From positions 1 to 64,000 of the forward strand of contig CAITEP010000023.1 in NCBI GenBank assembly GCA_903891475.1: DNA of 64,000 nt. Direction: 5' to 3'. Positions 1 through 64,000 of the stretch are shown piece after piece; the stretch's first letter is position 1, and the number at the start of each line of letters is the position of its first letter. The translations under genes were made by a program, and so were the position numbers. Source of the stretch: an uncultured Mucilaginibacter sp. GTDB lineage: Bacteria > Bacteroidota > Bacteroidia > Sphingobacteriales > Sphingobacteriaceae. The notes under the pieces are model-generated. The model ran no database searches, was not told where the DNA came from, and saw only the letters and a list, made by a program, of their open reading frames with translations.

Positions 1-34
1 TTCAAACACGCCTTTTTTTGACGATTTCATATAA

Positions 35-69
35 CAAAAAAAGCAAATTGAAATCAATTTCAATTTGCT
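35..69 (-). terminator. Intrinsic terminator on the minus strand
   Basis: A perfect 12-bp inverted repeat (arms AGCAAATTGAAA and TTTCAATTTGCT, loop of 4) at 42-69 is followed on the minus strand by seven T residues (35-41). It lies about 140 nt past the stop codon of the CoA-binding protein gene and would end that transcript. Confidence 0.8.
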
Positions 70-207
70 CCTTATATCTTGTTGTAAAACAGATTATTAC
101 AAAGGTTTTACCAACTATTTTTGTCTATTAAATCTTTTAAAATATTTTGCGAAAAAAAACTTCAATTTGTGATTGAAAGTGGAAGAAAATAAAGGCCAAG
201 AATTTAA

Positions 208-573
208 TTAATACTCTCCAATCGAGAGCAGAACCAGCGTGCATGCATTTTCAGTTTCAATGCCATTACTGCTAGCAAGTTGCTGTAGTTCAGCATTTTC
301 AGTACCCGGGTTAAAAATAATCCTTTTTGGATGGGTGTTTAGTATGTAATTGTATAGTGGCGCCTGATGGTTTGGGCCAATATATAAAGTAACTGTATCA
401 ATATCGGGGTGTATGGTTTCTGCTTTTTCAATAGGTACACCAGCTACCATTCCCTCTTTAAGGCCAACATTTACAATGCTATGCCCATGCATAATTAACT
501 TATTTGCAGCCAAATAGGCATATCTAGCAGCATTTGTGGTAGCACCTAATATCAAAGTTTTCTTGTTAGCCAT
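208..573 (-). CDS. CoA-binding domain protein (YccU-like)
   Basis: This 121-residue protein has the length and layout of stand-alone CoA-binding (YccU/COG1832-type) proteins. A beta strand leads into a Rossmann-type turn (LGATTNAARYAYLA, residues 9-22), then GMVAGVPI, and a late NPGTENAEL loop around residue 88. Family members bind CoA or a similar nucleotide through this fold, but their physiological role is generally unknown. It is soluble, with no signal peptide. It lies just downstream of the broken DinB-like gene on the same strand and overlaps its end by a few bases, so the two were probably one transcription unit. A strong terminator follows at 35-69. Family assignment is good; function is open. 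Confidence 0.85.
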   Translation of the reverse strand: MANKKTLILGATTNAARYAYLAANKLIMHGHSIVNVGLKEGMVAGVPIEKAETIHPDIDTVTLYIGPNHQAPLYNYILNTHPKRIIFNPGTENAELQQLASSNGIETENACTLVLLSIGEY

Positions 574-1075
574 TGTTTAATTTTTGAAGTATGCTTATTT
601 GCCCCGCGTGGTAAACCTGGTATTTTATAAAACCTTCAACCAATTGTTTGTGGGTGTTTATTTGCTCATTTTGTCTATCATCATGTACTAAATTATCCCA
701 TTCCCCCACAGCAAAGTTATGAATAACTTGAATTAAATTTACGTTAACCAAGCTTAAATCATTGACATATGTTTGCAATTTATGTTCGGCGGGTTAACCT
801 TCCTCAGGCCAATCACCGCTTTAAGGGGTTTGGGCATTCAATCCATTAAGCCTATCCATCACCCCCTCTGTTCATGATAACATATGCAAAACTATTTTAG
901 CAATACTATGCGAAGCACATGTTGGCTTTTCAAAAGCGGTCTCAAAATTTACACATTCAATTATGGTAAAAATAGCATCTCCATACCAAGGGTTACCCAA
1001 TAAAACTTGCTCCGGGTTTTGTTTTAAAGCTTCGGTTGTATTTATAATAATAATTTTGATGTTGCAATAGCGCAA
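566..1075 (-). pseudogene. DinB-like protein, disrupted by three in-frame stop codons
   Basis: Two short ORFs (1075-872 and 778-566) are in the same reading frame and join into one DinB/DUF1572-like protein. The upstream piece has NPWYGDAIFTIIECVN, then HSIAKIVLHML. The downstream piece ends with YHAGQISILQK, the usual C-terminal metal-site helix of this family. The 31 codons between them still read like protein (TEGVMDRLNGLNAQTP, SGDWPEEG, PAEHKLQ) but are interrupted by TGA (874-872), TAA (823-821) and TAA (796-794). Length is kept, so these are point nonsense changes and not deletions. The first TGA sits where a Trp would be expected. The 5' end overlaps the flavoprotein gene by about 34 nt, and the true start may be a few codons further in. 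A sequencing error would need to explain three separate stops, so decay is more likely. Confidence 0.75.
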
Positions 1076-2592
1076 TTTATACCATCAATTGCAGCAGATA
1101 TGATACCGCCGGCATAACCGGCCCCCTCGCCACAAGGAAATAGGCCATGAATTTGAGGATGCTGTAAACTTTCTTTATCGCGAGGTATTTTTACTGGCGA
1201 TGAAGTTCTTGATTCAACACCAACTAAAATTGCCTCATTGGTATAATATCCTTTCATTTTTTTCCCAAAAACAGGTAGCGCTTTTTTAAGTCTTGTATTT
1301 ATCCAATTAGGTAAAACCTCATTGAGTACAACACTCTTAACCCCGGGTATATAGGAGTTTAAAGGTAAATTATTTGATAGACGGTTCTCCACAAAATCAA
1401 TCATACGCTGTGCAGGGGCTACCAATTTGCCACCTCCAGCATTAAAAGCGATTCGCTCAATATTTTGTTGAAACTCTAGCATCTTTAGTGGATTATCCCC
1501 TATCCCTTTTACATCCTCCAAATTTACCTGCACTACCGTACCTGAATTGGCAAAGGGATTATTCCTTTTTGAAGGGCTCCAACCATTTACCACAATTTCA
1601 CTATCGGCAGTAGCACATGGTGCAATGATACCCCCTGGACACATACAAAAAGAAAACACGCCACGATTTTCAACTTGTTCCACCAAATTATAATATGCTG
1701 GTGGTAAATTGGGGTCGCGCAATTGGCAATGATATTGAGCATTATCAATTATATATTGGGGATGCTCTATCCTTACTCCTAAAGCAAATGGTTTGGGCTC
1801 AATCAAAATATGTTGTCTATGCAGCATCTCAAAAATATCATTTGCCGAATGTCCTGTTGCCAAAATAACTGCTTCGGCATTCCATTCATTGTTTAAATTT
1901 GTTTTAACTCCTCTTATTTTTCCAAAAGCAATCAAAAGATTGGTTACCTTGGTTTCAAAATGTATTTCTCCACCAACATTGATGATGCTTTGGGATATGG
2001 AAGAAATTATTTGCGGCAATTTATTTGTACCAATATGCGGACGGGCATCAATCAAAATATCCTCGGTTGCACCATGGGCTACAAATGTTTTTAATACTGA
2101 ATTTATATCCCCTCTTTTGGTTGACCGTGTATAGAGCTTACCATCCGAATAAGTGCCAGCACCTCCCTCACCAAAACAATAGTTTGATTCGGGGTTAACT
2201 GTACCCTGCTTATTAACATTAGCTAAATCACGTCTTCTTTTTTTAACATCTTTACCTCGCTCCAAAATAATAGGTTTAAAGCCTAATTCAATGCACTTTA
2301 AGGCTGCAAAAAGCCCTGCCGGGCCAGCGCCTACAATTATAATAGGCTTTGCGTCCTTTACATTCTTAAAATTAATGGTAAAAACTTCAGGAATAAAAAT
2401 CTCCTCAATAAAAACCATCACTAGCATACGATAAACAACATTACGCCCGCGAGCGTCAATTGATCGTTTTATTATTTTTAATGAAGTAATTTTATTCTCT
2501 GGAATGTTTGTTACCGAAGCGACAATTTGTTTTAACGCAATAAGGTTGTTATGTTGCACAGGCTGGCAAACTATCTCAATTTCTTTTATCAT
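1042..2592 (-). CDS. NAD(P)/FAD-dependent oxidoreductase (COG2509 type)
   Basis: A 516-residue flavoprotein. An N-terminal alpha/beta domain (about 1-80) precedes a Rossmann FAD-binding site, IIIVGAGPAGL (GAGPAG at 88-93), with the ribose-binding acid in ILERG near 111. The family-typical stretch CFGEGGAGTYSDGKLYTR follows at about 139-156. A second flavin-contacting segment, GLFPCGEGAGYAGGI, is close to the C terminus. This matches the uncharacterised FAD-dependent dehydrogenases of COG2509 in length and motif order. Substrate is unknown. It is cytoplasmic, with no signal peptide. It is divergent from the GH20 gene and is followed, with overlap, by the DinB-like pseudogene. Confidence 0.85.
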   Translation of the reverse strand: MIKEIEIVCQPVQHNNLIALKQIVASVTNIPENKITSLKIIKRSIDARGRNVVYRMLVMVFIEEIFIPEVFTINFKNVKDAKPIIIVGAGPAGLFAALKCIELGFKPIILERGKDVKKRRRDLANVNKQGTVNPESNYCFGEGGAGTYSDGKLYTRSTKRGDINSVLKTFVAHGATEDILIDARPHIGTNKLPQIISSISQSIINVGGEIHFETKVTNLLIAFGKIRGVKTNLNNEWNAEAVILATGHSANDIFEMLHRQHILIEPKPFALGVRIEHPQYIIDNAQYHCQLRDPNLPPAYYNLVEQVENRGVFSFCMCPGGIIAPCATADSEIVVNGWSPSKRNNPFANSGTVVQVNLEDVKGIGDNPLKMLEFQQNIERIAFNAGGGKLVAPAQRMIDFVENRLSNNLPLNSYIPGVKSVVLNEVLPNWINTRLKKALPVFGKKMKGYYTNEAILVGVESRTSSPVKIPRDKESLQHPQIHGLFPCGEGAGYAGGIISAAIDGINCAIATSKLLL

Positions 2593-2721
2593 TTATATGG
2601 CGGATTTCTACTCCGAATATTTAATTGAAATAAAAATATTTCTTTTAAAAAGCATAAATTAAATTAATAGAAACAATTAAATTTTATTCTGTATATTACC
2701 TTGATTTTTACTACCTTGACC

Positions 2722-2736
2722 TACTTTTAAAAAGTA
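2722..2736. promoter_or_regulatory. Short palindrome in a divergent intergenic region
   Basis: TACTTTTAAAAAGTA is a 7-bp inverted repeat with one central base, in the 272-nt gap between the flavoprotein gene (minus) and the hexosaminidase gene (plus). It could be an operator, but such A/T palindromes arise easily by chance in this AT-rich DNA. Confidence 0.2.
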
Positions 2737-2864
2737 AAATTTTATTAGAATAGAATTTTTTGAATGGTTACCTTAGCCATCAAAAAAACAAAATTAAAAC
2801 TATTTTTGAGTAACTTTATTTGTTTTAAATTATAAAAACTTTTTCAATAAACGGAATTTTTATT

Positions 2865-5438
2865 ATGCGAAAAATTTTACCAGTTATCATTTTATTATTG
2901 GCATGCATAAAATGCTTAGCGCAAATAAAGCCACAACCTCAACCGCCTTTTAATTCGCGCGATATAACCATAACCTGGGAGGCTATTCAAAATAATTATA
3001 AAAGTGCCGGAAATTCCTTGAATGCACTCGTTATTTCAAATAATGGAAAAATCCCCTTTCCAGTTACAGGTTGGACAATGTATTTTAGTTCGTCGCGAAT
3101 GGTAGATTCTAATACTGTGACTGAAAATGCTAAAATAAAATTTTTAAATGGCGACTTTTTTAGCTTAACCCCACTTAGTAATTTTTCAGAAATTAAACCT
3201 GGAACCTCAGTAAGGATTGAATATGTTGCTAAAGAACCTATCTTAAATATAACCGATGCTCCAGATGGTTTTTATTTAGTTTGGGATATACTTCCAGATA
3301 AAGGATATAATGTAGGTAATTTAAACTTAAAATCACTTGATTTAAGTTCAAAATACACTATAAAACCATCTGTCATCTACGAACAAAATAAATCAATTAA
3401 GGATATTCCTGAAAGTCAACTTGTAAAAGTATTCCCAACACCACTTCAATATAAAGAAACAGGAGATGTTTTAAACTTAAATAGGTTCTCCTTAATAGAA
3501 ACTGTGTCAGTTAATTTAAGGTTTGATAAGGAGGGGAACGATTTAAAAAATTACCTAAATAGCTTAATTGGGAGTAGGGCGGATGTGAATCCAAAACTAA
3601 CCGTTACAAAACCCATTTCAATTATTTATGTAGATTCTTTGAAAAAAGATGCTTATGAATTAATTGTGACAACCAAAGGAATTAATATTAAAGCCTCAAC
3701 GGCTTCTGGTGCCTTTTACGCTGTTCAAACAATCAAATCCTTAATTAAACCATTTCTGTTTAGCGTGCAAGAAAAGGAGTTTAATATTCCTTGTGTTGAA
3801 ATAAAGGACGAGCCGAGGTTTCCATATCGTGCATTTATGCTTGATGTTAGCCGTAACTTCCAAACTAAGGGCGAAGTTTTGAAAATACTTGATTTGATGG
3901 CGCAATACAAACTGAATGTGTTTCACTTTCATTTAACTGACGATGAAGGCTGGAGGCTTGAAATACCATACCTTCCCGATTTAACTAAAGTTGGAGGCAA
4001 AAGAAGTCATACGCTTGATTCAAAGCTTTCTCTTCCTCCTTCGTATGGTTCCGGCGGAACAGGTGGCGAAAAAGATGCACGTGTAGGATCTGGTTTTTAT
4101 ACAAGAAACGACTTTATTGACATTATTAAATATGCCAATAATTTACATATACAAGTAGTACCAGAAATTGAAGCTCCAGGTCATGCGCGTGCTGCGATAG
4201 TTGCTATGAAGGCCCGGTACAACCGCTTAATGGCCGAAGGGTTAAAGATTGAGGCTGAAAAATATCTATTAACTGACCCTGATGATAAATCTGTATACAG
4301 TTCCGCTCAGAATTGGAATGATAATGTAATGGATATTTCCAGACCATCAACTCTTAATTTTGTTGAAGCCATTATTAATAATATTGTTAGCATGTACAAA
4401 GATGCCGACGTACCCCTAACTAGTATACATTGGGGGGGTGATGAAGTGCCTTTAGGTGCATGGGAAAAATCGCCATCATTTGCAGCCATAAAACTAAACC
4501 ATACTGAAATAAAAGATACGCAGGATCTTTGGAATTATTTTTATGATTCAATAAATGAGTTTTTAAAAGACAAAGGTGTTACCCTTTCTGGTTGGGAAGA
4601 AATGGCTCTTCATAAAACTAAATTGGATGGCAAACCTTATTATTTACCTAATCCTGAATTTGTAAATGAAAACTTGCAGGCCGAGGTTTGGAACAATACA
4701 ATTGGCGATGGAAATGAGGATCTGGCATATAAACTAGCTAATGCTGGTTATAAGGTTGTATTAAGTTGCGTTTCTAACTTTTATTTTGATTTGGCTTATA
4801 ATAATTCATTTGATGAGCCTGGTTATTATTGGGGCGGATATATCGATATTGAAAAACCATATTCATTTATTCCATACGATTATGTTAAAAACGTAAAAGT
4901 TGATAAAAATGGAGCACCGGTTAATCCGAATATATTTGTTGGAAAACAACGCTTAACAGATTATGGCAAAACTAACATTGTTGGTTTGCAAAGCGCTTTA
5001 TGGGGCGAAAATATTAGAACGGTACAGCGACTTGAATACATGCTTTTACCTCGATTATTAGCTTTTTCTGAAAGAGCATGGAGCAAAGATCCTGATTGGG
5101 TAAACGCTCCAAATACTGTAGCTAGTGATACATTATATACGAATGCCTATAATTCTTTTCTAAATGTTTTGGGTAAAAGAGAATTACCTCGATTAAGTTA
5201 TTTTGATGGCGGGTTTAGCTACCGAATACCTAAACCTGGCGTGGTTTATAAAGATGGAAAATATTTTGCCAATGTGCAATTTCCAGGTTTAATTATTAAA
5301 TATACTGTAAATGGCGATACCCCAGAATTTTCAAGTAAAACTTATTCTGAACCGATTGCCAGTGAATCGGCCGTTGTTAAGTTCCGTACTTTCGATGTAA
5401 AGGGTAGAGGAAGTGAAGTAATAACCGTTACAAAGTAA
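2865..5438 (+). CDS. Beta-N-acetylhexosaminidase, glycoside hydrolase family 20
   Basis: An 857-residue secreted enzyme expected to release terminal N-acetylhexosamine from chitin- or glycan-derived oligosaccharides by substrate-assisted catalysis. A signal peptide (about 1-19, ending KCLAQ) is followed by a chitobiase-type carbohydrate-binding domain (about 25-150) and a GH20b alpha/beta domain (about 190-310). The TIM-barrel catalytic domain (about 325-710) contains HFHLTDDEGW at 354-363 and the Asp-Glu catalytic pair in GGDEVP (D526, E527). The C terminus (about 775-857) resembles the chitobiase C-terminal beta domain. This is the full chitobiase-like layout. A strong hairpin follows the stop codon. 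The convergent gene next to it is a TonB-dependent receptor, but nothing shows that the two work together. Confidence 0.95.
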   Translation: MRKILPVIILLLACIKCLAQIKPQPQPPFNSRDITITWEAIQNNYKSAGNSLNALVISNNGKIPFPVTGWTMYFSSSRMVDSNTVTENAKIKFLNGDFFSLTPLSNFSEIKPGTSVRIEYVAKEPILNITDAPDGFYLVWDILPDKGYNVGNLNLKSLDLSSKYTIKPSVIYEQNKSIKDIPESQLVKVFPTPLQYKETGDVLNLNRFSLIETVSVNLRFDKEGNDLKNYLNSLIGSRADVNPKLTVTKPISIIYVDSLKKDAYELIVTTKGINIKASTASGAFYAVQTIKSLIKPFLFSVQEKEFNIPCVEIKDEPRFPYRAFMLDVSRNFQTKGEVLKILDLMAQYKLNVFHFHLTDDEGWRLEIPYLPDLTKVGGKRSHTLDSKLSLPPSYGSGGTGGEKDARVGSGFYTRNDFIDIIKYANNLHIQVVPEIEAPGHARAAIVAMKARYNRLMAEGLKIEAEKYLLTDPDDKSVYSSAQNWNDNVMDISRPSTLNFVEAIINNIVSMYKDADVPLTSIHWGGDEVPLGAWEKSPSFAAIKLNHTEIKDTQDLWNYFYDSINEFLKDKGVTLSGWEEMALHKTKLDGKPYYLPNPEFVNENLQAEVWNNTIGDGNEDLAYKLANAGYKVVLSCVSNFYFDLAYNNSFDEPGYYWGGYIDIEKPYSFIPYDYVKNVKVDKNGAPVNPNIFVGKQRLTDYGKTNIVGLQSALWGENIRTVQRLEYMLLPRLLAFSERAWSKDPDWVNAPNTVASDTLYTNAYNSFLNVLGKRELPRLSYFDGGFSYRIPKPGVVYKDGKYFANVQFPGLIIKYTVNGDTPEFSSKTYSEPIASESAVVKFRTFDVKGRGSEVITVTK

Positions 5439-5449
5439 GAGCAATTATA

Positions 5450-5486
5450 TTATCTGCAAATATCTGAAATTGATATTTGCAGATAA
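5450..5486. terminator. Bidirectional terminator hairpin
   Basis: A perfect 15-bp inverted repeat (arms TTATCTGCAAATATC and GATATTTGCAGATAA, loop TGAAATT) fills the gap between two convergent genes. There is no long T-tract on either side, but stem length and placement support a shared terminator. Confidence 0.75.
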
Positions 5487-7568
5487 TTATAAGATTATAG
5501 TAAATCCTAAATAATAATTCCGTAACGGAGCCGCGTTATAATAACGGCCACCCACCGCATTTAAATCATTACCTAAGCTATATTTTTGATTTAAAGCATT
5601 ATTTATTCCACCATAAATTTCATAGTGACTTTTCGATGTTAAATTATGTTTCCAACCAGACTTAAGCTGTAATATGTTGTATGCCGGGGCAAATGCTATG
5701 TTGGCATCGTTTAGAGGGATTTTAGCTGTATAATTATGCTCAATAAATAAATAAAAAGAGTTTGGTAACTTTGTTTGAAGACTACTTATAATAACCTGTC
5801 CGGGCACACCCGTTAGTTGGTTTCCTGAATAGTTGGTAGTCGCATCGTGATAGTTATCGGCAAACTTAAACCTGTCAATTGTTATGGATTCGTTTATTTG
5901 TAAACCCCTAATAAATGAAGAATTATTTTGATGAATTATCCAGCCCATAAATGTTAATTCTAAACCTGGTTGGTTGGTTGCCCCAGCATTTATATAATAT
6001 TGGGTTCCATCTGCATTAAATCTGGGTACTATCGCATTTTGTAGATGATAATAAAAAACGGAGACATCCAAATAAATACTTTCATCCGAATTTCGCAAGC
6101 GAAAGCCTGATTCATAATTCACGCCGTACTGTGCGGATAGATTGGGATTGATGGTATGGTCGGTTGGTCTTATTTCGCTTGTTGTAGGAGTAGAGTAACC
6201 GCGACTGATTGATGACCGCCAATAAGTGTTTTGGCTTATTTGATAGCTAACAGCTACTCGAGGCATTAGCTGAGGAGTAAAATTTCGATTATTGTAGTTT
6301 AACTCATCATTTGGATATATGTTTTTGAATTCATAATTGTAAAAATTTAAACTTAGCGCGGCTTCTATGTTTAATTTTTTAAATATAGAAGCTATATATC
6401 TTGCAAAAATAAAATGTTGGCGAGTGTTAATTTTATCAAATGTTTGTGCCGTATCTCTAGCTCCCAACTTATTTCCATAGTTATTTATGATAGAATTGGT
6501 TTGCTGCCACTCAATTCCTAAATTAAACTTTGTATTAAAATTTAAGCTACTAAATGAACTTAATTCAAAATAAGTTCTCAAGCCAAAGGTTGACTCATAC
6601 CGTTGTCCGTAATTAGTTATAAAAGGGTTTGTAAAATCAACATAGGTACCAAAAACAGATAATACGTTTCTTAAATTTTTATTAAAATGATATTCATTGG
6701 TAAATCCAGTTAAAAATACTTTTTGGTATACTCCGGCTTTTTGTTGAATGGCACCAGGAATAGTTTTGGTTGGAGGCCTGGCCCATTGTGGATTTGTTTG
6801 AAATTGACTCAATGTTAACCCTCCTGGTGTTTCATACCCAAGGTTTGAAAACAAGCTAGTTATTCGTAAATCATCGTTTTTAAAAGCCCATCTGTTAACA
6901 GCTTGCAGATAATTGCGTTGCATGTAACTGTGTTCTCGATACCCACCATAGCTCTCATATGCTTGCGCTAAATTAAGTGAATAGTTTTTTATACTTTCCT
7001 GTAATCTAGTACTTTCATGTAAAAGCCCATAAGTCCCCCCGTTTAGCCCTATCGAAATAAAGTTATTATTATTACGCTGGTTTAAGGTATTTAATATAAC
7101 AACACCACCCGAATTTGCGCCAAATAAACTGCCATCAGGACCTTTTAAAACCTCCATGCTGTTAATACCATTATAGTCAATTGCATTTAAATAAGTATTA
7201 CCACCGGCATCTGTTAATGGTATTTCATCCAAATATACTTTAACATCCCTAACTCCAAATGGCGACCGTAACAGACTTCCTCTAATTGAAAGCCTATAAC
7301 TTCCTGGCGAGCGTTCCTCTGCCCTTACCCCTGCCACGGTATTGAGTACTGAAATAAATGAATTATCAGGTTGTAAAGCCAATTGAGCCTGACTTACAAC
7401 ACCAATAGATGCAGGGATACTTAAAACAGGTTGTTGGCGTAAATATCCTCTTACGGTTACTTGGTTTAACAGTTTGGAACTATCTGTTTTAAGCGAATCA
7501 GATTTTAATTGGGATTTTGCACCTTGTATAGAAAAAAGAATGAACGGGAATATTAAAAAAAATTTCAA
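5487..7568 (-). CDS. TonB-dependent outer-membrane receptor
   Basis: A 693-residue outer-membrane receptor. After a signal peptide (about 1-19, ending GAKSQ) comes a short linker and then the plug domain: VTVRGYLRQQPVLSIPASIGVVSQAQL, with VLNTVAGVRAEER, SIRGS, VYLDEIPLTDAGG and MEVLKGPDGSLFGANSGGVV at about 35-160. The remainder is beta-barrel, rich in aromatic and Asn/Tyr-bearing strands, and ends in an aromatic-hydrophobic strand (YYLGFTIIL). The order and wording of plug motifs recall siderophore or metal-chelate receptors (FecA-like). There is no N-terminal carboxypeptidase-like domain and no SusD partner, so it is unlikely to be a SusC-type glycan importer. It is divergent from a VIT/CCC1 metal transporter gene, which weakly favours an iron-related role. 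Substrate not determined. Confidence 0.92.
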   Translation of the reverse strand: MKFFLIFPFILFSIQGAKSQLKSDSLKTDSSKLLNQVTVRGYLRQQPVLSIPASIGVVSQAQLALQPDNSFISVLNTVAGVRAEERSPGSYRLSIRGSLLRSPFGVRDVKVYLDEIPLTDAGGNTYLNAIDYNGINSMEVLKGPDGSLFGANSGGVVILNTLNQRNNNNFISIGLNGGTYGLLHESTRLQESIKNYSLNLAQAYESYGGYREHSYMQRNYLQAVNRWAFKNDDLRITSLFSNLGYETPGGLTLSQFQTNPQWARPPTKTIPGAIQQKAGVYQKVFLTGFTNEYHFNKNLRNVLSVFGTYVDFTNPFITNYGQRYESTFGLRTYFELSSFSSLNFNTKFNLGIEWQQTNSIINNYGNKLGARDTAQTFDKINTRQHFIFARYIASIFKKLNIEAALSLNFYNYEFKNIYPNDELNYNNRNFTPQLMPRVAVSYQISQNTYWRSSISRGYSTPTTSEIRPTDHTINPNLSAQYGVNYESGFRLRNSDESIYLDVSVFYYHLQNAIVPRFNADGTQYYINAGATNQPGLELTFMGWIIHQNNSSFIRGLQINESITIDRFKFADNYHDATTNYSGNQLTGVPGQVIISSLQTKLPNSFYLFIEHNYTAKIPLNDANIAFAPAYNILQLKSGWKHNLTSKSHYEIYGGINNALNQKYSLGNDLNAVGGRYYNAAPLRNYYLGFTIIL

Positions 7569-7687
7569 AGCCTTATAATTAGAAAAACAAAAGTAGTGCT
7601 TAAAGACTTTGAATAACTAAACTTTATAAAAAAAGGGGTGTGTAAATAATTTAAATGAGCAAGGATTAATATAGTATTGATATATTT

Positions 7688-7718
7688 TTGAGAAATACCT
7701 TGTTTTAAGTTACCTTTA
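7688..7718 (+). promoter_or_regulatory. Bacteroidetes-type promoter for the VIT gene
   Basis: TTG at 7688-7690, then a 20-bp spacer, then TACCTTTA at 7711-7718 (consensus TAnnTTTG, last base differs). The ATG begins only 3 nt later, so transcription would start at or next to the start codon and the mRNA could be leaderless. Confidence 0.45.
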
Positions 7719-7721
7719 GCC

Positions 7722-8408
7722 ATGCATCACGAACATCATTTAAAAAGCTCCGATACAATAAAAGATATTGTTATTGGTATGTCTGATGGTTTAACGGTAC
7801 CTTTTGCTTTGGCAGCTGGCTTAAGTGGGGCTGTAAATTCATCGGGAATAATAGTAACTGCAGGTATAGCTGAAATTGTGGCGGGCTCCATTGCGATGGG
7901 CTTAGGTGGTTTTTTGGCTGGCAGGACCGAAGTTGATCATTATAATTCTGAATTAAAAAGGGAATATGACGAGATTGAACGAATTCCCGAACAAGAGAAA
8001 ATGGAAGTAAAGGAAGTTTTCGCCGATTTTGGTTTATCTGTAGCCCTTCAAGATCAAATTGCCGATGAGATGGCAAAAGACAAAGACAAATGGGTTGATT
8101 TTATGATGCGCTTTGAATTGGGCCTTGAAAAACCACAAGCCAACAGAGCCACACAGAGCGCGTTAACCATTGGCGCTTCTTATATTGTAGGAGGTATTAT
8201 ACCATTGTCGCCATATGTATTTGTACCAAACTCGCAGGTTGCCTTAATGTATTCAGTAATAATTACTTTGATTTGCCTTTTTATTTTTGGCTACTTAAAA
8301 AGTAAAGTAACCGGGCAACCAGCATTTTCAGGCGCGTTAAAAGTACTGGTTATTGGGGCATTAGCAGCCGGAGCGGCATTTTTAATGGCGAAATTGATAA
8401 ACGGATAA
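7722..8408 (+). CDS. VIT1/CCC1-family metal transporter
   Basis: A 228-residue membrane protein of the vacuolar iron transporter/CCC1 family. The N terminus is His-rich (MHHEHH). TM1 carries the family motif DIVIGMSDGLTVPFALAAGLSG (about 15-36), and TM2 follows with EIVAGSIAMGLGGFLAG. The long cytosolic segment, acidic and helical (about 68-140, with several Glu residues), corresponds to the metal-binding domain of this family. TM3-5 fill the C-terminal third. The family moves Fe2+ or Mn2+ out of the cytosol, and iron or manganese detoxification is the likely role. The divergent neighbour is a TonB-dependent receptor. A long hairpin at 8431-8465 ends the gene. Confidence 0.88.
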   Translation: MHHEHHLKSSDTIKDIVIGMSDGLTVPFALAAGLSGAVNSSGIIVTAGIAEIVAGSIAMGLGGFLAGRTEVDHYNSELKREYDEIERIPEQEKMEVKEVFADFGLSVALQDQIADEMAKDKDKWVDFMMRFELGLEKPQANRATQSALTIGASYIVGGIIPLSPYVFVPNSQVALMYSVIITLICLFIFGYLKSKVTGQPAFSGALKVLVIGALAAGAAFLMAKLING

Positions 8409-8430
8409 TAAACACAAATTTAAAACCAAT

Positions 8431-8465
8431 AATAGCTGGTAAAACGAATCATTTTGCCAGCTATT
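8431..8465. terminator. Bidirectional terminator hairpin
   Basis: Arms AATAGCTGGTAAAA and TTTTGCCAGCTATT form a 14-bp stem with one T-G wobble and a 7-nt loop. It lies between the convergent VIT and DUF2807 genes. Confidence 0.7.
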
Positions 8466-8473
8466 AGCTAATA

Positions 8474-9211
8474 TCAAAACCTGGAAATATCGCCACTGCC
8501 GCTTTTTGATTTAGAAATCATTTTTGCATCACCGATATAATGAATATCACCCGAACCATTTACCGAAGCTTCAATTTTTTCACTCGCATTTATTTCCGCA
8601 TCACCCGATCCGCTTACATGAACACTTGAATTTACGGTTAATAAGTGTTTTGCTGTAAAATCACCAGAACCAACTACCCTTACTTTTGAATTTTCAGCCT
8701 TTCCGTTAAGTTTCATATCACCCGAGCCCGAAATGCTACATTCAAGGTTTTTAGCCTCCAATTGTCCTTCCATATCACCCGAGCCCGAAATGCTTAATTT
8801 CAAATTATCTGTTGTAATGCCTTCCTTAAACTTAATATCGCCCGAGCCTGAAATGTTAATACTATTTACATTTTTTACCTTTACATAAATCATAATTTTT
8901 TTATAATTTCCCCACCAGTTACCCCAGTTCCAATTATCATGTTTACTGTATATTTTTAGAACGCCTTCATTTACCTCTGTAACAATTCGTTCCATAACAT
9001 CATTTGGAGCTTCTACTTTTACCTCATCTTGCGAACCTTGTGTTATCATCACATCAAAAGGACCAGCCAGGTTAATAGCGTTAAAACCTGAAAGATGACG
9101 ATCTACAATATCTGAAGTATTGGTGGATATTTTATTGGAGGGTTTTCCATTTAAATTACTGGTTATAACACCCAGAAAAAGGATTGATAATAAAGTATTT
9201 ATTGCTTTCAT
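8474..9211 (-). CDS. DUF2807 (GIN) domain protein with SGSGD repeats
   Basis: A 245-residue exported protein. A signal peptide (about 1-23) is followed by LSGFNAINLAGPFDVMITQG, the standard opening of the DUF2807 'putative auto-transporter adhesin head GIN' domain. Seven GSGD-containing turns (for example SGSGDIKF, SGSGDMEG, SGSGDMKL, VGSGDFTA, SGSGDAEI, NGSGDIHY, SGSGDISR) recur every 16-25 residues, as expected for a right-handed beta-helix. The family is widespread in Bacteroidota and is usually periplasmic or surface-exposed; function is not established. A Trp/Asn-rich stretch (NWNWGNWWGN) near residue 93 interrupts the repeat pattern. Confidence 0.9.
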   Translation of the reverse strand: MKAINTLLSILFLGVITSNLNGKPSNKISTNTSDIVDRHLSGFNAINLAGPFDVMITQGSQDEVKVEAPNDVMERIVTEVNEGVLKIYSKHDNWNWGNWWGNYKKIMIYVKVKNVNSINISGSGDIKFKEGITTDNLKLSISGSGDMEGQLEAKNLECSISGSGDMKLNGKAENSKVRVVGSGDFTAKHLLTVNSSVHVSGSGDAEINASEKIEASVNGSGDIHYIGDAKMISKSKSGSGDISRF

Positions 9212-9350
9212 ATTATTTGTTTCCTATTAGACGTCACTTTTAAATAATATGTTGCAAATTTTTCCAAATTTTTTAGGGTAACTAAGCTATTAGGAATATA
9301 TTGTATCTTTATTACATTCTTAAAGTCAACTATAAACTCAATAAATTTAA

Positions 9351-10139
9351 ATGAAAAGACGTTCTTTTGTTAAAGCATCACTCTTAACAACCGCTATTGG
9401 TGCCATTATTCCACAAGCAGGCATGGCATCTAAAAATAAAAACAATCTTGATTTTTATGAATTACGGGTTTACACCTTGAAAAATGAGGCGCAACAAACA
9501 TTAGTTGAAGATTTTTATAAGAATGCCGCAATTCCGGCAATGAACAGGATTTCAGCTAACCCGATAGGTGTTTTTAAAGAATTGCAACTAAATGGACAAA
9601 CAAAAATTTATGTTTTAATACCTCACAAATCACCTGAAGATTTTACATTGATGTATAATAAATTGGTTGAGGATAAAGCTTATCAACAGCAAGGTTCCGA
9701 TTATTTAAATGCGCCGGCAACAGCTCCGGCGTATGAAAGGATTGAGAGCTCATTTTTAAAGGCATTTACCCATTTCCCAAAAATTGATGTCCCTGAAAAT
9801 AAGCCAAGGATATTTGAACTGCGCCGTTATGAGCACGCTACTGAGAACGCTGGCAAAAAGAAAGTGGAAATGTTTAACGGTGCTGGTGAGATTGATATTT
9901 TTAAGCGTTTAGGCTTCAAGCCTGTTTTTTTTGGTGAAACTTTAATAGGGCCCATGCGGCCGAACTTAATTTATATGGTCACTTTTGATGATATGGAAAG
10001 CCATGATAATCATTGGAAATCATTTGTGGAAGATGCTGAGTGGAAGAAAATTAGTGTAATACCTGATTATGCCGATGCTAAATTAGTTTCTCATATTACT
10101 AGCACGCTTTTAGCACCGTTATCTTTTTCGCAAATTTAA
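9351..10139 (+). CDS. NIPSNAP-family protein with Tat-type signal
   Basis: A 262-residue protein with a twin-arginine-like leader (MKRRSFVKASLLTTAIGAI) suggesting export in folded form. Two tandem ferredoxin-like repeats follow: one starting FYELRVYTLKNEAQQTLVEDFY (about 35) and one starting RIFELRRYEHATENAGKKKVEMF (about 152). This doubled (alpha+beta) barrel pattern is typical of NIPSNAP-domain proteins of Bacteroidota and Planctomycetes, for which no enzymatic function is assigned. The next gene, 73 nt downstream, encodes another Tat-type exported protein, a TIM-barrel sugar isomerase-like enzyme. The two may be used together, but a separate promoter lies between them. Confidence 0.85.
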   Translation: MKRRSFVKASLLTTAIGAIIPQAGMASKNKNNLDFYELRVYTLKNEAQQTLVEDFYKNAAIPAMNRISANPIGVFKELQLNGQTKIYVLIPHKSPEDFTLMYNKLVEDKAYQQQGSDYLNAPATAPAYERIESSFLKAFTHFPKIDVPENKPRIFELRRYEHATENAGKKKVEMFNGAGEIDIFKRLGFKPVFFGETLIGPMRPNLIYMVTFDDMESHDNHWKSFVEDAEWKKISVIPDYADAKLVSHITSTLLAPLSFSQI

Positions 10140-10161
10140 TTTTTAAAAAAAAACAGGCTCT

Positions 10162-10191
10162 TTGCAAAATTTGTTTATTGTGTTATATTTA
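10162..10191 (+). promoter_or_regulatory. Bacteroidetes-type promoter for the TIM-barrel isomerase gene
   Basis: TTG at 10162-10164, a 19-bp spacer, and TATATTTA at 10184-10191 (consensus TAnnTTTG, last base differs). The expected start of transcription is about 15 nt before the ATG at 10213. Confidence 0.5.
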
Positions 10192-10212
10192 CACAACCAA
10201 ATATAAATTTTT

Positions 10213-11097
10213 ATGACTAACAGACGTTCGTTCCTCAAAACTTCGGCTTTGCTTTCAGCCGGTATTTTATTTGCCCCACAAGTTTTTGCTTACGATAAGA
10301 AGTATATAGGTCTACAATTGTATACCCTAAGAGACGCGATGGGGGTTAACCCGGCCGAAACACTAAGTAAAGTTGCCAAATTGGGATTCAACTCGGTAGA
10401 AGGTGCAACCTATACCGGTAGCCAGAAGTTTTATGGAATGGATGCTAAAGCCTTTGCCAGTTTATTAAAAGACAATGGTTTAATTATACCAAGTAGTCAT
10501 TACCGTTTGGGCGAGGAAAAAACAAATGGAGAAATACCAAAAGGAACAATACTGAATGATTGGCAACGAGCTGTTGATGATGCAGCCGAAGTAGGTATAA
10601 AATACATGGTTTGCGCCTATCTTTCAGAAGCTGAACGTGGCGATTTAGATCATTTCAAAAAAGTATCGAGCTATTTGAATACAGCTGGAGAAATTTGTAA
10701 AAAAGCCGGCATTCAGCTTTGCTATCATAACCATGATTTTGAATTTATTAAACAAGACGGGAAAACGCCATATGAATTGATCCTCACTCATACCGATGAA
10801 AATTTAGTAAAAATGGAAATGGATTTATATTGGATGAATAGGGCCGGTCAAGATCCCGTTGACTTTTTTAACGTTTATGCTGGTAGATTCCCGCTTTGGC
10901 ACGTAAAGGACATGAGCAGTAAGCCTGATAAAATGTTTACCGAGGTTGGTAATGGTGTAATTGATTTTAAAAGGATTTTTGAACATGCAAAAAAGGCTGG
11001 TTTAAAATATTTCTTTGTAGAGCAAGATGTTTGTCCGGGCGATCCTTTTGATAGTATAACTCAAAGCATAGGATATATCAAAAAGAACTTAATTTAA
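10213..11097 (+). CDS. Sugar phosphate isomerase/epimerase-like TIM-barrel protein, Tat-exported
   Basis: A 294-residue protein of the xylose isomerase-like TIM-barrel (AP endonuclease 2) superfamily. A twin-arginine-type signal (TNRRSFLKTSALLSAG) ends near AYDKK. The barrel opens with IGLQLYTLRDAM and continues with GFNSVEG, IPSSHYRLG, LCYHNHDFEF (metal-binding His and Glu), MEMDLYWM, FPLWHVKDMS and FFVEQDVCPGDPFDSI. These supply the usual metal-site Glu, Asp, His and Glu residues. Exported members in Bacteroidota are thought to act on sugar derivatives, but the substrate is unknown. It sits after the NIPSNAP gene and ends at a strong terminator (11126-11151). Confidence 0.87.
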   Translation: MTNRRSFLKTSALLSAGILFAPQVFAYDKKYIGLQLYTLRDAMGVNPAETLSKVAKLGFNSVEGATYTGSQKFYGMDAKAFASLLKDNGLIIPSSHYRLGEEKTNGEIPKGTILNDWQRAVDDAAEVGIKYMVCAYLSEAERGDLDHFKKVSSYLNTAGEICKKAGIQLCYHNHDFEFIKQDGKTPYELILTHTDENLVKMEMDLYWMNRAGQDPVDFFNVYAGRFPLWHVKDMSSKPDKMFTEVGNGVIDFKRIFEHAKKAGLKYFFVEQDVCPGDPFDSITQSIGYIKKNLI

Positions 11098-11125
11098 TAA
11101 GATTTTTCAACCTTTTATATAATTG

Positions 11126-11151
11126 GGGTCCTCTTGGTAGGGCCCTTTTTT
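11126..11151 (+). terminator. Intrinsic terminator
   Basis: Stem GGGTCC/GGGCCC (one T-G pair) with an 8-nt loop is followed directly by six T residues. It lies about 30 nt past the isomerase stop codon. Confidence 0.8.
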
Positions 11152-11173
11152 AATATACGACAAATCAGATAGC

Positions 11174-11719
11174 ATGAAAAATATTCGCCTGAGTTTAATT
11201 TTATTGTTTGCACTTTTTCTTACTGCAAGCTTTGATAATCCTAGGATTGCTAAGGTTGATAAACAAATTATTGTAGGCGATGCAGCACCCAACTTTACCT
11301 TACTTGATCAGGATGGTAAAGTATTTAATAGTGCTGATTATGTAGGGAAGAAAATAATGGTGATATATTTTTACCCGAAAGATGAAAGCATGGTATGCAC
11401 CAAAGAAGCGTGCTCATTTAGAGATAGCTTTGATGAGTTTGCCAGAAATGGAGCCATAGTTGTTGGTATAAATGGTGGCTCAGTTGCAAGTCATAAAAGT
11501 TTTAGAGATCATTATAAATTGCCCTTTACCTTGCTTAGCGACCCAAACGACAAAGTTTATCACTTATTTGGAATAAGCAATGTATTATTTATGACTGGTA
11601 GAAAAACCTTTGTTATTGATTTAAAAGGGAAAGTAGTATTTATTTATGAAGGAATAATGCAAGGCAAACAACATGTTGATGGGGCATTAAATTTCATCAA
11701 GAAAAATCAGGTTAAATAA
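11174..11719 (+). CDS. Exported peroxiredoxin, PrxQ/Bcp type
   Basis: A 181-residue AhpC/TSA-fold peroxidase with an N-terminal signal peptide (about 1-20), so it should act in the periplasm or envelope. The fold starts at VGDAAPNFTLLDQDGKVF. The active site reads FYPKDESMVCTKEACSFRD, with Cys75 as the likely peroxidatic residue and Cys80 five residues later, the pair spacing typical of PrxQ (Bcp). Downstream are the GINGGSVASHKSFRDHYKLPFTLLSD segment and a conserved late TFVIDLKG strand. The expected reaction is reduction of H2O2 or organic hydroperoxides with thiol reductant. It lies alone between a terminator and the tatD-like gene. Confidence 0.92.
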   Translation: MKNIRLSLILLFALFLTASFDNPRIAKVDKQIIVGDAAPNFTLLDQDGKVFNSADYVGKKIMVIYFYPKDESMVCTKEACSFRDSFDEFARNGAIVVGINGGSVASHKSFRDHYKLPFTLLSDPNDKVYHLFGISNVLFMTGRKTFVIDLKGKVVFIYEGIMQGKQHVDGALNFIKKNQVK

Positions 11720-11769
11720 TATTCATATTTATAATGCGTAATTAAATCTTCATATTAATTGCAGAAGTT

Positions 11770-11777
11770 TAAATTTG
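11770..11777 (+). promoter_or_regulatory. Candidate -7 element directly before the TatD-like gene
   Basis: TAAATTTG matches the Bacteroidetes -7 consensus TAnnTTTG exactly. The ATG follows 4 nt later, which implies a leaderless transcript. No good TTG lies at the expected distance upstream, so this is tentative. Confidence 0.3.
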
Positions 11778-11781
11778 CACT

Positions 11782-12549
11782 ATGCTTTTGACAGATACAC
11801 ACACCCATTTGTATTATGAAACTAATGATGCAAAAAGGGCGGGTTTAATAGAAAGATGCCTAAAGAATAATATTAAGCGACTTTTTTTACCTAATGTTGA
11901 TAGCGCCTCAATTCCCTTAGTTTTATCGTTAACTGAAGAATTTCCTGATTTATGTTATCCAATGTTAGGTCTCCATCCATGTTCAGTTAAGGAAAATTGG
12001 GCTGATGAATTGGATTTCATCTATAAATCAATTGAGGAAAATAAAATTTTCGCGATAGGAGAAATAGGCATTGACCTTTATTGGGACAAAACTTATCTGT
12101 CACAACAAAAGGAGGCTTTTAAAACACAAATTGCTTGGGCCAAAAAACTTAAACTACCCATTATAATTCATTGTCGCGATGCTTTTGATGAAGTTTACCA
12201 AATTTTGCAAGAAGAACAAAACGATGATTTAAAGGGAATTTTTCATTGCTTTGGTGGAACTTTAGAACAGGCAAATAAAATTATTGAGGTGGGTTTTTAC
12301 CTAGGTATTGGTGGGGTTGTTACTTATAAAAATTCGGGGCTGGATAAGGTGGTTGAAAAGCTGAGTTTGGACCACCTTGTTTTAGAGACCGATGCTCCTT
12401 ACCTTGCTCCTATACCCTATAGAGGAAAACCGAACGAGAGTTCATATCTTTTAGTTATAGCTCAAAAAATAGCGGAATTGCACAACACGGATATTGAAAA
12501 AGTAGCCGAAATTACAACCAGAAACTCGAAACTAGTTTTTGGTGTTTAA
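11782..12549 (+). CDS. TatD-family metal-dependent hydrolase (DNase)
   Basis: A 255-residue amidohydrolase-fold protein with the complete TatD motif series. It has DTHTHL at the N terminus (metal-binding His7 and His9), GLHP, FAIGEIGID (metal-bridging Glu), IIHCRDA, GIFHCFGG and LVLETDAPYLAP (catalytic Asp) followed by YRGKPNESS. Family members are cytoplasmic 3'-5' exonucleases or DNases implicated in DNA repair. The length is normal. A candidate -7 element ends 4 nt upstream of the ATG. The next gene, asparaginase, is 45 nt downstream on the same strand; co-transcription is plausible. Confidence 0.93.
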   Translation: MLLTDTHTHLYYETNDAKRAGLIERCLKNNIKRLFLPNVDSASIPLVLSLTEEFPDLCYPMLGLHPCSVKENWADELDFIYKSIEENKIFAIGEIGIDLYWDKTYLSQQKEAFKTQIAWAKKLKLPIIIHCRDAFDEVYQILQEEQNDDLKGIFHCFGGTLEQANKIIEVGFYLGIGGVVTYKNSGLDKVVEKLSLDHLVLETDAPYLAPIPYRGKPNESSYLLVIAQKIAELHNTDIEKVAEITTRNSKLVFGV

Positions 12550-12594
12550 TTAATTTATTGATAAATTTATGTTTTCCATAACCAAAAATAATCC

Positions 12595-13617
12595 ATGAGC
12601 CAAATTTTGATCATTTATACCGGAGGTACCATTGGTATGATGAGCGACCCCCAAACAAAGGTGCTCAAACCAATTAATTTTGATCAGATAATGGACAATG
12701 TTCCTGAACTGGAAAAATTAAATTGTAAAATCAAAATTCATTCATTTGATGAAATTATTGATTCATCTAACATGAACCCGGCAATTTGGAGCCAAATGGC
12801 TGGATTAATTGAATCTAATTATGATAGTGTTGATGGTTTTGTAATTCTTCATGGTTCTGATACCATGGCCTTTACTGCCTCGGCTTTGAGCTTTATGCTC
12901 GAAAATTTGAACAAGCCAGTTATTTTTACCGGTTCACAATTGCCCATTAGCGCGGTACGTACGGATGCTAAGGAAAATTTAATGACCTCGATTGAAATTG
13001 CCAAGGCTAAAAAAAATGATCTGGCACGAGTGCCCGAAGTATGTATTTATTTTGATTATAAACTGTTTAGAGGGAATCGTTCCTTTAAGTATAACTCTTC
13101 AAAGTTTGAAGCCTTTCGATCACCAAATTATCCCATTTTAGCTGAGTCGGGCGTACACCTCAGATTTAGTCAGAATGATATCCGCCATCCTAAAGAAAAT
13201 AGCGAACTTATTGTTCATAAAAATTTGGTAAATGAGGTAGGTGTATTAAAACTATATCCAGGCATAAGCCCTAAAGTGGTGGAAGCGATACTTAAGGCTG
13301 ATGTTAGGGGCATTGTAATGGAAACATTTGGAGCAGGCAATACTACTACCGACCAATGGTTTATTGATATGATAAAAGCGGCTATTGATAGTGGTAAAGT
13401 GATATTAGATATCTCCCAATGTAAGGTAGGTACTGTGGAATTAGGTAGATACGATACCAGCCGCCAGTTGAAGGAAATTGGTGTTGCTAATGGTTACGAT
13501 ATGACCTATGAATCGGCAGTTACAAAAATGATGTTCCTGTTGGGTCAAAACCGTGATCCATTAATCGTTAAACAGCTTTTAGAAACCGATTTAAGAGGCG
13601 AAATAACCGTTTCTTAA
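12595..13617 (+). CDS. ansA: Type I L-asparaginase
   Basis: A 340-residue cytoplasmic asparaginase that hydrolyses L-asparagine to aspartate and ammonia. The first catalytic threonine lies in IYTGGTIGM (Thr12). The second motif, VILHGSDTMAFTASALSFML, carries the catalytic Thr and the Asp-Thr pair. TGSQLPISAVRTDAKENL is also conserved. No signal peptide is present, which fits type I and not the periplasmic type II enzymes. The C-terminal domain (about 215-340), including ETFGAGNTTTD and the KVGTVELGRYD segment, is complete. It is followed by ruvX after 51 nt. Confidence 0.94.
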   Translation: MSQILIIYTGGTIGMMSDPQTKVLKPINFDQIMDNVPELEKLNCKIKIHSFDEIIDSSNMNPAIWSQMAGLIESNYDSVDGFVILHGSDTMAFTASALSFMLENLNKPVIFTGSQLPISAVRTDAKENLMTSIEIAKAKKNDLARVPEVCIYFDYKLFRGNRSFKYNSSKFEAFRSPNYPILAESGVHLRFSQNDIRHPKENSELIVHKNLVNEVGVLKLYPGISPKVVEAILKADVRGIVMETFGAGNTTTDQWFIDMIKAAIDSGKVILDISQCKVGTVELGRYDTSRQLKEIGVANGYDMTYESAVTKMMFLLGQNRDPLIVKQLLETDLRGEITVS

Positions 13618-13668
13618 ATAATTTTAGCATAAAAATTTCCTGCTTTTTAAACAAATAATCAACCAAGT

Positions 13669-14082
13669 ATGAGGATAATGGCTTTTGATTACGGAACAAA
13701 GCGTATAGGTATTGCCGTTACTGACCCTTTGAAAATAATCGCGACAGGTTTAGATACTGTTCATCCAAACCAAATAATAGCCTATTTAACAAAATATTTA
13801 TTGACAGAGCAGATAGAAAGGTTTGTGGTGGGCGAACCTAAGCAAATGGACAATACTCCGTCCCAATCAGCTTTTCATGTCCTTGGATTCGTAAATCTGT
13901 TAAAAAAGTCATTCCCAAATATTCCAATCGAAATGATTGATGAGCGCTTTACCTCAAAAATGGCAGCAGCTACCATAGCACAAAGCGGCATGAATAAAAA
14001 AAATCGTCAGAACAAAGAATTGGTAGATACAATTTCGGCTACCATTATTTTACAATTTTGGATGCAGGTCAATAACCAGTAA
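13669..14082 (+). CDS. ruvX: Holliday junction resolvase-like protein RuvX (YqgF)
   Basis: A 137-residue RNase H-fold protein of normal length. The motifs DYGTKRIGIAVTD (first catalytic Asp, residue 6), FVVGEPKQMD (second acid) and IDERFTSKMA (third region) are all present. The family is a putative Holliday junction resolvase that also takes part in 16S rRNA 5'-end maturation in other bacteria. It ends 17 nt before a convergent gene, with no clear hairpin between. Confidence 0.93.
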   Translation: MRIMAFDYGTKRIGIAVTDPLKIIATGLDTVHPNQIIAYLTKYLLTEQIERFVVGEPKQMDNTPSQSAFHVLGFVNLLKKSFPNIPIEMIDERFTSKMAAATIAQSGMNKKNRQNKELVDTISATIILQFWMQVNNQ

Positions 14083-14098
14083 CTAATAAGTCTAAGCC

Positions 14099-14851
14099 TT
14101 AAAATTTAGTTGTGTTGGTTGTTAAGGGTGGTAAATAATAAGCAGATGAATCAACTAAATAGCTTTGGTAATTACTTTTTATTATAGAAGCAAATTCATA
14201 ATCGTTCGTACTAGTGGCAGTATAAAACTCAGGGCGATATTTGCTCATAAAAGAGCTTAACTTTTCATCTTTTAATCCGGTAAGTTTTGCTACTAAACTT
14301 TTATTAAATCTAAAATCTATTACGTTTTGCTCATAGTCGCTTTCAATAGTTTCACGTAATTTTTCGGCATTACGACCACTCCTGCTAAAGGCATTCCAGA
14401 TGGCATCAATACTTATGCCTACTCCACCTGTTGATGGTGTTACCAAAAAATCGCGGTAACCTAATGAGCCATAAATTTTTGTGAAATCGTTTTTAGTTGC
14501 ATCAAGCTGCTTTTCGGGATTTAAACTGGAGCTTTGTATAGATACCTCTTTTAATAGTATAGATTTTCTAGACATATAAATTGCTACCGGTTCATTACTT
14601 TTTATAGTCAATGTATCGGCTTTATAATCAGCTTTTGATAAAATTAAACGATCGCCAGTTTTCGCGATAATTTTAAATTCACCCTTAAAATTATCGTATA
14701 CTTGCATGCCTGTTGTAACATTCCTAATATTTACACAGGCCATCCTTTCTTTATTATCCTTATCGCAAACATATCCCGAAATCGATGTCTCTTGCGAATA
14801 GGATTGTAGACATAGCAACCAGAAGGAAATAAAGAGGGCGAATTTTATCAT
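14099..14851 (-). CDS. Carboxypeptidase-like regulatory domain protein
   Basis: A 250-residue exported protein with a signal peptide (about 1-19). A single carboxypeptidase D regulatory-like beta domain follows (SISGYVCDKDNKERMACVNIRNVTTGMQVYDNFKGEFKI, about 23-62, to about 105), with the SILLKEVSIQSSS exit typical of such proteins. The C-terminal half (about 115-250) is helical with no recognisable enzyme motif. In Bacteroidota such proteins are envelope-associated, with unknown roles. It sits 60 nt after the LysM glucosaminidase on the same strand and may belong to the same cell-wall unit. Confidence 0.75.
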   Translation of the reverse strand: MIKFALFISFWLLCLQSYSQETSISGYVCDKDNKERMACVNIRNVTTGMQVYDNFKGEFKIIAKTGDRLILSKADYKADTLTIKSNEPVAIYMSRKSILLKEVSIQSSSLNPEKQLDATKNDFTKIYGSLGYRDFLVTPSTGGVGISIDAIWNAFSRSGRNAEKLRETIESDYEQNVIDFRFNKSLVAKLTGLKDEKLSSFMSKYRPEFYTATSTNDYEFASIIKSNYQSYLVDSSAYYLPPLTTNTTKF

Positions 14852-14911
14852 TTGAACAAAAATAGGGGTTCAACCATTCATGTCCATACCCTTTAACACT
14901 ATTTAACAGGC

Positions 14912-15811
14912 TTAGGGTGCAATCATAATTTTTTGGCCAATTTTAATAGTATTATCTGTCATGTTATTGAGTGCCCTTAGTTGGTCGACAGTAAGGTTGA
15001 AACGTTTAGAGATATTGTAGAGGGTGTCTCCTTGTTTTATGGTATAATATTTATCGGGCAGTGAAATATTTTGGGGTATTACTATTTTACTACTATCTGG
15101 CTTTTTATTTCCGATAGCTACCAAACTATCTGGTTTAGTGGTGGTTTTTACCTCATCCTCAGTTACATTATATTGAGTTAAATTATATTTTTCAATAATG
15201 TTGATAAGCATGGTTGGGTAATTTGGATTGGTAGCGTAACCGGCCTTCTTTAAACCATATGCCCAACCTTTATAGTCTTTTTTATCGAGGGTATAAAGGC
15301 TTAAATAGTTTTTACGCTTCAAAAATAAAGAGTGGTCGCGGTATGAATCTTCATCTTTATCATAAACCCTAAAACAATCATTCGGGTGGTCATCATCCTT
15401 AAAATAACTTTTCCCTTTCCAGTCGGAGGTGCATTTAATACCAAAATGATTTTTAGCATACCTGGCCAGTTCGCCATTACCACTACCCGATTCAAATAAG
15501 CCTTGGGCAATGGTTATACTTGCGGGTATACCGTATGTTTTCATTTCCTGAATAGCAATATCCTTGTATCGGGCTATGTATTGCAGAGAAGTAATGGGAG
15601 TAAATTGTATGTTAACCTGAGTGTTATTAGTAGGTGCGGCCTGACTTGCCCTTTTTATTTCCTCATTGTTTTTATGATAATCGGGTACGTTTTGTGGTAC
15701 TACCTGAGGTATGTTTTGTAGTGCTTGTGGATTTGTTACTATAGTTTTTCTACGTGGAAAACAAGCGCTTAAAGCTAGAAATAAGAAAAGAGGAATAAGG
15801 TTTTTATTCAT
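14912..15811 (-). CDS. Glucosaminidase lipoprotein with C-terminal LysM
   Basis: A peptidoglycan hydrolase. The open frame extends to 15850, but the ATG at 15811 is preferred because it gives a clean lipoprotein signal (MNKNLIPLFLFLALSAC, lipobox Cys). A Pro/Gln/Asn-rich linker leads to a FlgJ/LytG-type glucosaminidase domain: ARYKDIAIQEMKTYGIPASITIAQGLFESGSG holds the catalytic Glu, followed by NHFGIKC, YRDHSLFL, WAYGLKKAGYATNPNYP and LINIIEKYNL. A LysM module at the C terminus (YYTIKQGDTLYNISKRFNLTVDQLRALN) binds peptidoglycan. It is expected to cleave between N-acetylglucosamine and N-acetylmuramic acid. Its upstream neighbour is a shorter paralog without LysM. Confidence 0.92.
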   Translation of the reverse strand: MNKNLIPLFLFLALSACFPRRKTIVTNPQALQNIPQVVPQNVPDYHKNNEEIKRASQAAPTNNTQVNIQFTPITSLQYIARYKDIAIQEMKTYGIPASITIAQGLFESGSGNGELARYAKNHFGIKCTSDWKGKSYFKDDDHPNDCFRVYDKDEDSYRDHSLFLKRKNYLSLYTLDKKDYKGWAYGLKKAGYATNPNYPTMLINIIEKYNLTQYNVTEDEVKTTTKPDSLVAIGNKKPDSSKIVIPQNISLPDKYYTIKQGDTLYNISKRFNLTVDQLRALNNMTDNTIKIGQKIMIAP

Positions 15812-15859
15812 AAAAGGCTTAAAATTGCCGCCAGATTTATGTTTATTCAAAGTTGATTT

Positions 15860-16396
15860 TTAATTATTTTGGGTTATTTCGGTTTGTTGGGTTGGGTTTT
15901 CGTCAAAATCATATAAATGGTATTTTTCAATAATTCTTAAAACCGATTTCGACCATTTTCTGTCACTAGCATAACCATTTTTTTGAATACTATGTGCCCA
16001 TGCTTTATAGTCAAAATGAGGAATTTTTTCAATCAAACTATTAAATTCTTTACGCTCCGTCATGATTCGGGCAAAATCTTCAAACGAATCAAAAATAGAG
16101 CTGTAACGCTTGTAGGCGGTGGTTATTTTTCTCTTCCGTTTGTAATAGAATATTTTTTTTTCGCCTTTTACCCCAAATTGATTATTTAAATTCTTTGCCA
16201 ATGCGCTATTTCCACACCCCGATTCGTGCATGGCCACCCCCAATACTATGCTTGCAGGCACCCCGGTTTCGTGCATTATTTTTATTGCACTGGTTTTAAA
16301 TGAATCGATATATGATTTTGGGGTGTTTTTTTGTGCCAATGTCATAAAGCAGGCACAACTTAAAAGGCAAATAAGAACGGTTTTTTTCATCATCAT
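15860..16396 (-). CDS. Secreted glucosaminidase (LysM-less paralog)
   Basis: A 178-residue secreted protein with a signal peptide (about 1-21, ending MTLAQ) and one glucosaminidase domain. ASIVLGVAMHESGCGNSALAKNLNNQFGVKG contains the catalytic Glu. RYSSIFDSFEDFARIM, YKAWAHSIQKNGYASDRKWSKSVLRIIEKYHLYDFD completes the fold. It is clearly a paralog of the LysM-bearing lipoprotein encoded just downstream, with the binding module missing. Its start codon overlaps the stop of the upstream O-methyltransferase gene by 4 nt (ATGA), so translation is probably coupled. Confidence 0.9.
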   Translation of the reverse strand: MMMKKTVLICLLSCACFMTLAQKNTPKSYIDSFKTSAIKIMHETGVPASIVLGVAMHESGCGNSALAKNLNNQFGVKGEKKIFYYKRKRKITTAYKRYSSIFDSFEDFARIMTERKEFNSLIEKIPHFDYKAWAHSIQKNGYASDRKWSKSVLRIIEKYHLYDFDENPTQQTEITQNN

Positions 16397-17031
16397 TTTT
16401 TTCTTACAACCAACAGGCCATCCCTAACGGGGAGTATGAGTTTTTCTACCAGCTCATTTTGGGCTATCAAGTTATTGAGTTCACGAAAACTATTTGTATC
16501 CGCATCAGTTTCGGGGCCATAAACTTTGCCCTTCCATAAAACATTGTCGATAATGATGAGTCCGCCACGTCTCACCTTATCAATAACTAGGCAAAAGTAG
16601 GCATAATTATTTTTTTTATCGGCATCAATAAAAACCAGGTCGATATTTTGGAGGTTTAAGTTTGGGATTAATTGGAGCGCCTCACCAAAATGCAACCTTA
16701 TTTTATCGCCAAACCCTGATTTTTCAAAGTTCAGCAATAGCATTTCCTCCTGCTCGCGGTTTACCTCTATGGTGTGTATAAGTCCATCTTGACTAAGCCC
16801 CTCGGCTAGGCAAATGGTAGCATAGCCAGTAAAAGTGCCTATTTCAAGAATAAGAAATGGCTTTGTCAGCTTACTAAGCATGCTCAACAATCTACCTTGG
16901 TAATGACCCGACAGCATATTGGGTTTTAAAACCTTTAAATGTGTTTCGCGGTTGATGGCTTGTAAAATTGGCGGCTCAGACTCGCAATGAGTTTCCAGGT
17001 ATTGCTGTAAGTTATCCGACAGAATTTCCAT
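16393..17031 (-). CDS. SAM-dependent O-methyltransferase (family 3)
   Basis: A class I methyltransferase of the caffeoyl-CoA/catechol O-methyltransferase type. The frame extends to 17097, but the ATG at 17031 (MEILSDNLQQYL) is the natural start, since the extra 22 residues are atypical for the family. Motifs are LEIGTFTGYATICLAEGL (SAM-binding motif I), HTIEVNREQEEMLLLNFEKSGF (acidic motif II), IDLVFIDADKKNNYAYF (metal and catalytic Asp) and GGLIIIDNVLWKGKV. Natural substrates in bacteria are mostly unknown. It heads a unit with two glucosaminidases, but no functional link to cell-wall turnover is evident. Confidence 0.9.
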   Translation of the reverse strand: MEILSDNLQQYLETHCESEPPILQAINRETHLKVLKPNMLSGHYQGRLLSMLSKLTKPFLILEIGTFTGYATICLAEGLSQDGLIHTIEVNREQEEMLLLNFEKSGFGDKIRLHFGEALQLIPNLNLQNIDLVFIDADKKNNYAYFCLVIDKVRRGGLIIIDNVLWKGKVYGPETDADTNSFRELNNLIAQNELVEKLILPVRDGLLVVRKK

Positions 17032-17097
17032 TTTGCAAAGGTAGGGAAATATTGCCACCCACATAAAATGTAAAAAATGATGTGCGCGAAAACTCAA

Positions 17098-17446
17098 TTT
17101 TTTGTTGAGTGTCCTGAATTATTTTAAAAGTATTAATGTAGTTGTAGAAAACAATAATTAACGCATAGAAGTATCACTTTGGAGGCAAAAATTTGTATTC
17201 TTTCAATTAAGAAGCATTATTTATATTATATAGACTTCTATCAATGGCATTATTCCGGTGGCTTATTGAATAAATAACCTGGTTTTTTTAATTTTGATTG
17301 GGATGATAAAAATAAAAGATGTGAAGGAAATCAGGTTTTATTTTTAGGCATGAGTAGTTAACTAAGTTTAACTCCTTAAAGTAAATATATCCCCCCAATC
17401 AATACTGATACTTTAAAAGACTTGGTAGGAAATAAACTACTATACT
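17098..17446. other. Gene-free region before the peptide locus
   Basis: AT-rich spacer of about 350 nt between the O-methyltransferase gene start and the 3' end of the XRE regulator gene. I found no convincing ORF, RNA or strong hairpin. It marks the boundary between ordinary genes and the AT-richer peptide locus. Confidence 0.5.
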
Positions 17447-17653
17447 TTAATCAAGCAATTCATCACTAATAAGATCTTTAGGTTTTATTTGCAAAGCTTT
17501 GGCTATTTGCATTATTTTTTGTTCATCAATACGGGTTTTACCATTTTCGAGTAAACTATATGCATTTTGGCTCATATTAAGTTTTGTAGCCATTGCCTCT
17601 TGTGTTAAATTCTGGAGAATTCTTTTTAATTTTAATTTTTCGTGTGATTTCAT
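17447..17653 (-). CDS. XRE-family transcriptional regulator
   Basis: A short DNA-binding protein. The open frame extends to 17725, but the ATG at 17653 gives a compact 68-residue helix-turn-helix protein starting MKSHEKLKLKRILQ, and the upstream 24 residues are not regulator-like. The HTH reads LTQEAMATKLNMSQNAYSLLENGKTRID, a typical Cro/CI-type motif with recognition helix SQNAYSLLENG. No effector domain is present. It is transcribed away from the bacteriocin-like genes. A 33-bp inverted repeat lies 38 nt upstream of its start, and an inverted repeat TTATCA-N7-TGATAA follows at 17733. The latter recurs before all three intact precursor genes, so this protein is the best candidate regulator of the locus (inference). 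Confidence 0.85.
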   Translation of the reverse strand: MKSHEKLKLKRILQNLTQEAMATKLNMSQNAYSLLENGKTRIDEQKIMQIAKALQIKPKDLISDELLD

Positions 17654-17690
17654 GGGTTGATAGGTATTTAATCTAAACGTATTAAATATT

Positions 17691-17723
17691 GTTTTGCAAT
17701 TATAATATTTATAATTGCAAAAC
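17691..17723. promoter_or_regulatory. 33-bp inverted repeat upstream of the XRE gene
   Basis: Arms GTTTTGCAATTATAA and TTATAATTGCAAAAC are perfect 15-bp inverted repeats separated by 3 nt. The element ends 38 nt before the regulator's ATG. It may be an autoregulatory operator or form a 5'-UTR hairpin. A near-consensus -7 sequence (TACGTTTA on the minus strand) lies between it and the gene. Confidence 0.55.
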
Positions 17724-17730
17724 AAAAAAA

Positions 17731-17899
17731 TATTATCATAATTATTGATAAAATATAGATAAATCGGTTAGGCAAATAAATTAACTCATCAAACATTAGC
17801 TATATCAGTTTTTGGCCAAAAATGATGATGGGATTAACCATCCTGAAACCCATGCACATTGAGAATAAGTAAGGAGAAACTTTATTATTTAACAATTTT
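17731..17899 (+). repeat. Leader repeat copy 1 (operator, palindrome and hairpin) before peptide gene 1
   Basis: First of three similar leaders of about 165 nt. In order: inverted repeat TTATCA-N7-TGATAA (17733-17751), an A/T stretch with ATATAGATAAA, palindrome TTTGGCCAAA (17811-17820), a hairpin ATGGG...CCCAT (17828-17853) whose inner TT/AA pairs flank one fixed mismatch, then AAGTAAGGAGAAACTTTATT. The GGAG lies about 25 nt before the ATG, too far for ordinary ribosome binding. Conservation over the whole untranslated length points to shared regulation at DNA and probably RNA level. Confidence 0.7.
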
Positions 17900-18100
17900 A
17901 TGAAAAATAACTTAGATTTAAAAAGCATGAATTTGGTAGAAATGAGCCAAACAGAAATAAAAGAAGTTGTTGGTGGAAGCTTTTTCGGGAGGATTATTGC
18001 GAATGTTATAGCTTTTTTAGGTGATTGTGCTACAATTGCTGGCGCCACAGAAACAGCCTCACTACTTTATTCTGCTGCCAATTGGTATGCCAATAACTAA
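17900..18100 (+). CDS. Bacteriocin-like double-glycine precursor peptide 1
   Basis: A 66-residue precursor. The leader (residues 1-26) has MKNNLDLKSMNLVEMSQTEI then KEVVGG, the hydrophobic-acidic pattern and GG cleavage site recognised by C39 peptidases. The predicted mature peptide has 40 residues, starts SFFGRIIANVIAFLGDC, has one Cys (43) and ends YANN. It is more polar than the other two precursors and lacks their glycine zipper. The C39 exporter encoded at 22706-24865 is the obvious processing and export partner. The product could be a bacteriocin or a signalling peptide; no immunity gene is recognisable. Confidence 0.8.
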   Translation: MKNNLDLKSMNLVEMSQTEIKEVVGGSFFGRIIANVIAFLGDCATIAGATETASLLYSAANWYANN

Positions 18101-18188
18101 TTACTATTAATACACCAATCCATCTGCTTCTTAATTAAATACAAAGGCTGTGCCGAATGATTATTCAAAAATCTCAAACCATAATTTC

Positions 18189-18371
18189 ATGAAAAATAAC
18201 TTAGACTCAAGTAACATGAGGTTGGTAAAAATTAACCAAATTGTATTATAAAAGGTAATTGGAGGCTCTTTGTTGACCAAAATTATAAATGCTATTATTT
18301 ATACTTATGGTGCTATTAAGCATAGTCTAGAGCGTGAGGCTACTGGTGAATTAATTATTGCTGTATGCTGA
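18189..18371 (+). pseudogene. Degenerate fourth double-glycine precursor
   Basis: A 61-codon frame starts MKNNLDSSNMRLVKINQIVL, hits TAA at codon 21, and then continues in frame with KVIGG at codons 22-26. The leader length is identical to the three intact precursors. The rest (SLLTKIINAIIYTYGAIKHS and on to a TGA) keeps a hydrophobic core. Unlike the intact genes it has no copy of the long leader repeat in front. It is best read as a decayed duplicate. A translation restart after the stop would lack a leader and could not be processed normally. Confidence 0.7.
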
Positions 18372-18397
18372 TTATTGTAATACTCCATTAAATATTG

Positions 18398-18564
18398 TTT
18401 TATCAATATTATTGATAAAATATAGATAAAATGGTTAGGTAATTAAATTAACTCAATATAAGTTTATATTATCGAACTTTTGGCCAATAAACGATAATGG
18501 GCTTAACCTTCCCGAAACCCATGCATATTGCAAATAAGTAAGGAAAACTTTATTATTAAAATTA
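18398..18564 (+). repeat. Leader repeat copy 2 before peptide gene 2
   Basis: Second leader copy. The inverted repeat TTATCA-N7-TGATAA (18400-18418) is here part of a longer near-perfect palindrome. Then come ATATAGATAAA, TTGGCCAA (18480-18487), the ATGGG...CCCAT hairpin (18497-18522) and AAGTAAGGAAAACTTTATT. Distance from the inverted repeat to the ATG is 165 nt, against 167 and 164 in the other copies. Confidence 0.7.
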
Positions 18565-18816
18565 ATGAAAAATAATTTAGACTTTGAAAAAATGGGCTTG
18601 GTTGAAATGAACCAAGCAGAAATGGAAGAAACAAAAGGTGGTGGCTTATTTGGAGCTATTATTGGCGCAATTGTTGGCGCTGTAGTTGGAGTATATGTGG
18701 CGGTGTGTACTTCACCACCGCCGTCACCGGGCCTGAACCCAAGTAGCACTTCTAGCTTTTGGGGAACAGTAGCTTATTACACAGGCGTTGGAGCATATAT
18801 AGGCAGCATGTTGTAA
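18565..18816 (+). CDS. Bacteriocin-like precursor peptide 2 (glycine zipper)
   Basis: An 83-residue precursor. The 26-residue leader (MKNNLDFEKMGLVEMNQAEM, then EETKGG) is nearly the same as that of the other copies. The predicted 57-residue mature part begins GLFGAIIGAIVGAVVG, a glycine zipper with Gly at 30, 34, 38 and 42. After Cys48 there is a Pro/Ser-rich hinge (SPPPSPGLNPSS), then a second hydrophobic half ending GAYIGSML. GxxxG repeats and two hydrophobic helices resemble membrane-acting class II bacteriocins (for example two-peptide types) in plan, though not in detectable sequence. Export by the downstream C39 ABC transporter is inferred. A hairpin at 18912-18939 follows. Confidence 0.85.
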   Translation: MKNNLDFEKMGLVEMNQAEMEETKGGGLFGAIIGAIVGAVVGVYVAVCTSPPPSPGLNPSSTSSFWGTVAYYTGVGAYIGSML

Positions 18817-19280
18817 TTTAAATTCTATTAAAGTTAGAGTCACAAGACTCATAATCTTATTCTAAAAAAGTAAATTACATTATTAATCTTAAAAATTTAT
18901 ATAATTTACAACATGGGTTTATTTTATGATAAGCCCATGCTTTTGTAAAATTTTTAAGTATTGTAAAATACCATTTATTAGCACAGGATTATATTCATAA
19001 ACCACATTATTTTCTAAAGCTATCTCTATAAATAAGGCTTGTAAATTTTATTTAGATGCATTTAACAATTCGAAATTCCCTTATTTTATACAACCTAAAT
19101 TATACATTTTACAAACCTTTTCTTCATACTAAGTTTTTTGAAATCATCCCTTTTTAAGTTTTATTTATAGTTATTAACGTCAATTTTTATATTTGAACAT
19201 CGTTATTTAATAATTGTTTTCTTACATTAAATATATTAATAGTTACGGAGACTTTTTTCGTTATTATAAGCTCGTAAATT
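18817..19280. other. Gene-free AT-rich spacer within the peptide locus
   Basis: About 460 very AT-rich bases between peptide gene 2 and the third leader repeat. It contains one strong hairpin (18912-18939). I looked for another precursor remnant (a leader ending GG) and did not find one. Confidence 0.5.
18912..18946 (+). terminator. Probable terminator after peptide gene 2
   Basis: Arms CATGGGTTTATT and GATAAGCCCATG form a 12-bp stem with two G-T pairs and a 4-nt loop, followed by CTTTTGT. It lies about 95 nt after the stop codon of peptide gene 2, and the weak T-tract lowers certainty. Confidence 0.5.
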
Positions 19281-19446
19281 AATTATCATAATTATTGATA
19301 AAATATAGATAAAATGGTTAGGTAAATAAATAAACTCATATTAAATTTACAAAATCAGCATTTGGCCAAATAACGATGATGGGCTTAACCTTCCTGAAAC
19401 CCATACATATTGTAAAAAAGTAAGGAGAAACTTTATTTATAATTTT
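19281..19446 (+). repeat. Leader repeat copy 3 before peptide gene 3
   Basis: Third leader copy, closest in sequence to copy 1 at its 5' end and to copy 2 in the middle. It has TTATCA-N7-TGATAA at 19283-19301, TTTGGCCAAA at 19361-19370, the ATGGG...CCCAT hairpin at 19379-19404, and AAGTAAGGAGAAACTTTATT before the ATG. Confidence 0.7.
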
Positions 19447-19701
19447 ATGATAAATCAATTAAATTTAGATGACATGGGTTTGGTTGAAATGAACCAGACT
19501 GAAATTGAAGAAATAAAAGGAGGAGGTTTTTTTGGTGCTCTTCTTGGTGCCGTTGTTGGTGCAATAGTTGGGCTTTTTACTGATGTGACTTATGATCCAC
19601 CAGGTGGAGGGGGAGCATCTTTTGCAGCCGGTTCTTCTAATGCAGTGCTCCTTTGCGCTGCTATCGGAGCGTACTTTGGTGGTAAATACCTGCCATTTTA
19701 A
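19447..19701 (+). CDS. Bacteriocin-like precursor peptide 3 (glycine zipper)
   Basis: An 84-residue precursor. The leader MINQLNLDDMGLVEMNQTEI plus EEIKGG again spans 26 residues. The predicted 58-residue mature peptide opens GFFGALLGAVVGAIVG, with Gly at 30, 34, 38 and 42 exactly as in peptide 2. A PPGGGGAS hinge follows, then a second hydrophobic segment with the only Cys (70), ending in Gly/Tyr-rich FGGKYLPF. Peptides 2 and 3 could act as a pair, but this is speculation from their shared plan. A perfect palindrome lies between this gene and the outer-membrane gene, which starts 62 nt downstream. Confidence 0.85.
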   Translation: MINQLNLDDMGLVEMNQTEIEEIKGGGFFGALLGAVVGAIVGLFTDVTYDPPGGGGASFAAGSSNAVLLCAAIGAYFGGKYLPF

Positions 19702-19722
19702 CATAATAGTTTTATTTACTTT

Positions 19723-19748
19723 GAAAGATGGATAATTATCCATCTTTC
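19723..19748 (+). terminator. Perfect palindrome between peptide gene 3 and the export genes
   Basis: Arms GAAAGATGGATAA and TTATCCATCTTTC form a 13-bp perfect stem with no unpaired loop, followed by TTTATTGATTTT. It sits 22 nt after the peptide stop and 14 nt before the next ATG. It could act as a partial terminator or RNA-stability element that keeps peptide mRNA above exporter mRNA. Confidence 0.55.
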
Positions 19749-19762
19749 TTTATTGATTTTAT

Positions 19763-21478
19763 ATGCTTTTAAGATTTAATTTTTTTATACCATTCTTAAT
19801 TTTTTCAAATTTTTTAATTGCTCAGAATGTTGTTATACAAGGTAAAGTTTTTAACAAAAATAATGATCAGAAGATTTCTGGGGTAACTATTAAGGTGGGT
19901 ACAATTATTACTATTAGCGACAATGATGGCAACTTTAAGCTAACAACACGATTAGATATTGTTACCGAAAATGGTATTAAATTTAGTTGTATAGGTTATC
20001 AATCAATTCGTTTAATTTATCAACCAAACCATTTTTACGAAGTTGGTCTTACCGAAAGCAATGCACAACTAAAAGAAGTAGTAATAGGAGCAGGGGATGA
20101 CATTATTAAAAGAGCAATAAAACAAATACCTCAAAATTATCCTAATAACCCAATTATGCTTGATGGGTTAATTAGAACTCAATTCTCGCGAAACAAATCG
20201 CACTATTTTAAATCCGATGCCATAGTAAAAGCCTATGTTCCTCCATATAATAGTAACGATAAAACAACAATAACAATATTGAATAACCATATTGACTCTA
20301 TTTATGATAAAACCATACGTTATCTTAGGATAATAGATCATTACAATGTGGTTGATTTTCAGGATATCGCACATAACAAATTCTTGCTCAATAGAATTTC
20401 AAAAAAAAGAAAGTTTGATTACTTACTCACAGCCAAACAATGGTACAATGGGCATAAAGTATTTGTTATAAATACGTCATTAAAAGACACAGGTAAGGTT
20501 TTTGATAAATTGGATGCTACTTTTTATATAGACACGGCAAGCTATGCCTTTGTGGCGGCAAACGTAACTTTCAATAATTGGGTATCCCCAGGGTATGTAA
20601 AAGTTAAAAGGGAAAATTATACGGTTGATTATGAAAAAATTGGACTTAAATGGTACTTAGCATCTACTCATTGCGATGTAGCTTATGAATATCAAAATGA
20701 AAACCCAACCTCCAAAATAGACTTTATTCGTACACAAATTGATAGCACAAACATACAACCTTTTTTATATAAGGATATTGTACAAAAGACAGACAATGTA
20801 TATTTAATTGATAAACCAGCAAAAAAAGAAGAATTGGGTGTAATTGATAGTCTTTTCAAAAAAGCCGAAAGTGAAGGTAAGATTGAACCCGTGTCAACGC
20901 TATTAATTGATACCATTAAGAAGAACAATGTTATTACCAACCCACCTAATCAAAAAGTAAAAAGAAAATTCTTTGTATCGTTATTTGACTATCTCAATAA
21001 AGATAATATTAGAAGTTTTCCTGAAATAACCAGGTTGCCAATTACAATAAATAGCACAAACTATAATGTTTCAGGTAGTGTTAATTATGGTTGGACTATA
21101 TCCTCTACAGGTTACAGACTATATAAAAACCTATTCCTTGAATATCATATAAATTATAATTTTTGGAACAATAAACATATTGATGCTTCAGAATTTACCT
21201 TAAACTTAGCAAACAACTTTTCCTTTAATAAAAAGGTGAGAGAAGCTATTTTAACGCCTTATTTTGGTTATGAAAGACTGGTTGTTAGCTATAAAAAAAA
21301 TGAAGTTGATTATAATTCATTTAACTTAGGTTTGCGGGCTTCGCTTGAGCTAACTCATCGCAAAGCATTATTCATTTCATCTAGCTATAACTTAGCAGAT
21401 GGAATGCGTACATTGAATGGGTTGAATATTTCCCCAAATCATTATGGAGTTGCTTTTGGTATAATATTTAAAAGATAA
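19763..21478 (+). CDS. Outer-membrane-type protein with carboxypeptidase-like regulatory domain, in the peptide export locus
   Basis: A 571-residue exported protein with a signal peptide (about 1-20, ending NFLIAQ). A carboxypeptidase-like regulatory beta domain (VVIQGKVFNKNNDQKISGV to about 95, ending LKEVVIG) is followed by IIKRAIKQIPQNYPNNPIMLDGLIRTQF. That segment is found in a large group of Bacteroidota envelope proteins of unknown function (DUF5686-like resemblance, uncertain). The C-terminal third (about 405-571) has alternating aromatic beta strands and ends in GIIFKR, compatible with an outer-membrane barrel. Genes for HlyD and the C39 ABC exporter follow with 12- and 54-nt gaps. 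No TolC gene is present in the locus, so this protein may be the outer-membrane partner or a receptor for the peptides (inference). Confidence 0.7.
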   Translation: MLLRFNFFIPFLIFSNFLIAQNVVIQGKVFNKNNDQKISGVTIKVGTIITISDNDGNFKLTTRLDIVTENGIKFSCIGYQSIRLIYQPNHFYEVGLTESNAQLKEVVIGAGDDIIKRAIKQIPQNYPNNPIMLDGLIRTQFSRNKSHYFKSDAIVKAYVPPYNSNDKTTITILNNHIDSIYDKTIRYLRIIDHYNVVDFQDIAHNKFLLNRISKKRKFDYLLTAKQWYNGHKVFVINTSLKDTGKVFDKLDATFYIDTASYAFVAANVTFNNWVSPGYVKVKRENYTVDYEKIGLKWYLASTHCDVAYEYQNENPTSKIDFIRTQIDSTNIQPFLYKDIVQKTDNVYLIDKPAKKEELGVIDSLFKKAESEGKIEPVSTLLIDTIKKNNVITNPPNQKVKRKFFVSLFDYLNKDNIRSFPEITRLPITINSTNYNVSGSVNYGWTISSTGYRLYKNLFLEYHINYNFWNNKHIDASEFTLNLANNFSFNKKVREAILTPYFGYERLVVSYKKNEVDYNSFNLGLRASLELTHRKALFISSSYNLADGMRTLNGLNISPNHYGVAFGIIFKR

Positions 21479-21490
21479 CCTTATATTTTC

Positions 21491-22651
21491 ATGTTCCCAA
21501 ATACCACAATTACACAAAATACAACAAATATTTATCTACCCGCATTCCAAAGGTTTAACCCAACCTTATACCTGTTTATTTTATTATTTATAATCCTTTC
21601 TTTAATTGCTTTACCCTTTGTTCATATATCAATTGGGGTAAGTTCGCAAGGTATTACCCGCCCATTGAGCGAGCGTACAGAGGTAAAACCAATTATTAGC
21701 GGCATTATTGATAGTCTTTATTATCATGAGGGTAGTTTTATTAACAAGGGTTCGGTTTTATTACGTTTAAAAGATCCGGTAACCAAAAGCAAAAAGCTTG
21801 TTAATAATTACCAAATAACCCAGCATAAGGCCTACATTGCCGACCTTAAACTACTTACTGCTAGTATGCCAGATGAACAACTTTTAAAAAAAATACAAAC
21901 CGCTGTTTACAAGCAGCAGTTAAGCCGCTATCTGCACCAAAAAGCCGACCAAGAAGCAACCTTAAAAAAGGCCACCAAAGAATTGACCACCAATACCACC
22001 TTACTTAAAGGCAAAGTGATAACCAACAAAGAGTTTTTTGATACCCAGGTACAATTTGATAAAGCAGATGCCGCTACTAAAGCCTTTAATGTTGAACAGC
22101 AAAGCACTTGGCAGCAAGATTTGGCGCGTTACCAACTTGAACTTTCGCAATATACAGAAGAAGCAAATCAGGTTAATACGGACGCTTCCTACTATGAGGT
22201 CAAGGCCCCAATTTCTGGAATTATACAAGGAATAAATACCCGCTATACAGGAAGTTTGTTACAGGCCAATGAAGTGGTTTGTAATATTTCGCCCAATGGA
22301 AGCCTCGTTGCCGAGTGCTACGTAACTACTAAAGATATTGGCTTGATTAAACCCGAACAAAAGGTAAGGTTTCAGGTAGACGCTTTTGATTATAACTATT
22401 TTGGGGTTTTGACGGGGAAGGTAAGTAGTATTGATAATGATTTTACTGTAATAAATAATAACACAGTTTTTAAAGTGCGTTGCTTATTTGATAATGAACA
22501 ACTGCATTTAAAAAATGGTTATACAGGTCACCTTCAAAAAGGACTTACCTTTCAGGCACGCTTTATTATAGGCGAACGTACCCTTTGGCAATTATTATGG
22601 GATAAAATTGACGATTGGCTTAATCCTGCTGCACCTAAAGGCACTACTTAA
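21491..22651 (+). CDS. HlyD-family periplasmic adaptor of a peptide exporter
   Basis: A 386-residue membrane fusion protein. One N-terminal transmembrane helix (LYLFILLFIILSLIALPFV, about 27-46) is followed by the first half of a lipoyl-like domain (SGIIDSLYYHEGSFINKGSVLLRL). A long, Lys/Gln/Glu-rich alpha-helical hairpin (about 95-230) comes next, then the second lipoyl half (YYEVKAPISGIIQGI) and a beta-barrel domain (VAECYVTTKDIGLIKPEQKVRFQVDAF). This matches adaptors that pair with C39-containing ABC exporters in type I peptide secretion. It lies between the outer-membrane-type protein and the ABC exporter. Confidence 0.9.
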   Translation: MFPNTTITQNTTNIYLPAFQRFNPTLYLFILLFIILSLIALPFVHISIGVSSQGITRPLSERTEVKPIISGIIDSLYYHEGSFINKGSVLLRLKDPVTKSKKLVNNYQITQHKAYIADLKLLTASMPDEQLLKKIQTAVYKQQLSRYLHQKADQEATLKKATKELTTNTTLLKGKVITNKEFFDTQVQFDKADAATKAFNVEQQSTWQQDLARYQLELSQYTEEANQVNTDASYYEVKAPISGIIQGINTRYTGSLLQANEVVCNISPNGSLVAECYVTTKDIGLIKPEQKVRFQVDAFDYNYFGVLTGKVSSIDNDFTVINNNTVFKVRCLFDNEQLHLKNGYTGHLQKGLTFQARFIIGERTLWQLLWDKIDDWLNPAAPKGTT

Positions 22652-22705
22652 TTGGCCTATTAGCAAATAATTAACTTACCTACAATCTTTTATACTTAAA
22701 CCAAA

Positions 22706-24865
22706 ATGCACCAAGGCACTAAAGTAAAGCAACGTGATATTACCGATTGTGGGGCTGCTTGTATAGCTTCAATAGCGGCCCATTATAATTTACAAATACC
22801 TGTTAGTCGCATACGGCAATATGCTGGGACCGACAAAAGAGGCACCAATGTTTTAGGACTAATTGAAGCTTCTGAACGCTTAGGCTTTCAAGCAAAGGGC
22901 GCTAAAGGTACTATTGAGAGTTTGACCAAAATACCACTGCCTGCTATTGCCCACCTAGTTTTAAAAAATGGCTTACACCATTTTGTAGTGATTTATAAAG
23001 TTACGGCCAAGGTAATTGAAATAATGGATCCTGCCGATGGTTTTATCCATAAAAAAACCATTGAAGAATTTAAAGCTGATTGGAGCGGAGTAATTGTATT
23101 GCTATTGCCCGATGAAGGCTTTGTTACTGGCTCAGAAAAAACATCCAATATAAAACGATTTTGGGAGTTACTCGCACCACATAAAAGCATGATGTTGGAA
23201 GCTTTGATTGGTGCAATTGTTTACACCATATTAGGCTTAAGTTCAGCTATTTATGTTCAAAAAATAATTGACTTCGTATTGGTTGATGGCAATTTGCGCT
23301 TGCTAAATGTGATGAGTGTGGCTATGATAGTCATACTGGTTTTTCAAATCATTATAAATTACTATAAATCATTAATTGGTATGCGCACCGGCCAACTGAT
23401 GGATGCACGGCTAATATTGGGCTATTATAAGCATTTATTACAATTACCTCAACGTTTTTTTGATACCATGCGGGTAGGCGAAATTATAAGTAGGGTAAAC
23501 GATGCGGTAAAAATAAGGGCATTCATAAATGATATTGCCCTATCAATGGTTGTAAACGTAATGATAATTGGTTTTTCCATAGCCATTATGTTTTTATACT
23601 ATTGGAAATTGGCACTTATCATGTTATGTATAGTTCCAATTTATTTGATTATTTATTGGATTAGCAACCGAATAAATAAAAAATGGCAACGTAAATTAAT
23701 GGAAAACAGCGCCGAACTTGAAACACAATTGGTAGAGAGCATAAACGCGGCTGGAACCATCAAGCGTTTTGGGCTTGAAAGCTATGCCAACCTAAAAACC
23801 GAAAACCATTTTATTGTTTTGCTAAAATCAATATATACCAGCTCAATAAAGGGCTTACATTTGGGTAATAGTGCCGATTTTTTTACAAGGCTATTTACCA
23901 TTCTGATTTTGTGGGCTGGGGGGTATTTTGTAGTTCAACGTGAACTATCTCCCGGTGAGTTATTATCGTTTTATGCCCTCATAGGGTATTTTACCGGACC
24001 TGCGGCATCTTTAATTGGTGCCAATAAAAGTATTCAGGATGCAATGATTGCCGCTGATAGGCTTTTCGAAATTATTGATTTAGAAATTGAACGTACCGAC
24101 GAAAATAAAGCGGTATTAACCCCTGACTTGATAGGCGACATCCAGTTTCACAATGTACATTTTAGGTATGGAACTAGGGCAATGGTTTTTGAAGGGTTGG
24201 ATTTATTAATTAAAAAAAATCATAGTACGGCAATTGTTGGCGAAAGTGGTAGTGGAAAATCTACCTTATTATCTTTGCTTCAAAATCTATATCCGTTAAG
24301 TGAAGGAAATATTACTATAGGTGGGCTCGATATTAATTACCTCAGCAATAAAAGCTTACGAAAAGAAATTGGAGTTGTGCCACAACAAATTGACTTATTT
24401 GCGGGCTCTGTTATTGAAAATATTGCCATTGGTGATTACGAACCCGATATTCAAAGAATAATTAAACTTAGTTATTTATTAGGCATCAATGAATTTATTG
24501 AAAAATTGCCAAATAATTATTATTCAATTATTAACGAGCAGGGAGCAAATTTATCTGGTGGACAAAAACAGCGAATAGCTATAGCAAGAGCCTTGTATAG
24601 AAATCCTGAAATACTCATTTTAGATGAAGCTACCTCATCACTCGATCCGGTTAGCGAGCAAAAAGTGCAAGACACATTGGTGTGGTTTAAAGCTCAAGGC
24701 AAAACTATTATAATAATTGCGCACAGGCTTACCACCATTAAAAATTGTGACGAAATATTAGTCCTAAAAAACGGGAAATTAATTGAGCAAGGGGAACACC
24801 AAAATCTTATTTCTAATAATGGCCATTATGCCTCATTATGGCAATATCATCTTGGGGGTATTTAA
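22706..24865 (+). CDS. C39 peptidase-containing ABC exporter (PCAT)
   Basis: A 719-residue exporter that would cut GG leaders and move the mature peptide across the inner membrane. The C39 peptidase domain (about 1-130) shows KQRDITDCGAACIASIAAHY with Gln9 and catalytic Cys15, then His92 in LHHFVVIYK and Asp108 in IMDPADG; the catalytic set is complete. Six transmembrane helices occupy about 155-430. The ATPase has Walker A GESGSGKST (512-520), signature LSGGQKQRIAIARAL (about 614-628), Walker B LILDEATS (D640, E641) and the H-loop AHRLTT. The intact peptidase separates it from degenerate C39-like toxin exporters. Three intact GG-leader genes upstream are the expected substrates. It ends 4 nt before a convergent gene. 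Confidence 0.95.
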   Translation: MHQGTKVKQRDITDCGAACIASIAAHYNLQIPVSRIRQYAGTDKRGTNVLGLIEASERLGFQAKGAKGTIESLTKIPLPAIAHLVLKNGLHHFVVIYKVTAKVIEIMDPADGFIHKKTIEEFKADWSGVIVLLLPDEGFVTGSEKTSNIKRFWELLAPHKSMMLEALIGAIVYTILGLSSAIYVQKIIDFVLVDGNLRLLNVMSVAMIVILVFQIIINYYKSLIGMRTGQLMDARLILGYYKHLLQLPQRFFDTMRVGEIISRVNDAVKIRAFINDIALSMVVNVMIIGFSIAIMFLYYWKLALIMLCIVPIYLIIYWISNRINKKWQRKLMENSAELETQLVESINAAGTIKRFGLESYANLKTENHFIVLLKSIYTSSIKGLHLGNSADFFTRLFTILILWAGGYFVVQRELSPGELLSFYALIGYFTGPAASLIGANKSIQDAMIAADRLFEIIDLEIERTDENKAVLTPDLIGDIQFHNVHFRYGTRAMVFEGLDLLIKKNHSTAIVGESGSGKSTLLSLLQNLYPLSEGNITIGGLDINYLSNKSLRKEIGVVPQQIDLFAGSVIENIAIGDYEPDIQRIIKLSYLLGINEFIEKLPNNYYSIINEQGANLSGGQKQRIAIARALYRNPEILILDEATSSLDPVSEQKVQDTLVWFKAQGKTIIIIAHRLTTIKNCDEILVLKNGKLIEQGEHQNLISNNGHYASLWQYHLGGI

Positions 24866-24869
24866 AACT

Positions 24870-26006
24870 TTACTCCGCATCCGTAAACTTCAAACAAACC
24901 GGGTTCCCTAATGAAATGGTATTGCCAGTTAAGTCGAGCATGCCGGTGTCTTTATTTATCCTAAAAACTACAATATTGTCGCTGCTTTGGTTGGCTACCA
25001 ATAGGAATCTTCCGGTAGGGTCTATCGTAAAATCACGTGGGTTTTTGCCGTAGGTAGGTACATGTTGCAATAAGGTAAGTTTACCGTTATCTTGGTCTAT
25101 AGTATATACTATAATCTCATTGGTTTCCAATCGGTTAGATGCATACAAAAACCTGCCATCTGGTGATATCTTGATGGCAGCCCCGGCAGTTTTACCAACA
25201 AAGTCTTTTTTTAATATGCTAATGGTTTGCTTTTCGGTTAGTTTGCCGCTGCTATAATCGTATACATAAATATTCGAACCCATTTCGGTTAGCAAGTAAG
25301 CATATTTTTTATTGTTCGAGAAAGCAAGATGCCTTGGCCCTTCGCCCGGCTTTACACTTACAGATGGAATACTTGCAGGGCTAAGCACTTGTACTTCTGA
25401 TGGTCGGTACCTTTCAATGTTTAATTTATCGGTACCCAAATCGGTATACAGCAAATATTTTTCATCGGGCGATAGCATACTGATATGCACATGCGGACTA
25501 TTTTGCCTGGCCGTATCAATGCTATGCCCTTCGTCCTTTATCAATTGCGAAACCGCGGCTACCGAGCCATCGGCATTCAAAGGTAAAACAGCTAAACTGC
25601 CGCTGGAGTAATTGGCAACAAACAGATTTTTCTTATCCTTATCAATCGCGATATAACATGGGTCGGCTCCGCCTGATGATTGTTTATTGATGAACACCAA
25701 CTTACCCTGTTTAGGCTCAAAACTAAAGGCACTTACCTCACCATTTTTACCTGTTTCGTTTACCGCGTAAACATATTTTTTATCAGGCGCTATACATAGA
25801 TAGCTAGGGTTGGCCACATCATCAATTTCATTCAAAAAAGCCAACCGCCCGGTTTCAGGGTAAAACCGATATACGTATATTCCCTTACTACTGCCTGTGG
25901 TATAGGTGCCAACAACCAAATCATAACTGGTTGCAAAGCCCTTTTTATGTTGGGCAAAGGTAATTGCCGGCAAAACCAGCATCAGGAATATCAGGCCTTT
26001 TTTCAT
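24870..26006 (-). CDS. Lactonase-family seven-bladed beta-propeller protein (6-phosphogluconolactonase-like)
   Basis: A 378-residue exported protein with a signal peptide (about 1-18, ending ITFAQ). Repeated propeller blades follow, each with the lactonase pattern: VGTYTTGSSKGIYVYRF, NPSYLCIAPDKKYVYAVNE, DPCYIAIDKDKKNLFVANYSSG, SPHVHISMLSPDEKYLLYTDLG, GPRHLAFSNNKKYAYLLTE, IKISPDGRFLYASNR and NPRDFTIDPTGRFLLVANQ. Seven such blades match the YbhE/Pgl lactonase family, some of which hydrolyse 6-phosphogluconolactone. An exported copy probably acts on another lactone or sugar derivative, so the physiological substrate is open. Confidence 0.88.
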   Translation of the reverse strand: MKKGLIFLMLVLPAITFAQHKKGFATSYDLVVGTYTTGSSKGIYVYRFYPETGRLAFLNEIDDVANPSYLCIAPDKKYVYAVNETGKNGEVSAFSFEPKQGKLVFINKQSSGGADPCYIAIDKDKKNLFVANYSSGSLAVLPLNADGSVAAVSQLIKDEGHSIDTARQNSPHVHISMLSPDEKYLLYTDLGTDKLNIERYRPSEVQVLSPASIPSVSVKPGEGPRHLAFSNNKKYAYLLTEMGSNIYVYDYSSGKLTEKQTISILKKDFVGKTAGAAIKISPDGRFLYASNRLETNEIIVYTIDQDNGKLTLLQHVPTYGKNPRDFTIDPTGRFLLVANQSSDNIVVFRINKDTGMLDLTGNTISLGNPVCLKFTDAE

Positions 26007-26047
26007 TTGTTTATTTTATTGGATATATGGGGCAATATAGCAATTGG

Positions 26048-26089
26048 CTGCAAAAAAATAACGCTTATTTTGCAAAACGTTTTTTGCAG
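26048..26089 (-). terminator. Possible terminator after the pseudouridine synthase gene
   Basis: Inverted repeat CTGCAAAAAA...TTTTTTGCAG, 10-bp arms with a 22-nt interior that holds further A/T pairing. It lies downstream of the pseudouridine synthase gene on the minus strand. Confidence 0.4.
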
Positions 26090-26105
26090 CTAAATGTTAC
26101 TGTAA

Positions 26106-27485
26106 CTATATTAAATGTTTTAGCTGTATAACTTCGCTTTCTTCCAAATAGCGCCAACGGCCACGTGGCAAATCTTTTTTGGTAAGGTTGGCATATACTA
26201 CCCTATCAAGCTTAACCACCTCATAACCCAAATGTTCGAAAATACGGCGTACAATGCGATTTTTACCACTGTGTATCTGTATGCCTACCTCGCGTTTGGT
26301 GCCACCGGCAACATATGATATGGAATCGGGTTTTATAAAACCATCTTCCAACTCCAAACCAAAACCAATTTTGTTTAAATCGCCTTGGGTAAGACTTTTA
26401 CTCAACTCCACTTGGTACAGTTTAGAAATATTATTTTTTGGGTGCGATAACTTGTCGGCCAAATCGCCATCATTGGTCATCAAAAGCAAGCCTGTAGTGT
26501 TTCTGTCTAAACGGCCAATAGGGTATATGCGTTCTTTGCTTGCTTTTTCAACCAAGTGCATTACAGTGCGTCGTTCGTGCGGGTCTTCGGTGGTGGTAAT
26601 ATAATCTTTAGGCTTATTCAACAAAACATAAACCATTTTCTCCCTTTTCAGTAGTTCACCATTGTAGCGAATTTCATCTTTCTGCGGGTCAACCTTATGC
26701 CCCAATTCCGAAATTACTACACCATTAACAGAAACCACTCCTGCGGCAATTAGCTCATCGGCTTTACGCCTCGAACATATTCCAGCATTTGATATATACC
26801 TGTTTAACCTAATTAAGCCTGTTTCCTTAGGTTCTGAGCCCTTTTTACGGCCTCTTATGGTTTTTGCCGGGGCATCTAAATCAGGACTAATGCGATCGTA
26901 TGAAGTTTTAGCCTTGTCGGTTTTGAAAGGCTTGTCGTTAAATTGCTTTTTAAACCCGCCTCTTTCGGGTCTGTCAGAACCACTAGAAGAGGAGCGTGGA
27001 CTTGTTTTTTTATCAAATGATGAAAATGGTCTTTTACCTTCCGACGAGCTTTCGCCAAAACGTTTTTTTGGTTGTGAGTCTCCTTCGGTAAACCTGCCTG
27101 AGTATGGCTTTTTCTTTTCGCCAAAACTTCTTTTCTCACCTCCACCTGCACTGCTATCCGTAGCGCGACCTGTATAAGGCGTTTTTCGTCCTTTAAATCC
27201 GCCTCTATCACTTGCGCTAAAACTACTGGCTGGTTTATCGCCGCCTTCCCCCCGGCTTTGGTAAGGTGGTTTGCTTCCTGTTAACGAAAAGCGTTTTTTT
27301 TCGCCAGTATCTTCGGTAGTCCCTGGTCGGGCTTGGCGTTTGCCTGCTGCCGAACCGGTGCTGGATGTAGAGGAAGTTTTGTTTGTTGAGGATGACCTTC
27401 TTGGCCTTTCGCTTGAATTGGAGGACCTGTTTGATGATCGGCTTTGGCCTTCATCTTTATTGCTCCTTGGTCGTTTAAATACCAT
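26106..27485 (-). CDS. rluB: RluB/RsuA-family pseudouridine synthase with long basic N-terminal extension
   Basis: A pseudouridine synthase acting on rRNA. The frame extends to 27521, but MVFKRPRSNKDE at 27485 is the more likely start. Residues 1 to about 220 are low-complexity (Arg, Ser, Lys, Gly, Phe; many FSSFDKK- and KKPYSGR-like repeats) and surely disordered. An S4 RNA-binding domain (RLNRYISNAGICSRRKADELIAAGVVSVNG) and the catalytic domain follow. IGRLDRNTTGLLLMTNDGDLADKLSHP carries the catalytic Asp, and HSGKNRIVRRIFEHLGYEVVKLDRV closes the fold. Long basic tails are common in Bacteroidota homologues. The choice of RluB over RsuA or RluF rests on overall resemblance only. Confidence 0.87.
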   Translation of the reverse strand: MVFKRPRSNKDEGQSRSSNRSSNSSERPRRSSSTNKTSSTSSTGSAAGKRQARPGTTEDTGEKKRFSLTGSKPPYQSRGEGGDKPASSFSASDRGGFKGRKTPYTGRATDSSAGGGEKRSFGEKKKPYSGRFTEGDSQPKKRFGESSSEGKRPFSSFDKKTSPRSSSSGSDRPERGGFKKQFNDKPFKTDKAKTSYDRISPDLDAPAKTIRGRKKGSEPKETGLIRLNRYISNAGICSRRKADELIAAGVVSVNGVVISELGHKVDPQKDEIRYNGELLKREKMVYVLLNKPKDYITTTEDPHERRTVMHLVEKASKERIYPIGRLDRNTTGLLLMTNDGDLADKLSHPKNNISKLYQVELSKSLTQGDLNKIGFGLELEDGFIKPDSISYVAGGTKREVGIQIHSGKNRIVRRIFEHLGYEVVKLDRVVYANLTKKDLPRGRWRYLEESEVIQLKHLI

Positions 27486-27656
27486 AGTTTTAATTTTGCG
27501 CTTTCGCAGCGTGAGGGTCAAAGTTAGTGATTTTTTAAGGATTTTACCTTTTTATACCTATTTTTTTTTATGCCGATAAAACCGCCTCTAAACGCTTTAA
27601 ACCTAGTTTTTGAACCCGATTGTCGGATGGTTAATCCGTGGTTATGGTTAACAATT

Positions 27657-27687
27657 TGATTATGTAGATTATATGGATTACCTTTGG
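27657..27687 (+). promoter_or_regulatory. Bacteroidetes-type promoter for the lytic transglycosylase gene
   Basis: TTG at 27657-27659, a 20-bp spacer and TACCTTTG at 27680-27687, an exact match to TTG-N19/20-TAnnTTTG. The start of transcription would be about 20 nt before the ATG at 27715. Confidence 0.65.
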
Positions 27688-27714
27688 CGAACATTCGGTA
27701 TTAATGTTTAACTT

Positions 27715-28497
27715 ATGTATAAAAAAGGAATGAAAAAAAATCACCTCTTTACGTGCTCCGTAATTGTGATAATGGTTATCATTTCGGGGATTAAAATTTT
27801 TAGTACACCTGTTAAAGCAGTCAATATTACCAGCGTTGACACCACTAAAAATATTTCGAAATACCTACTTCAAAGTGCCGATACCCTTTACAATTACAGC
27901 TTTGCCAACGAACTATTACCGCTCGACAACGCTAGGGTTAATAAGAAAATGCAATGGTCTTTAACTAGGCACAGTTTTAAATCGGTACAATCAAACTTAT
28001 TACAGAACAAGGCCGAAAAGATTTTCCCAATTATTGAACCTATTTTAAAAGCCTACGGTATTCCTGATGATTTTAAATATGTTCCATTGGTAGAAGCTGG
28101 TTTTAGCGAAGGAACTTCCGCCAAAGGCGCAAAAGGTTTATGGCAGTTTATGCCGGGCACCGCTCGTACTTATGGATTAAAAGTAGGTAAAGGAGTTGAT
28201 GAACGTACTAATATTAAAAAATCAACTGTAGCCGCTTGTAAATACATCCGTAGCTTGTACAATCAGTTTAACAGTTGGACTTTGGCCGCCGCCGCCTACA
28301 ACAATGGCGAGATTAAATTGCTGAAAGCCATTAACAGGCAAAATGAAGACAATTACTTCCGTATGCATTTAAATACCGAAACTGGTAATTATGTTTACAA
28401 TTTGATTGCCATGAAAGCCATTATTAGCGAGCCTTACCGATATGGTTATAAAAACTATATCAAACTAACGCCTGCTAATTTGTTGGCCTATAATTAA
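27715..28497 (+). CDS. Lytic transglycosylase (SLT/MltD-like), LysM-less
   Basis: A 260-residue secreted or membrane-anchored muramidase-type enzyme. A hydrophobic N-terminal segment (HLFTCSVIVIMVIISGI) acts as signal or anchor. The SLT domain (about 100-225) has YGIPDDFKYVPLVEAGFSEGTSAKGAKGLWQFMPGTARTYGL, with the catalytic Glu in VEAGF, then KYIRSLYNQFNSWTLAAAAYNNGE and FRMHLNTETGNYVYNLIAMKAI. Family members cleave the glycan strand with formation of 1,6-anhydro-muramic acid. There is no LysM module, unlike E. coli MltD. A second ATG at 27730 is an alternative start. A clear promoter and a strong terminator frame it as a single-gene unit. Confidence 0.92.
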   Translation: MYKKGMKKNHLFTCSVIVIMVIISGIKIFSTPVKAVNITSVDTTKNISKYLLQSADTLYNYSFANELLPLDNARVNKKMQWSLTRHSFKSVQSNLLQNKAEKIFPIIEPILKAYGIPDDFKYVPLVEAGFSEGTSAKGAKGLWQFMPGTARTYGLKVGKGVDERTNIKKSTVAACKYIRSLYNQFNSWTLAAAAYNNGEIKLLKAINRQNEDNYFRMHLNTETGNYVYNLIAMKAIISEPYRYGYKNYIKLTPANLLAYN

Positions 28498-28530
28498 TAT
28501 TTATGTAATAAAACCATATTACGGAGCACC

Positions 28531-28566
28531 AGACCGGTACCTTAAAAGGTTACCGGTCTTTTTTTT
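28531..28566 (+). terminator. Intrinsic terminator
   Basis: Arms AGACCGGTA and TACCGGTCT, extended by CCTT/AAGG with one bulged base, are followed by a run of T residues. It lies about 35 nt after the transglycosylase stop codon. Confidence 0.85.
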
Positions 28567-28577
28567 AGCTATCTTTG
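28550..28577 (+). promoter_or_regulatory. Candidate promoter upstream of uvrA
   Basis: TATCTTTG at 28570-28577 matches the -7 consensus exactly. The -33 position shows only TTA, 17 bp upstream and within the preceding terminator stem. A leader of about 95 nt would precede uvrA. Confidence 0.35.
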
Positions 28578-28678
28578 CAACTTCGAAAATAGGGTTCCTA
28601 CAAAAAAAGTTTGTAATAACATTTGTTTGTAAAAATTGAAATGTTGCGGTAATTAAATGAATTAATAAGGGTAGCAAG

Positions 28679-31546
28679 ATGACAGAAACTATTGACCTGG
28701 GCGAACAAAAAGATGTTGAAGTTTATGGCGCAAGGGTACATAATTTAAAAAATATTGATGTTTCGTTTCCGCGTAATAAGCTCACTGTTATAACTGGTTT
28801 AAGCGGTAGCGGAAAGTCTTCCCTAGCTTTCGATACTATTTACGCTGAGGGGCAGCGTAGGTATATGGAAACCTTCTCGGCCTATTCACGCCAATTTATG
28901 GGTGGGATGGAACGACCGGATGTAGATAAGGTTTCGGGTTTGAGTCCGGTGATTGCCATCGAACAAAAAACAACCAGTAAAAACCCACGCTCAACCGTTG
29001 GTACCATTACCGAGATATATGATTTTATGCGTCTGCTTTTTGCCAGGGCGGGTGAGGCATACTCCTATATAAGTGGTGAAAAAATGGAGCGCATGTCGGA
29101 AGACCAAATATTGAAAACAATATTTGAGAAATTCGACGGACAACCTATCAGTATTTTAGCACCCGTAGTGAAAGCACGCAAGGGGCATTACCGCGAGCTG
29201 TTTGAGCAAATACGCAAGCAAGGCTATTTAAAGGTTTGGGTTGATGGCGAAATAATGGATGTAAGCGCCAAAATGCAGGTGGATAGGTATAAAATTCACG
29301 ATATTGATATTGTGGTGGATAGATTGGCAGTATCAGAAGGTGATCATAAACGACTTTATACCTCTATCCAAACAGCCCTTAAAATAGCCAAAGGCATAAT
29401 CCGGATAGTGGATAAAGGTGGTAACCTCTTTTATTATAGCAAATATTTAATGGATCCCATTTCGGGGATATCCTATGACGAGCCACAACCTAATTCATTT
29501 TCGTTCAACTCGCCTTATGGAGCTTGCGAAAAATGTGGCGGTTTGGGTTATATTTTTGTGGTAGATGAAGCCTCCGTAATCCCTAACCCAAAACTAAGTA
29601 TACAAGCAGGTGGTTTAGCCCCATTAGGTGAATACCGTGAAACCTGGATTTTTCAGGTTTTAAAGGCATTGTCCAAAAAGTTTGAATTTTCATTAACCGT
29701 ACCTATCGAAAAATTATCAAGAGAACACCTTGATTTAATTTTGAACGGTACCGAAGAAATGGTAAGCGTTGCGGTAGAGTATAACAAATGGAACGTTCAA
29801 AATTACCAGATAAGTTTTGATGGCATTATCCGTATGTTGGAGGAGCAGCAAGAGCGCCGCAACGATGAGGGTATGGACGATATGGAAAACTATCGGGTAT
29901 TAAAAACTTGTCCGGTTTGTGAAGGCGCACGATTAAAAAAAGAATCCCTCCATATAAAAGTCGACAACAAAAATATTTTTGAACTGGCGAGTATGGACAT
30001 CCGGGCCCTGCAAGAATGGTTTGACGATATTGAAACACGTTTAAGCGAGCGTCAGAATGTAATTGCCAAAGAAATATTAAAAGAGATACGTGCCCGCATT
30101 GTTTTTTTATTGGATGTGGGTTTAAGTTACCTAACGCTCGACCGTACCGCCAAAACCTTATCAGGCGGCGAGGCACAACGGATCAGGTTGGCTACCCAAA
30201 TAGGCTCGCAGTTGATGAATGTGATGTACATTTTGGATGAACCGAGCATAGGCTTGCACCAACGGGATAACGAAAGATTAATCAATGCACTAAAAAACCT
30301 GCGCGACTTAGGGAATACGGTTTTAGTAGTAGAGCATGATAAGGATATGATATTGCATGCCGACCATGTAATTGATATGGGGCCGGCAGCGGGGGTGCAT
30401 GGAGGTGAAGTAGTTGCACAGGGCACTCCGCAAGAATTGATGAAAGCACATACGCTTACCACCAGCTACATAAACGGTGAACGTGAAATCGCGGTACCCG
30501 AAAAACGCAGAGAGGGAAATGGCAAAAATTTAACGTTACATAATGCTACAGGGCATAACCTAAAAAATGTGACCATTCAATTCCCATTAGGTAAGCTGAT
30601 TGGGATAACAGGTGTTTCGGGAAGTGGCAAATCGAGCTTAATTGCCGAGACTTTATACCCTATTTTAAATCATCATTTTTTTAGGGCGAAAAAAGTACCG
30701 CTAGCCTATAAAAAAATTGAAGGTTTGGAAGATATTGACAAGGTGATTGAAATTGACCAAACCCCCATCGGTCGCACACCTCGTTCCAATCCAGCTACTT
30801 ATACAGGGGTATTCTCGGATATCAGGAATTTGTATGTGATGCTGCCCGAATCGAGAATCAGGGGATATAAACCGGGTCGATTCTCCTTCAATGTTAAAGG
30901 AGGAAGATGCGAAACTTGTCAAGGAGCAGGCTTAAAAGTAATAGAGATGAACTTTTTGCCAGATGTACAAGTACCTTGCGAAGAATGCGGAGGCAGACGC
31001 TATAATAGGGAAACGTTAGAGGTACGTTATCGCGGAAAATCAATAAGTGATGTGTTGGATATGAGCATTGAAGATGCGACTCCGTTTTTTGAACATATCC
31101 CGGCTATTTACCGTAAGGTAAAAACACTGAACGATGTTGGCTTGGGTTATATTACCTTGGGGCAATCATCCACCACATTATCAGGTGGGGAAGCACAAAG
31201 GGTAAAATTAGCAACTGAACTCTCGAAAAAAGATACCGGAAATACCTTTTACATATTGGATGAGCCTACAACTGGATTGCATTTTGAGGACATAAACGTT
31301 TTGCTGGGTGTTTTAAACCAATTGGTTGATAAAGGCAATACCGTTTTAGTAATTGAGCATAACTTGGATGTTATTAAAGTAGTTGACCATGTGATAGACC
31401 TAGGCCCGGAAGGCGGCAGCGGTGGCGGAAAAATTTTGTTTAGCGGTACCCCCGAAGGTTTATGCAAGGTAAAGGAAAGTTTTACTGGTCAGTTTTTGAA
31501 AAAGGAAATGGATGTAAAAAAGGTGGAACACTCCTTTTCAAAATAA
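28679..31546 (+). CDS. uvrA: Excinuclease ABC subunit A
   Basis: A 955-residue DNA-damage recognition ATPase of nucleotide excision repair, full length. The first ATPase has Walker A GLSGSGKSS (40-48). Zinc-binding Cys motifs occur at CEKCGG and CPVCEGARL, and the first signature is TLSGGEAQRIRLATQIGS. The second ATPase has GVSGSGKSS, the zinc finger GGRCETCQGAG to VPCEECGGRRY, a second signature TLSGGEAQRVKLATELS and Walker B YILDEPTTGLH. It forms the UvrA2-UvrB2 complex at lesions. It has its own candidate promoter and is followed by nnr after 33 nt. Confidence 0.97.
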   Translation: MTETIDLGEQKDVEVYGARVHNLKNIDVSFPRNKLTVITGLSGSGKSSLAFDTIYAEGQRRYMETFSAYSRQFMGGMERPDVDKVSGLSPVIAIEQKTTSKNPRSTVGTITEIYDFMRLLFARAGEAYSYISGEKMERMSEDQILKTIFEKFDGQPISILAPVVKARKGHYRELFEQIRKQGYLKVWVDGEIMDVSAKMQVDRYKIHDIDIVVDRLAVSEGDHKRLYTSIQTALKIAKGIIRIVDKGGNLFYYSKYLMDPISGISYDEPQPNSFSFNSPYGACEKCGGLGYIFVVDEASVIPNPKLSIQAGGLAPLGEYRETWIFQVLKALSKKFEFSLTVPIEKLSREHLDLILNGTEEMVSVAVEYNKWNVQNYQISFDGIIRMLEEQQERRNDEGMDDMENYRVLKTCPVCEGARLKKESLHIKVDNKNIFELASMDIRALQEWFDDIETRLSERQNVIAKEILKEIRARIVFLLDVGLSYLTLDRTAKTLSGGEAQRIRLATQIGSQLMNVMYILDEPSIGLHQRDNERLINALKNLRDLGNTVLVVEHDKDMILHADHVIDMGPAAGVHGGEVVAQGTPQELMKAHTLTTSYINGEREIAVPEKRREGNGKNLTLHNATGHNLKNVTIQFPLGKLIGITGVSGSGKSSLIAETLYPILNHHFFRAKKVPLAYKKIEGLEDIDKVIEIDQTPIGRTPRSNPATYTGVFSDIRNLYVMLPESRIRGYKPGRFSFNVKGGRCETCQGAGLKVIEMNFLPDVQVPCEECGGRRYNRETLEVRYRGKSISDVLDMSIEDATPFFEHIPAIYRKVKTLNDVGLGYITLGQSSTTLSGGEAQRVKLATELSKKDTGNTFYILDEPTTGLHFEDINVLLGVLNQLVDKGNTVLVIEHNLDVIKVVDHVIDLGPEGGSGGGKILFSGTPEGLCKVKESFTGQFLKKEMDVKKVEHSFSK

Positions 31547-31579
31547 AACAAAAACAGCATAACCCAACTTTAGTATAGC

Positions 31580-33094
31580 ATGATCCCATTGTTAACCTCC
31601 AAACAAATTCATGAAGCAGATGCTTATACCATTACGCACGAGCCTATTGCCGATATTGATTTAATGGAGCGTGCCGCCTATGCTTTTGTGAATTGTTTTA
31701 TTAGCCGCTACCAGGATATGGCTGCTGCAATATCCATTTACTGCGGTACCGGGAATAATGGTGGCGATGGTTTGGCAATTGCCAGAATATTGACCCAAAT
31801 AGGTTATAGCCAAATAAATGTTAAAATTGCCCGATTCTCGCATAGGGAAAGCGATAATTTTAAAATAAATTTTCAACGGCTTATAACATTGGGCATTCCT
31901 GTTCTGGAGTTAAAGGCTGATTTTGAAAATCCAAAAGAAGAAGGCGTTTTAATTATTGATGCCTTATTAGGTTCAGGATTAAACAAACCACTTGAAGGGG
32001 CTTATAAAAAGCTGGTAAATTATATAAATGAATTAAAAAAAGCTACCATAGCGGTTGATGTGCCGACTGGTTTCTTCTGCGAGGGTGAAATACCTAGAAA
32101 TGTGGAAGCCATAAAGGCCGATTTGGTTATTACTTTTCAGCAGCCTAAAATAAATTTCTTGTTGCCCGAATCGGCTCCATTTATAAGCGATTGGGTAGCG
32201 GTTGATATTGGGATTGACCAAGCTTTCTTAAAAAGCCTACATGCTGATTGTCAATTTATTGAGGAGACAGATATTATACAAATACTAAAACCCCGACATC
32301 GATTTAGCAATAAGGGAACTTACGGGCATGCGCTCATTATTGCCGGACAACCGGAAACCATGGGGGCAGCCTTGTTATCAGCTACTGCTTGTTGCCAAAC
32401 AGGTGCTGGCTTAACCACGGCATGTATTCCATCTGCAGGACTTACCGCCCTGAATACCCGCATGCCCGAAGTGATGGCAGTATTACGGACGGAAGCGCAA
32501 ACCCCTGCCATTAATTGGGATGCTTATAATGCTGTTGGAATTGGCCCAGGTTTAGGTAAAGGTGCTGAAAGTTTGGCCTTATTAAAAGATGCCCTGACTA
32601 ATTTTAAAAAGCCAATGGTGATAGATGCCGATGCCTTGAACCTGTTAGCCGAAAATGAAAAACTTTGGGCTCAAATACCTGCAAATAGCATCATTACCCC
32701 GCATATGAAAGAGTTCGATCGTTTGTTTGGACTGCATAGCAACTGGTGGCAACGTATTCAAACCGGGTTAAAAATGGCAGTGGCACATAAAATCACCATC
32801 CTGCTAAAAAATGATTATACCATCATCATCAGCCCAAATGGTAAAGTATTTTTTAATTCGACCGGAAACCCGGCCATGGCGATTGGTGGCATGGGCGATG
32901 TGCTAACAGGAATAATAACCTCACTCTTAGCGCAAGGTTATCCATCAGAAGAGGCAGCTATTTTAGCCGCTTATATTCATGGAAAAGCAGGAGATGATTT
33001 GACAGCCGGAGGTTTATATGTTACCCTACCTTCAAAAGTAAGTGATTATGTCCCCCGAATAATGAAACTACTACTAAACAAAAAACGGCCGTAA
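31580..33094 (+). CDS. nnr: Bifunctional NAD(P)H-hydrate epimerase/ADP-dependent dehydratase
   Basis: A 504-residue fusion of the two NAD(P)HX repair activities. The N-terminal YjeF_N domain (about 1-215) epimerises hydrated NAD(P)H, with CGTGNNGGDGLAIARIL at 55-71 and IIDALLGSGLNKPL. The C-terminal ribokinase-like domain (about 225-504) dehydrates the S-epimer with ADP: KGTYGHALIIAGQPETMGAALLSATA, GIGPGLGKG, VIDADALNLL, and the anion-hole motif GNPAMAIGGMGDVLTGI. The length is normal for the fused form. It is probably co-transcribed with uvrA. The stop codon overlaps a possible terminator stem. Confidence 0.95.
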   Translation: MIPLLTSKQIHEADAYTITHEPIADIDLMERAAYAFVNCFISRYQDMAAAISIYCGTGNNGGDGLAIARILTQIGYSQINVKIARFSHRESDNFKINFQRLITLGIPVLELKADFENPKEEGVLIIDALLGSGLNKPLEGAYKKLVNYINELKKATIAVDVPTGFFCEGEIPRNVEAIKADLVITFQQPKINFLLPESAPFISDWVAVDIGIDQAFLKSLHADCQFIEETDIIQILKPRHRFSNKGTYGHALIIAGQPETMGAALLSATACCQTGAGLTTACIPSAGLTALNTRMPEVMAVLRTEAQTPAINWDAYNAVGIGPGLGKGAESLALLKDALTNFKKPMVIDADALNLLAENEKLWAQIPANSIITPHMKEFDRLFGLHSNWWQRIQTGLKMAVAHKITILLKNDYTIIISPNGKVFFNSTGNPAMAIGGMGDVLTGIITSLLAQGYPSEEAAILAAYIHGKAGDDLTAGGLYVTLPSKVSDYVPRIMKLLLNKKRP

Positions 33095-33113
33095 GTATTA
33101 TACAACCGTTTTT
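33081..33113 (+). terminator. Probable terminator after nnr
   Basis: AAAAACGG (33081-33088) pairs with CCGTTTTT (33106-33113) across a 17-nt loop. The stem spans the nnr stop codon and ends in a short T-run. Confidence 0.4.
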
Positions 33114-33480
33114 AAATTCAAACTAACTATAAACTGATCTCAAATAAAGAACTAATACTCAAACTTTGACTCAAAAAAACTTAAGGGGTTTAGTTTTTTA
33201 AAAGAACTTATTTTTATTCTCAACATTTAGACGTAAAATAACAACAATTAGTTACAAAATTTATTCATCAAACTTGTAAAAATATTGTTCTTTTTTTTGT
33301 TAAAGTTATAGCTTATGGCTTCGCAAAAAAACAGTAGAAATACGTAATTTTAAAATAAGTAATTCTACTATTTAGATAGGGTGGAAAAGCAGCTTAAAAG
33401 AGCTACCCATAATCGTATAATTTAAACCTTAAACACCTTTATGAGTGCCGGTAAAAGGGGTTAATTGGTATACAGGGCTG
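33114..33480. other. Gene-free spacer between convergent units
   Basis: About 370 AT-rich nt between nnr (plus) and the anti-sigma gene (minus). Two imperfect inverted repeats are visible: AGTAGAA...TTCTACT (about 33333-33370) and GGGT...ACCC flanking AGCTTAAAAGAGCT (about 33378-33410). No ORF with coding character was found. Confidence 0.4.
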
Positions 33481-34314
33481 TTAAAACTTACCAATCACCA
33501 TCATCTGATCCATAGTTGGTACAACACTTCCACCTTGAGGTTCTAAAGTTACAGCAAATGCTTCAGCAAGCTCAACAGATTTCATCTCCTTCATGTCGGA
33601 AGTGCTATCCGCAGTTTTATTAAACACTCCTAGGCTAATCGGTTTACCTTTTACCAAGGCCCATAATTGGTATTGGTGGTTTTTGTCATTTACTGGCATT
33701 TGTACCGATTTTAAATCAATCCAAACCTTTCTTTTTAAAGGGCTCCAGGCTATGGTTAACTTAGCATTAGGTACTTTAGGAGTACCTTGCAAGTTCAGGA
33801 ATCTAAAGGATGCATCTTGAAAAACTTCCAGCTCACCATTTTTAAAACTTACAGTTTTGGCAAATTGTTGTTTTTCTGATTGTAGGGATGCTATTTGCGC
33901 ATTAGTTTGTTGTAGCTTGCTATTTAAGCTAATTAATAAGTAAATGCTTAGTAGCAATAAAGCCAAACAAGCGGCAAAAGCGAATTTGTAAAAATTATAT
34001 TGTTTAAGATTTACTACTTTTTTATTGCTCGACTCGTTTATGCTTGAATTATCGGATAATTCGTGATCTAAACTACCTAAAATTCTATCACGCATATAAG
34101 TGGGCGGCTCAACGGCTGTTTTTTCCGCATAGGATGCCAAAGCATCTTCAATCGCATTTAATTCAACCTTTAATTCGGGATATTTAACCAACATATTTTC
34201 AACCTCCGCTCTCTCCTCATGATTCAAATCACCAAGAACGTAAAGTTCCAATATGCCAGACTCAATATATGCCTTAATGTCTTCCACTTTAATTAAAATA
34301 TTTTCTGAGTTCAA
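33481..34314 (-). CDS. Anti-sigma factor, RskA type
   Basis: A 277-residue membrane protein expected to hold the ECF sigma factor encoded just upstream. The cytoplasmic N-terminal part has IKAYIESGILELYVLGDLNHEERAEVENMLVKYPELKVELNAIEDAL, the RskA-like anti-sigma opening. A single transmembrane helix (FAFAACLALLLLSIYLLI, about 110-128) is followed by a coiled coil (SLNSKLQQTNAQIASLQSEK). The periplasmic RskA C-terminal domain (about 160-277) includes AKLTIAWSPLKRKVWIDLKSVQMP and YQLWALVKGKPISLGVF. The 5' end overlaps the sigma gene by 26 nt, so the pair is translationally coupled. Confidence 0.92.
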   Translation of the reverse strand: MNSENILIKVEDIKAYIESGILELYVLGDLNHEERAEVENMLVKYPELKVELNAIEDALASYAEKTAVEPPTYMRDRILGSLDHELSDNSSINESSNKKVVNLKQYNFYKFAFAACLALLLLSIYLLISLNSKLQQTNAQIASLQSEKQQFAKTVSFKNGELEVFQDASFRFLNLQGTPKVPNAKLTIAWSPLKRKVWIDLKSVQMPVNDKNHQYQLWALVKGKPISLGVFNKTADSTSDMKEMKSVELAEAFAVTLEPQGGSVVPTMDQMMVIGKF

Positions 34315-34840
34315 TAATAGCCAATCTTAACCTTGTTTTTATAGTGCCTAAAGGAATTCCCAATTCATCCGAAGCCTCCACATGCGTATAACCCTTAAAA
34401 TAAATAAGGTCGAGTATCTGTTTTTGCTCAGGCCTTAACTTTTCGGTCAACTCCCTAACACCCATCAATTCAGGCTTATAAACGGAACTATTTTGCTCAT
34501 CAATAATAGTTACGTTATTTTCAATGTCTTGGTTTTTATTATTGTTTTTAAAATCCTTTGAACGGGTTTTATCGATAGAAAGGTTGCGGGCAATGTTTAC
34601 CATCCAAGTAAATAAGCGTCCCTTTTCGGCATCATATCCTGAAAATGAATGCCAAATTTTAACAAAGGTTTCCTGCAAAACATCCTCTGCCAAGGTAGTG
34701 TCGGTAATGATTCTCGAAATTACACCAAAAAGGGAGTCACTATACATATCGTATAATGCTTCCATAGCAATTTTGTCCTTGTTCTTTAGAGCTAGGATTA
34801 ATTCATCTTCGGTTAACGTTATCTTTCGTTTTTTGATCAA
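34289..34840 (-). CDS. ECF-subfamily RNA polymerase sigma factor
   Basis: A 183-residue sigma-70 family protein. Region 2 contains LAEDVLQETFVKIWHSFSGYDAEKGRLFTWMVNIARNLSIDKTRS (about 58-102). Region 4 contains LDLIYFKGYTHVEASDELGIPLGTIKTRLRLAIIELRKYF, a clear helix-turn-helix. The linker (about 103-125) is acidic and Asn-rich. The start codon lies 8 nt downstream of the lipA stop, so it can be read from the lipA transcript. Its partner anti-sigma gene overlaps its 3' end. The regulon and signal are unknown. Confidence 0.93.
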   Translation of the reverse strand: MIKKRKITLTEDELILALKNKDKIAMEALYDMYSDSLFGVISRIITDTTLAEDVLQETFVKIWHSFSGYDAEKGRLFTWMVNIARNLSIDKTRSKDFKNNNKNQDIENNVTIIDEQNSSVYKPELMGVRELTEKLRPEQKQILDLIYFKGYTHVEASDELGIPLGTIKTRLRLAIIELRKYFN

Positions 34841-34848
34841 ATGATGGA

Positions 34849-35727
34849 TTATATTTCGAAAAGGTGTTTTTCCGCATGATAAGAAGAACGAACCAGAGGA
34901 CCGCTCTCCACATATTTAAAACCCATTTCTAAACCAATTGTTTTGTATTTGGCAAACTGGTCGGGGTGTATCCAATCAACAACAGGATGGTGGTTTTTTG
35001 TAGGTTGTAAATACTGACCTAATGTTAAAATATGTGTACCTACTTGCAACAAATCATTCATCGCCTCTAAAACATCTTCTTCTGTTTCACCCAATCCAAG
35101 CATGATGCCCGATTTTGTGCGTAAGCCAGCTTTTGAAACATGTTGTAAACATTCCAAACTACGGTCGTATTTTGCCTGTATACGTACTTCTTTGGTCAAG
35201 CGCCTTACAGTTTCAAGGTTATGAGAAACTACCTCAGGTCGGGTTTCTAAAACACGTTCCAGATTTTCCCAAATACCCCTAAAATCTGGCAATAAGGTTT
35301 CAAGCGTTGTATTCGGGCTTTCTTTTCTAATGGCATTAATGGTTTCGGCCCAGATAATGGAACCGCCGTCTTTTAAATCATCACGATCAACCGAAGTAAT
35401 TACACAATGCTTTACACGCATTAACTTTACCGAATTGGCTACACGGTTTGGTTCATCCAAATCAACAGCCAATGGCTTTCCGGTTGCTACCGCGCAAAAA
35501 GAACATGAACGGGTACAAATATTACCTAAAATCATGAAAGTTGCTGTACCGGCTCCCCAGCATTCGCCCATGTTGGGGCAATTGCCACTTTCGCAAATGG
35601 TATGTAATTTGTGGGTATCAACCAAACCACGTACTTCGGCGTACTCTTTACCAACCGGTAATTTAACCCTTAGCCAATCGGGCTTGCGTTGTATTTGATT
35701 TGCTTGTACAACAGGAAGTTCAATCAT
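34849..35727 (-). CDS. lipA: Lipoyl synthase
   Basis: A 292-residue radical-SAM enzyme that inserts two sulfurs into octanoyl groups on lipoyl-dependent proteins. The auxiliary 4Fe-4S cluster is bound by Cys45, Cys50 and Cys56 ([12 protein letters not shown]). The radical-SAM cluster is bound by Cys71, Cys75 and Cys78 (CTRSCSFC). The [13 protein letters not shown] segment and the C-terminal [11 protein letters not shown] (Ser ligand of the auxiliary cluster) are present. The length is normal. Its product would serve the 2-oxoacid dehydrogenase whose E1 gene is at 61666-63642. The sigma gene follows after 8 nt. Confidence 0.97.
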
Positions 35728-35811
35728 ACCAACAAAAATAAATAAAAACTATCTAACACCATACGTAACACCCAATAAGTTGTATTTAAATTGTCATAAA
35801 TTGGTAATTGC

Positions 35812-37032
35812 TCACATTTTCATGTTAGCCATAGCGTTGCCATGCTTAAATATAAACTCGCTGTTTAGCAAATAGACCCCTCCTGAAACTACAACTTCGC
35901 CTTTGGCAATCCCGCCAAGCACTTCGGTATAAAGGTTATTGGTAACACCTAAAGTAACCATCCTTGGCGAAAAACTGCCATTGGGGTTTTTTACCCAAAC
36001 CATGCTTCCATTACCATCAAGCAATACCGAACCTACAGGCAAGGCCAACTTTCTTTGCTCATGGCTTGCCGTGCTAACATAAGCTTGCATGCCAGGTTTA
36101 ATAGTGCCGTGTAGGTTAGATATTCTTACCCTTACCAAATTTATTTTGGTTCCTTCTGCCAATTCCGGGTTTATCAGTTCAACTATACCCTCAAGCTCCA
36201 GGTTGTTTAGGTCGCTAATAATTACCTTTACTTTGTCGTTTGGTGTAAATGGGTTCGCCTCATTGCTGTATAGTTGCGCTTGTACCCATAAGTTTCCGAG
36301 TTCCTGAGTTTTTAATATGGTAGTGCCTTCGGCAACATAATCACCCTCGTGTATATAAATATCGCTCACATTACCACTTACGGTGCTATATGTGGTAACC
36401 AACGGCGAAGCATTTTCCGATTTATTCAAATTGTTGATTTGCGCTTGACTTAATCCCCAAAGCTTCAACTTGTTTTGTGCGGCCTCCATTAGTTTGGTAT
36501 AATCAATTGTTGCATTGGGTAAATGCTTTAGTTGTTGTTTTGCCAAAAGATATTCCTTTTCGGTCTCCTGCAAATCTTCACTGTAAATGGTGTAAACTGG
36601 CTGACCTATGTGTATAATTTCCCCTTGTACCCTTACAAAAAGTTGTTGCACCCTACCTGCAAGGCGCGAATTAAGGCTTTGGCTGTTTCTTTCATCCACC
36701 GTTACTGTAGCCGCCCATTGTTTTTGATTACTTATTTCGGCCTCTTTAACCGTATCAGTTTTTATTTGCGCCAATTGTAACTGCAAGGGTGTAAGCCTAA
36801 TTTCGTTATCAGCATAATTGTTTTTTGATACTTCAACTTTTACAAGCTTCATGCCACATATGGGGCAATCTCCCGGCAGTTCCTTATGGATTTGATTGTG
36901 CATGGTGCAGGTATAATATGCCCTGCTTTCTGCATTTGTTACTTGTTTAGGCTTTTGTTTGCAAGCAATAAAACCTATCATCATAAAGCCTAATAAAAAT
37001 ACAAGTAGTAAAGCTGATTTATTGTTTTTCAT
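35812..37032 (-). CDS. Heavy-metal efflux RND periplasmic adaptor 2 (CusB-like) with HMBD
   Basis: A 406-residue adaptor with a lipoprotein-like signal (LLVFLLGFMMIGFIAC, Cys24). An N-terminal heavy-metal-binding domain follows, YYTCTMHNQIHKELPGDCPICGMKLVKV, with Cys/His/Cys/Cys/Met ligands. The adaptor domains are barrel-sandwich and hairpin (AGRVQQLFVRVQGEIIHIGQPVYTIYSEDL to NVSDIYIHEGDYVAEGTTILK) and beta-barrel (LWVQAQLYSNEANPFTPNDKVKVIISDL). This is the CusB/CzcB plan. It is the last gene of the metal operon, and its start overlaps the end of the other adaptor gene by 14 nt. Why the operon carries two adaptors is unclear. Confidence 0.92.
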   Translation of the reverse strand: MKNNKSALLLVFLLGFMMIGFIACKQKPKQVTNAESRAYYTCTMHNQIHKELPGDCPICGMKLVKVEVSKNNYADNEIRLTPLQLQLAQIKTDTVKEAEISNQKQWAATVTVDERNSQSLNSRLAGRVQQLFVRVQGEIIHIGQPVYTIYSEDLQETEKEYLLAKQQLKHLPNATIDYTKLMEAAQNKLKLWGLSQAQINNLNKSENASPLVTTYSTVSGNVSDIYIHEGDYVAEGTTILKTQELGNLWVQAQLYSNEANPFTPNDKVKVIISDLNNLELEGIVELINPELAEGTKINLVRVRISNLHGTIKPGMQAYVSTASHEQRKLALPVGSVLLDGNGSMVWVKNPNGSFSPRMVTLGVTNNLYTEVLGGIAKGEVVVSGGVYLLNSEFIFKHGNAMANMKM

Positions 37033-38293
37033 GACTGTTTATTTTTATAAAACTTTCGCTATCAGTTAAATATTGGGCATTGGCAGCTAAACTATCAGAC
37101 TTTGTAATTCCGCGTTTTATTTGGATTTCGTTGCCGCTACTAATTCCTGTAAATACTTCATGTGTTTGGAAGATGGTTCCATTTTTTAGGTATACCAAAT
37201 TATGCTTGCCTAAATTTATAACTGCCTGTTTAGGTAACCATAAACCCCTTATTTTTCCTGATGAAATATTGGCATTGATTATACTGTTCACCTTTAAGCT
37301 ATGGTCGGCATGGTTGAGGTAGACCCTAACGGTTAGGTTTTTATCATCCGGACGATAAACAGGTTCAATAAAATTTACCTTGCCCAATATGGTTTTTTCA
37401 GGATTATCCTGCAGTGTGATTTTTACCGGTTGATTAAGATGCCTAGACGTTGCCGAATTTTTATCCACTTTTAAAATAGCCCATAATTTATGCGGATAGG
37501 TAACATTAAATAAGGTTTGTCCTTTTTCAATGTACATGCCCTCTTTAATCAGGAGTGGTAATTCTGTCTCATATCCTCTATTCTGATTGTCGTTTTTGGT
37601 ACCATCCATTTGTGTATGTTGTACATCGTGTATATGCCCGCTATAAGGGCTATAAATTGGCAATTTGTATAAGGCCTTGCCCAATTTTATAATCCCTTCA
37701 ATTTGAGGTTCGCTTAGGCCTAGCAACAGCAATTTTTTTTTAGCTGAATTGATAAGTTCGGCTTCGTTGGCTGAGTTTTTAGTGAGGTAGATTAAATCTT
37801 GCTGGGCCGAAACCATATCGGCACTGTAAACCTCCATCAAGAGCTGCCCCTTTTCAATCTCTTGCAATGCCGATTTAACATACAATCGTTCAATCCTGCC
37901 GGAAAACCGTGCCGAAATATTGTTGAAGGCTGTGGCGTCAAAATCAATATAACCAGTAGCGCTTATACTATCTGCTATTTCCTTTTCAACCGGAGTAATA
38001 ACCGAAACGGAGGATATGACATTTGAGCTAACAGCTTTTAAAACATCATTCAAACCAATGGCGGTTATCTGACCATTTTGCCCTGCCTTTTTAATTAAAC
38101 GCATATTGCAAATTGGGCAATTACCGGGCTGGTATTCAATTACCTGCGGATGCATTGAACAGGTGTAAGCAATGGTATCCGCCTGTTTAGCTGTTGCTAT
38201 TTTGGTCGATTTACCGCCGCATGCTGCTAATACCAGCATGGCCAACAATGGAGCCAACAACAAATAATCAGTTAGTTTCTTTTTCATAATCAA
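37019..38293 (-). CDS. Heavy-metal efflux RND periplasmic adaptor 1 (CusB-like) with HMBD
   Basis: A 424-residue adaptor with a lipoprotein signal (LLAPLLAMLVLAAC). The heavy-metal-binding domain reads YTCSMHPQVIEYQPGNCPICNMRLIKK. The adaptor core follows: ARFSGRIERLYVKSALQEIEKGQLLMEVYSADMVSAQQDLI, then IYSPYSGHIHDVQHTQMDG, EGMYIEKGQTLFNVTYPHKLWAILKVDKNSATSRHLNQPVKI. It differs enough from the second adaptor to be an old duplication. The start overlaps the TolC gene by 26 nt and the end overlaps the next adaptor gene by 14 nt, so translation is tightly coupled. Confidence 0.92.
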   Translation of the reverse strand: MIMKKKLTDYLLLAPLLAMLVLAACGGKSTKIATAKQADTIAYTCSMHPQVIEYQPGNCPICNMRLIKKAGQNGQITAIGLNDVLKAVSSNVISSVSVITPVEKEIADSISATGYIDFDATAFNNISARFSGRIERLYVKSALQEIEKGQLLMEVYSADMVSAQQDLIYLTKNSANEAELINSAKKKLLLLGLSEPQIEGIIKLGKALYKLPIYSPYSGHIHDVQHTQMDGTKNDNQNRGYETELPLLIKEGMYIEKGQTLFNVTYPHKLWAILKVDKNSATSRHLNQPVKITLQDNPEKTILGKVNFIEPVYRPDDKNLTVRVYLNHADHSLKVNSIINANISSGKIRGLWLPKQAVINLGKHNLVYLKNGTIFQTHEVFTGISSGNEIQIKRGITKSDSLAANAQYLTDSESFIKINSHEKQ

Positions 38294-39500
38294 CCTGTAA
38301 TTGCGCGATTTCTTGTAGCTTATCCAAGTCTTCCATTTGCGCGGTTTGTAATTCTTTTATGCTATCCAACACAGCGGCTAAATCGCCGGTATTTTGCTCG
38401 TAGGCCAATAGCTGTGTTTTATAGCTATTATAATATGTCGGGATGATATTCATTTGGTAATTTTCAAATTGCTTTTTTTTGCTTTTTAAATCGGTTTTTA
38501 TACCTGCCAATTTTCCTTGTGCCTGGTTTAAAATGGCCCATTTTTTAAATTGTAAAGCTATGACTTCCTGCTTCATTCCCTGTAAATTTGCCCTGGTTTC
38601 TTTGGCTGCCCATGTTACCAAGGGTAGCGTGATGGAGCCCATTAAAATGTATTGATTCGGGTAGCCACCATAGCTAAACATGTGCCCGGCCTGTAAACCA
38701 AAATCGGGTTTGCGTTTGGTATATTCCATTTGGGTATTTAAAGTTTGCAGGGCTATACTTTGGTTCAGGCTGGCTATATCTGTGCGCTTATTGGCTAGTG
38801 TAGCAGTATCGGTAATGGTGGCTTCATAATCTTTGATTATGATATTGGTATCAACACTAAAATCGGCGCTTTGATTTTTATTCATCAAGGTATTCAGCAT
38901 AATTTTACGTTGGTTTATGCTGTTCATGGTTTGCTCTTGAATATTTTCCAGCTCATATAAAGCAGCTTTCGCCTTGTATATATTGCCCAATTTTTCTTTA
39001 CCATAAGTTAGGCGCAGGTTGGCGTCTTTTATCATGTATTCAAAAAGTTCGCGGTTTTTTGCAAGTACCAACAGTTTCTTTTCAAAAACCACGGCTTCAA
39101 AATAATATTGCTTCGCTTCCGCTATCAATTGGTTTTTTGAATAGACCATTTCGCTGGCGGTTACTTTTGATTGCCCTTTCAAATAGTTTTCCTTTGCCCT
39201 CAATTTAGCCGGGTTGGTAAACATTTGCTCGCCAGTAATCATGAACGAACCCATATTCGGACTGAAAGCATAAGGGGTTTGGTATTGCCCGGCACTTATT
39301 TTAGGTGGGTCAAAATTTCTGGCTCCTTTGGCAAAGGCATCCTGTGCGGCTATTTGGGCATTGTATACCTGTAGTTGCGGGTTGTTGTTAATATTGGCAA
39401 TTACACTATCCAAACTTAAACGCGGTTGTTGGGCCTTGGTTATTGATATACCGATAAAGAAAATCAATCCAATTAGGTGTATTTTGTGCATGGTTTTCAT
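38268..39500 (-). CDS. TolC-family outer-membrane efflux protein (CusC-like)
   Basis: A 410-residue outer-membrane channel subunit with a signal peptide (about 1-23, ending ITKAQ). It has the doubled helical repeat of TolC proteins: PRLSLDSVIANINNNPQLQVYNAQIAAQDAF at the start of the first repeat, and TLANKRTDIASLNQSIALQTLNTQMEYTKRKPDFGLQAG at the start of the second. Long Gln/Lys-rich coiled coils occur around 150-200 and 315-365. It would form the exit duct of the metal pump. It lies 4 nt downstream of the split RND pump gene and overlaps the first adaptor gene. Confidence 0.92.
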   Translation of the reverse strand: MKTMHKIHLIGLIFFIGISITKAQQPRLSLDSVIANINNNPQLQVYNAQIAAQDAFAKGARNFDPPKISAGQYQTPYAFSPNMGSFMITGEQMFTNPAKLRAKENYLKGQSKVTASEMVYSKNQLIAEAKQYYFEAVVFEKKLLVLAKNRELFEYMIKDANLRLTYGKEKLGNIYKAKAALYELENIQEQTMNSINQRKIMLNTLMNKNQSADFSVDTNIIIKDYEATITDTATLANKRTDIASLNQSIALQTLNTQMEYTKRKPDFGLQAGHMFSYGGYPNQYILMGSITLPLVTWAAKETRANLQGMKQEVIALQFKKWAILNQAQGKLAGIKTDLKSKKKQFENYQMNIIPTYYNSYKTQLLAYEQNTGDLAAVLDSIKELQTAQMEDLDKLQEIAQLQVDYEKETN

Positions 39501-39504
39501 GTTG

Positions 39505-41397
39505 TTATTCTTTCACCTCCAATACTTGTAGCTTTCCATATTTTTTTAACTCATACTCCTTTACCATTAAAAATATCAACGGTGTAACTAATAATATATG
39601 GGTTGATGAGGTAATAACCCCACCTATCATAGGTAAAACAATGGGTAACATCACATCGCTACCTGTACCAGTAGCCCATAAAACAGGGACCAAGCCAAAT
39701 AGGGCAACACAAACAGTCATGAGTTTTGGCCGCAGGCGTTTAACCGCGCCATTCATTACATAGGTTTTTAAATCGGAATGAGTTATACTTTCACGGCTGT
39801 TGCCTTTTAGGGCGACTAATTGTTGCATGGCATCATTTAGGTAAATTACCATCACTATCCCTGTTTCAACCGCTATCCCGAAAAGCGCGATAAAACCCAC
39901 CGCTACCGCTACCGATAAGTGTACTCCGTAAAAATAAACCATGTAGGCACCACCAATAAGCGCGAATGGGATACTGATGAGGCTAAAAAAAGCCTCGCGT
40001 AAGGAATGGAATGCAAAATAGAGGCAGATAAAAATTATGATAAGCACTATTGGCACAATGAGTAATAAGGTATGTTGCGCTCGTACCATATTTTCATATT
40101 GTCCGCTCCATTCTACATAATAACCTTTGGGTAGGCTCTTTACCAAGCCGCTAATTTTGTTTTGAGCTTCCTGCACGGTACTGCCTAAATCGCGGTTACG
40201 TATGTTGAACAATACCGTGCCTCGTAGCAAGGCGTTTTCCGAAGGAATCATGGCTGGCCCATCGCTTATTTTGATATTAGCTATTGCCGATAAGGGCAGC
40301 GGACCATCATTCGGGCTTTGTATCAATAATTCTTTTATTTTATCGATGCTGTTTCTGAAATCACTGGCCAGGCGGACATTCACACTAAAACGGCGTCGAC
40401 CTTCCACGGTGTTGGTGAGCGTGGTTCCGCCCAGGGCACTTTCTATCACCTCGTTTACATCGTCAACATTCAAACCATAGCGGCCAATGGCCTCTTTGTT
40501 TATTTCAATATCAAGGTACTTGCCACCGGTAATTGGGTCTACATATAAATCGTTTATCCCGTTTACACCCTGCAAGGCTTGTTTCATTTGGCTTGATAAG
40601 GTGTAAATGGTATCCAAATTTTGTCCGTATACCTTCAAACCAACGTCGGTGCGTATACCAGTCGAAAGCATATTAATGCGGTTGATGATGGGCTGTGTAA
40701 ACCCATTCACCACTCCGGGTATTTGCAGCTTGTTGTTTAATTCATTAACAATATCCTCTTTTTTAATGCCTTTGCGCCATTCGCTGCATGGTTTTAATAG
40801 GATGATAGTCTCCACCATGTTGATTGGCGAATTATCGGTAGCAGTATTAGCTCGCCCTGCTTTACCCAAAACATTTTTTACTTCTGGAACGCTTTTTATA
40901 ATCTTATCCTGCAACTGCAAAAGTTGCTTAGCTTGCTCGTTTGATATATCGGGCATGGTTACCGGCATAAACAGGATGGAGCCTTCATCCAAAGGGGGCA
41001 TAAATTCCGAACCTAAACTTATTAACAAGGGCACACTTACAAGGAGTGCTATTATATTGATAAACAGGGTGGTTTTGCGCCATTTTATACAGCCAGCCAA
41101 AATCGGTCTGTACAAATTTTGTAAAAAGGTATTCAGCGGATTATGATGATCGGTACGGAGTTTGCCCTTTAAAAAGAAGGATATGAGTACAGGGGCTAAA
41201 GTAACAGCCAAAATGGCATCAATAGCTAAAATAAAGGTTTTGGTATAGGCTAATGGGCCAAATAGTTTAGCTTCTTGTCCCTCCAGCAAAAAAACAGGCA
41301 AAAAAGACGCGACGATGATAAGGGTGGAGAAAAACACCCCACGACCAACCTGTTTGCAGGAGGCTTCAATAATTTTTATTCTTTCTGCTACGTTCAT
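39505..41397 (-). CDS. cusA: CusA/CzcA-type RND metal pump, C-terminal part (split gene)
   Basis: A 630-residue piece holding the rest of a heavy-metal RND transporter. It begins MNVAERIKIIEASCKQVGRGVFFSTLIIVASFLPVFLLEGQEAKLFGPLAYTKTF (cytoplasmic loop into TM5). The second periplasmic half follows (PPLDEGSILFMPVTMPDISNEQAKQLL, IRTDVGLKVYGQNLDTIY). The last six TM helices include VAVAVGFIALFGIAVETGIVMVIYLNDAM and GGVITSSTHILLVTPLIFLMV. Together with the 424-residue upstream ORF it makes 1054 residues, normal for CusA. The two overlap by ATGA. Either a frame change broke one gene, or the halves are made separately and assemble. Confidence 0.85.
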   Translation of the reverse strand: MNVAERIKIIEASCKQVGRGVFFSTLIIVASFLPVFLLEGQEAKLFGPLAYTKTFILAIDAILAVTLAPVLISFFLKGKLRTDHHNPLNTFLQNLYRPILAGCIKWRKTTLFINIIALLVSVPLLISLGSEFMPPLDEGSILFMPVTMPDISNEQAKQLLQLQDKIIKSVPEVKNVLGKAGRANTATDNSPINMVETIILLKPCSEWRKGIKKEDIVNELNNKLQIPGVVNGFTQPIINRINMLSTGIRTDVGLKVYGQNLDTIYTLSSQMKQALQGVNGINDLYVDPITGGKYLDIEINKEAIGRYGLNVDDVNEVIESALGGTTLTNTVEGRRRFSVNVRLASDFRNSIDKIKELLIQSPNDGPLPLSAIANIKISDGPAMIPSENALLRGTVLFNIRNRDLGSTVQEAQNKISGLVKSLPKGYYVEWSGQYENMVRAQHTLLLIVPIVLIIIFICLYFAFHSLREAFFSLISIPFALIGGAYMVYFYGVHLSVAVAVGFIALFGIAVETGIVMVIYLNDAMQQLVALKGNSRESITHSDLKTYVMNGAVKRLRPKLMTVCVALFGLVPVLWATGTGSDVMLPIVLPMIGGVITSSTHILLVTPLIFLMVKEYELKKYGKLQVLEVKE

Positions 41398-42668
41398 GGT
41401 GTTTTATTTTCTTGGGCGATAGCCAGGTTTCGGTGAGAATTTTCGACCATTACAATACCATTATCAACTATAACCCCTATGGCTAAGGCAATACCTGTTA
41501 ACGACATGATGTTTGATGAAATACCAAAAGCATTGAGCAAAATAAAGCTGCAAGCAATGGTAATTGGTATTTGAATGATGATACTCAGCGTGCTCCGCCA
41601 ACTAAACAGAAACAGGATCACGATGATTGATACCGTTACCATTTCCTCAATCAGGGTATGTTTTACCGAGTTAAGGGCTTGTTCTATCAGCTCGCTACGG
41701 TCGTACGCTATTTTAAATTTTACGCCGCGCGGAAAGCCGTGCTCCATATCGGCCATTTTATCCTTAACGGCATGTATTACACGGTCGGCGTTTTCCCCAT
41801 AGTGCATTACCACAATGCCACCAACAGCCTCACCCTCTCCATTCTGGTCAAAGATGCCTAAACGTAAATCGCCTCCCATTTGAACGTTAGCCACATCCCA
41901 CATACGCACAGTTACCGTGTTAATGTTGGCTATGGCAATGTTTTCAACGTCGGCAATGGTTTTTATATAGCCTAGTCCGCGTATCATATACCCGGTGCCA
42001 TTCATTTCAAATTTTCGTCCACCTACATCGTTATTATTGCTTTTTACGGCCTTTAAAACCTGCGAAAGGGGGATATGGTAATAGTTTAACTTACCAGGGT
42101 CTATGTTAATCTGGTATTGTTTCTCGAAACCTCCAAAAGAGGCTACTTCACTAACGCCGGGTACTGTTTGCAAGCCAAGTTTTACATACCAATCTTGCAG
42201 CGCGCGTTGTTCGCCTAAATCAAGCCCTTTGGCATCTAAAGTATACCATAAAATATGACCTACACCTGTACCATCGGGGCCAAGGGTGGGTGTAATGCCT
42301 TGCGGTAATAATCGCTGGGCATAATTCAAACGTTCCAGCACCCGACTACGAGCCCAATAAATATCCGTTTTATCGTTAAAAACCAAATACACAAAACTCA
42401 TCCCAAACATGGAATTTGCCCTGATTGATTTTACATTCGGAATGCCTTGCAAGTTGCTAACCAGTGGATAAGTAACTTGATCCTCCATGAGCTGTGGACT
42501 ACGGCCAGCCCATTCGGTAAATACAATTACCTGATTTTCGGATAAATCTGGAATGGCATCAATGGGGTTTTGCCGCATGGCATAAATACCCCATGTAAAA
42601 AGCAAGGCAGCTATGAGCAAAACGATATACCTGTTTTTTAACGACAGGCTAATAAGTTGATTAATCAT
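41394..42668 (-). CDS. cusA: CusA/CzcA-type RND metal pump, N-terminal part (split gene)
   Basis: A 424-residue piece of a heavy-metal RND transporter. TM1 is at NRYIVLLIAALLFTWGIYAM. The first periplasmic half follows (NPIDAIPDLSENQVIVFTEWAGRSPQLMEDQVTYPLVSNLQGIPNVKSIRA to GVKFKIAYDRSELIEQALNSVKHTLIEEM). TM2-TM4 then include GIALAIGVIVDNGIVMVENSHRNLAIAQENKTP, with the proton-relay Asp in VDNG. It stops in the short cytoplasmic loop before TM5. The next ORF picks up in the -1 frame with no missing family residues that I can see. As one protein it would be the Cu/Ag or Zn/Co/Cd-type inner-membrane pump. Confidence 0.85.
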   Translation of the reverse strand: MINQLISLSLKNRYIVLLIAALLFTWGIYAMRQNPIDAIPDLSENQVIVFTEWAGRSPQLMEDQVTYPLVSNLQGIPNVKSIRANSMFGMSFVYLVFNDKTDIYWARSRVLERLNYAQRLLPQGITPTLGPDGTGVGHILWYTLDAKGLDLGEQRALQDWYVKLGLQTVPGVSEVASFGGFEKQYQINIDPGKLNYYHIPLSQVLKAVKSNNNDVGGRKFEMNGTGYMIRGLGYIKTIADVENIAIANINTVTVRMWDVANVQMGGDLRLGIFDQNGEGEAVGGIVVMHYGENADRVIHAVKDKMADMEHGFPRGVKFKIAYDRSELIEQALNSVKHTLIEEMVTVSIIVILFLFSWRSTLSIIIQIPITIACSFILLNAFGISSNIMSLTGIALAIGVIVDNGIVMVENSHRNLAIAQENKTP

Positions 42669-42715
42669 TTTATTGTTTTAAAAGGCTCGGAGCAATGGCT
42701 CCAATCCAATTCATT

Positions 42716-42958
42716 TTACATTTTCATTTTTTCGGCTTTTTTACCGGGGGCTTTCTTCACCAATGCCATTCCGCATTTGGTGCATTTGCCGGGTTTATCG
42801 CTTAAAACTTCGGGGTGCATGGTACAGGTGTATTGTACTTTTGCTGGTTTTACTTTTTTTGTTTTGGCGGTATCAGTCAACAAGGATTTTGTGCCAGTAG
42901 CGAATGCTCCTGTTGCTAGAAAAATAAAAGCAAGGGCTAATAATGTTACTTTTTTCAT
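42716..42958 (-). CDS. Small secreted heavy-metal-binding-domain protein
   Basis: An 80-residue secreted protein with a signal peptide (MKKVTLLALAFIFLATGAFA) and one heavy-metal-binding domain, YTCTMHPEVLSDKPGKCTKCGMALVKK. This is the same Cys-x-Met-His...Cys-x2-Cys-Gly-Met motif as in the two adaptors. The tail is Lys-rich and ends KAEKMKM. It may capture periplasmic metal and hand it to the pump. It is the gene just before the pump on the same strand, with a 47-nt gap. Confidence 0.88.
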   Translation of the reverse strand: MKKVTLLALAFIFLATGAFATGTKSLLTDTAKTKKVKPAKVQYTCTMHPEVLSDKPGKCTKCGMALVKKAPGKKAEKMKM

Positions 42959-43128
42959 GTTTTAAAAAATTTGAGGTTAATAAATGGCATCAGATTTTAT
43001 AAAATCCGGTACAAGGGTTATAAATAAATGATTAATTTAAAATGGAAAATATAGACTGAAAATTGCTAGTAATACAAGCAAATAATCAATTAAAGAAATC
43101 CGCAATTAAGGCCAGCCTAATGCAGGGA

Positions 43129-43518
43129 TTAAATAAGGTAAGTGCAGTTTAATTTATAAATAGGGGGCGGAGTGATTCCCGGCGGTTGTTTAGTATAAAC
43201 AGCTAATGGTTTGCTTAAAGCAATTTCGCTTTCTGAAGTGTTGTTTAGAATAAGAGGCTGAAAGGCAGCCTGACTAATTGCCTTTATTTGTACAGACGGT
43301 GCGTTAAAATGCGCGTCTTTTATTTTAAAGCTTGTTTTTTCGTGTTTGCAGCAGCTTTCTTTTTTGCTTTTGTTTACATCAGTATTTTCAAAAGCTCCAT
43401 ATTGTACAGTAACAGAAGCCAACTTGCCACAACAAAAAAAACGGTTTACCCCTAACCCTATACAGGATAAGGAATAAGTTACCATTAAAAAGAGTATGAC
43501 TACACGCTTCATTATCAC
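43129..43518 (-). CDS. HYC_CC_PP-like small Cys-rich membrane protein
   Basis: A 129-residue protein with an N-terminal hydrophobic segment (VVILFLMVTYSLSCIGLGV) followed by NRFFCCGKLASV. A central ESCCKHEKTSFKIKD and a late GITPPPIY segment complete the pattern. The arrangement (Cys motif after the helix, CC in the middle, PP near the end) fits the small HYC_CC_PP family, often found beside metal-efflux genes in Bacteroidota. Here the usual HYC position reads FCC. Four clustered Cys plus His suggest metal sensing or binding. It is the first gene of the metal-efflux unit, and its exact role is unknown. Confidence 0.65.
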   Translation of the reverse strand: MIMKRVVILFLMVTYSLSCIGLGVNRFFCCGKLASVTVQYGAFENTDVNKSKKESCCKHEKTSFKIKDAHFNAPSVQIKAISQAAFQPLILNNTSESEIALSKPLAVYTKQPPGITPPPIYKLNCTYLI

Positions 43519-43713
43519 AAAATTAAACTAATATTTTATTAAAAAAGTATTTTAGAGCATAAATTTATGTGATTTGGATAAAGGCATGATAAATTGTATT
43601 GTAAGCATCTTTAACATTATTGATTATTACATAATTACTTTATTCATTACTTATTACAAATCAATCATAACTTCCATCAACAAAAAAATTATAAATAATC
43701 CTATTTTTACCGC

Positions 43714-44355
43714 ATGGCAAAAGTAAAGTCGTTTTTAAACAACCCCTATTTAGAACATACTTATATAATGTATGATGAAAGTGGCGAATGCGCCATTATT
43801 GATCCGGGTATGGATACCGCTTTCGACCAAAACAGCGTTGTCAATTTTATTAAAATCCACGATTTAAAACCTGTTTTACTTTTAAATACTCATTGCCATA
43901 TCGACCATGTTTTGGGTAATAAATTCGTGTTCGATCAATACGGCCTGAAACCAAAATTCCATAAGGGCGAATTGGCGCAATTGGAACGCATCGTTTCTTA
44001 CGCGCCTGCTATAGGAATACGATATGAAGTATCCCCACTGCCAGATGAATATTTGCCTGAAACCGGTATCATACAATTTGGCAATACAACCTTCGAATTG
44101 ATTTTTGCACCAGGTCACTCACCAGCGCATCTATGTTTTTATGATAAAGATTCAAAAATATTGATGGGTGGCGATGTTTTGTTTAAGGGAACCATTGGCC
44201 GAACAGATCTACCAGGTGGCGATCATGATTTACTGATTAAGAATATTAAGGAAAAGCTGTTTATCCTACCTGATGAATGTGTAGTTTACCCCGGTCACGG
44301 TGCAGAAACAACCATTGGATTGGAGAAAAAAACAAACCCATATTTTAATAGATAA
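43714..44355 (+). CDS. MBL-fold metallo-hydrolase (glyoxalase II-like)
   Basis: A 213-residue metallo-beta-lactamase-fold hydrolase of normal length for YcbL/GloB-type proteins. The metal motif is LLLNTHCHIDHVLGNKFVF (His60, His62, Asp64, His65). Downstream are APGHSPAHLCFY, LMGGDVLFKGTIGRTDLPGGD (bridging Asp) and VYPGHGAETTIGLEKKTNPYF (last His). Related proteins hydrolyse thioesters such as S-lactoylglutathione or act on unknown substrates. It is cytoplasmic. The next gene, a LolC/E-like permease, begins 52 nt downstream. Confidence 0.92.
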   Translation: MAKVKSFLNNPYLEHTYIMYDESGECAIIDPGMDTAFDQNSVVNFIKIHDLKPVLLLNTHCHIDHVLGNKFVFDQYGLKPKFHKGELAQLERIVSYAPAIGIRYEVSPLPDEYLPETGIIQFGNTTFELIFAPGHSPAHLCFYDKDSKILMGGDVLFKGTIGRTDLPGGDHDLLIKNIKEKLFILPDECVVYPGHGAETTIGLEKKTNPYFNR

Positions 44356-44407
44356 CAATTACCGTAAAAAGTAGTTTTATAACGTACATTCACCAATAAA
44401 GTAAAAT

Positions 44408-45634
44408 TTGAACACCTCCGCTTATATTGCCAAAAGGTATCTGTTTTCCCGCAAGAAAATGAATGCTATTAATATCATATCGGGTATTTCTATTGTAGGG
44501 GTGTTAATTGGTAGCGCGGCCTTAATTATTATTTTATCAGGCTTTAATGGCTTAGAACAAACCATTGTTTCACTCTACAGCAATTTTACACCTGAAATAA
44601 AAATTGAGCCTAAATTTGGTAAAACCTTTAACCCTGATACTGGATATTTCAACACGCTAAAAAATGATTCTCGCGTTTTTTCGTACACCAAAGTATTAAG
44701 AGAAAAGGTGTTGATAAAATATGATGATAAACCCATTATCGGCACTATAATGGGCGTAGGTAAAGATTTTACTAAAAATAAACAATTAGACAGCATCATA
44801 GTAAATGGGGCCTTTATCTTAAAAAATGATAAGGAGAATTATGCGGTAATTGGCGCCACCATTCAAAGTAGTTTGGGGGTAAGCGTGCGCGACCAGCTGC
44901 GTTACCTTGAAATATACTCGCCAAGGGCTGATGCGAGCAATGGAGCCAATCCCTTGAATGAATTTGTAGTTAAAACAATTACTCCTTCGGGAGTTTTTGC
45001 CACTACGCCCGATTTTGACAATCTGGTAATTACCCCCATTGATTTTGTTAGAGATTTGTTAAACCAACCTAAAAATGTTTCCTCCATTGATATTAACTTT
45101 AAAAGAGGCACTGATATTGAACCTATCAAAGATTTAATAAAGGAAAAGCTTGGCAATAAGTTTACCGTAAAAAACCGTGGCGAACAAGATGCCAACCTTT
45201 ATAAAACCCTAAATTACGAGCATTGGATTATTTTTTTAATCCTCACTTTTGTACTTATTATTGCCATCTTTAATATTATTGGATCTTTAACCATGCTGGT
45301 AATTGACAAACGGGCAGATATTGCTATTTTAACCAGTTTGGGTGCCAATAAAACCCTCATCCAACGAATCTTCTTTTTCGAGGGTATGATGATTTCAATG
45401 ATAGGATGCATTTCGGGAATTTTTCTGGGTTTTATTTTTTGTATACTGCAAAAAAAATTCGGACTCGTTAAAATGGGAACCAATATTACCGGTGTTGATG
45501 CTTATCCAGTTGCAATTAAGGGTACTGATTTTATATTGGTTTTTTTAACCGTATTGATTATAGCCACAACAGCGTCATTTATCAGCTCGAGGTTAAGCAT
45601 TAAAGGATTAAGCAATATTAAAGACGAGCTTTAA
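44408..45634 (+). CDS. LolC/LolE-like ABC transporter permease (FtsX family)
   Basis: A 408-residue inner-membrane permease of the lipoprotein-releasing type. It starts at TTG, and no ATG gives the conserved beginning YIAKRYLFSRKKMNAINIISGISIVGVLIGSAALIIILSGFNGLE (TM1). A large periplasmic domain (about 50-270) is followed by three TM helices, WIIFLILTFVLIIAIFNIIGSLTMLVIDKRADIAILTSLGAN, GMMISMIGCISGIFLGFIFCI and FILVFLTVLIIATTASFISS. This four-helix FtsX plan fits sorting of lipoproteins to the outer membrane. The ATPase (LolD) is not adjacent, as is usual in Bacteroidota. Confidence 0.9.
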   Translation: MNTSAYIAKRYLFSRKKMNAINIISGISIVGVLIGSAALIIILSGFNGLEQTIVSLYSNFTPEIKIEPKFGKTFNPDTGYFNTLKNDSRVFSYTKVLREKVLIKYDDKPIIGTIMGVGKDFTKNKQLDSIIVNGAFILKNDKENYAVIGATIQSSLGVSVRDQLRYLEIYSPRADASNGANPLNEFVVKTITPSGVFATTPDFDNLVITPIDFVRDLLNQPKNVSSIDINFKRGTDIEPIKDLIKEKLGNKFTVKNRGEQDANLYKTLNYEHWIIFLILTFVLIIAIFNIIGSLTMLVIDKRADIAILTSLGANKTLIQRIFFFEGMMISMIGCISGIFLGFIFCILQKKFGLVKMGTNITGVDAYPVAIKGTDFILVFLTVLIIATTASFISSRLSIKGLSNIKDEL

Positions 45635-45707
45635 TAATCGCATTGTTTTGAAATTGATTTTAAAATAATAGATTTATATTTTTAACAAGGGCTTTAAGTT
45701 TTACATC

Positions 45708-46079
45708 ATGGAATCGAAAAGACAACAAAAATTTGCGGGCGTAATACAACAGGACCTTGCCGCCATTTTTCAACGCGAGGGTATTAATTACCTACCAAAT
45801 ACCCTTATAACCATTACCAAGGTTAGGGTTACTCCCGATTTAGCCATTGCCCGCGTTTTTTTAAGTTTTTTTAATAACAATAACGGTCACCAAGCCTTGC
45901 AAACCATTAAATCGCACGCTTCCGAAATACGGTATAAACTAGGTGCCAGAATAAAAGACCAAGTGCGCATTATACCTCAGCTAGAGTTTTTTGTAGATGA
46001 TACCAGCGAATATGTAGAGCGCATGGACAAAATCTTCGAAAAAATTAGCAAGGAAGATCGCCAGCCAGAAACAGAGTAA
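45708..46079 (+). CDS. rbfA: Ribosome-binding factor A
   Basis: A 123-residue protein with the KH-like fold of RbfA: RQQKFAGVIQQDLAAIFQREG, LITITKVRVTPDLAIARVFLSFF, KSHASEIRYKLGARIKDQVRIIPQLEFFVDDTSEYVERMDKIFEKI. It binds the 30S subunit and helps the late maturation of 16S rRNA. The length is typical. It ends 9 nt before the M23-family gene, so the two are probably co-transcribed. Confidence 0.95.
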   Translation: MESKRQQKFAGVIQQDLAAIFQREGINYLPNTLITITKVRVTPDLAIARVFLSFFNNNNGHQALQTIKSHASEIRYKLGARIKDQVRIIPQLEFFVDDTSEYVERMDKIFEKISKEDRQPETE

Positions 46080-46088
46080 ATCATTACC

Positions 46089-46799
46089 ATGACAGCTAAC
46101 CAACAATTAATAACCTATTTAAACCGGCATGTGGAGTTGATTGGTAAGGTAGTAGATTTTGACCCTGCGACCGACAGGTTATACCATCTTGATTTTACTG
46201 AAGGCAATAAGAGCTTAAAGGAGGATATATTTAGGGATACCGAAAAATTTTCGGACTGGATTACCAAGCGCCTTCAAATTAACAATGCCAGGTATGGCAT
46301 AGGCGGGTATTTTGAACACCGAACCATATATGCCCGCAGTGAACATTTTGACACTATCGATGAGCCCAGGCGGTTGCATTTGGGCATGGATATTTGGGCC
46401 GAGGCCGGGACCAAGGTGTACGTACCCTTAGGCGGAACCATTCACAGCTTTAAAAACAACAATCACTTTGGCGATTATGGTCCTACCATTATTTTACAAC
46501 ATAATTTGGATGGCTTAGCTCTTTACAGTCTTTACGGGCACTTAAGTAAAGCAAGTTTATCTGGTTTGGAAGTAGGAGCCATCCTAGCGCCAAACCAAAT
46601 GCTGGCTACCTTTGGCAATAGTACCGAAAATGGGCATTGGCCGTCGCATCTGCATTTTCAATTGATGTTTGATTTAGAAGGTAATGAGGGCGATTATCCC
46701 GGAGTATGCCGTTTTTCCGAAATGGAAAGGTACAAACCCAATATACCTGATCCGCAACTTGTTTTGAGGTTTCCGGATGCGGTAAATAAATCTTTTTAG
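46089..46799 (+). CDS. M23-family metallopeptidase-like protein without signal peptide
   Basis: A 236-residue protein with a LytM/M23 domain. The zinc ligands are visible as His97 and Asp101 (HLGMD) and His189 (SHLHF), with catalytic His151 in YGHLS and His187 in the same late motif. Surrounding features are AEAGTKVYVPLGGTIHSFKNN and IILQHNLDGLALYSLYGHLS. The N-terminal 75 residues do not look like a signal peptide or anchor, which is unusual for a peptidoglycan endopeptidase. A cytoplasmic role or non-classical export is possible. The gene follows rbfA closely and ends at a hairpin terminator. Confidence 0.85.
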   Translation: MTANQQLITYLNRHVELIGKVVDFDPATDRLYHLDFTEGNKSLKEDIFRDTEKFSDWITKRLQINNARYGIGGYFEHRTIYARSEHFDTIDEPRRLHLGMDIWAEAGTKVYVPLGGTIHSFKNNNHFGDYGPTIILQHNLDGLALYSLYGHLSKASLSGLEVGAILAPNQMLATFGNSTENGHWPSHLHFQLMFDLEGNEGDYPGVCRFSEMERYKPNIPDPQLVLRFPDAVNKSF

Positions 46800-46827
46800 T
46801 TACAAGCTACTGGCTCTTTAAAAATTT

Positions 46828-46883
46828 GGATTACCTTCAAAAATAATTCGAATAAACCCAATCAGGTAATCCGATTTTTATTT
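46828..46883 (+). terminator. Terminator after the M23 gene
   Basis: Arms GGATTACCT and AGGTAATCC (9 bp, 27-nt loop) are followed by GATTTTTATTT. It lies about 30 nt after the stop codon. Confidence 0.5.
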
Positions 46884-46924
46884 AGCTTAGAATGTTTATA
46901 AACCAATAAATAAATCATACTCCA

Positions 46925-48901
46925 ATGAAAATTAAAGTTTTGTGGTTGCCAGTAATGGTATTAGCATTTTCAACGACCTTTGGTCAGGCTGTAAAAACTT
47001 ATCAAATAAAATCGCCTGATGGCAAATTGGTTTTAAGCGTAGCTGCGGGTAAAAATATCACTTGGGCAGTGAAGCATATGGGTACTGATGTAATTATGCC
47101 TTCCGAAATATCCTTAACTACCATTAACAATGAAATTTTAGGCAAAAATGCAATTCTTAAAAAGGCTGACAAGGATACTGTTTACGAAATTTTTGATACG
47201 TGGGTGTATAAAAAAAATAGTGTAACCGATAATTATAACCAACTTACCCTCACCTTCAAAGGCGATTATGGCCTGGTATTTAGGGTATTTAACAATGGGG
47301 TGGCTTATCGGTTTTTTATTCGCCGAAAAGGCGAAATAACCATTTTGAATGAGGAAGCCAATTTTAATTTTAAGGACGATTACAAAGCTTATTTGCCTTT
47401 TGTAAACGACCCGCGCAATAAAGATAAGTTTAACAATTCCTTTGAAGCGCATTATGATTTGCTCAACCTATCAAAAATTAAAAAAGACACCCTTGCCTTT
47501 TTACCAGTGTTGGTGGATGCAGGCTCGCCAATTAAAGCAGCTATTTTAGAGGCTGATTTACAAGACTACCCTGGAATGTATGTAACACCAGGTGACCGAA
47601 ACAACCTGCATGGCGTATTCCCGGCATACCCATCAGAAGAAGCTTTAGGTGGCTATAATAATATCAATTTTGTAGTAACCAAGCGTGAAAACTATATTGC
47701 AAAAACTAGCGGCTCGCGTAATTTTCCGTGGAGATTAGTGGTAATTAGCGACGAAGACAAGCAACTTGCTGATAATGATTTGGTGCAATGCCTATCAGCG
47801 CCATCAAAAATTAAAGAGGATAGCTGGATTAAGCCCGGTAAAGTTGCTTGGGACTGGTGGAATGATTGGAATGTTACCCATGTAAACTTTAAAGCTGGTA
47901 TAAATGTAGAAACCTATAAATACTATATTGACTTTGCTGTTGCCAATAAGCTAGCCTACCTTATTATTGACGAAGGTTGGAGTGATGACCACGACCTGAA
48001 CCAAAATAAAATTGACGTTCAACAAATTGTCGACTACGGTAAACAAAAAGGGATTGGTGTTATTTTATGGGCCACTTGGTATTCGATAACAAGGGATACC
48101 GAGGGCTTATTTACCAAATTTGAGCAAATGGGAGTAAAGGGTTTTAAAATTGATTTTATTGACCGAGACGATCAAAAGGCAGTAAGCTCGTTATATGAAA
48201 TTGCCCAAAAAGCGGCTAATCACCATTTACTGGTTGATTATCATGGTATGTATAAGCCAAGTGGCATACAACGTACGTTTCCTAATATTATAAATTGCGA
48301 AGGGGTTAAAGGACTAGAAAATATGAAATGGGGAACTGATAACCAACCAGGATATGACGTAAGTATCCCTTTTATCAGGATGCTATCAGGCCCTATGGAT
48401 TATACGCCGGGTGGTATGCGTAATGCTTCAAAATCAGCTTTCAGGCCAGTAAACGAAAACCCGATGACGCAGGGTACACGTTGCCACCAGTTGGCTATGT
48501 ACACCATATTTGAAGCACCTTTACAAATGCTAGCGGATAACCCCACTATTTATAAGCAAGAACAAGAAAGTACAGATTTTATTGATTCCATACCTACCAC
48601 TTTTGATGCTACCACGGCACTTGATGGTAAGGTTGGCGAATATGTAAGCATCGCTCGCAAAAAAGGAACTACTTGGTTTGTTGGTGCCATGACTAACTGG
48701 GATGCTCGCGATATTACCATCAACCTTTCGTTTTTAGGCAAAGGAGCATATAAGGCAATTATTTTTGAAGATGGCATTAACGCCAATAAAGACGCGGCTG
48801 ATTATACAGCAAAAACCTTAACAGTAACCGCCAACGATAAAATAGCTGTTAAAATGGCATCAGGAGGTGGCTGGGCGGCAAGGTTTGAGAAAGTAAATTG
48901 A
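46925..48901 (+). CDS. Glycoside hydrolase family 97 alpha-glycosidase
   Basis: A 658-residue secreted enzyme with a signal peptide (about 1-20, ending TTFGQ). The N-terminal beta-sandwich (about 24-285) starts VKTYQIKSPDGKLVLSVAAGKNITWAVKHMG, as is usual for GH97. The TIM barrel (about 290-560) contains KVAWDWWNDWN, LAYLIIDEGWSDD, GFKIDFIDRDDQ, NCEGVKGLENMKWG and GPMDYTPGGMRN. A C-terminal beta domain ends the protein. Glu residues in IDEGWS and NCEGVKGLE fit the inverting GH97 subgroup (SusB-like), which has glutamates in place of the retaining nucleophile; this subgroup call is tentative. The likely substrate is alpha-glucoside or alpha-galactoside oligosaccharide. It stands alone, with no SusC/D genes nearby. 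Confidence 0.93.
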   Translation: MKIKVLWLPVMVLAFSTTFGQAVKTYQIKSPDGKLVLSVAAGKNITWAVKHMGTDVIMPSEISLTTINNEILGKNAILKKADKDTVYEIFDTWVYKKNSVTDNYNQLTLTFKGDYGLVFRVFNNGVAYRFFIRRKGEITILNEEANFNFKDDYKAYLPFVNDPRNKDKFNNSFEAHYDLLNLSKIKKDTLAFLPVLVDAGSPIKAAILEADLQDYPGMYVTPGDRNNLHGVFPAYPSEEALGGYNNINFVVTKRENYIAKTSGSRNFPWRLVVISDEDKQLADNDLVQCLSAPSKIKEDSWIKPGKVAWDWWNDWNVTHVNFKAGINVETYKYYIDFAVANKLAYLIIDEGWSDDHDLNQNKIDVQQIVDYGKQKGIGVILWATWYSITRDTEGLFTKFEQMGVKGFKIDFIDRDDQKAVSSLYEIAQKAANHHLLVDYHGMYKPSGIQRTFPNIINCEGVKGLENMKWGTDNQPGYDVSIPFIRMLSGPMDYTPGGMRNASKSAFRPVNENPMTQGTRCHQLAMYTIFEAPLQMLADNPTIYKQEQESTDFIDSIPTTFDATTALDGKVGEYVSIARKKGTTWFVGAMTNWDARDITINLSFLGKGAYKAIIFEDGINANKDAADYTAKTLTVTANDKIAVKMASGGGWAARFEKVN

Positions 48902-48907
48902 GATTAA

Positions 48908-48954
48908 AAAACTATTATGCCCTCTAGTAAATAACCAGAGGGCATAACAGTTTT
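48908..48954. terminator. Bidirectional terminator hairpin
   Basis: Two 18-nt arms (48908-48925 and 48937-48954) pair with a single A-C mismatch and an 11-nt loop. It lies between convergent GH97 and M28 genes and touches the stop codon of the latter. Confidence 0.75.
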
Positions 48955-51169
48955 ATAGGGCGTTTGCGCTATTTAGGTAAGCAGCTAAATTGTTGATTCT
49001 TTTTGCAACTACCAGGATTTGCTCCTGAGCCTCTTTCCAATTTCGTTGCTCAATGGCTTCCCTAATTCCCGGTAGTGTTTTAACACCATATCCGGTATAA
49101 AACCCTGGGGCATAAATGGTATGCTTGTACCAAGTACGACGTGGCAAACCTTCGCTTAGTAATTGTTGTTCTGCTTGGTAAAGCATTTTGTTCAATTTAT
49201 CATGGCTGGTATTTTTTTGTATGGCAGTTGCCCAATTTGCAGATAACCTGTCTGCACTTTTCTTTAATGAATCTAACGAAATTGTTAATGTCGAAAAATC
49301 AAGCTGCGGTACATCTGCTTTAACTTCAGGCATTTTTTCATTTTTTGTTGGGTCGGCTGCCAGTTTATAATCATTTGCCTTGATAAGTTGATTGTCAACT
49401 TCTGTGTTTTCGCGCATGTTGTTTACCAACTCTTGTACCTCCTTGGCATATTTTTCAATTGTTTTATGCAATGTTCTAAAATCAAAAGGTAATAAGTCAG
49501 CATCTGCCATACGTAATATAGCATGTCCAGCTGTTTGAGATAGCGTTATGCCATATTTAAAATCAGGATCTTTAAACCTTACATAGTAATCGTACGAATC
49601 ATAAATAGAATGGTATTCACCGCCTTCATCTTCGCCACCAAAGCCTATATCAAGTGTAGGTACGCCTAAATGTTGTAAAAACGAAGAAAAGTCGGACCCA
49701 GAGCCTAATGCCTCTAATTTCAAACCTTTAGTTTCCAGCATTTCTTTTTTTGATTTAATGGTTTTGCCATCAACCAATTCCTTGGCTCTTTTTCGATCCA
49801 ATACGCTAACATTTGTTTGTGGGTCGATAACGGTTTTGGTAATTTCATCCATAAAACCTTCCAGTGCCTGTGAACCTCCTGTGTTAATAAAACCACGACC
49901 GCTGCCATCTGTGTTTAAATAAATTGCCGCTTTTTGTTGTATCTCCTTATCATGAGCTTCAGCATATTCGGTTGATCCTATTAAGCCCGGTTCTTCTCCA
50001 TCCCACGAACAAAAAACAATGCTTCGCTTTGGCTTCCAACCTGTTTTAAGCAAGGCGCCTAATGCACGGGCTTCTTCTAGCATAGCTGCTTGTCCGCTTA
50101 AAGGGTCGCTGGCTCCATTTACCCAACCATCATGGTGATTGCCACGCATTACCCATTCATCGGGCTGCTCCGAACCTTTAATTTTAGCTATTACATCATA
50201 AGCTTGTACCATATCCCAATTAAAGGCCAATTTTAGGTGAACCATTGCCTTTCCCGGGCCAACATGATAGGTTATAGGTAATGAACCTTGCCAAGCCTCA
50301 GGGGCAACTGTACCATCAAGGGCACTCAGTAATGGTAGCGCGTCATGGTAACTGATGGGCAATACCGGGATTTTTAAAATGGTTGGCGCATCATTCCTAT
50401 CCAGTCTTTTGGCGTCCTTGGTGGCACCAACACCCGGGGTAAGTGGGTCGCCCGGGTAAATAACCATATCCATTACCGAGCCACGCTGAACACCATATTC
50501 GTTTTTAAAAGATCCTTTCGGATAAACCTCGCCTGCAGTATAACCATCATCCTTAGGATCTGAATAAATAATGCAGCCAATAGCACCATGCTCATAAGCT
50601 ACTTTAGGTTTTATACCCCGCCATGAATGACCGTATTTTGCAATTACAATTTTGCCTTTTACATCAATGCCCAGCTTTTCAAGCTGTTCATAATCATCCG
50701 GTAAGCCATAGTTTACAAAAACCAGTTGTCCATTCACATCTCCATCCGCACTCCAGGCATTATAGGTAGGTAGTTGATTTTCTTGTCCGGAAGTTGCATC
50801 CTCAGCCAATGCAGGCTCTTTAAGTACAGCATTATATTGAGTGGGTGAGGTTAACTCGAGCACTCTTGTTTTTGGTGATGGGAATAACACTGTAAAGCTT
50901 TCTATGTGCGCATCCAAACCATAGCTCTTATACTTTTGCAGTAGTTTTTCTGCCACAGCTTTGCTACCCGGCGAACCTAAATTATGCGGATAGGCCGACA
51001 ATTCCTTGATGGTTTCTCCAATTCTTTGCGCACTCAATGACGCGTCGAATTTTTGTTCCGTTTTTAACTCAGCAGCGGCTGAAGTTTCGGTAAACCCCGA
51101 AATGGTTTTTTGTTGCGCGATTGCATACCCACAAAAGGTGATAAGAGGGATAATAAGCGTTTTCTTCAT
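48953..51169 (-). CDS. M28-family zinc carboxypeptidase (PSMA-like)
   Basis: A 738-residue secreted peptidase with a signal peptide (about 1-18). Its layout follows glutamate carboxypeptidase II. A PA domain (about 110-290) includes GQLVFVNYGLPDDYEQLEKLGIDVKGKIVIAKYG. The M28 catalytic core (about 320-570) has MRGNHHDGWVNGASDPLSG (zinc His and bridging Asp), CSWDGEEPGLIGSTEYAE (catalytic Glu and zinc Glu), YLNTDGSGRG (zinc Asp) and GGEYHSIYDSYDYY (zinc His). A C-terminal helical dimerisation-like domain (about 590-738) has RRTWYKHTIYAPGFYTGYGVKTLPGIREAIE. All zinc ligands are present. It probably trims exported peptides. It follows trpC at 88 nt but has no functional link to it. Confidence 0.92.
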   Translation of the reverse strand: MKKTLIIPLITFCGYAIAQQKTISGFTETSAAAELKTEQKFDASLSAQRIGETIKELSAYPHNLGSPGSKAVAEKLLQKYKSYGLDAHIESFTVLFPSPKTRVLELTSPTQYNAVLKEPALAEDATSGQENQLPTYNAWSADGDVNGQLVFVNYGLPDDYEQLEKLGIDVKGKIVIAKYGHSWRGIKPKVAYEHGAIGCIIYSDPKDDGYTAGEVYPKGSFKNEYGVQRGSVMDMVIYPGDPLTPGVGATKDAKRLDRNDAPTILKIPVLPISYHDALPLLSALDGTVAPEAWQGSLPITYHVGPGKAMVHLKLAFNWDMVQAYDVIAKIKGSEQPDEWVMRGNHHDGWVNGASDPLSGQAAMLEEARALGALLKTGWKPKRSIVFCSWDGEEPGLIGSTEYAEAHDKEIQQKAAIYLNTDGSGRGFINTGGSQALEGFMDEITKTVIDPQTNVSVLDRKRAKELVDGKTIKSKKEMLETKGLKLEALGSGSDFSSFLQHLGVPTLDIGFGGEDEGGEYHSIYDSYDYYVRFKDPDFKYGITLSQTAGHAILRMADADLLPFDFRTLHKTIEKYAKEVQELVNNMRENTEVDNQLIKANDYKLAADPTKNEKMPEVKADVPQLDFSTLTISLDSLKKSADRLSANWATAIQKNTSHDKLNKMLYQAEQQLLSEGLPRRTWYKHTIYAPGFYTGYGVKTLPGIREAIEQRNWKEAQEQILVVAKRINNLAAYLNSANAL

Positions 51170-51257
51170 ACATTACTTTGCTAATGCGTGAAAATAAACA
51201 AATAAGCCTTAAATTCAATTCAAAAAAGAATTCGTCTGCAAATTAATAGCATATTTA

Positions 51258-52040
51258 TTATAAATGTCCCACAAATTCCATCATGGCGGAACCCGGATCG
51301 GGCTGCTTCATAAAGTTCTCGCCAATTAAAAAACCATTAAAGCCTGCTTTTTTTAACTCCTTAATAATATCGGGGTTGCTAATGGCACTTTCTGATACCT
51401 TTAAAAATTCATCGGGTATATGTTTTGCCAATTCAAAGGAAGTTTGAACTGATACAGTAAAATCAGCCAAATTACGGTTGTTTACCCCTATGGCATCCAA
51501 ATCTGAATGAATACCTTTTTGAAGCTCTGCTAAATTATGTACTTCTAGCAATACACTTAATCCCAAGCTTTTTGCCAATGTGGCCATTTTGTTTATTTCT
51601 TCGGCGGTTAATATGGCGGCTATTAATAAGATGATGTCAGCTCCCAACGATTTTGCTTCTATAATTTGATACTCATCAATCATAAAATCCTTACGCAATA
51701 CGGGGATGGTATTGGCTTGCCTCACCTTTACCAAGTCGAGCTTACGACCCATGAAAAAATTCCGGTCAGTTAACACTGATATAGCCGAAGCTCCAGCAGC
51801 AGCATAGCCTTTGGTAACTACCTCAGGTTTTACCTTATCATTAATAATTCCTTTTGAGGGCGATTTGCGTTTAAACTCTGCTATTATCCCTGTTTTTTGA
51901 GGGTCAAGTAAAAAATCTTTCAATGAATAGCATTCCCTATGGAAAAAATCAGACTCCTCCAAGCCAGTGTAGGTAGTAGCCAACTTAGCGCGGGCAACCT
52001 CTTTGCGTTTATTCAGTACTATTTTATCAAGTATATTCAT
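51258..52040 (-). CDS. trpC: Indole-3-glycerol phosphate synthase
   Basis: A 260-residue TIM-barrel enzyme that converts CdRP into indole-3-glycerol phosphate. Motifs are MNILDKIVLNKRKEV at the start, IIAEFKRKSPSKGIIN (catalytic Lys and substrate site), GASAISVLTDRNFFMG, PVLRKDFMIDEYQI (catalytic Lys), GADIILLIAAIL, LLEVHN, IGVNNRNL and KVSESAISNPD. The length is normal for a stand-alone TrpC with no TrpF fusion. It starts 7 nt after trpG ends. The gene normally found between them in related genomes, trpD, is not here. Confidence 0.95.
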   Translation of the reverse strand: MNILDKIVLNKRKEVARAKLATTYTGLEESDFFHRECYSLKDFLLDPQKTGIIAEFKRKSPSKGIINDKVKPEVVTKGYAAAGASAISVLTDRNFFMGRKLDLVKVRQANTIPVLRKDFMIDEYQIIEAKSLGADIILLIAAILTAEEINKMATLAKSLGLSVLLEVHNLAELQKGIHSDLDAIGVNNRNLADFTVSVQTSFELAKHIPDEFLKVSESAISNPDIIKELKKAGFNGFLIGENFMKQPDPGSAMMEFVGHL

Positions 52041-52047
52041 CTATCAA

Positions 52048-52629
52048 TTAATTTAATGATAGCCAGTTTTGCATCATCTCCTTACCAAATTCGGTCAGCA
52101 CCGATTCGGGATGGAACTGCACCCCACGCACATCCAATGTTTTATGCCTTAAGGCCATTACTGAATTGTCTGCCTCGTCAATAGCGGTAATTTCCAAAGC
52201 ATCCGGGATGGCGTTTTCGTCTACCACCCATGAATGGTAGCGGCCAACTTTAAAGCTATCAGGCAAGTTTAAAAATAGCCTTTCTTGCTTGTCTGATACC
52301 TTTATGGGGGTGGCTATGCCATGCATGGGTTGTTTTAAATTATACAACTTCCCACCAAAAACCTCGGCAATGGCTTGCTGACCAAGACAGACTCCAAAAA
52401 TACTTTTACTAGGCGAATATTTTTCAATCACCTCCAACAACAAACCTGCTTCAGAGGGTATGCCGGGGCCCGGCGAAAGAATTATTTTATCAAAATCATC
52501 AACCTCCGAAATTTCAAATCTATCATTTCTCCATACCTCACATTGCAAACCGAGCTCATTTACCAAATGCACCAAATTATAGGTGAATGAATCGTAATTA
52601 TCTATAATTAATATGTTCTTATTTTTCAT
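52048..52629 (-). CDS. trpG: Anthranilate synthase component II (glutamine amidotransferase)
   Basis: A 193-residue class I glutamine amidotransferase that supplies ammonia to TrpE. The start IIDNYDSFTYNLVHL, the oxyanion strand LSPGPGIPSEAG, the nucleophile motif FGVCLGQQAIAEVFGG (Cys81) and the catalytic His173/Glu175 in GVQFHPES are complete. It could also serve p-aminobenzoate synthesis (PabA role), as in other bacteria with one shared subunit. The operon position favours TrpG. It lies 53 nt after trpE and 7 nt before trpC. Confidence 0.93.
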   Translation of the reverse strand: MKNKNILIIDNYDSFTYNLVHLVNELGLQCEVWRNDRFEISEVDDFDKIILSPGPGIPSEAGLLLEVIEKYSPSKSIFGVCLGQQAIAEVFGGKLYNLKQPMHGIATPIKVSDKQERLFLNLPDSFKVGRYHSWVVDENAIPDALEITAIDEADNSVMALRHKTLDVRGVQFHPESVLTEFGKEMMQNWLSLN

Positions 52630-52682
52630 TTTATATTTGTTTGGCCTAATAAAAGGCTTTATATATTGTTCAATTTGTCTTT

Positions 52683-54092
52683 TTATATTTCTTCTGCCAT
52701 TTCAATAGCTTTTCTGAGCGCGGCAATTTTATTATCAACCTCTTTCAATTCATTTTCGGCAACAGAACCTGCAACTATTCCCGCACCAGCCTGATAATAC
52801 AAAGTATTGTTTTTACTTAAAAACGAGCGAATCATAATAGCATGGTTAAAATCGCCATTGAAACCCATAAAGCCGATAGCGCCACTGTAAAAGCCACGTT
52901 TGGTTTTTTCGTTTTCGTCAATAATTTCCATAGCGCGATATTTCGGAGCGCCGCTTAAGGTGCCTGCCGGATAGGTATCAGCCACTACCTTAAAGGAGGG
53001 CACGCCTAGTAATAGTTTACCACTTACGTGGGATACCAAATGGATGAGGTGCGAATAGTATTGCACTTCCTTAAATGCTTTTACCTGCACCTGGCCGCAA
53101 TGACGGCTTAAATCATTCCGCGCTAGGTCAACCAACATCACGTGCTCTGCTGATTCCTTTGGGTCGTTTTCAAGTGCTCGGGCAATTTCTGCGTCTTTTA
53201 CATCATCACCACTACGTTTGAAGGTGCCTGCTATTGGGAATATACTTGCTTCCCGGTTTTTAATGGTGATTTGCGCCTCGGGAGAGGAGCCAAATATCCT
53301 GAAACCGCCATAATCAAAATAAAACAAATAGGGAGATGGATTAATAGACCGTAAGGCCCTGTACACATTAAACTCATCGCCCAAAAACCCTTTAGAAAAT
53401 GCTCTGGATGGTACTATTTGAAAAACATCTCCTCGGTAAATATGCTGCTTCATTTTTTCAACCACATCCATAAATTCCTGGTTGCTTAAATTTGATTGCT
53501 CCTCTTCCTTGCTTTCAAACTTATATTCCGGAAAGTTTTTGTTTCGTATAATGTCGGCAACTTTTTCAAGCCCTAACGGGTCGGCTTCTCCTTCCGGTTG
53601 GTTATTAAAAATGTATAGCTCGTTTTTAAAATGGTCGATTGCGATGATATACCGATACATATGGTATTGCATTACCGGTATTTCGCGTTCGGGGTTGGTT
53701 ACTTCTTTTAGCTTAATGGTTTCAAAATGCTCCACTGCCTCATGGGTAAAATAACCAAACAACCCATTTGCAATTATTTTGGTGTTATTTGGGGTGGTTT
53801 CAAATCGGTCAATAAAACTGTTTATTTCGTTTATCAAATCAAAAGTACCCGCTTCGTGGTTTTCTTCAACCTGATTGGGGTATTTTAAATTCAATTTACC
53901 TTCATTTAATATTAACCCGGCAAAGGGACTACAGCAAACGTAGCTTACACTATTCTCGCGGCTATGGTAGTCTGAACTTTCGAGCAATAGCGAATTAGGG
54001 AAAATATCCCTTAAGCGCAGATAAATACTTACAGGGGTAGTAGTATCGGCCAGTAGCTTTTTGTGTAATGTTGTTATTTTAATTTTCTCCAT
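52683..54092 (-). CDS. trpE: Anthranilate synthase component I
   Basis: A 469-residue chorismate-utilising enzyme. The N-terminal domain holds the tryptophan-feedback region, LLESSDYHSRENSVSYVCCSPFAGL (the family's LLES motif near residue 37). The catalytic domain has GDVFQIVPSRAFSKGF, PSPYLFYFDYGGFRIFGSSPEAQI, FPIAGTFKRSGDDVKDAEIARALENDPKESAEHVMLVDLARNDLSRHC and AGTLSGAPKYRAMEIIDE. It converts chorismate to anthranilate with TrpG. Transcription is probably controlled by the leader peptide and terminator at 54112-54244, in addition to feedback inhibition of the enzyme. Confidence 0.95.
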   Translation of the reverse strand: MEKIKITTLHKKLLADTTTPVSIYLRLRDIFPNSLLLESSDYHSRENSVSYVCCSPFAGLILNEGKLNLKYPNQVEENHEAGTFDLINEINSFIDRFETTPNNTKIIANGLFGYFTHEAVEHFETIKLKEVTNPEREIPVMQYHMYRYIIAIDHFKNELYIFNNQPEGEADPLGLEKVADIIRNKNFPEYKFESKEEEQSNLSNQEFMDVVEKMKQHIYRGDVFQIVPSRAFSKGFLGDEFNVYRALRSINPSPYLFYFDYGGFRIFGSSPEAQITIKNREASIFPIAGTFKRSGDDVKDAEIARALENDPKESAEHVMLVDLARNDLSRHCGQVQVKAFKEVQYYSHLIHLVSHVSGKLLLGVPSFKVVADTYPAGTLSGAPKYRAMEIIDENEKTKRGFYSGAIGFMGFNGDFNHAIMIRSFLSKNNTLYYQAGAGIVAGSVAENELKEVDNKIAALRKAIEMAEEI

Positions 54093-54111
54093 TTTTAAAT
54101 TTTCAGTAAAT

Positions 54112-54144
54112 AAAAAAACCCGGCAAGTGAGATTCGCCGGGTTT
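54112..54144 (-). terminator. Attenuator terminator upstream of trpE
   Basis: On the minus strand AAACCCGGC and GCCGGGTTT form a perfect 9-bp stem (54144-54116, 11-nt loop), followed by TTTTTTTA. It lies between the leader peptide (54244-54185) and trpE. A GCCGG in the last codons of the leader peptide can pair with CCGGC of the first stem arm, giving a candidate antiterminator. Confidence 0.8.
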
Positions 54145-54184
54145 CAAATAGGTTTATAATTGATTAATCGTTTTGATCAAATAC

Positions 54185-54244
54185 TTATCCGGCTACCAAA
54201 ATTAATTGGTGCCACCAGAATTTGTTTATAGTAGTTTTGATCAT
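54185..54244 (-). CDS. trpL: trp operon leader peptide with tandem Trp codons
   Basis: A 19-residue ORF, MIKTTINKFWWHQLILVAG, ends in TAA 41 nt before the attenuator stem. Two adjacent Trp codons (TGG TGG, 54217-54212) are the signature of ribosome-mediated trp attenuation. The segment just after the Trp codons (ACCAA) can pair with TTGGT further on, which would mask the GCCGG antiterminator arm when the ribosome moves through. Conserved trp leaders are known upstream of Bacteroidota trp genes. The ORF is too short for standard gene callers. Stalling at the Trp codons under low tryptophan should favour antitermination (inference). Confidence 0.8.
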   Translation of the reverse strand: MIKTTINKFWWHQLILVAG

Positions 54245-54298
54245 TGCGGTCACAAATTTATAAAGAAAATTGAAATACCAAATTTTTATTGAAAATTT

Positions 54299-54745
54299 TT
54301 ATTTCGTAGAACCTAAAAGTGGTAAATGACCGGCTAAAATGGTTATAACTATAAGCACAAAAGCTAAAGTATAGAATATTGAAACGGTTTTAAACTTACC
54401 TTCACTAGTTGCCTTCTTTTTCGATTTGCTGTAGCCGATGGTTATCAAAGTAATTGCAACCACCATCATTACCCAATGCTCAACTGTAAAGTAACGAGTG
54501 GTGGCATTTTTCATGGTTTCGCTGTTCCATTGCACATATGGACTTAAAAAACATAAAACAATACCAATAAGTAACTGGGTATGCGCTGATATCAGCGTAA
54601 ATAAATTTACTTTTTGGTTGATGGCTGTAAATGGTTTTTTACCCAACCAACCTAAAATAGATTGAATAATAGCGATAATTAATAGCAGGAAAACAATATA
54701 CCTGAAGCCCGAGTGTAGGCTCTTGATGATAAAATAAAAGCTCAT
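54299..54745 (-). CDS. Four-helix membrane protein, possible cytochrome b-like
   Basis: A 148-residue integral membrane protein. Four hydrophobic helices carry recurring His residues: KSLHSGFRYIVFLLLIIAIIQSI, LFTLISAHTQLLIGIVLCFL, TVEHWVMMVVAITLITIGY and TVSIFYTLAFVLIVITILAGHLPLLG. The His near each helix start or end would allow haem ligation, and similar Bacteroidota proteins are sometimes labelled cytochrome B, but there is no firm haem motif. It has no obvious partner; the neighbouring genes are the trp unit and small envelope proteins. Confidence 0.6.
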   Translation of the reverse strand: MSFYFIIKSLHSGFRYIVFLLLIIAIIQSILGWLGKKPFTAINQKVNLFTLISAHTQLLIGIVLCFLSPYVQWNSETMKNATTRYFTVEHWVMMVVAITLITIGYSKSKKKATSEGKFKTVSIFYTLAFVLIVITILAGHLPLLGSTK

Positions 54746-54833
54746 ATTTTAAATTTTATCCGAAGGTACAATAAAAAATAATTGATGAACTATTTGAATT
54801 GTTTAAAGCAGGTAAATAAATTAAAAAAAGCGA

Positions 54834-55262
54834 TTAAACGAATAAATTAGGATCCGAAACGGTTAGGTTTTCAGGATTATCAGTACCCTTTATACCTGGT
54901 ATTATTTTCTTTATCGATTCCCAAACGTTGGCAATCAAGTCTTTATTAATATAATCGGCAGCCTTTTGGGATACCAGGCCAACAATAGTTTTAACAATGC
55001 CACTTGATTGTTTAAAGAAAGTATTGTTTAAAATAAATGGGAGTAACAAACTGGATAATATTTGAAAAATATCGCCATCAAACAAACCATTTCTTTTTTC
55101 GCCATCAGTCTCCGGTCGTTGAAATACCGAAAAAATAGATGATATAATAGCCGAAGGACTACTAAACCTTTCGCGTATTTTTTCCCTTTGAATGCCTTCC
55201 AAGCGTTTAAGTTGGGCAATTTCGTACCTTAAATCATCAATATTTTTTATTTCAGCAGCCAT
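54834..55262 (-). CDS. Hypothetical protein in YtxH-holin cluster
   Basis: A 142-residue protein I cannot assign. The N terminus is charged and helical (IKNIDDLRYEIAQLKRLEGIQREKIRERF). A Ser-rich turn follows and then a hydrophobic stretch (IFQILSSLLLPFILNNTFF, about 68-86) with further amphipathic helices. It starts 2 nt after the holin-like gene ends, so the three small genes here form one unit. Membrane association in the cell envelope is likely from context. Confidence 0.6.
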   Translation of the reverse strand: MAAEIKNIDDLRYEIAQLKRLEGIQREKIRERFSSPSAIISSIFSVFQRPETDGEKRNGLFDGDIFQILSSLLLPFILNNTFFKQSSGIVKTIVGLVSQKAADYINKDLIANVWESIKKIIPGIKGTDNPENLTVSDPNLFV

Positions 55263-55264
55263 AT

Positions 55265-55609
55265 TTATTTTGCTTTAAATATTTTTTGAATAAAAATATT
55301 AATTAGAGGCTTTTCAACATTTTTTCGGTTGAATTTTATAACAAGCACAATGATGAGGTAAAGCAAGGCAATAATTCCGAAGCCTTTCCAGGTACCTTGT
55401 AACAAATCGCCTAAAAAATAGGCAAGGGTTAAACTCGCAAAAAAGAAAGTCAACAATGCGCTCATTATTAACACCAAATCGGCAATTATATTCGCTGCAA
55501 ATGATGAACCACTTTCAATAGCTTGGTATTTTGCCAGTTTTATACGTGTTTCTACATATTCGGCAAATTGGTCGATTATGGGAGGTGGTGTTTCTTTTTT
55601 TGAATCCAT
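55265..55609 (-). CDS. Phage holin superfamily-like membrane protein
   Basis: A 114-residue protein with a cytoplasmic amphipathic N-terminal helix (IIDQFAEYVETRIKLAKYQAIE) and two transmembrane helices (ANIIADLVLIMSALLTFFFASLTLAYFLGDLL and GFGIIALLYLIIVLVIKF). This is the plan of the YqjE/phage-holin-3-like proteins common in bacterial chromosomes and linked to envelope stress, not to prophages. It follows the YtxH-domain gene by 42 nt. Basic C terminus. Confidence 0.72.
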   Translation of the reverse strand: MDSKKETPPPIIDQFAEYVETRIKLAKYQAIESGSSFAANIIADLVLIMSALLTFFFASLTLAYFLGDLLQGTWKGFGIIALLYLIIVLVIKFNRKNVEKPLINIFIQKIFKAK

Positions 55610-55651
55610 ATGTTTTTATTTCCAACATTAATTTTTGTTGGATCTTTTTAT

Positions 55652-55918
55652 TTACGCGTGTTCCAAATCATCCTGATATTCATGCTCATGAACATTGTTC
55701 TTTGATTTTAATGAATCAACCACCTTATTTTTTAGTCCTATTAAATTATCAATTTCAGTAGTCGCGGTTTCTTTTATCGAATTACCCAAATCTTTTAATG
55801 ATTCGGCCAGTTTATCACGTGTTTCATTTCCTTTATCAGGTGCAAATAAAATGCCCAGCGCCGCTCCGGCTGCAAGTCCAATCAGCAAAGCGGAAAATAC
55901 TTTTGTGTTGTTGCTCAT
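55652..55918 (-). CDS. YtxH domain-containing protein
   Basis: An 88-residue protein with one N-terminal membrane segment, VFSALLIGLAAGAALGILFAPDKGNETRDKLAE, the typical YtxH opening (Gly-rich helix then LFAPxxGxxTR). A long charged helix follows, ending EHEYQDDLEHA. Such proteins are general-stress-associated in Firmicutes and common in Bacteroidota beside small holin-like proteins. It is the first gene of the three-gene unit. Confidence 0.85.
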   Translation of the reverse strand: MSNNTKVFSALLIGLAAGAALGILFAPDKGNETRDKLAESLKDLGNSIKETATTEIDNLIGLKNKVVDSLKSKNNVHEHEYQDDLEHA

Positions 55919-56061
55919 AAGATGTAAATGTTAATTTAGATTTTGTTTTTATTTTGATTATAAATAGTGTTAAATGTTACCACACCAATTATCATTGGCT
56001 AATTTAAATACCTATACAATCAATTGCAAATAGTATTTTAGGTTTTAATTAACAAATATAA

Positions 56062-57105
56062 CTAGTTTTCCGGGCTCGTCCTAATTCTTTCTAATCTATC
56101 GGCTGCCATTCTGTTGCTTTCATAAATTTCTAATAATAAAAAAAAGTACGATAATAATAAGGGACCAAAAACCAGTCCCAAAATACCAAATATGGGCAAT
56201 CCAATTATTACACCTACTATGGATATTAACGGATGTATATTGGCAATTTTTTTATTAATCACCATTCTTAAAAAATTATCAATGTTCCCTATAAATAGCA
56301 ATCCATATACCAGCATCAAAACTCCACTGAGTGTATGCCCCTCCGAAAATAATATCATACTTGCCGGAATGCTCAAAGTTGGTGCGCCGACAACTGGTAA
56401 AAAAGAAATAAATGCACCTATTACACCCCAAAAAATTGGGTCGGGTATGCCAAATATCCAAAACCCGAATGCGAGCAAAAAACCCTGAGTAAGGGCAATA
56501 ATGCTTTGGCCCAGTACATTTGAATAGGTTGAATCGCGCAAGGCGGCGGCAAACTTTAATGCATGTTCGTCGCGAAAAGGGGCATATTTTAACAAGGTTT
56601 TTTCGAAAGCGGCATGCTGCACCAACATAAAATAGAGCAAAAAATATAAAACCAACAGGGTTACAAAACCACCTGCGGCACTACCCAATACCGACGGGAA
56701 AAGGTCGGTTACAAATGATCCTAGTTTTTGAACTATTTCTTCGGCAAAATGGGGCTGTTTAAAATTAGTAGCTGTAAAGGCATCAATTTCAGATATATAT
56801 TGGTGCAGGTTAAATGAATGGATGTTAATTGACGCAATTTTACCCAATACCATTAAACTTAAACCTGTAAATGGAATTACTATTACAATAAGCGAAAATA
56901 AAATGATGGATAAAGCTACAACCGTTTGGTTGATTCTCTTTTTTTCAGTCAGATAGATATAAATAGGTCGGAATATAGTATACAATACAATTGCACCAAG
57001 TATAGCATTAAATAAACCACTTAGCGCAAATAGTAAAAAGCAACCTAAAATTATAATAGTTGCTAAAATTATATTATTGCGTTGTTTGTAGTTGTATATT
57101 GACAT
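56062..57105 (-). CDS. AI-2E family transporter (TqsA/PerM-like)
   Basis: A permease of about 347 residues. The frame extends to 57168, but the ATG at 57105 (MSIYNYKQRNNIILA) is preferred, since the extra 21 residues are not family-like. Transmembrane pairs include IILATIIILGCFLLFALSGLFNAILGAIVLYTIF near the start, then GGFVTLLVLYFLLYFMLV, ALTQGFLLAFGFWIFGIPDPIFWGVIGAFISFLPVVGAP and HPLISIVGVIIGLPIFGILGLVFGPLLLSYFFLLLEIY. The PVVGA and HP-containing segments are typical of the AI-2E/PF01594 family. Substrates in other species range from AI-2 export to ion exchange, so none is claimed here. Confidence 0.9.
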   Translation of the reverse strand: MSIYNYKQRNNIILATIIILGCFLLFALSGLFNAILGAIVLYTIFRPIYIYLTEKKRINQTVVALSIILFSLIVIVIPFTGLSLMVLGKIASINIHSFNLHQYISEIDAFTATNFKQPHFAEEIVQKLGSFVTDLFPSVLGSAAGGFVTLLVLYFLLYFMLVQHAAFEKTLLKYAPFRDEHALKFAAALRDSTYSNVLGQSIIALTQGFLLAFGFWIFGIPDPIFWGVIGAFISFLPVVGAPTLSIPASMILFSEGHTLSGVLMLVYGLLFIGNIDNFLRMVINKKIANIHPLISIVGVIIGLPIFGILGLVFGPLLLSYFFLLLEIYESNRMAADRLERIRTSPEN

Positions 57106-57232
57106 GAGATATTTTGAGTACACATACCTAGAACGAAACAAACAGTTTAAAGTTTTGAGATACCTCAAAAATTGAATTCAAATTATAAATATTAGTGGTA
57201 AAAACCATTTAAAAAATGTTATAAATAAGCAA

Positions 57233-57258
57233 AGCCCCTGATGGGCAGGGGCTTTTGC
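57233..57258. terminator. Terminator hairpin after the tRNA-like genes
   Basis: AGCCCCTG and CAGGGGCT form a perfect 8-bp GC-rich stem with a 5-nt loop; flanking GCAAA/TTTGC extend it. It lies between the tRNA-like copy 1 and the AI-2E gene and would end the minus-strand transcript of the tRNA-like pair. Confidence 0.75.
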
Positions 57259-57292
57259 TAACCAATTATAAACCTAAATTATGAGAAGAGGC

Positions 57293-57407
57293 TGTAGGAG
57301 AAGGAGTCGAACCTTCACGAAGTGGTTATTCTCATTGCTGAGAGTTTCCCATGCTCTTCGCCACCGCGACAAGGAGGTGTGTCTGCCAAAAATTTCACCA
57401 TCCTACA
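57293..57407 (-). tRNA. tRNA-like RNA copy 1, tRNA-Leu-type core with GTC anticodon and a very long variable region
   Basis: On the minus strand: acceptor TGTAGGA/TCCTACA (7 bp), a Leu-type D arm (GTG, AAATTTTTGGCAGA, CAC), and an anticodon arm CCTCC-TTGTCGC-GGTGG (T33, anticodon GTC, purine 37, one T-T mismatch). The T arm is GAAGG-TTCGACT-CCTTC. The discriminator is G and CCA is not encoded. Between anticodon and T arms lie about 44 nt, with an outer stem CGAAG/CTTCG and an inner hairpin TCTCA-GCAA-TGAGA. Total 115 nt, well above normal type II tRNAs. GTC would read Asp codons while the body is Leu-like, so it may not be an ordinary translating tRNA. Confidence 0.6.
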
Positions 57408-57416
57408 GTATAGTAG

Positions 57417-57452
57417 TCCAAAATATCAAATTATTAATTTTAAAATTTTGGA
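57417..57452 (-). other. Spacer hairpin between the two tRNA-like RNAs
   Basis: TCCAAAAT and ATTTTGGA can form an 8-bp stem, with an additional AAATTA/TAATTT pairing inside. It may serve as an RNA processing site in the shared precursor. Confidence 0.35.
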
Positions 57453-57457
57453 ACAGC

Positions 57458-57569
57458 TGTTGGGGAAGGGTTCGAACCTTCACAGAGTAGTTAGTCAGTA
57501 AACTGATTTCCCAAAATCTCTGCCACCGCGACAAGGAGGTGTGTCTGCCAAAAATTTCACCACCCAACA
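57458..57569 (-). tRNA. tRNA-like RNA copy 2, same core, different variable region
   Basis: On the minus strand: acceptor TGTTGGG/CCCAACA, then a D arm and anticodon arm identical to copy 1 over positions 8-43 (anticodon GTC). The T arm is GAAGG-TTCGAAC-CCTTC, with G discriminator and no encoded CCA. The long variable region (about 41 nt) has outer stem CAGAG/CTCTG and inner hairpin TCAG-TTTA-CTGA. Both differ from copy 1 in sequence but keep pairing, while TGGGAAA on the 5' side and a TAACxA element on the 3' side are conserved. Acceptor stems also co-vary. Total 112 nt. The co-variation argues that both copies are under selection as structured RNAs. Confidence 0.6.
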
Positions 57570-57618
57570 ATGTTTTATTTTTTTAAAGAACGGACAGCAA
57601 TTTGTCTATTGCTTGCTA

Positions 57619-57649
57619 CAAATCTAATAGGAGTATCAATTTGTTGCAA
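57619..57649 (-). promoter_or_regulatory. Bacteroidetes-type promoter of the tRNA-like pair
   Basis: On the minus strand TTG (57649-57647), a 20-bp spacer and TAGATTTG (57626-57619), an exact consensus match. Transcription would start about 40 nt before copy 2 and read both copies to the terminator at 57233-57258. Confidence 0.65.
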
Positions 57650-57723
57650 ATATTTCAATGAAATATTTTTATTTTTATCAGATTTTAATTATTCTTGTAT
57701 ATAAATAAAATTTTTCGAAAATT

Positions 57724-58197
57724 ATGACCCATAGAAAAGCACAAAATTTAGAAATTGATAATCTTGACATACAGATTTTATCAATATTAATGAAAAATGC
57801 TACTACACCTTATACCGAAATAGCAAAAGAATTGATAGTTTCTGGCGGAACGATACATGTTAGAATGAAAAAGTTAGAAGAGATGGGCGTAATTAAAGGG
57901 GCAAGTTTGGAAGTTGACCCTCAGAAGCTTGGATATGATATCACCGCCTTCCTTGGTATATTTTTGGAAAAGGGTTCGCAGTATAATGAAGCTGTAAAGC
58001 AATTAAAAACAGTGAAAGAAATAGTTGAACTTCATTATACTACAGGCAGTTATAGCATTTTCGCCAAAATTGTTTGCCATGATACTACACATTTACGTGA
58101 AGTTTTAAACGAACAAATACAGGGCGTTAAAGGAATACAACGTACCGAAACCTTTATTTCATTGGAGGAAAGTATAAGGAGGCAGATATCGCTATAA
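57724..58197 (+). CDS. Lrp/AsnC-family transcriptional regulator
   Basis: A 157-residue regulator. The N-terminal helix-turn-helix is LDIQILSILMKNATTPYTEIAKELIVSGGTIHVRMKKLEEMGVIKGASLEVD (about 17-68). The C-terminal RAM/AsnC ligand domain (about 75-150) has TAFLGIFLEKG, VVELHYTTGSYSIFAKIVCHDTTHLREVL and GIQRTETFISLEES. Family members sense amino acids and form octamers. It is divergent from the tRNA-like pair, and the promoter of that pair lies within its upstream region. This leaves open a regulatory link, for which there is no direct evidence. Confidence 0.93.
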   Translation: MTHRKAQNLEIDNLDIQILSILMKNATTPYTEIAKELIVSGGTIHVRMKKLEEMGVIKGASLEVDPQKLGYDITAFLGIFLEKGSQYNEAVKQLKTVKEIVELHYTTGSYSIFAKIVCHDTTHLREVLNEQIQGVKGIQRTETFISLEESIRRQISL

Positions 58198-58218
58198 AAA
58201 TTTACTCAAACTACTTTA

Positions 58219-59166
58219 TTAATATTCTATTTTTCGGGCAGCTTGTATAGAAGGTTTTTCTATTACCCGATAAAGTAAATATGCCGAACAAATTGATACT
58301 AATACCCCTATTAATAACCTTAAATAATCCATATTACTAATTAAATGGATATGACGGGTAAAAGAAACGGCTGTTCTACCCATTTCCCAATGAATAAGAT
58401 ATAAGGAATAGCTAATCATTCCCAGCCAAAGTAGAAACCTACCTAAAAAAACCGGAAAATATTCAAGTTTAGCGTATAAAATAAATATTACCGCAAATAA
58501 TGCGGCAACTGCTTCTGCAATGTCGTGCGTTTTTATATTTATAAAGGTTAGTACCAAACAGGTTCCCCAAAAAACGTAAGCGTTTAATTTGGTAAACATT
58601 AAGTTAAAGATTAGTATACCCATTGCAAAAAATGGTAACCAATTTATAACCGGTAAATTAGGATTATAAAGGTTAATGGCAATTATTAGATATACAAAAG
58701 CAAGCGTTTTATTATTGGAGAGTAGTATGTAAGTAAATAGAAGCCCAATGATAATATAAAACACAAATTCAATTTGAAGTGTCCAAAATACTGGTGAAAT
58801 ATTGTCATACCCAAATACGCTATTTAAAAATACCAAATGCAATGAAATTCCGGTAATTGACATAATTGCCCTGCCAGTAGTATAGGCAAGTAATGAACTA
58901 ATGATGATGGTTATAAAATAAGCCGGAACAATCCTAATAATGCGTTTTAATATAAACTTGAAAAAGTGCTGAATTTGGTAGTTGGATTTATATAAACTGT
59001 ACGGTAACACAAAGCCACTTATTACAAAGAATATTTCAACACCGGTAAATCCATATTTGGCGTAACCTGCAATTTGTTTTGAATGCAGGCTTCCTACAGA
59101 AATGTGAAATATGGTAACCATCAAGGCCGCCAAACCTCTTAATATGTCGATGTGTTTTAACCTCAT
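58219..59166 (-). CDS. Acyltransferase family 3 membrane protein
   Basis: A 315-residue integral membrane acyltransferase. The N terminus LKHIDILRGLAALMVTIFHISVG holds the family's catalytic His (IFH). GVEIFFVISGFVLPYSLYK and FILKRIIRIVPAYFITI follow (the R-x10-H and RRxxRI-type motifs). About ten transmembrane helices cover the rest, ending SYSLYLIHWEMGRT and LLYRVIEKPSI, also typical. Such enzymes O-acylate surface sugars or lipids. No glycan-biosynthesis cluster is nearby, so the acceptor is unknown. Confidence 0.92.
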   Translation of the reverse strand: MRLKHIDILRGLAALMVTIFHISVGSLHSKQIAGYAKYGFTGVEIFFVISGFVLPYSLYKSNYQIQHFFKFILKRIIRIVPAYFITIIISSLLAYTTGRAIMSITGISLHLVFLNSVFGYDNISPVFWTLQIEFVFYIIIGLLFTYILLSNNKTLAFVYLIIAINLYNPNLPVINWLPFFAMGILIFNLMFTKLNAYVFWGTCLVLTFINIKTHDIAEAVAALFAVIFILYAKLEYFPVFLGRFLLWLGMISYSLYLIHWEMGRTAVSFTRHIHLISNMDYLRLLIGVLVSICSAYLLYRVIEKPSIQAARKIEY

Positions 59167-59234
59167 TTAATGCACGCAATTATTAATTGCCTTTTATAAA
59201 GAAACAATAATTTATTGATAAAGTAAAACTTTAC

Positions 59235-61502
59235 TTACCTAAATTTATCTTTCAAGGCGGCTAATTTTATTTGCAAATCGCTTTCTGGTTCCTGTGCTAC
59301 TACTTTTTTCGTTATAAAAGGTTTTGGCTTAGCCTGATAACTATTTTCCCGTTTTTCCCTTTCAGTAGGTTTCGGGCTATTTTCTTTCATGGAGAGGGCA
59401 ATCCTTTTCCTATTGGTATCAACTTCGGTTACGGTAACTTCTACTTTTTGGTGCACCTTTAACACTTCATTGGCATCTTTAATAAACCTATTGGTGATCT
59501 GGCTCAGGTGTACCAAACCATCCTGATGTACACCGATATCAACAAATGCACCAAAGTTGGTAATGTTAGTTACTATGCCAGGCAGTTTCATACCAACCTT
59601 CAAGTCGCCAATACTGTTTACACCTTCGGTAAAGCTAAAAGCTTCAAATTGTTCGCGCGGGTCGCGGCCGGGTTTTGCCAATTCGGCCATAATATCATTT
59701 AAGGTAGGTAACCCAATATCATCCGAAATATATTTTTGAAGGGGGATGCTTTTGCGAAGTTTATCATCAGTCATCAACTCTTTTACCGAGCATTTTAAAT
59801 CCTTAGCCATTTGCTCTACCAAGCCATACCTTTCGGGATGCACCGCGCTGGCATCCAATGGGTTTTCGGCATTATGGATACGTAAAAATCCTGCGGCTTG
59901 TTCAAAAGCCTTATCGCCTAAACGGGCTACCTTGCGTAACTGACTGCGTTGTTTAAAAGCACCATTGGCATCTCTAAATTCAACTATATTTTGCGCCAAT
60001 TGCGGTCCTAGGCCAGATACATAGGCCAATATTTGTTTGGATGCGGTATTTAACTCTACACCTACCGCGTTTACACAACTCATTACAGTGTCGTCCAACG
60101 AGGTTTGCAGTTTATTTTGGTCAACATCATGTTGGTACTGGCCAACTCCTATTGATTTCGGGTCGATTTTTACCAATTCGGCCAAGGGATCCATCAAACG
60201 CCTGCCAATAGATACAGCACCCCTCACGGTTACATCCTTATCAGGAAATTCCTCACGAGCCACGTCAGAAGCGGAATAAATGGATGCCCCGCTTTCATTT
60301 ACCATCACAATTACAACTCCCGGAACATTTAGGTTACGCACAAACAATTCGGTTTCGCGGCCTGCGGTTCCATTACCTATTGCAATCGCCTCTATTTGGT
60401 ATTTTTCAATTAAGTGAATAGTTGCTTTTTCGGCCTCTTTTGCTTGCCCTGCACTTGTATGCGGGAAGATGGCGGTATATTCCAGTAATTTACCTTGCTC
60501 GTCCAAACAAACCACCTTGCAGCCTGTACGGAAACCAGGATCGATTGCCATGGTACGTTTTTGACCCAAAGGGGCGCCTAGTAATAGCTGTCTCGCATTT
60601 TCGGCAAATACCCTGATGGCTTCTTCATCGGCATTCTTTTTAGTGAAAAGCCTTACTTCGGTTTCCATTGATGGTTTTAGCAAACGTTTATACCCATCGG
60701 CAATAGCTTGCTTTACTTGGTCGGCCGAAGGGTTATTACCAGTTATAAATGCTTTTTCGAGTAAATCAACCGCCTCATCCTCATCTGGTTTTATGTCGAG
60801 GTATAAAATTTCTTCTTTCTCGCCCCTGCGCATGGCAAGTATCCGGTGTGATGGAGCCGTTTTTACAGGCTCTGTCCAGTCAAAATAGTCTTTATATTTA
60901 ATGCCAGCTTCCTCTTTGCCCTCAACAACTTTTGATTGAAATACCCCTTTCTCTATAAACAAATTCCGAATCTGGTTGCGTACTTCGGCATTTTCGCTAA
61001 TAAACTCGGCTATGATATCTCTTGCTCCGGCCAGTGCTTCCTCAAAGGTTTTAACACCTTTTTCTTCATCAATAAATTTAGCGGCTTCCTCCTCTATGTC
61101 TATTCGTTTTTGTTCCATTAGTAAATCGGCTAAGGGTTGCAAACCTTTTTCACGTGCGGTAGTGGCACGGGTTTTACGTTTAGGGCGATAAGGCAGATAA
61201 ATATCTTCCAAAATAACCATCGTTTCGGCCGCATTTATTTTTTCTTCCAATTCGGGGTTAAGCTTACCCATTTCGGTGAGCGATTTTAATATGGCTTCTC
61301 TGCGCTTATCCAACTCGCGCAATTGCTGTACCCTATCACGTATGCTGGTTACCTGCACCTCGTCTAGTGTACCTGTTACCTCTTTGCGGTAGCGCGATAT
61401 AAATGGCACGGTGGCTCCTTCATCAAGCAGGTCGACAGTGGCACTTACTTGTTTTTCGGAAATAGATAGTTCAGCAGCTATTTTTTTATAATGGATATTC
61501 AT
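59235..61502 (-). CDS. tex: Tex-family RNA-binding transcription accessory protein
   Basis: A 755-residue Tex protein with the standard domain order. It has an N-terminal helical region (YKKIAAELSISEKQVSATVDLLDEGATVPFISRYRKEVTG) and a YqgF-like domain (MAIDPGFRTGCKVVCLDEQGKLLEYTAIFP to EAIAIGNGTAGRETE). Helix-hairpin-helix repeats (VGVELNTASKQILAYVSGLGPQLAQNIVEFR) are followed by an S1 RNA-binding domain (GMKLPGIVTNITNFGAFVDIGVHQDGLVHLSQI, about 645-715). The C-terminal tail is Lys-rich. The family affects transcription and RNA metabolism; precise function is not defined. It appears to be a single-gene unit. Confidence 0.95.
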   Translation of the reverse strand: MNIHYKKIAAELSISEKQVSATVDLLDEGATVPFISRYRKEVTGTLDEVQVTSIRDRVQQLRELDKRREAILKSLTEMGKLNPELEEKINAAETMVILEDIYLPYRPKRKTRATTAREKGLQPLADLLMEQKRIDIEEEAAKFIDEEKGVKTFEEALAGARDIIAEFISENAEVRNQIRNLFIEKGVFQSKVVEGKEEAGIKYKDYFDWTEPVKTAPSHRILAMRRGEKEEILYLDIKPDEDEAVDLLEKAFITGNNPSADQVKQAIADGYKRLLKPSMETEVRLFTKKNADEEAIRVFAENARQLLLGAPLGQKRTMAIDPGFRTGCKVVCLDEQGKLLEYTAIFPHTSAGQAKEAEKATIHLIEKYQIEAIAIGNGTAGRETELFVRNLNVPGVVIVMVNESGASIYSASDVAREEFPDKDVTVRGAVSIGRRLMDPLAELVKIDPKSIGVGQYQHDVDQNKLQTSLDDTVMSCVNAVGVELNTASKQILAYVSGLGPQLAQNIVEFRDANGAFKQRSQLRKVARLGDKAFEQAAGFLRIHNAENPLDASAVHPERYGLVEQMAKDLKCSVKELMTDDKLRKSIPLQKYISDDIGLPTLNDIMAELAKPGRDPREQFEAFSFTEGVNSIGDLKVGMKLPGIVTNITNFGAFVDIGVHQDGLVHLSQITNRFIKDANEVLKVHQKVEVTVTEVDTNRKRIALSMKENSPKPTEREKRENSYQAKPKPFITKKVVAQEPESDLQIKLAALKDKFR

Positions 61503-61665
61503 ATTAAAAATTGGATTGCGAAAATGGGCAGAATTGCATCAATAATCAAGCAAAGGTTTTCAACAAAAAAGGGGAGTTATTAATTCCGCCATGCGGTTCA
61601 TTGTGGATTTTAAGAAGCATTAGGCAAATTTTAAGCCAGTTTTCTTGGTCATAATAAACAAATTC

Positions 61666-63642
61666 TTAATACGCTAAAAGTTTTTTCATCGTTTCTTCCA
61701 ATCTGGCTTTCGCCAAAAACTGATCCTCCAACGCTTTATTCATCGGGATGGCAGTATCCATACTGGCGCAACGTAAAATAGGCGCGTCTAAATTCAAAAA
61801 GCAGTGCTCGGCTAGGTGGGCGGCAATTTCACTGCCAAAACCATTATTCAGGGTATCCTCATGCAAAATCAGCACTCGTCCGGTTTTTATCACGCTTGCT
61901 TCTACTGTTTCCTTGTCCCAAGGCTGTAAACTACGCAAGTCTATCACCTCAATTGATTGTTCAGGATGATTGGCGGTATATTCCAAAGCCCAATGCACCC
62001 CAAGCCCGTAGCTAACAATAGTGGCGCTTTCACCGGCTTGTACAATTTTGGCTTTGCCTATTTCAACATAATAATCGCCATCGGGTACTTCGCCACTGGT
62101 GTTTCGGTACAAATATTTATGCTCAAAGTACAAAACCGGGTTTGGATCGTCGAGAGCAGCCATCAATAAGCCTTTGGCATCATCTGGGAAAGCCGGATAA
62201 ACAACCTTTAGTCCCGGTGTTTTGGTAAACCAAGCCTCGTTGGTTTGCGAATGAAATGGCCCTGCACCCGTACCAGCTCCGGCAGGCATACGGATCACCA
62301 CATCAACTGCCTGCCCCCAGCGGTAATGGGTTTTAGCCAGGTTATTTATAATTTGATTAAAGCCACAGGTTACAAAATCGCCAAATTGCATTTCCATAAC
62401 GGCTTTGTAGCCATTTACAGCCAAGCCCATTGCGGCACCTACCACCCCCGATTCGCAAATTGGGGTGTTGCGTACTCGTTCTTTGCCAAACTCTTCTACA
62501 AAGCCCTGGGTTATTTTAAATACGCCACCATATTCGGCAATATCCTGCCCCATTATTACCAGGTTATTGTATTTGCGCATACCTAATAAAAGGCCATCGC
62601 TGATGGCATCAATATATCTTTTTTTGGTTTGGGTGAGGGATGGTTCAAATTTGGGGAAGCTGTACGCTTTGTACATATCAGCCAATTCAATCTCAGCATT
62701 GGGAATAATATCGGCTTCGCTAAATACCTTTTCAATTTCGGCATCCATCAGGTCGGTATAATCTTGCCGCATTCTGGGTATCCACTCGGGGCGTAATACT
62801 TCCTCTTTCAACAAATAATTTTCAAAATTTATCAAAGGGTCCTTTAGCCTCCATTCCTCAAATAAATGAGGCGGAACATATTTTACCCCCGATGCTTCCT
62901 CATGCCCGCGCATCCTGAAGGTGGTGCACTCTAACAAAACCGGACGGGGGTTATGCCGAATGCTATTGGCTAGCTCCTGTATAGTATGGTAAACCTCTAA
63001 AATATTATTGCCTTCAATCCTTCTGCCTTCCATGCCATAACCAAATGCTTTATCTGATAAATAATTGCATCTATACTGCTCATTATTGGGAGTCGATAAT
63101 CCGTAGCCATTGTTCTCAATCAAGAAAATAACAGGTAAATCCCAAACAGCCGCGATATTTAGGGCTTCATGAAAATCGCCTTCGCTGGTGGCACCATCGC
63201 CGGTAAATACCAGGGTAGCGCACTTACGTTTACTTAATTTATCGGCAAGGGCAATACCATCGGCAAGAGCCAATTGCGGACCAAGGTGCGATATCATGCC
63301 TAAAATTTTATATTCTTGCGTACCGAAATGGAAAGAGCGGTCGCGCCCCTTTGTAAAGCCCGATGCCTTACCCTGCCATTGCGCTAACAGACGCGAAAGC
63401 GGAATATCGCGGGTAGTAAAAACCCCTAAATTACGATGCATGGGTAGTATATATTCATCAGGGTTCATGGCCAGGGAACTTCCCACTGTAATTGCTTCCT
63501 GCCCTATTCCGGCAAACCATTTGCCTATTAGGCCCTGTCGTAAAAGCACCAGCATTTTCTCCTCAATGAGTCTGGGCCAGAGCAATTTTTTATAGAAATC
63601 TAGTAATTGGTTGTTACTTAGGTTTTTTCTTTCGAAAATCAT
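61666..63642 (-). CDS. Fused 2-oxoacid dehydrogenase E1 alpha/beta (branched-chain type)
   Basis: A 658-residue fusion of both E1 subunits. The alpha half (about 1-330) binds thiamine diphosphate through FTGDGATSEGDFHEALNIAAVWDLPVIFLIENNGYGLSTP, and RDRSFHFG to MISHLGPQ shapes the site. The beta half (about 340-658) has MGQDIAEYGGVFKITQGFVEEFGKERVRNTPICESGVVGAAMGLAVNG and a C-terminal transketolase-like domain (IVSYGLGVHWALEY, VIDLRSLQPWDKETVEASV). It should decarboxylate 2-oxoisovalerate-type or similar acids for transfer to lipoyl-E2. E2 and E3 genes are not in the window. Fused E1 is common in Bacteroidota. Lipoylation of its partner would need lipA (34849-35727). Confidence 0.93.
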   Translation of the reverse strand: MIFERKNLSNNQLLDFYKKLLWPRLIEEKMLVLLRQGLIGKWFAGIGQEAITVGSSLAMNPDEYILPMHRNLGVFTTRDIPLSRLLAQWQGKASGFTKGRDRSFHFGTQEYKILGMISHLGPQLALADGIALADKLSKRKCATLVFTGDGATSEGDFHEALNIAAVWDLPVIFLIENNGYGLSTPNNEQYRCNYLSDKAFGYGMEGRRIEGNNILEVYHTIQELANSIRHNPRPVLLECTTFRMRGHEEASGVKYVPPHLFEEWRLKDPLINFENYLLKEEVLRPEWIPRMRQDYTDLMDAEIEKVFSEADIIPNAEIELADMYKAYSFPKFEPSLTQTKKRYIDAISDGLLLGMRKYNNLVIMGQDIAEYGGVFKITQGFVEEFGKERVRNTPICESGVVGAAMGLAVNGYKAVMEMQFGDFVTCGFNQIINNLAKTHYRWGQAVDVVIRMPAGAGTGAGPFHSQTNEAWFTKTPGLKVVYPAFPDDAKGLLMAALDDPNPVLYFEHKYLYRNTSGEVPDGDYYVEIGKAKIVQAGESATIVSYGLGVHWALEYTANHPEQSIEVIDLRSLQPWDKETVEASVIKTGRVLILHEDTLNNGFGSEIAAHLAEHCFLNLDAPILRCASMDTAIPMNKALEDQFLAKARLEETMKKLLAY

Positions 63643-64000
63643 AAAACAAAACTAAGGAAGTTTTTGGAATTAGATAGACTATGATATATTGAAACCGGGG
63701 ATAATTATTTCGAAGTACAAAAATAAGTCATACCGTTTAAAATAAAATGATAATCAATTTGTTTAGTAGTTTTCGAGAGTTTAAGTTAAATTAAGTATTT
63801 TAAAATGGTTACTTATATAAATTTAGCTGGTTTATTTAAGTAACCGCCTTTTTAAAGCAATTAGCTATAACTATTTCATTACAACAGGTTTCAACCCGTT
63901 GCCGGCAAAGAATGAAAAATTGATTCCATTGGTTAATTTTCACACTTTTTAAATAAACATTCTTACCATAACCTACAATTCTCCTGACAATTGGGATGTA
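63643..64000. other. Gene-free right edge of the window
   Basis: About 360 AT-rich nt after the E1 gene start. It contains one long imperfect hairpin, GGTTACTTA...TAAGTAACC (63807-63845), followed by GCCTTTTTAAA. This may be a terminator for a plus-strand transcript or part of an upstream region for E1. I see no coding region. Confidence 0.4.

Follow-up and report, generated by a model that had tools for sequence, protein, structure and literature searches.

A family of tRNA-like RNAs in Bacteroidota and viral contigs with features pointing to asparagine synthesis rather than decoding

The 64,000-nucleotide stretch of Mucilaginibacter DNA analyzed here (hereafter the window) encodes two tandem tRNA-like RNAs. 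These belong to an RNA family with a conserved structure and conserved identity bases, which co-occurs with gatB and often lies near an AsnC-type regulator gene. Judging from its sequence, the RNA looks built to be loaded with aspartate that is then converted to asparagine, and not to read codons, and we estimate at roughly 65% the probability that AspRS and GatCAB use it as a dedicated, non-decoding tRNA for making asparagine. The literature searched, mostly papers outside subscription journals and including parts of PMC7609411, PMC8007984, and PMC11415595, yielded no description of it.

Two tandem tRNA-like genes

An earlier note on this DNA, which gave no strand, had described two tandem tRNA-like RNAs of 112–115 nt, and both are present, arranged head to tail on the minus strand with copy B first (5′). 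Copy A spans 57407..57293 (115 nt, RNA 5′ end at 57407; covariance-model match of 122.6 bits), with its discriminator G73 at 57292 and an encoded C74 at 57291, and copy B spans 57569..57458 (112 nt, RNA 5′ end at 57569; 117.8 bits), with G73 at 57457 and C74 at 57456. As the note had claimed, the two copies share an identical core and differ in their acceptor, outer variable, and inner hairpin stems with pairing retained, and each combines a T-T mismatch, a TTGTCGC anticodon loop, and G73. The anticodon had also been read correctly as GTC: the loop lies at 57366..57372 in copy A (minus strand; GUC at 57370..57368, G at position 37, C at position 38) and at 57528..57534 in copy B (minus strand; GUC at 57532..57530). 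The T-T mismatch occurs in all 23 distinct copies of the window’s family and in none of the 101 other distinct copies. The variable domain of copy A (57318..57360, minus strand) comprises an outer stem CGAAG/CTTCG, an internal motif TGGGAAA..TAACCA, and an apical hairpin TCTCA/TGAGA, and that of copy B (57483..57522, minus strand) an outer stem CAGAG/CTCTG and an apical hairpin TCAG/CTGA. Across the family the internal motif takes the form GGNAYAAA..CUAAC, which is reminiscent of a UAA/GAN loop.

Standard tRNA models did not recognize the two window RNAs. ARAGORN detected no tRNA in the window, and Rfam 15 at gathering scores matched no family either there or in eight further loci; with E values up to 10, Rfam gave 11 weak matches in the window, all below the gathering score and none to a tRNA family. 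Across 28 loci, ARAGORN called no gene in 27 and recognized only a compact copy (locus L373). The folding energies of copies A and B are ordinary (z of −1.1 and −0.5), and the structure was hence judged from relatives.

A structured RNA family across Bacteroidota

Used as a DNA query, copy A matched 94 of 151 genomes of the same taxonomic family; a genome had between 1 and 7 matches, frequently arranged in tandem. The covariance-model search over Bacteroidota that the earlier note had proposed was run with a model (R1) built from 51 copies and returned homologues with compensatory changes phylum-wide, in 38 of 395 genomes and 25 of 170 genera at a strict E value of 1e-13. A pattern scan of named genomes yielded at least 120 stretches, and the 80 of these that were listed include Mucilaginibacter, Pedobacter, Chitinophaga, Hymenobacter, Pontibacter, Spirosoma, Dyadobacter, Cyclobacterium, Algoriphagus, Fulvivirga, Saprospiraceae, and one Ignavibacteriales MAG, among others. 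The 124 distinct copies that were aligned range from 108 to 210 nt, mainly through growth of the variable domain. Genome G374 carries a compact version of ~76 nt with hardly any variable arm, which retains U1:A72, G73, and C74 with a CTATCTC loop, and the existence of this version indicates that the large variable domain is not indispensable.

In the 124-copy alignment, which was fitted to the R1 structure, 99.1% of stem cells pair vs 91.3% in shuffles (sd 0.2), and double changes occur at 13 of 24 pairs; each of these values was reached by 0 of 500 shuffles, and pairing dropped to 52–65% in slid controls. The acceptor, D, anticodon, and T stems all covary, as does the outer stem of the variable domain in the family alignments, and the T loop conforms to TTCRA, with TTC in 124/124 copies. 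Seventy of the 124 copies came from the pattern scan, in which the D loop and anticodon arm are in part prescribed. RNAalifold, making its own structure prediction on the same R1-fitted alignment, returned the same cloverleaf. When 51 family members were simply aligned with MAFFT, 94.2% of cells paired (a value that 0 of 500 shuffles reached) and double changes were seen at 6 pairs (1 of 500). Within these 51 members of the window’s family, no covariation was detected in the anticodon stem, where four pairs are invariant and one is never paired; it emerges only phylum-wide, in the 124 copies.

All 124 copies encode C74, and positions 75 and 76 are not fixed. The same holds for the 36 ordinary tRNA genes found in the Mucilaginibacter genome, which encode C74 in 36 of 36 cases with no fixed C75 or A76, in a register that was derived by pairing and may be off by one in a few cases. 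This shared encoding of C74 suggests that the tRNA-like RNAs undergo the same 3′ processing and CCA addition as ordinary tRNAs.

Tandem amplification is seen in L033 (2799-4326), with three RNA copies ~705 nt apart, in L032 (3984-5600), with five copies ~370–400 nt apart, and in L034 (3006-3720), with five copies exactly 150 nt apart. Short palindromes are embedded in, or adjoin, the D loop or variable domain of some tRNA-like RNAs, namely CCCGATAGCTATCGGG in L148 and next to the copy in L186, with near-forms in L163, and GCGTACGC in the viral loci L384, L411, and L461. A separate palindrome, GCCCCGATAGCTATCGGGGC, replaces the 5′ acceptor/D region of a second tRNA-Leu(CAA) in the Mucilaginibacter genome (L085, C30:18700-19400, minus strand), ~0.3–0.4 kb from an intact copy. 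Finally, locus L374 (contig C10 of genome G012) holds a truncated tRNA-like gene without T arm or 3′ acceptor, although gatB, GlnRS, and AsnRS are all retained in this genome.

Copies in viral-labelled contigs

In IMG/VR, a scan with the same pattern gave at least 120 stretches, their viral status being that of the IMG/VR label, and all 80 of those listed produced matches to a second covariance model (R2) at 65–124 bits. BLAST of copy A against plasmids and GenBank phages gave no match. Base counts were made on 64 distinct viral copies from 78 loci, two loci cut off at an end being excluded, and show G73, G34, and C74 in all 64 and U1 and A72 in 63 each. No AsnC-type HTH motif was detected in the 80 listed viral loci. 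ARAGORN called at least one tRNA in 51 of these 80, including, in L440, the tRNA-like RNA itself; the copies of L440 and L373, both compact, were called tRNA-Asp.

A second tRNA-like series was observed in viral contigs L405 (5131-8251), L452, L417, and L414. It consists of a near-constant 5′ acceptor and D arm (AGTCAGGTGGCGGAATTGGTAGACGC and variants) and a near-constant 3′ T arm and acceptor (ATACAGGTTCGAATCCTGTCCTGACTA), which flank ~40–110 nt of unlike sequence at the expected place of the anticodon arm. Within the 3′ constant part, one 23-base stretch is found exactly seven times in L405, four times in L452, and once each in L414, L417, and L421. From its sequence, this series resembles a tRNA scaffold that carries variable cargo.

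Identity bases for AspRS and GatCAB, and an anticodon loop poorly suited to decoding

Across the 124 distinct copies, U35, C36, C38, G73, C74, G2:C71, and A72 are each invariant, U1 occurs in 123, and G34 in 112 (replaced in 12). Because U35, C36, and C38 were preset by the search pattern for 70 of the copies, we also counted the 54 not found by pattern, in which all three are again invariant (54/54) and G34 occurs in 51. Bacterial Asp identity is listed as G73, G10, G34, U35, C36, and C38 in PMC9976931; of these, G10 is present in 23/23 copies of the window’s family and in 28/124 overall. That source describes G1-C72 of bacterial tRNA-Asp as crucial for Asp identity, and here 123 of 124 copies have U1:A72 instead, such that AspRS may charge the tRNA-like RNA poorly. 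U1-A72 is, in turn, the pair that GatCAB reads on tRNA-Asn (PMC4206432). Together, the Asp identity bases and U1:A72 predict charging with Asp followed by amidation to Asn, and co-occurrence with gatB provides a test of this prediction.

The RNA shares GUC, C38, G73, and G2:C71 with ordinary tRNA-Asp (GUC), from which it differs by U1:A72 in place of G1:C72, a Leu-like core, a mostly pyrimidine base 37, a variable base 33, and a length of 108–210 nt save in rare compact forms. With type II tRNA-Leu it shares a Leu-like D arm and a long variable arm, but it does not have the A73 and Leu anticodon of that tRNA, carrying instead G73 (124/124), mostly GUC, and a far larger variable domain. The Leu-like core is probably a scaffold only.

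The anticodon loop is badly suited to decoding as far as its bases indicate. Base 33 is U in 96/124 copies and another base in 28/124; base 34 is G in 112, A in 6, C in 4, and T in 2; and at base 37, 115 copies have T, 5 have C, and 4 have G. A37 was excluded by the search pattern, so the fair count for this last position is that of the 54 non-pattern copies, with T in 48, G in 4, and C in 2, i.e. a purine in 4/54. The combination of U33 and a purine at 37 does not characterize the family, but both window copies have T33 and G37, which makes the case against decoding weaker for these two than for the family.

Co-occurrence with gatB

Co-occurrence was evaluated in 80 genomes, hand-chosen from ~690 by family and RNA status before any gat search, with GatCAB scored by gatB alone. 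Model R2 split these genomes: 39 carried a copy of at least 103 bits, the compact copy of G374 scored 70.7 and the truncated copy of G012 57.9, and the best score of any other genome was 55.4. Matches at or below 57.4 bits were read as ordinary Leu-type tRNAs on the basis of length and of one shared coordinate in the Mucilaginibacter genome. Among the 66 genomes of the same class, 38 with intact RNA and 28 without, gatB was found in 38/38 vs 4/28 (Fisher 3e-14, phylogeny ignored). Three of the four gatB-positive, RNA-negative genomes (G010, G023, and G343) lack GlnRS and therefore need GatCAB for Gln-tRNA, and the fourth, G012, has both GlnRS and AsnRS and only the truncated RNA copy. When considering only the GlnRS-positive genomes of the class, gatB was present in 35/35 with RNA vs 1/25 without (Fisher 7e-16, phylogeny ignored), and within family f1 alone in 12/12 vs 3/11. 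AsnRS was found in 66/66 same-class genomes and in 79/80 overall.

Outside the class, two genomes of family f48 carry both the RNA and gatB (2/2) without GlnRS. All of the 12 genomes from other classes match gatB (10 above cut-off) and have no RNA; their GlnRS status is mixed (4 to 8), and their GatCAB would be explained in other ways. Within the window's own class, gatB occurs where GlnRS is absent or the tRNA-like RNA is carried, with one exception. For the Mucilaginibacter genome itself (G000), no tRNA-Asn was seen among the tRNAs found, probably a limit of the search, in which 150 of 324 candidates were scored.

Distribution of asparagine synthetases

E. coli-type AsnB (PRK09431, cut-off 499 bits) exceeded the cut-off in 0/38 RNA-positive vs 17/28 RNA-negative genomes (Fisher 9e-9, phylogeny ignored), and in 0/12 vs 7/11 within family f1. 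Sixteen of these 17 are full proteins at 715–958 bits and one, in G331, is a 414-aa piece with an interrupted frame (707 bits); an AsnB-like protein of the RNA-negative genome G355, at 491.8 vs 499 bits, falls under the cut-off. Broader AsnB homologues (TIGR01536) were matched in 33/38 RNA-positive genomes, and the 30 proteins above the cut-off of that model may well make asparagine, given their sequence. The PRK09431 scan of RNA-positive genomes covered one TIGR01536-matching protein each, except that two were taken from G378 and that the second-best represented G366, its best being left out; 30 proteins scored 210–338 bits, those of G565, G488, and G546 did not reach E 1e-60, and none passed. 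In the Mucilaginibacter genome and two relatives, the AsnB homologues sit among genes that resemble, by eye, polysaccharide-export genes.

Five RNA-positive genomes (G004, G018, G025, G448, and G616) have neither an asnA nor an asnB-like match. AsnA was found in 4/38 RNA-positive and 5/28 RNA-negative genomes. Eight of the 28 RNA-negative genomes lack both AsnA and PRK09431-type AsnB, including four (G005, G319, G415, and G347) that also lack gatB, and the RNA is therefore not simply a substitute for AsnB. Overall, we regard the distribution of asparagine synthetases as supportive, not conclusive.

An AsnC-type neighbor and putative transcription signals

A gene for an AsnC-like Lrp/AsnC regulator (157 aa) lies at 57724..58197 on the plus strand, divergent from the tRNA-like unit, and is a conserved neighbor. 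The protein carries Lrp/AsnC Pfam domains, and its best NCBIfam match is AsnC (PRK11179) at 179.1 bits, below the equivalog cut-off of 227. An AsnC-type gene is found within 1.5 kb of the RNA in 65/102 loci, the next commonest neighbor cluster reaching 11, and was divergent in 12/12 of the cases with known orientation (12 of the 65). By a separate motif count, a divergent AsnC lies within 1.2 kb in 57/101 loci and was not found within that distance in 44/101, 8 of which offered too little room. AsnC-type regulator genes also occur in genomes without the tRNA-like RNA, and in G355 an AsnC-family gene starts beside an asnB-like gene, in divergent orientation. In E. coli, AsnC activates asnA and Asn lessens this activation (PMC8707732). 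The arrangement here is similar to that AsnC-asnA pair in placing an AsnC-type regulator gene beside a presumed Asn-synthesis unit, and differs in that the neighbor is an RNA gene and the regulator scores below the AsnC equivalog cut-off.

Upstream of the tRNA-like unit, TAGATTTG (57619..57626, minus strand) is a candidate −7 element that matches the Bacteroidota-type −7 consensus TAnnTTTG, and TTTG at 57650..57647 (minus strand) is a possible −33 element. TAnnTTTG occurs at most 62 nt upstream of 64/125 copies vs 5.4 in resampled sequence. A perfect 9+1+9 palindrome, AATATTTCAATGAAATATT (57649..57667, without strand), noticed by eye, overlaps the possible −33 element and, from its sequence, is a possible AsnC operator. 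A related palindrome-like motif, chosen after looking at the data and allowing up to one mismatch, lies upstream of 39/125 RNAs vs 2.8 in resampled sequence, and the same post-hoc motif is present in 16/69 copies without a detected divergent AsnC vs 1.1.

Downstream of copy A, a terminator-like hairpin with a T run is located at 57231..57255 (minus strand; 1 found, 0.4 expected in shuffles). We rejected a role as cis-regulator of a downstream gene because this hairpin follows the RNA, and because in L032 and L033 a separate promoter-like sequence and terminator were seen by eye for each copy. In the window, AATTTAGGTTTATAATTGGTTAG (57283-57256, minus strand) lies between the end of the RNA and the hairpin; it is also present in L032, from another genus, and may be a 3′ trailer.

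Proposed role and alternative explanations

The suggestion in the earlier note of a specialized tRNA, perhaps with a non-translational role in aminoacyl transfer, gains support from the homologues, the encoded C74, the loop poorly suited to decoding, and the co-occurrence with gatB, the last of which points to tRNA-dependent amino-acid synthesis. We propose that the RNA, once transcribed and provided with CCA, would be charged with aspartate by AspRS through the Asp identity bases GUC, C38, and G73, after which GatCAB would recognize U1:A72 as it does on tRNA-Asn and amidate Asp to Asn. This Asn would then supply the cell, in the simplest case being released by deacylation as free Asn and loaded by AsnRS onto ordinary tRNA-Asn. 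A GUC tRNA carrying Asn would misread Asp codons, and the RNA would therefore have drifted away from decoding, as the varied base 33, the mostly pyrimidine base 37, and the insertion of a large variable domain may reflect. This domain may exclude the RNA from EF-Tu and the ribosome, or may stabilize an AspRS-GatCAB complex, and the divergent AsnC-like regulator probably controls the RNA according to Asn, as E. coli AsnC does with asnA.

This scheme resembles the tRNA-dependent asparagine synthesis of Deinococcus, Thermus, and Bdellovibrio, in which a (non-discriminating) AspRS and GatCAB act on tRNA-Asn (PMC4206432); the resemblance lies in a gatB that accompanies AsnRS and, for the most part, GlnRS, in a tRNA bearing U1:A72 and G73, and in the absence of canonical AsnB. 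In contrast to those systems, the carrier predicted here is a distinct tRNA that does not decode and has an Asp anticodon, and a non-discriminating AspRS would therefore not be needed. GatCAB might instead act, as in Bdellovibrio, on ordinary tRNA-Asn charged by a non-discriminating AspRS, with the tRNA-like RNA making no Asn and serving only as a regulator or sensor, e.g. of Asp- or Asn-tRNA status. PMC4206432 does raise the possibility that Asn is made on tRNA-Asn, which has U1-A72, in bacteria (including Bacteroidetes) that have AsnRS, GlnRS, and GatCAB but lack an Asn synthetase. In our data, the sole ordinary tRNA-Asn met in a Bacteroidota locus (L312, from an RNA-negative genome) also has U1:A72, and the RNA adjoins a regulator gene. 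However, every genome needs tRNA-Asn, so this explanation leaves unaccounted for why gatB tracks the tRNA-like RNA (35/35 vs 1/25 GlnRS-positive genomes), and a sensor would hardly need the conserved U1:A72, G73, and C74, which are retained even in viral-contig copies. We consider it unlikely, while taking it seriously.

The unusual anticodon loop would also suit an RNA charged with Asp or Asn that donates its amino acid to a non-ribosomal acceptor such as a lipid, the cell wall, or a peptide, a form of donation for which cell-wall tRNAs are a precedent. No transferase-like gene recurs among the neighbor clusters listed, however, the most frequent after AsnC (11/102) being acyl-CoA ligase-like by eye, and we find this role distinctly improbable. 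Still less credible is a working ribosomal tRNA-Asp isoacceptor with an oversized variable arm: most copies do carry GUC, and ARAGORN called those of L373 and L440 tRNA-Asp, but the Mucilaginibacter genome already has an ordinary tRNA-Asp(GUC) with G1:C72, U33 is absent in 28/124 copies, base 37 is U or C in 50/54 non-pattern copies, base 34 varies, and the link to gatB would go unexplained. We give virtually no credence to CACCUCCUU, in the anticodon arm of the window copies, acting as an anti-Shine-Dalgarno mimic and decoy for SD mRNAs. Nine of its bases equal the 16S rRNA 3′ end, and it is invariant save for one loop base in 51 family copies, but as a general function this idea is refuted by the stems of other families, which read CCCUC, CCGCC, or CCGUC.

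Asparagine synthesis by AspRS and GatCAB on a dedicated tRNA remains the reading we favor. A fuller version, on which we are evenly divided, is that these RNAs form a new, never-decoding class of tRNA in Bacteroidota and viral contigs that serves as a reusable RNA cofactor for AspRS/GatCAB asparagine biosynthesis, replaces protein asparagine synthetase in many lineages under AsnC-type control, and lets the phages that carry it secure asparagine during infection. If true, asparagine synthesis on these RNAs would explain why GatCAB is kept by bacteria that have AsnRS and GlnRS, a question raised in PMC4206432, and would represent a tRNA with a metabolic job and not a decoding one. Predictions that Bacteroidota are auxotrophic for asparagine could also be corrected, and the presence of copies in viral contigs points to asparagine supply as a factor that counts during infection.
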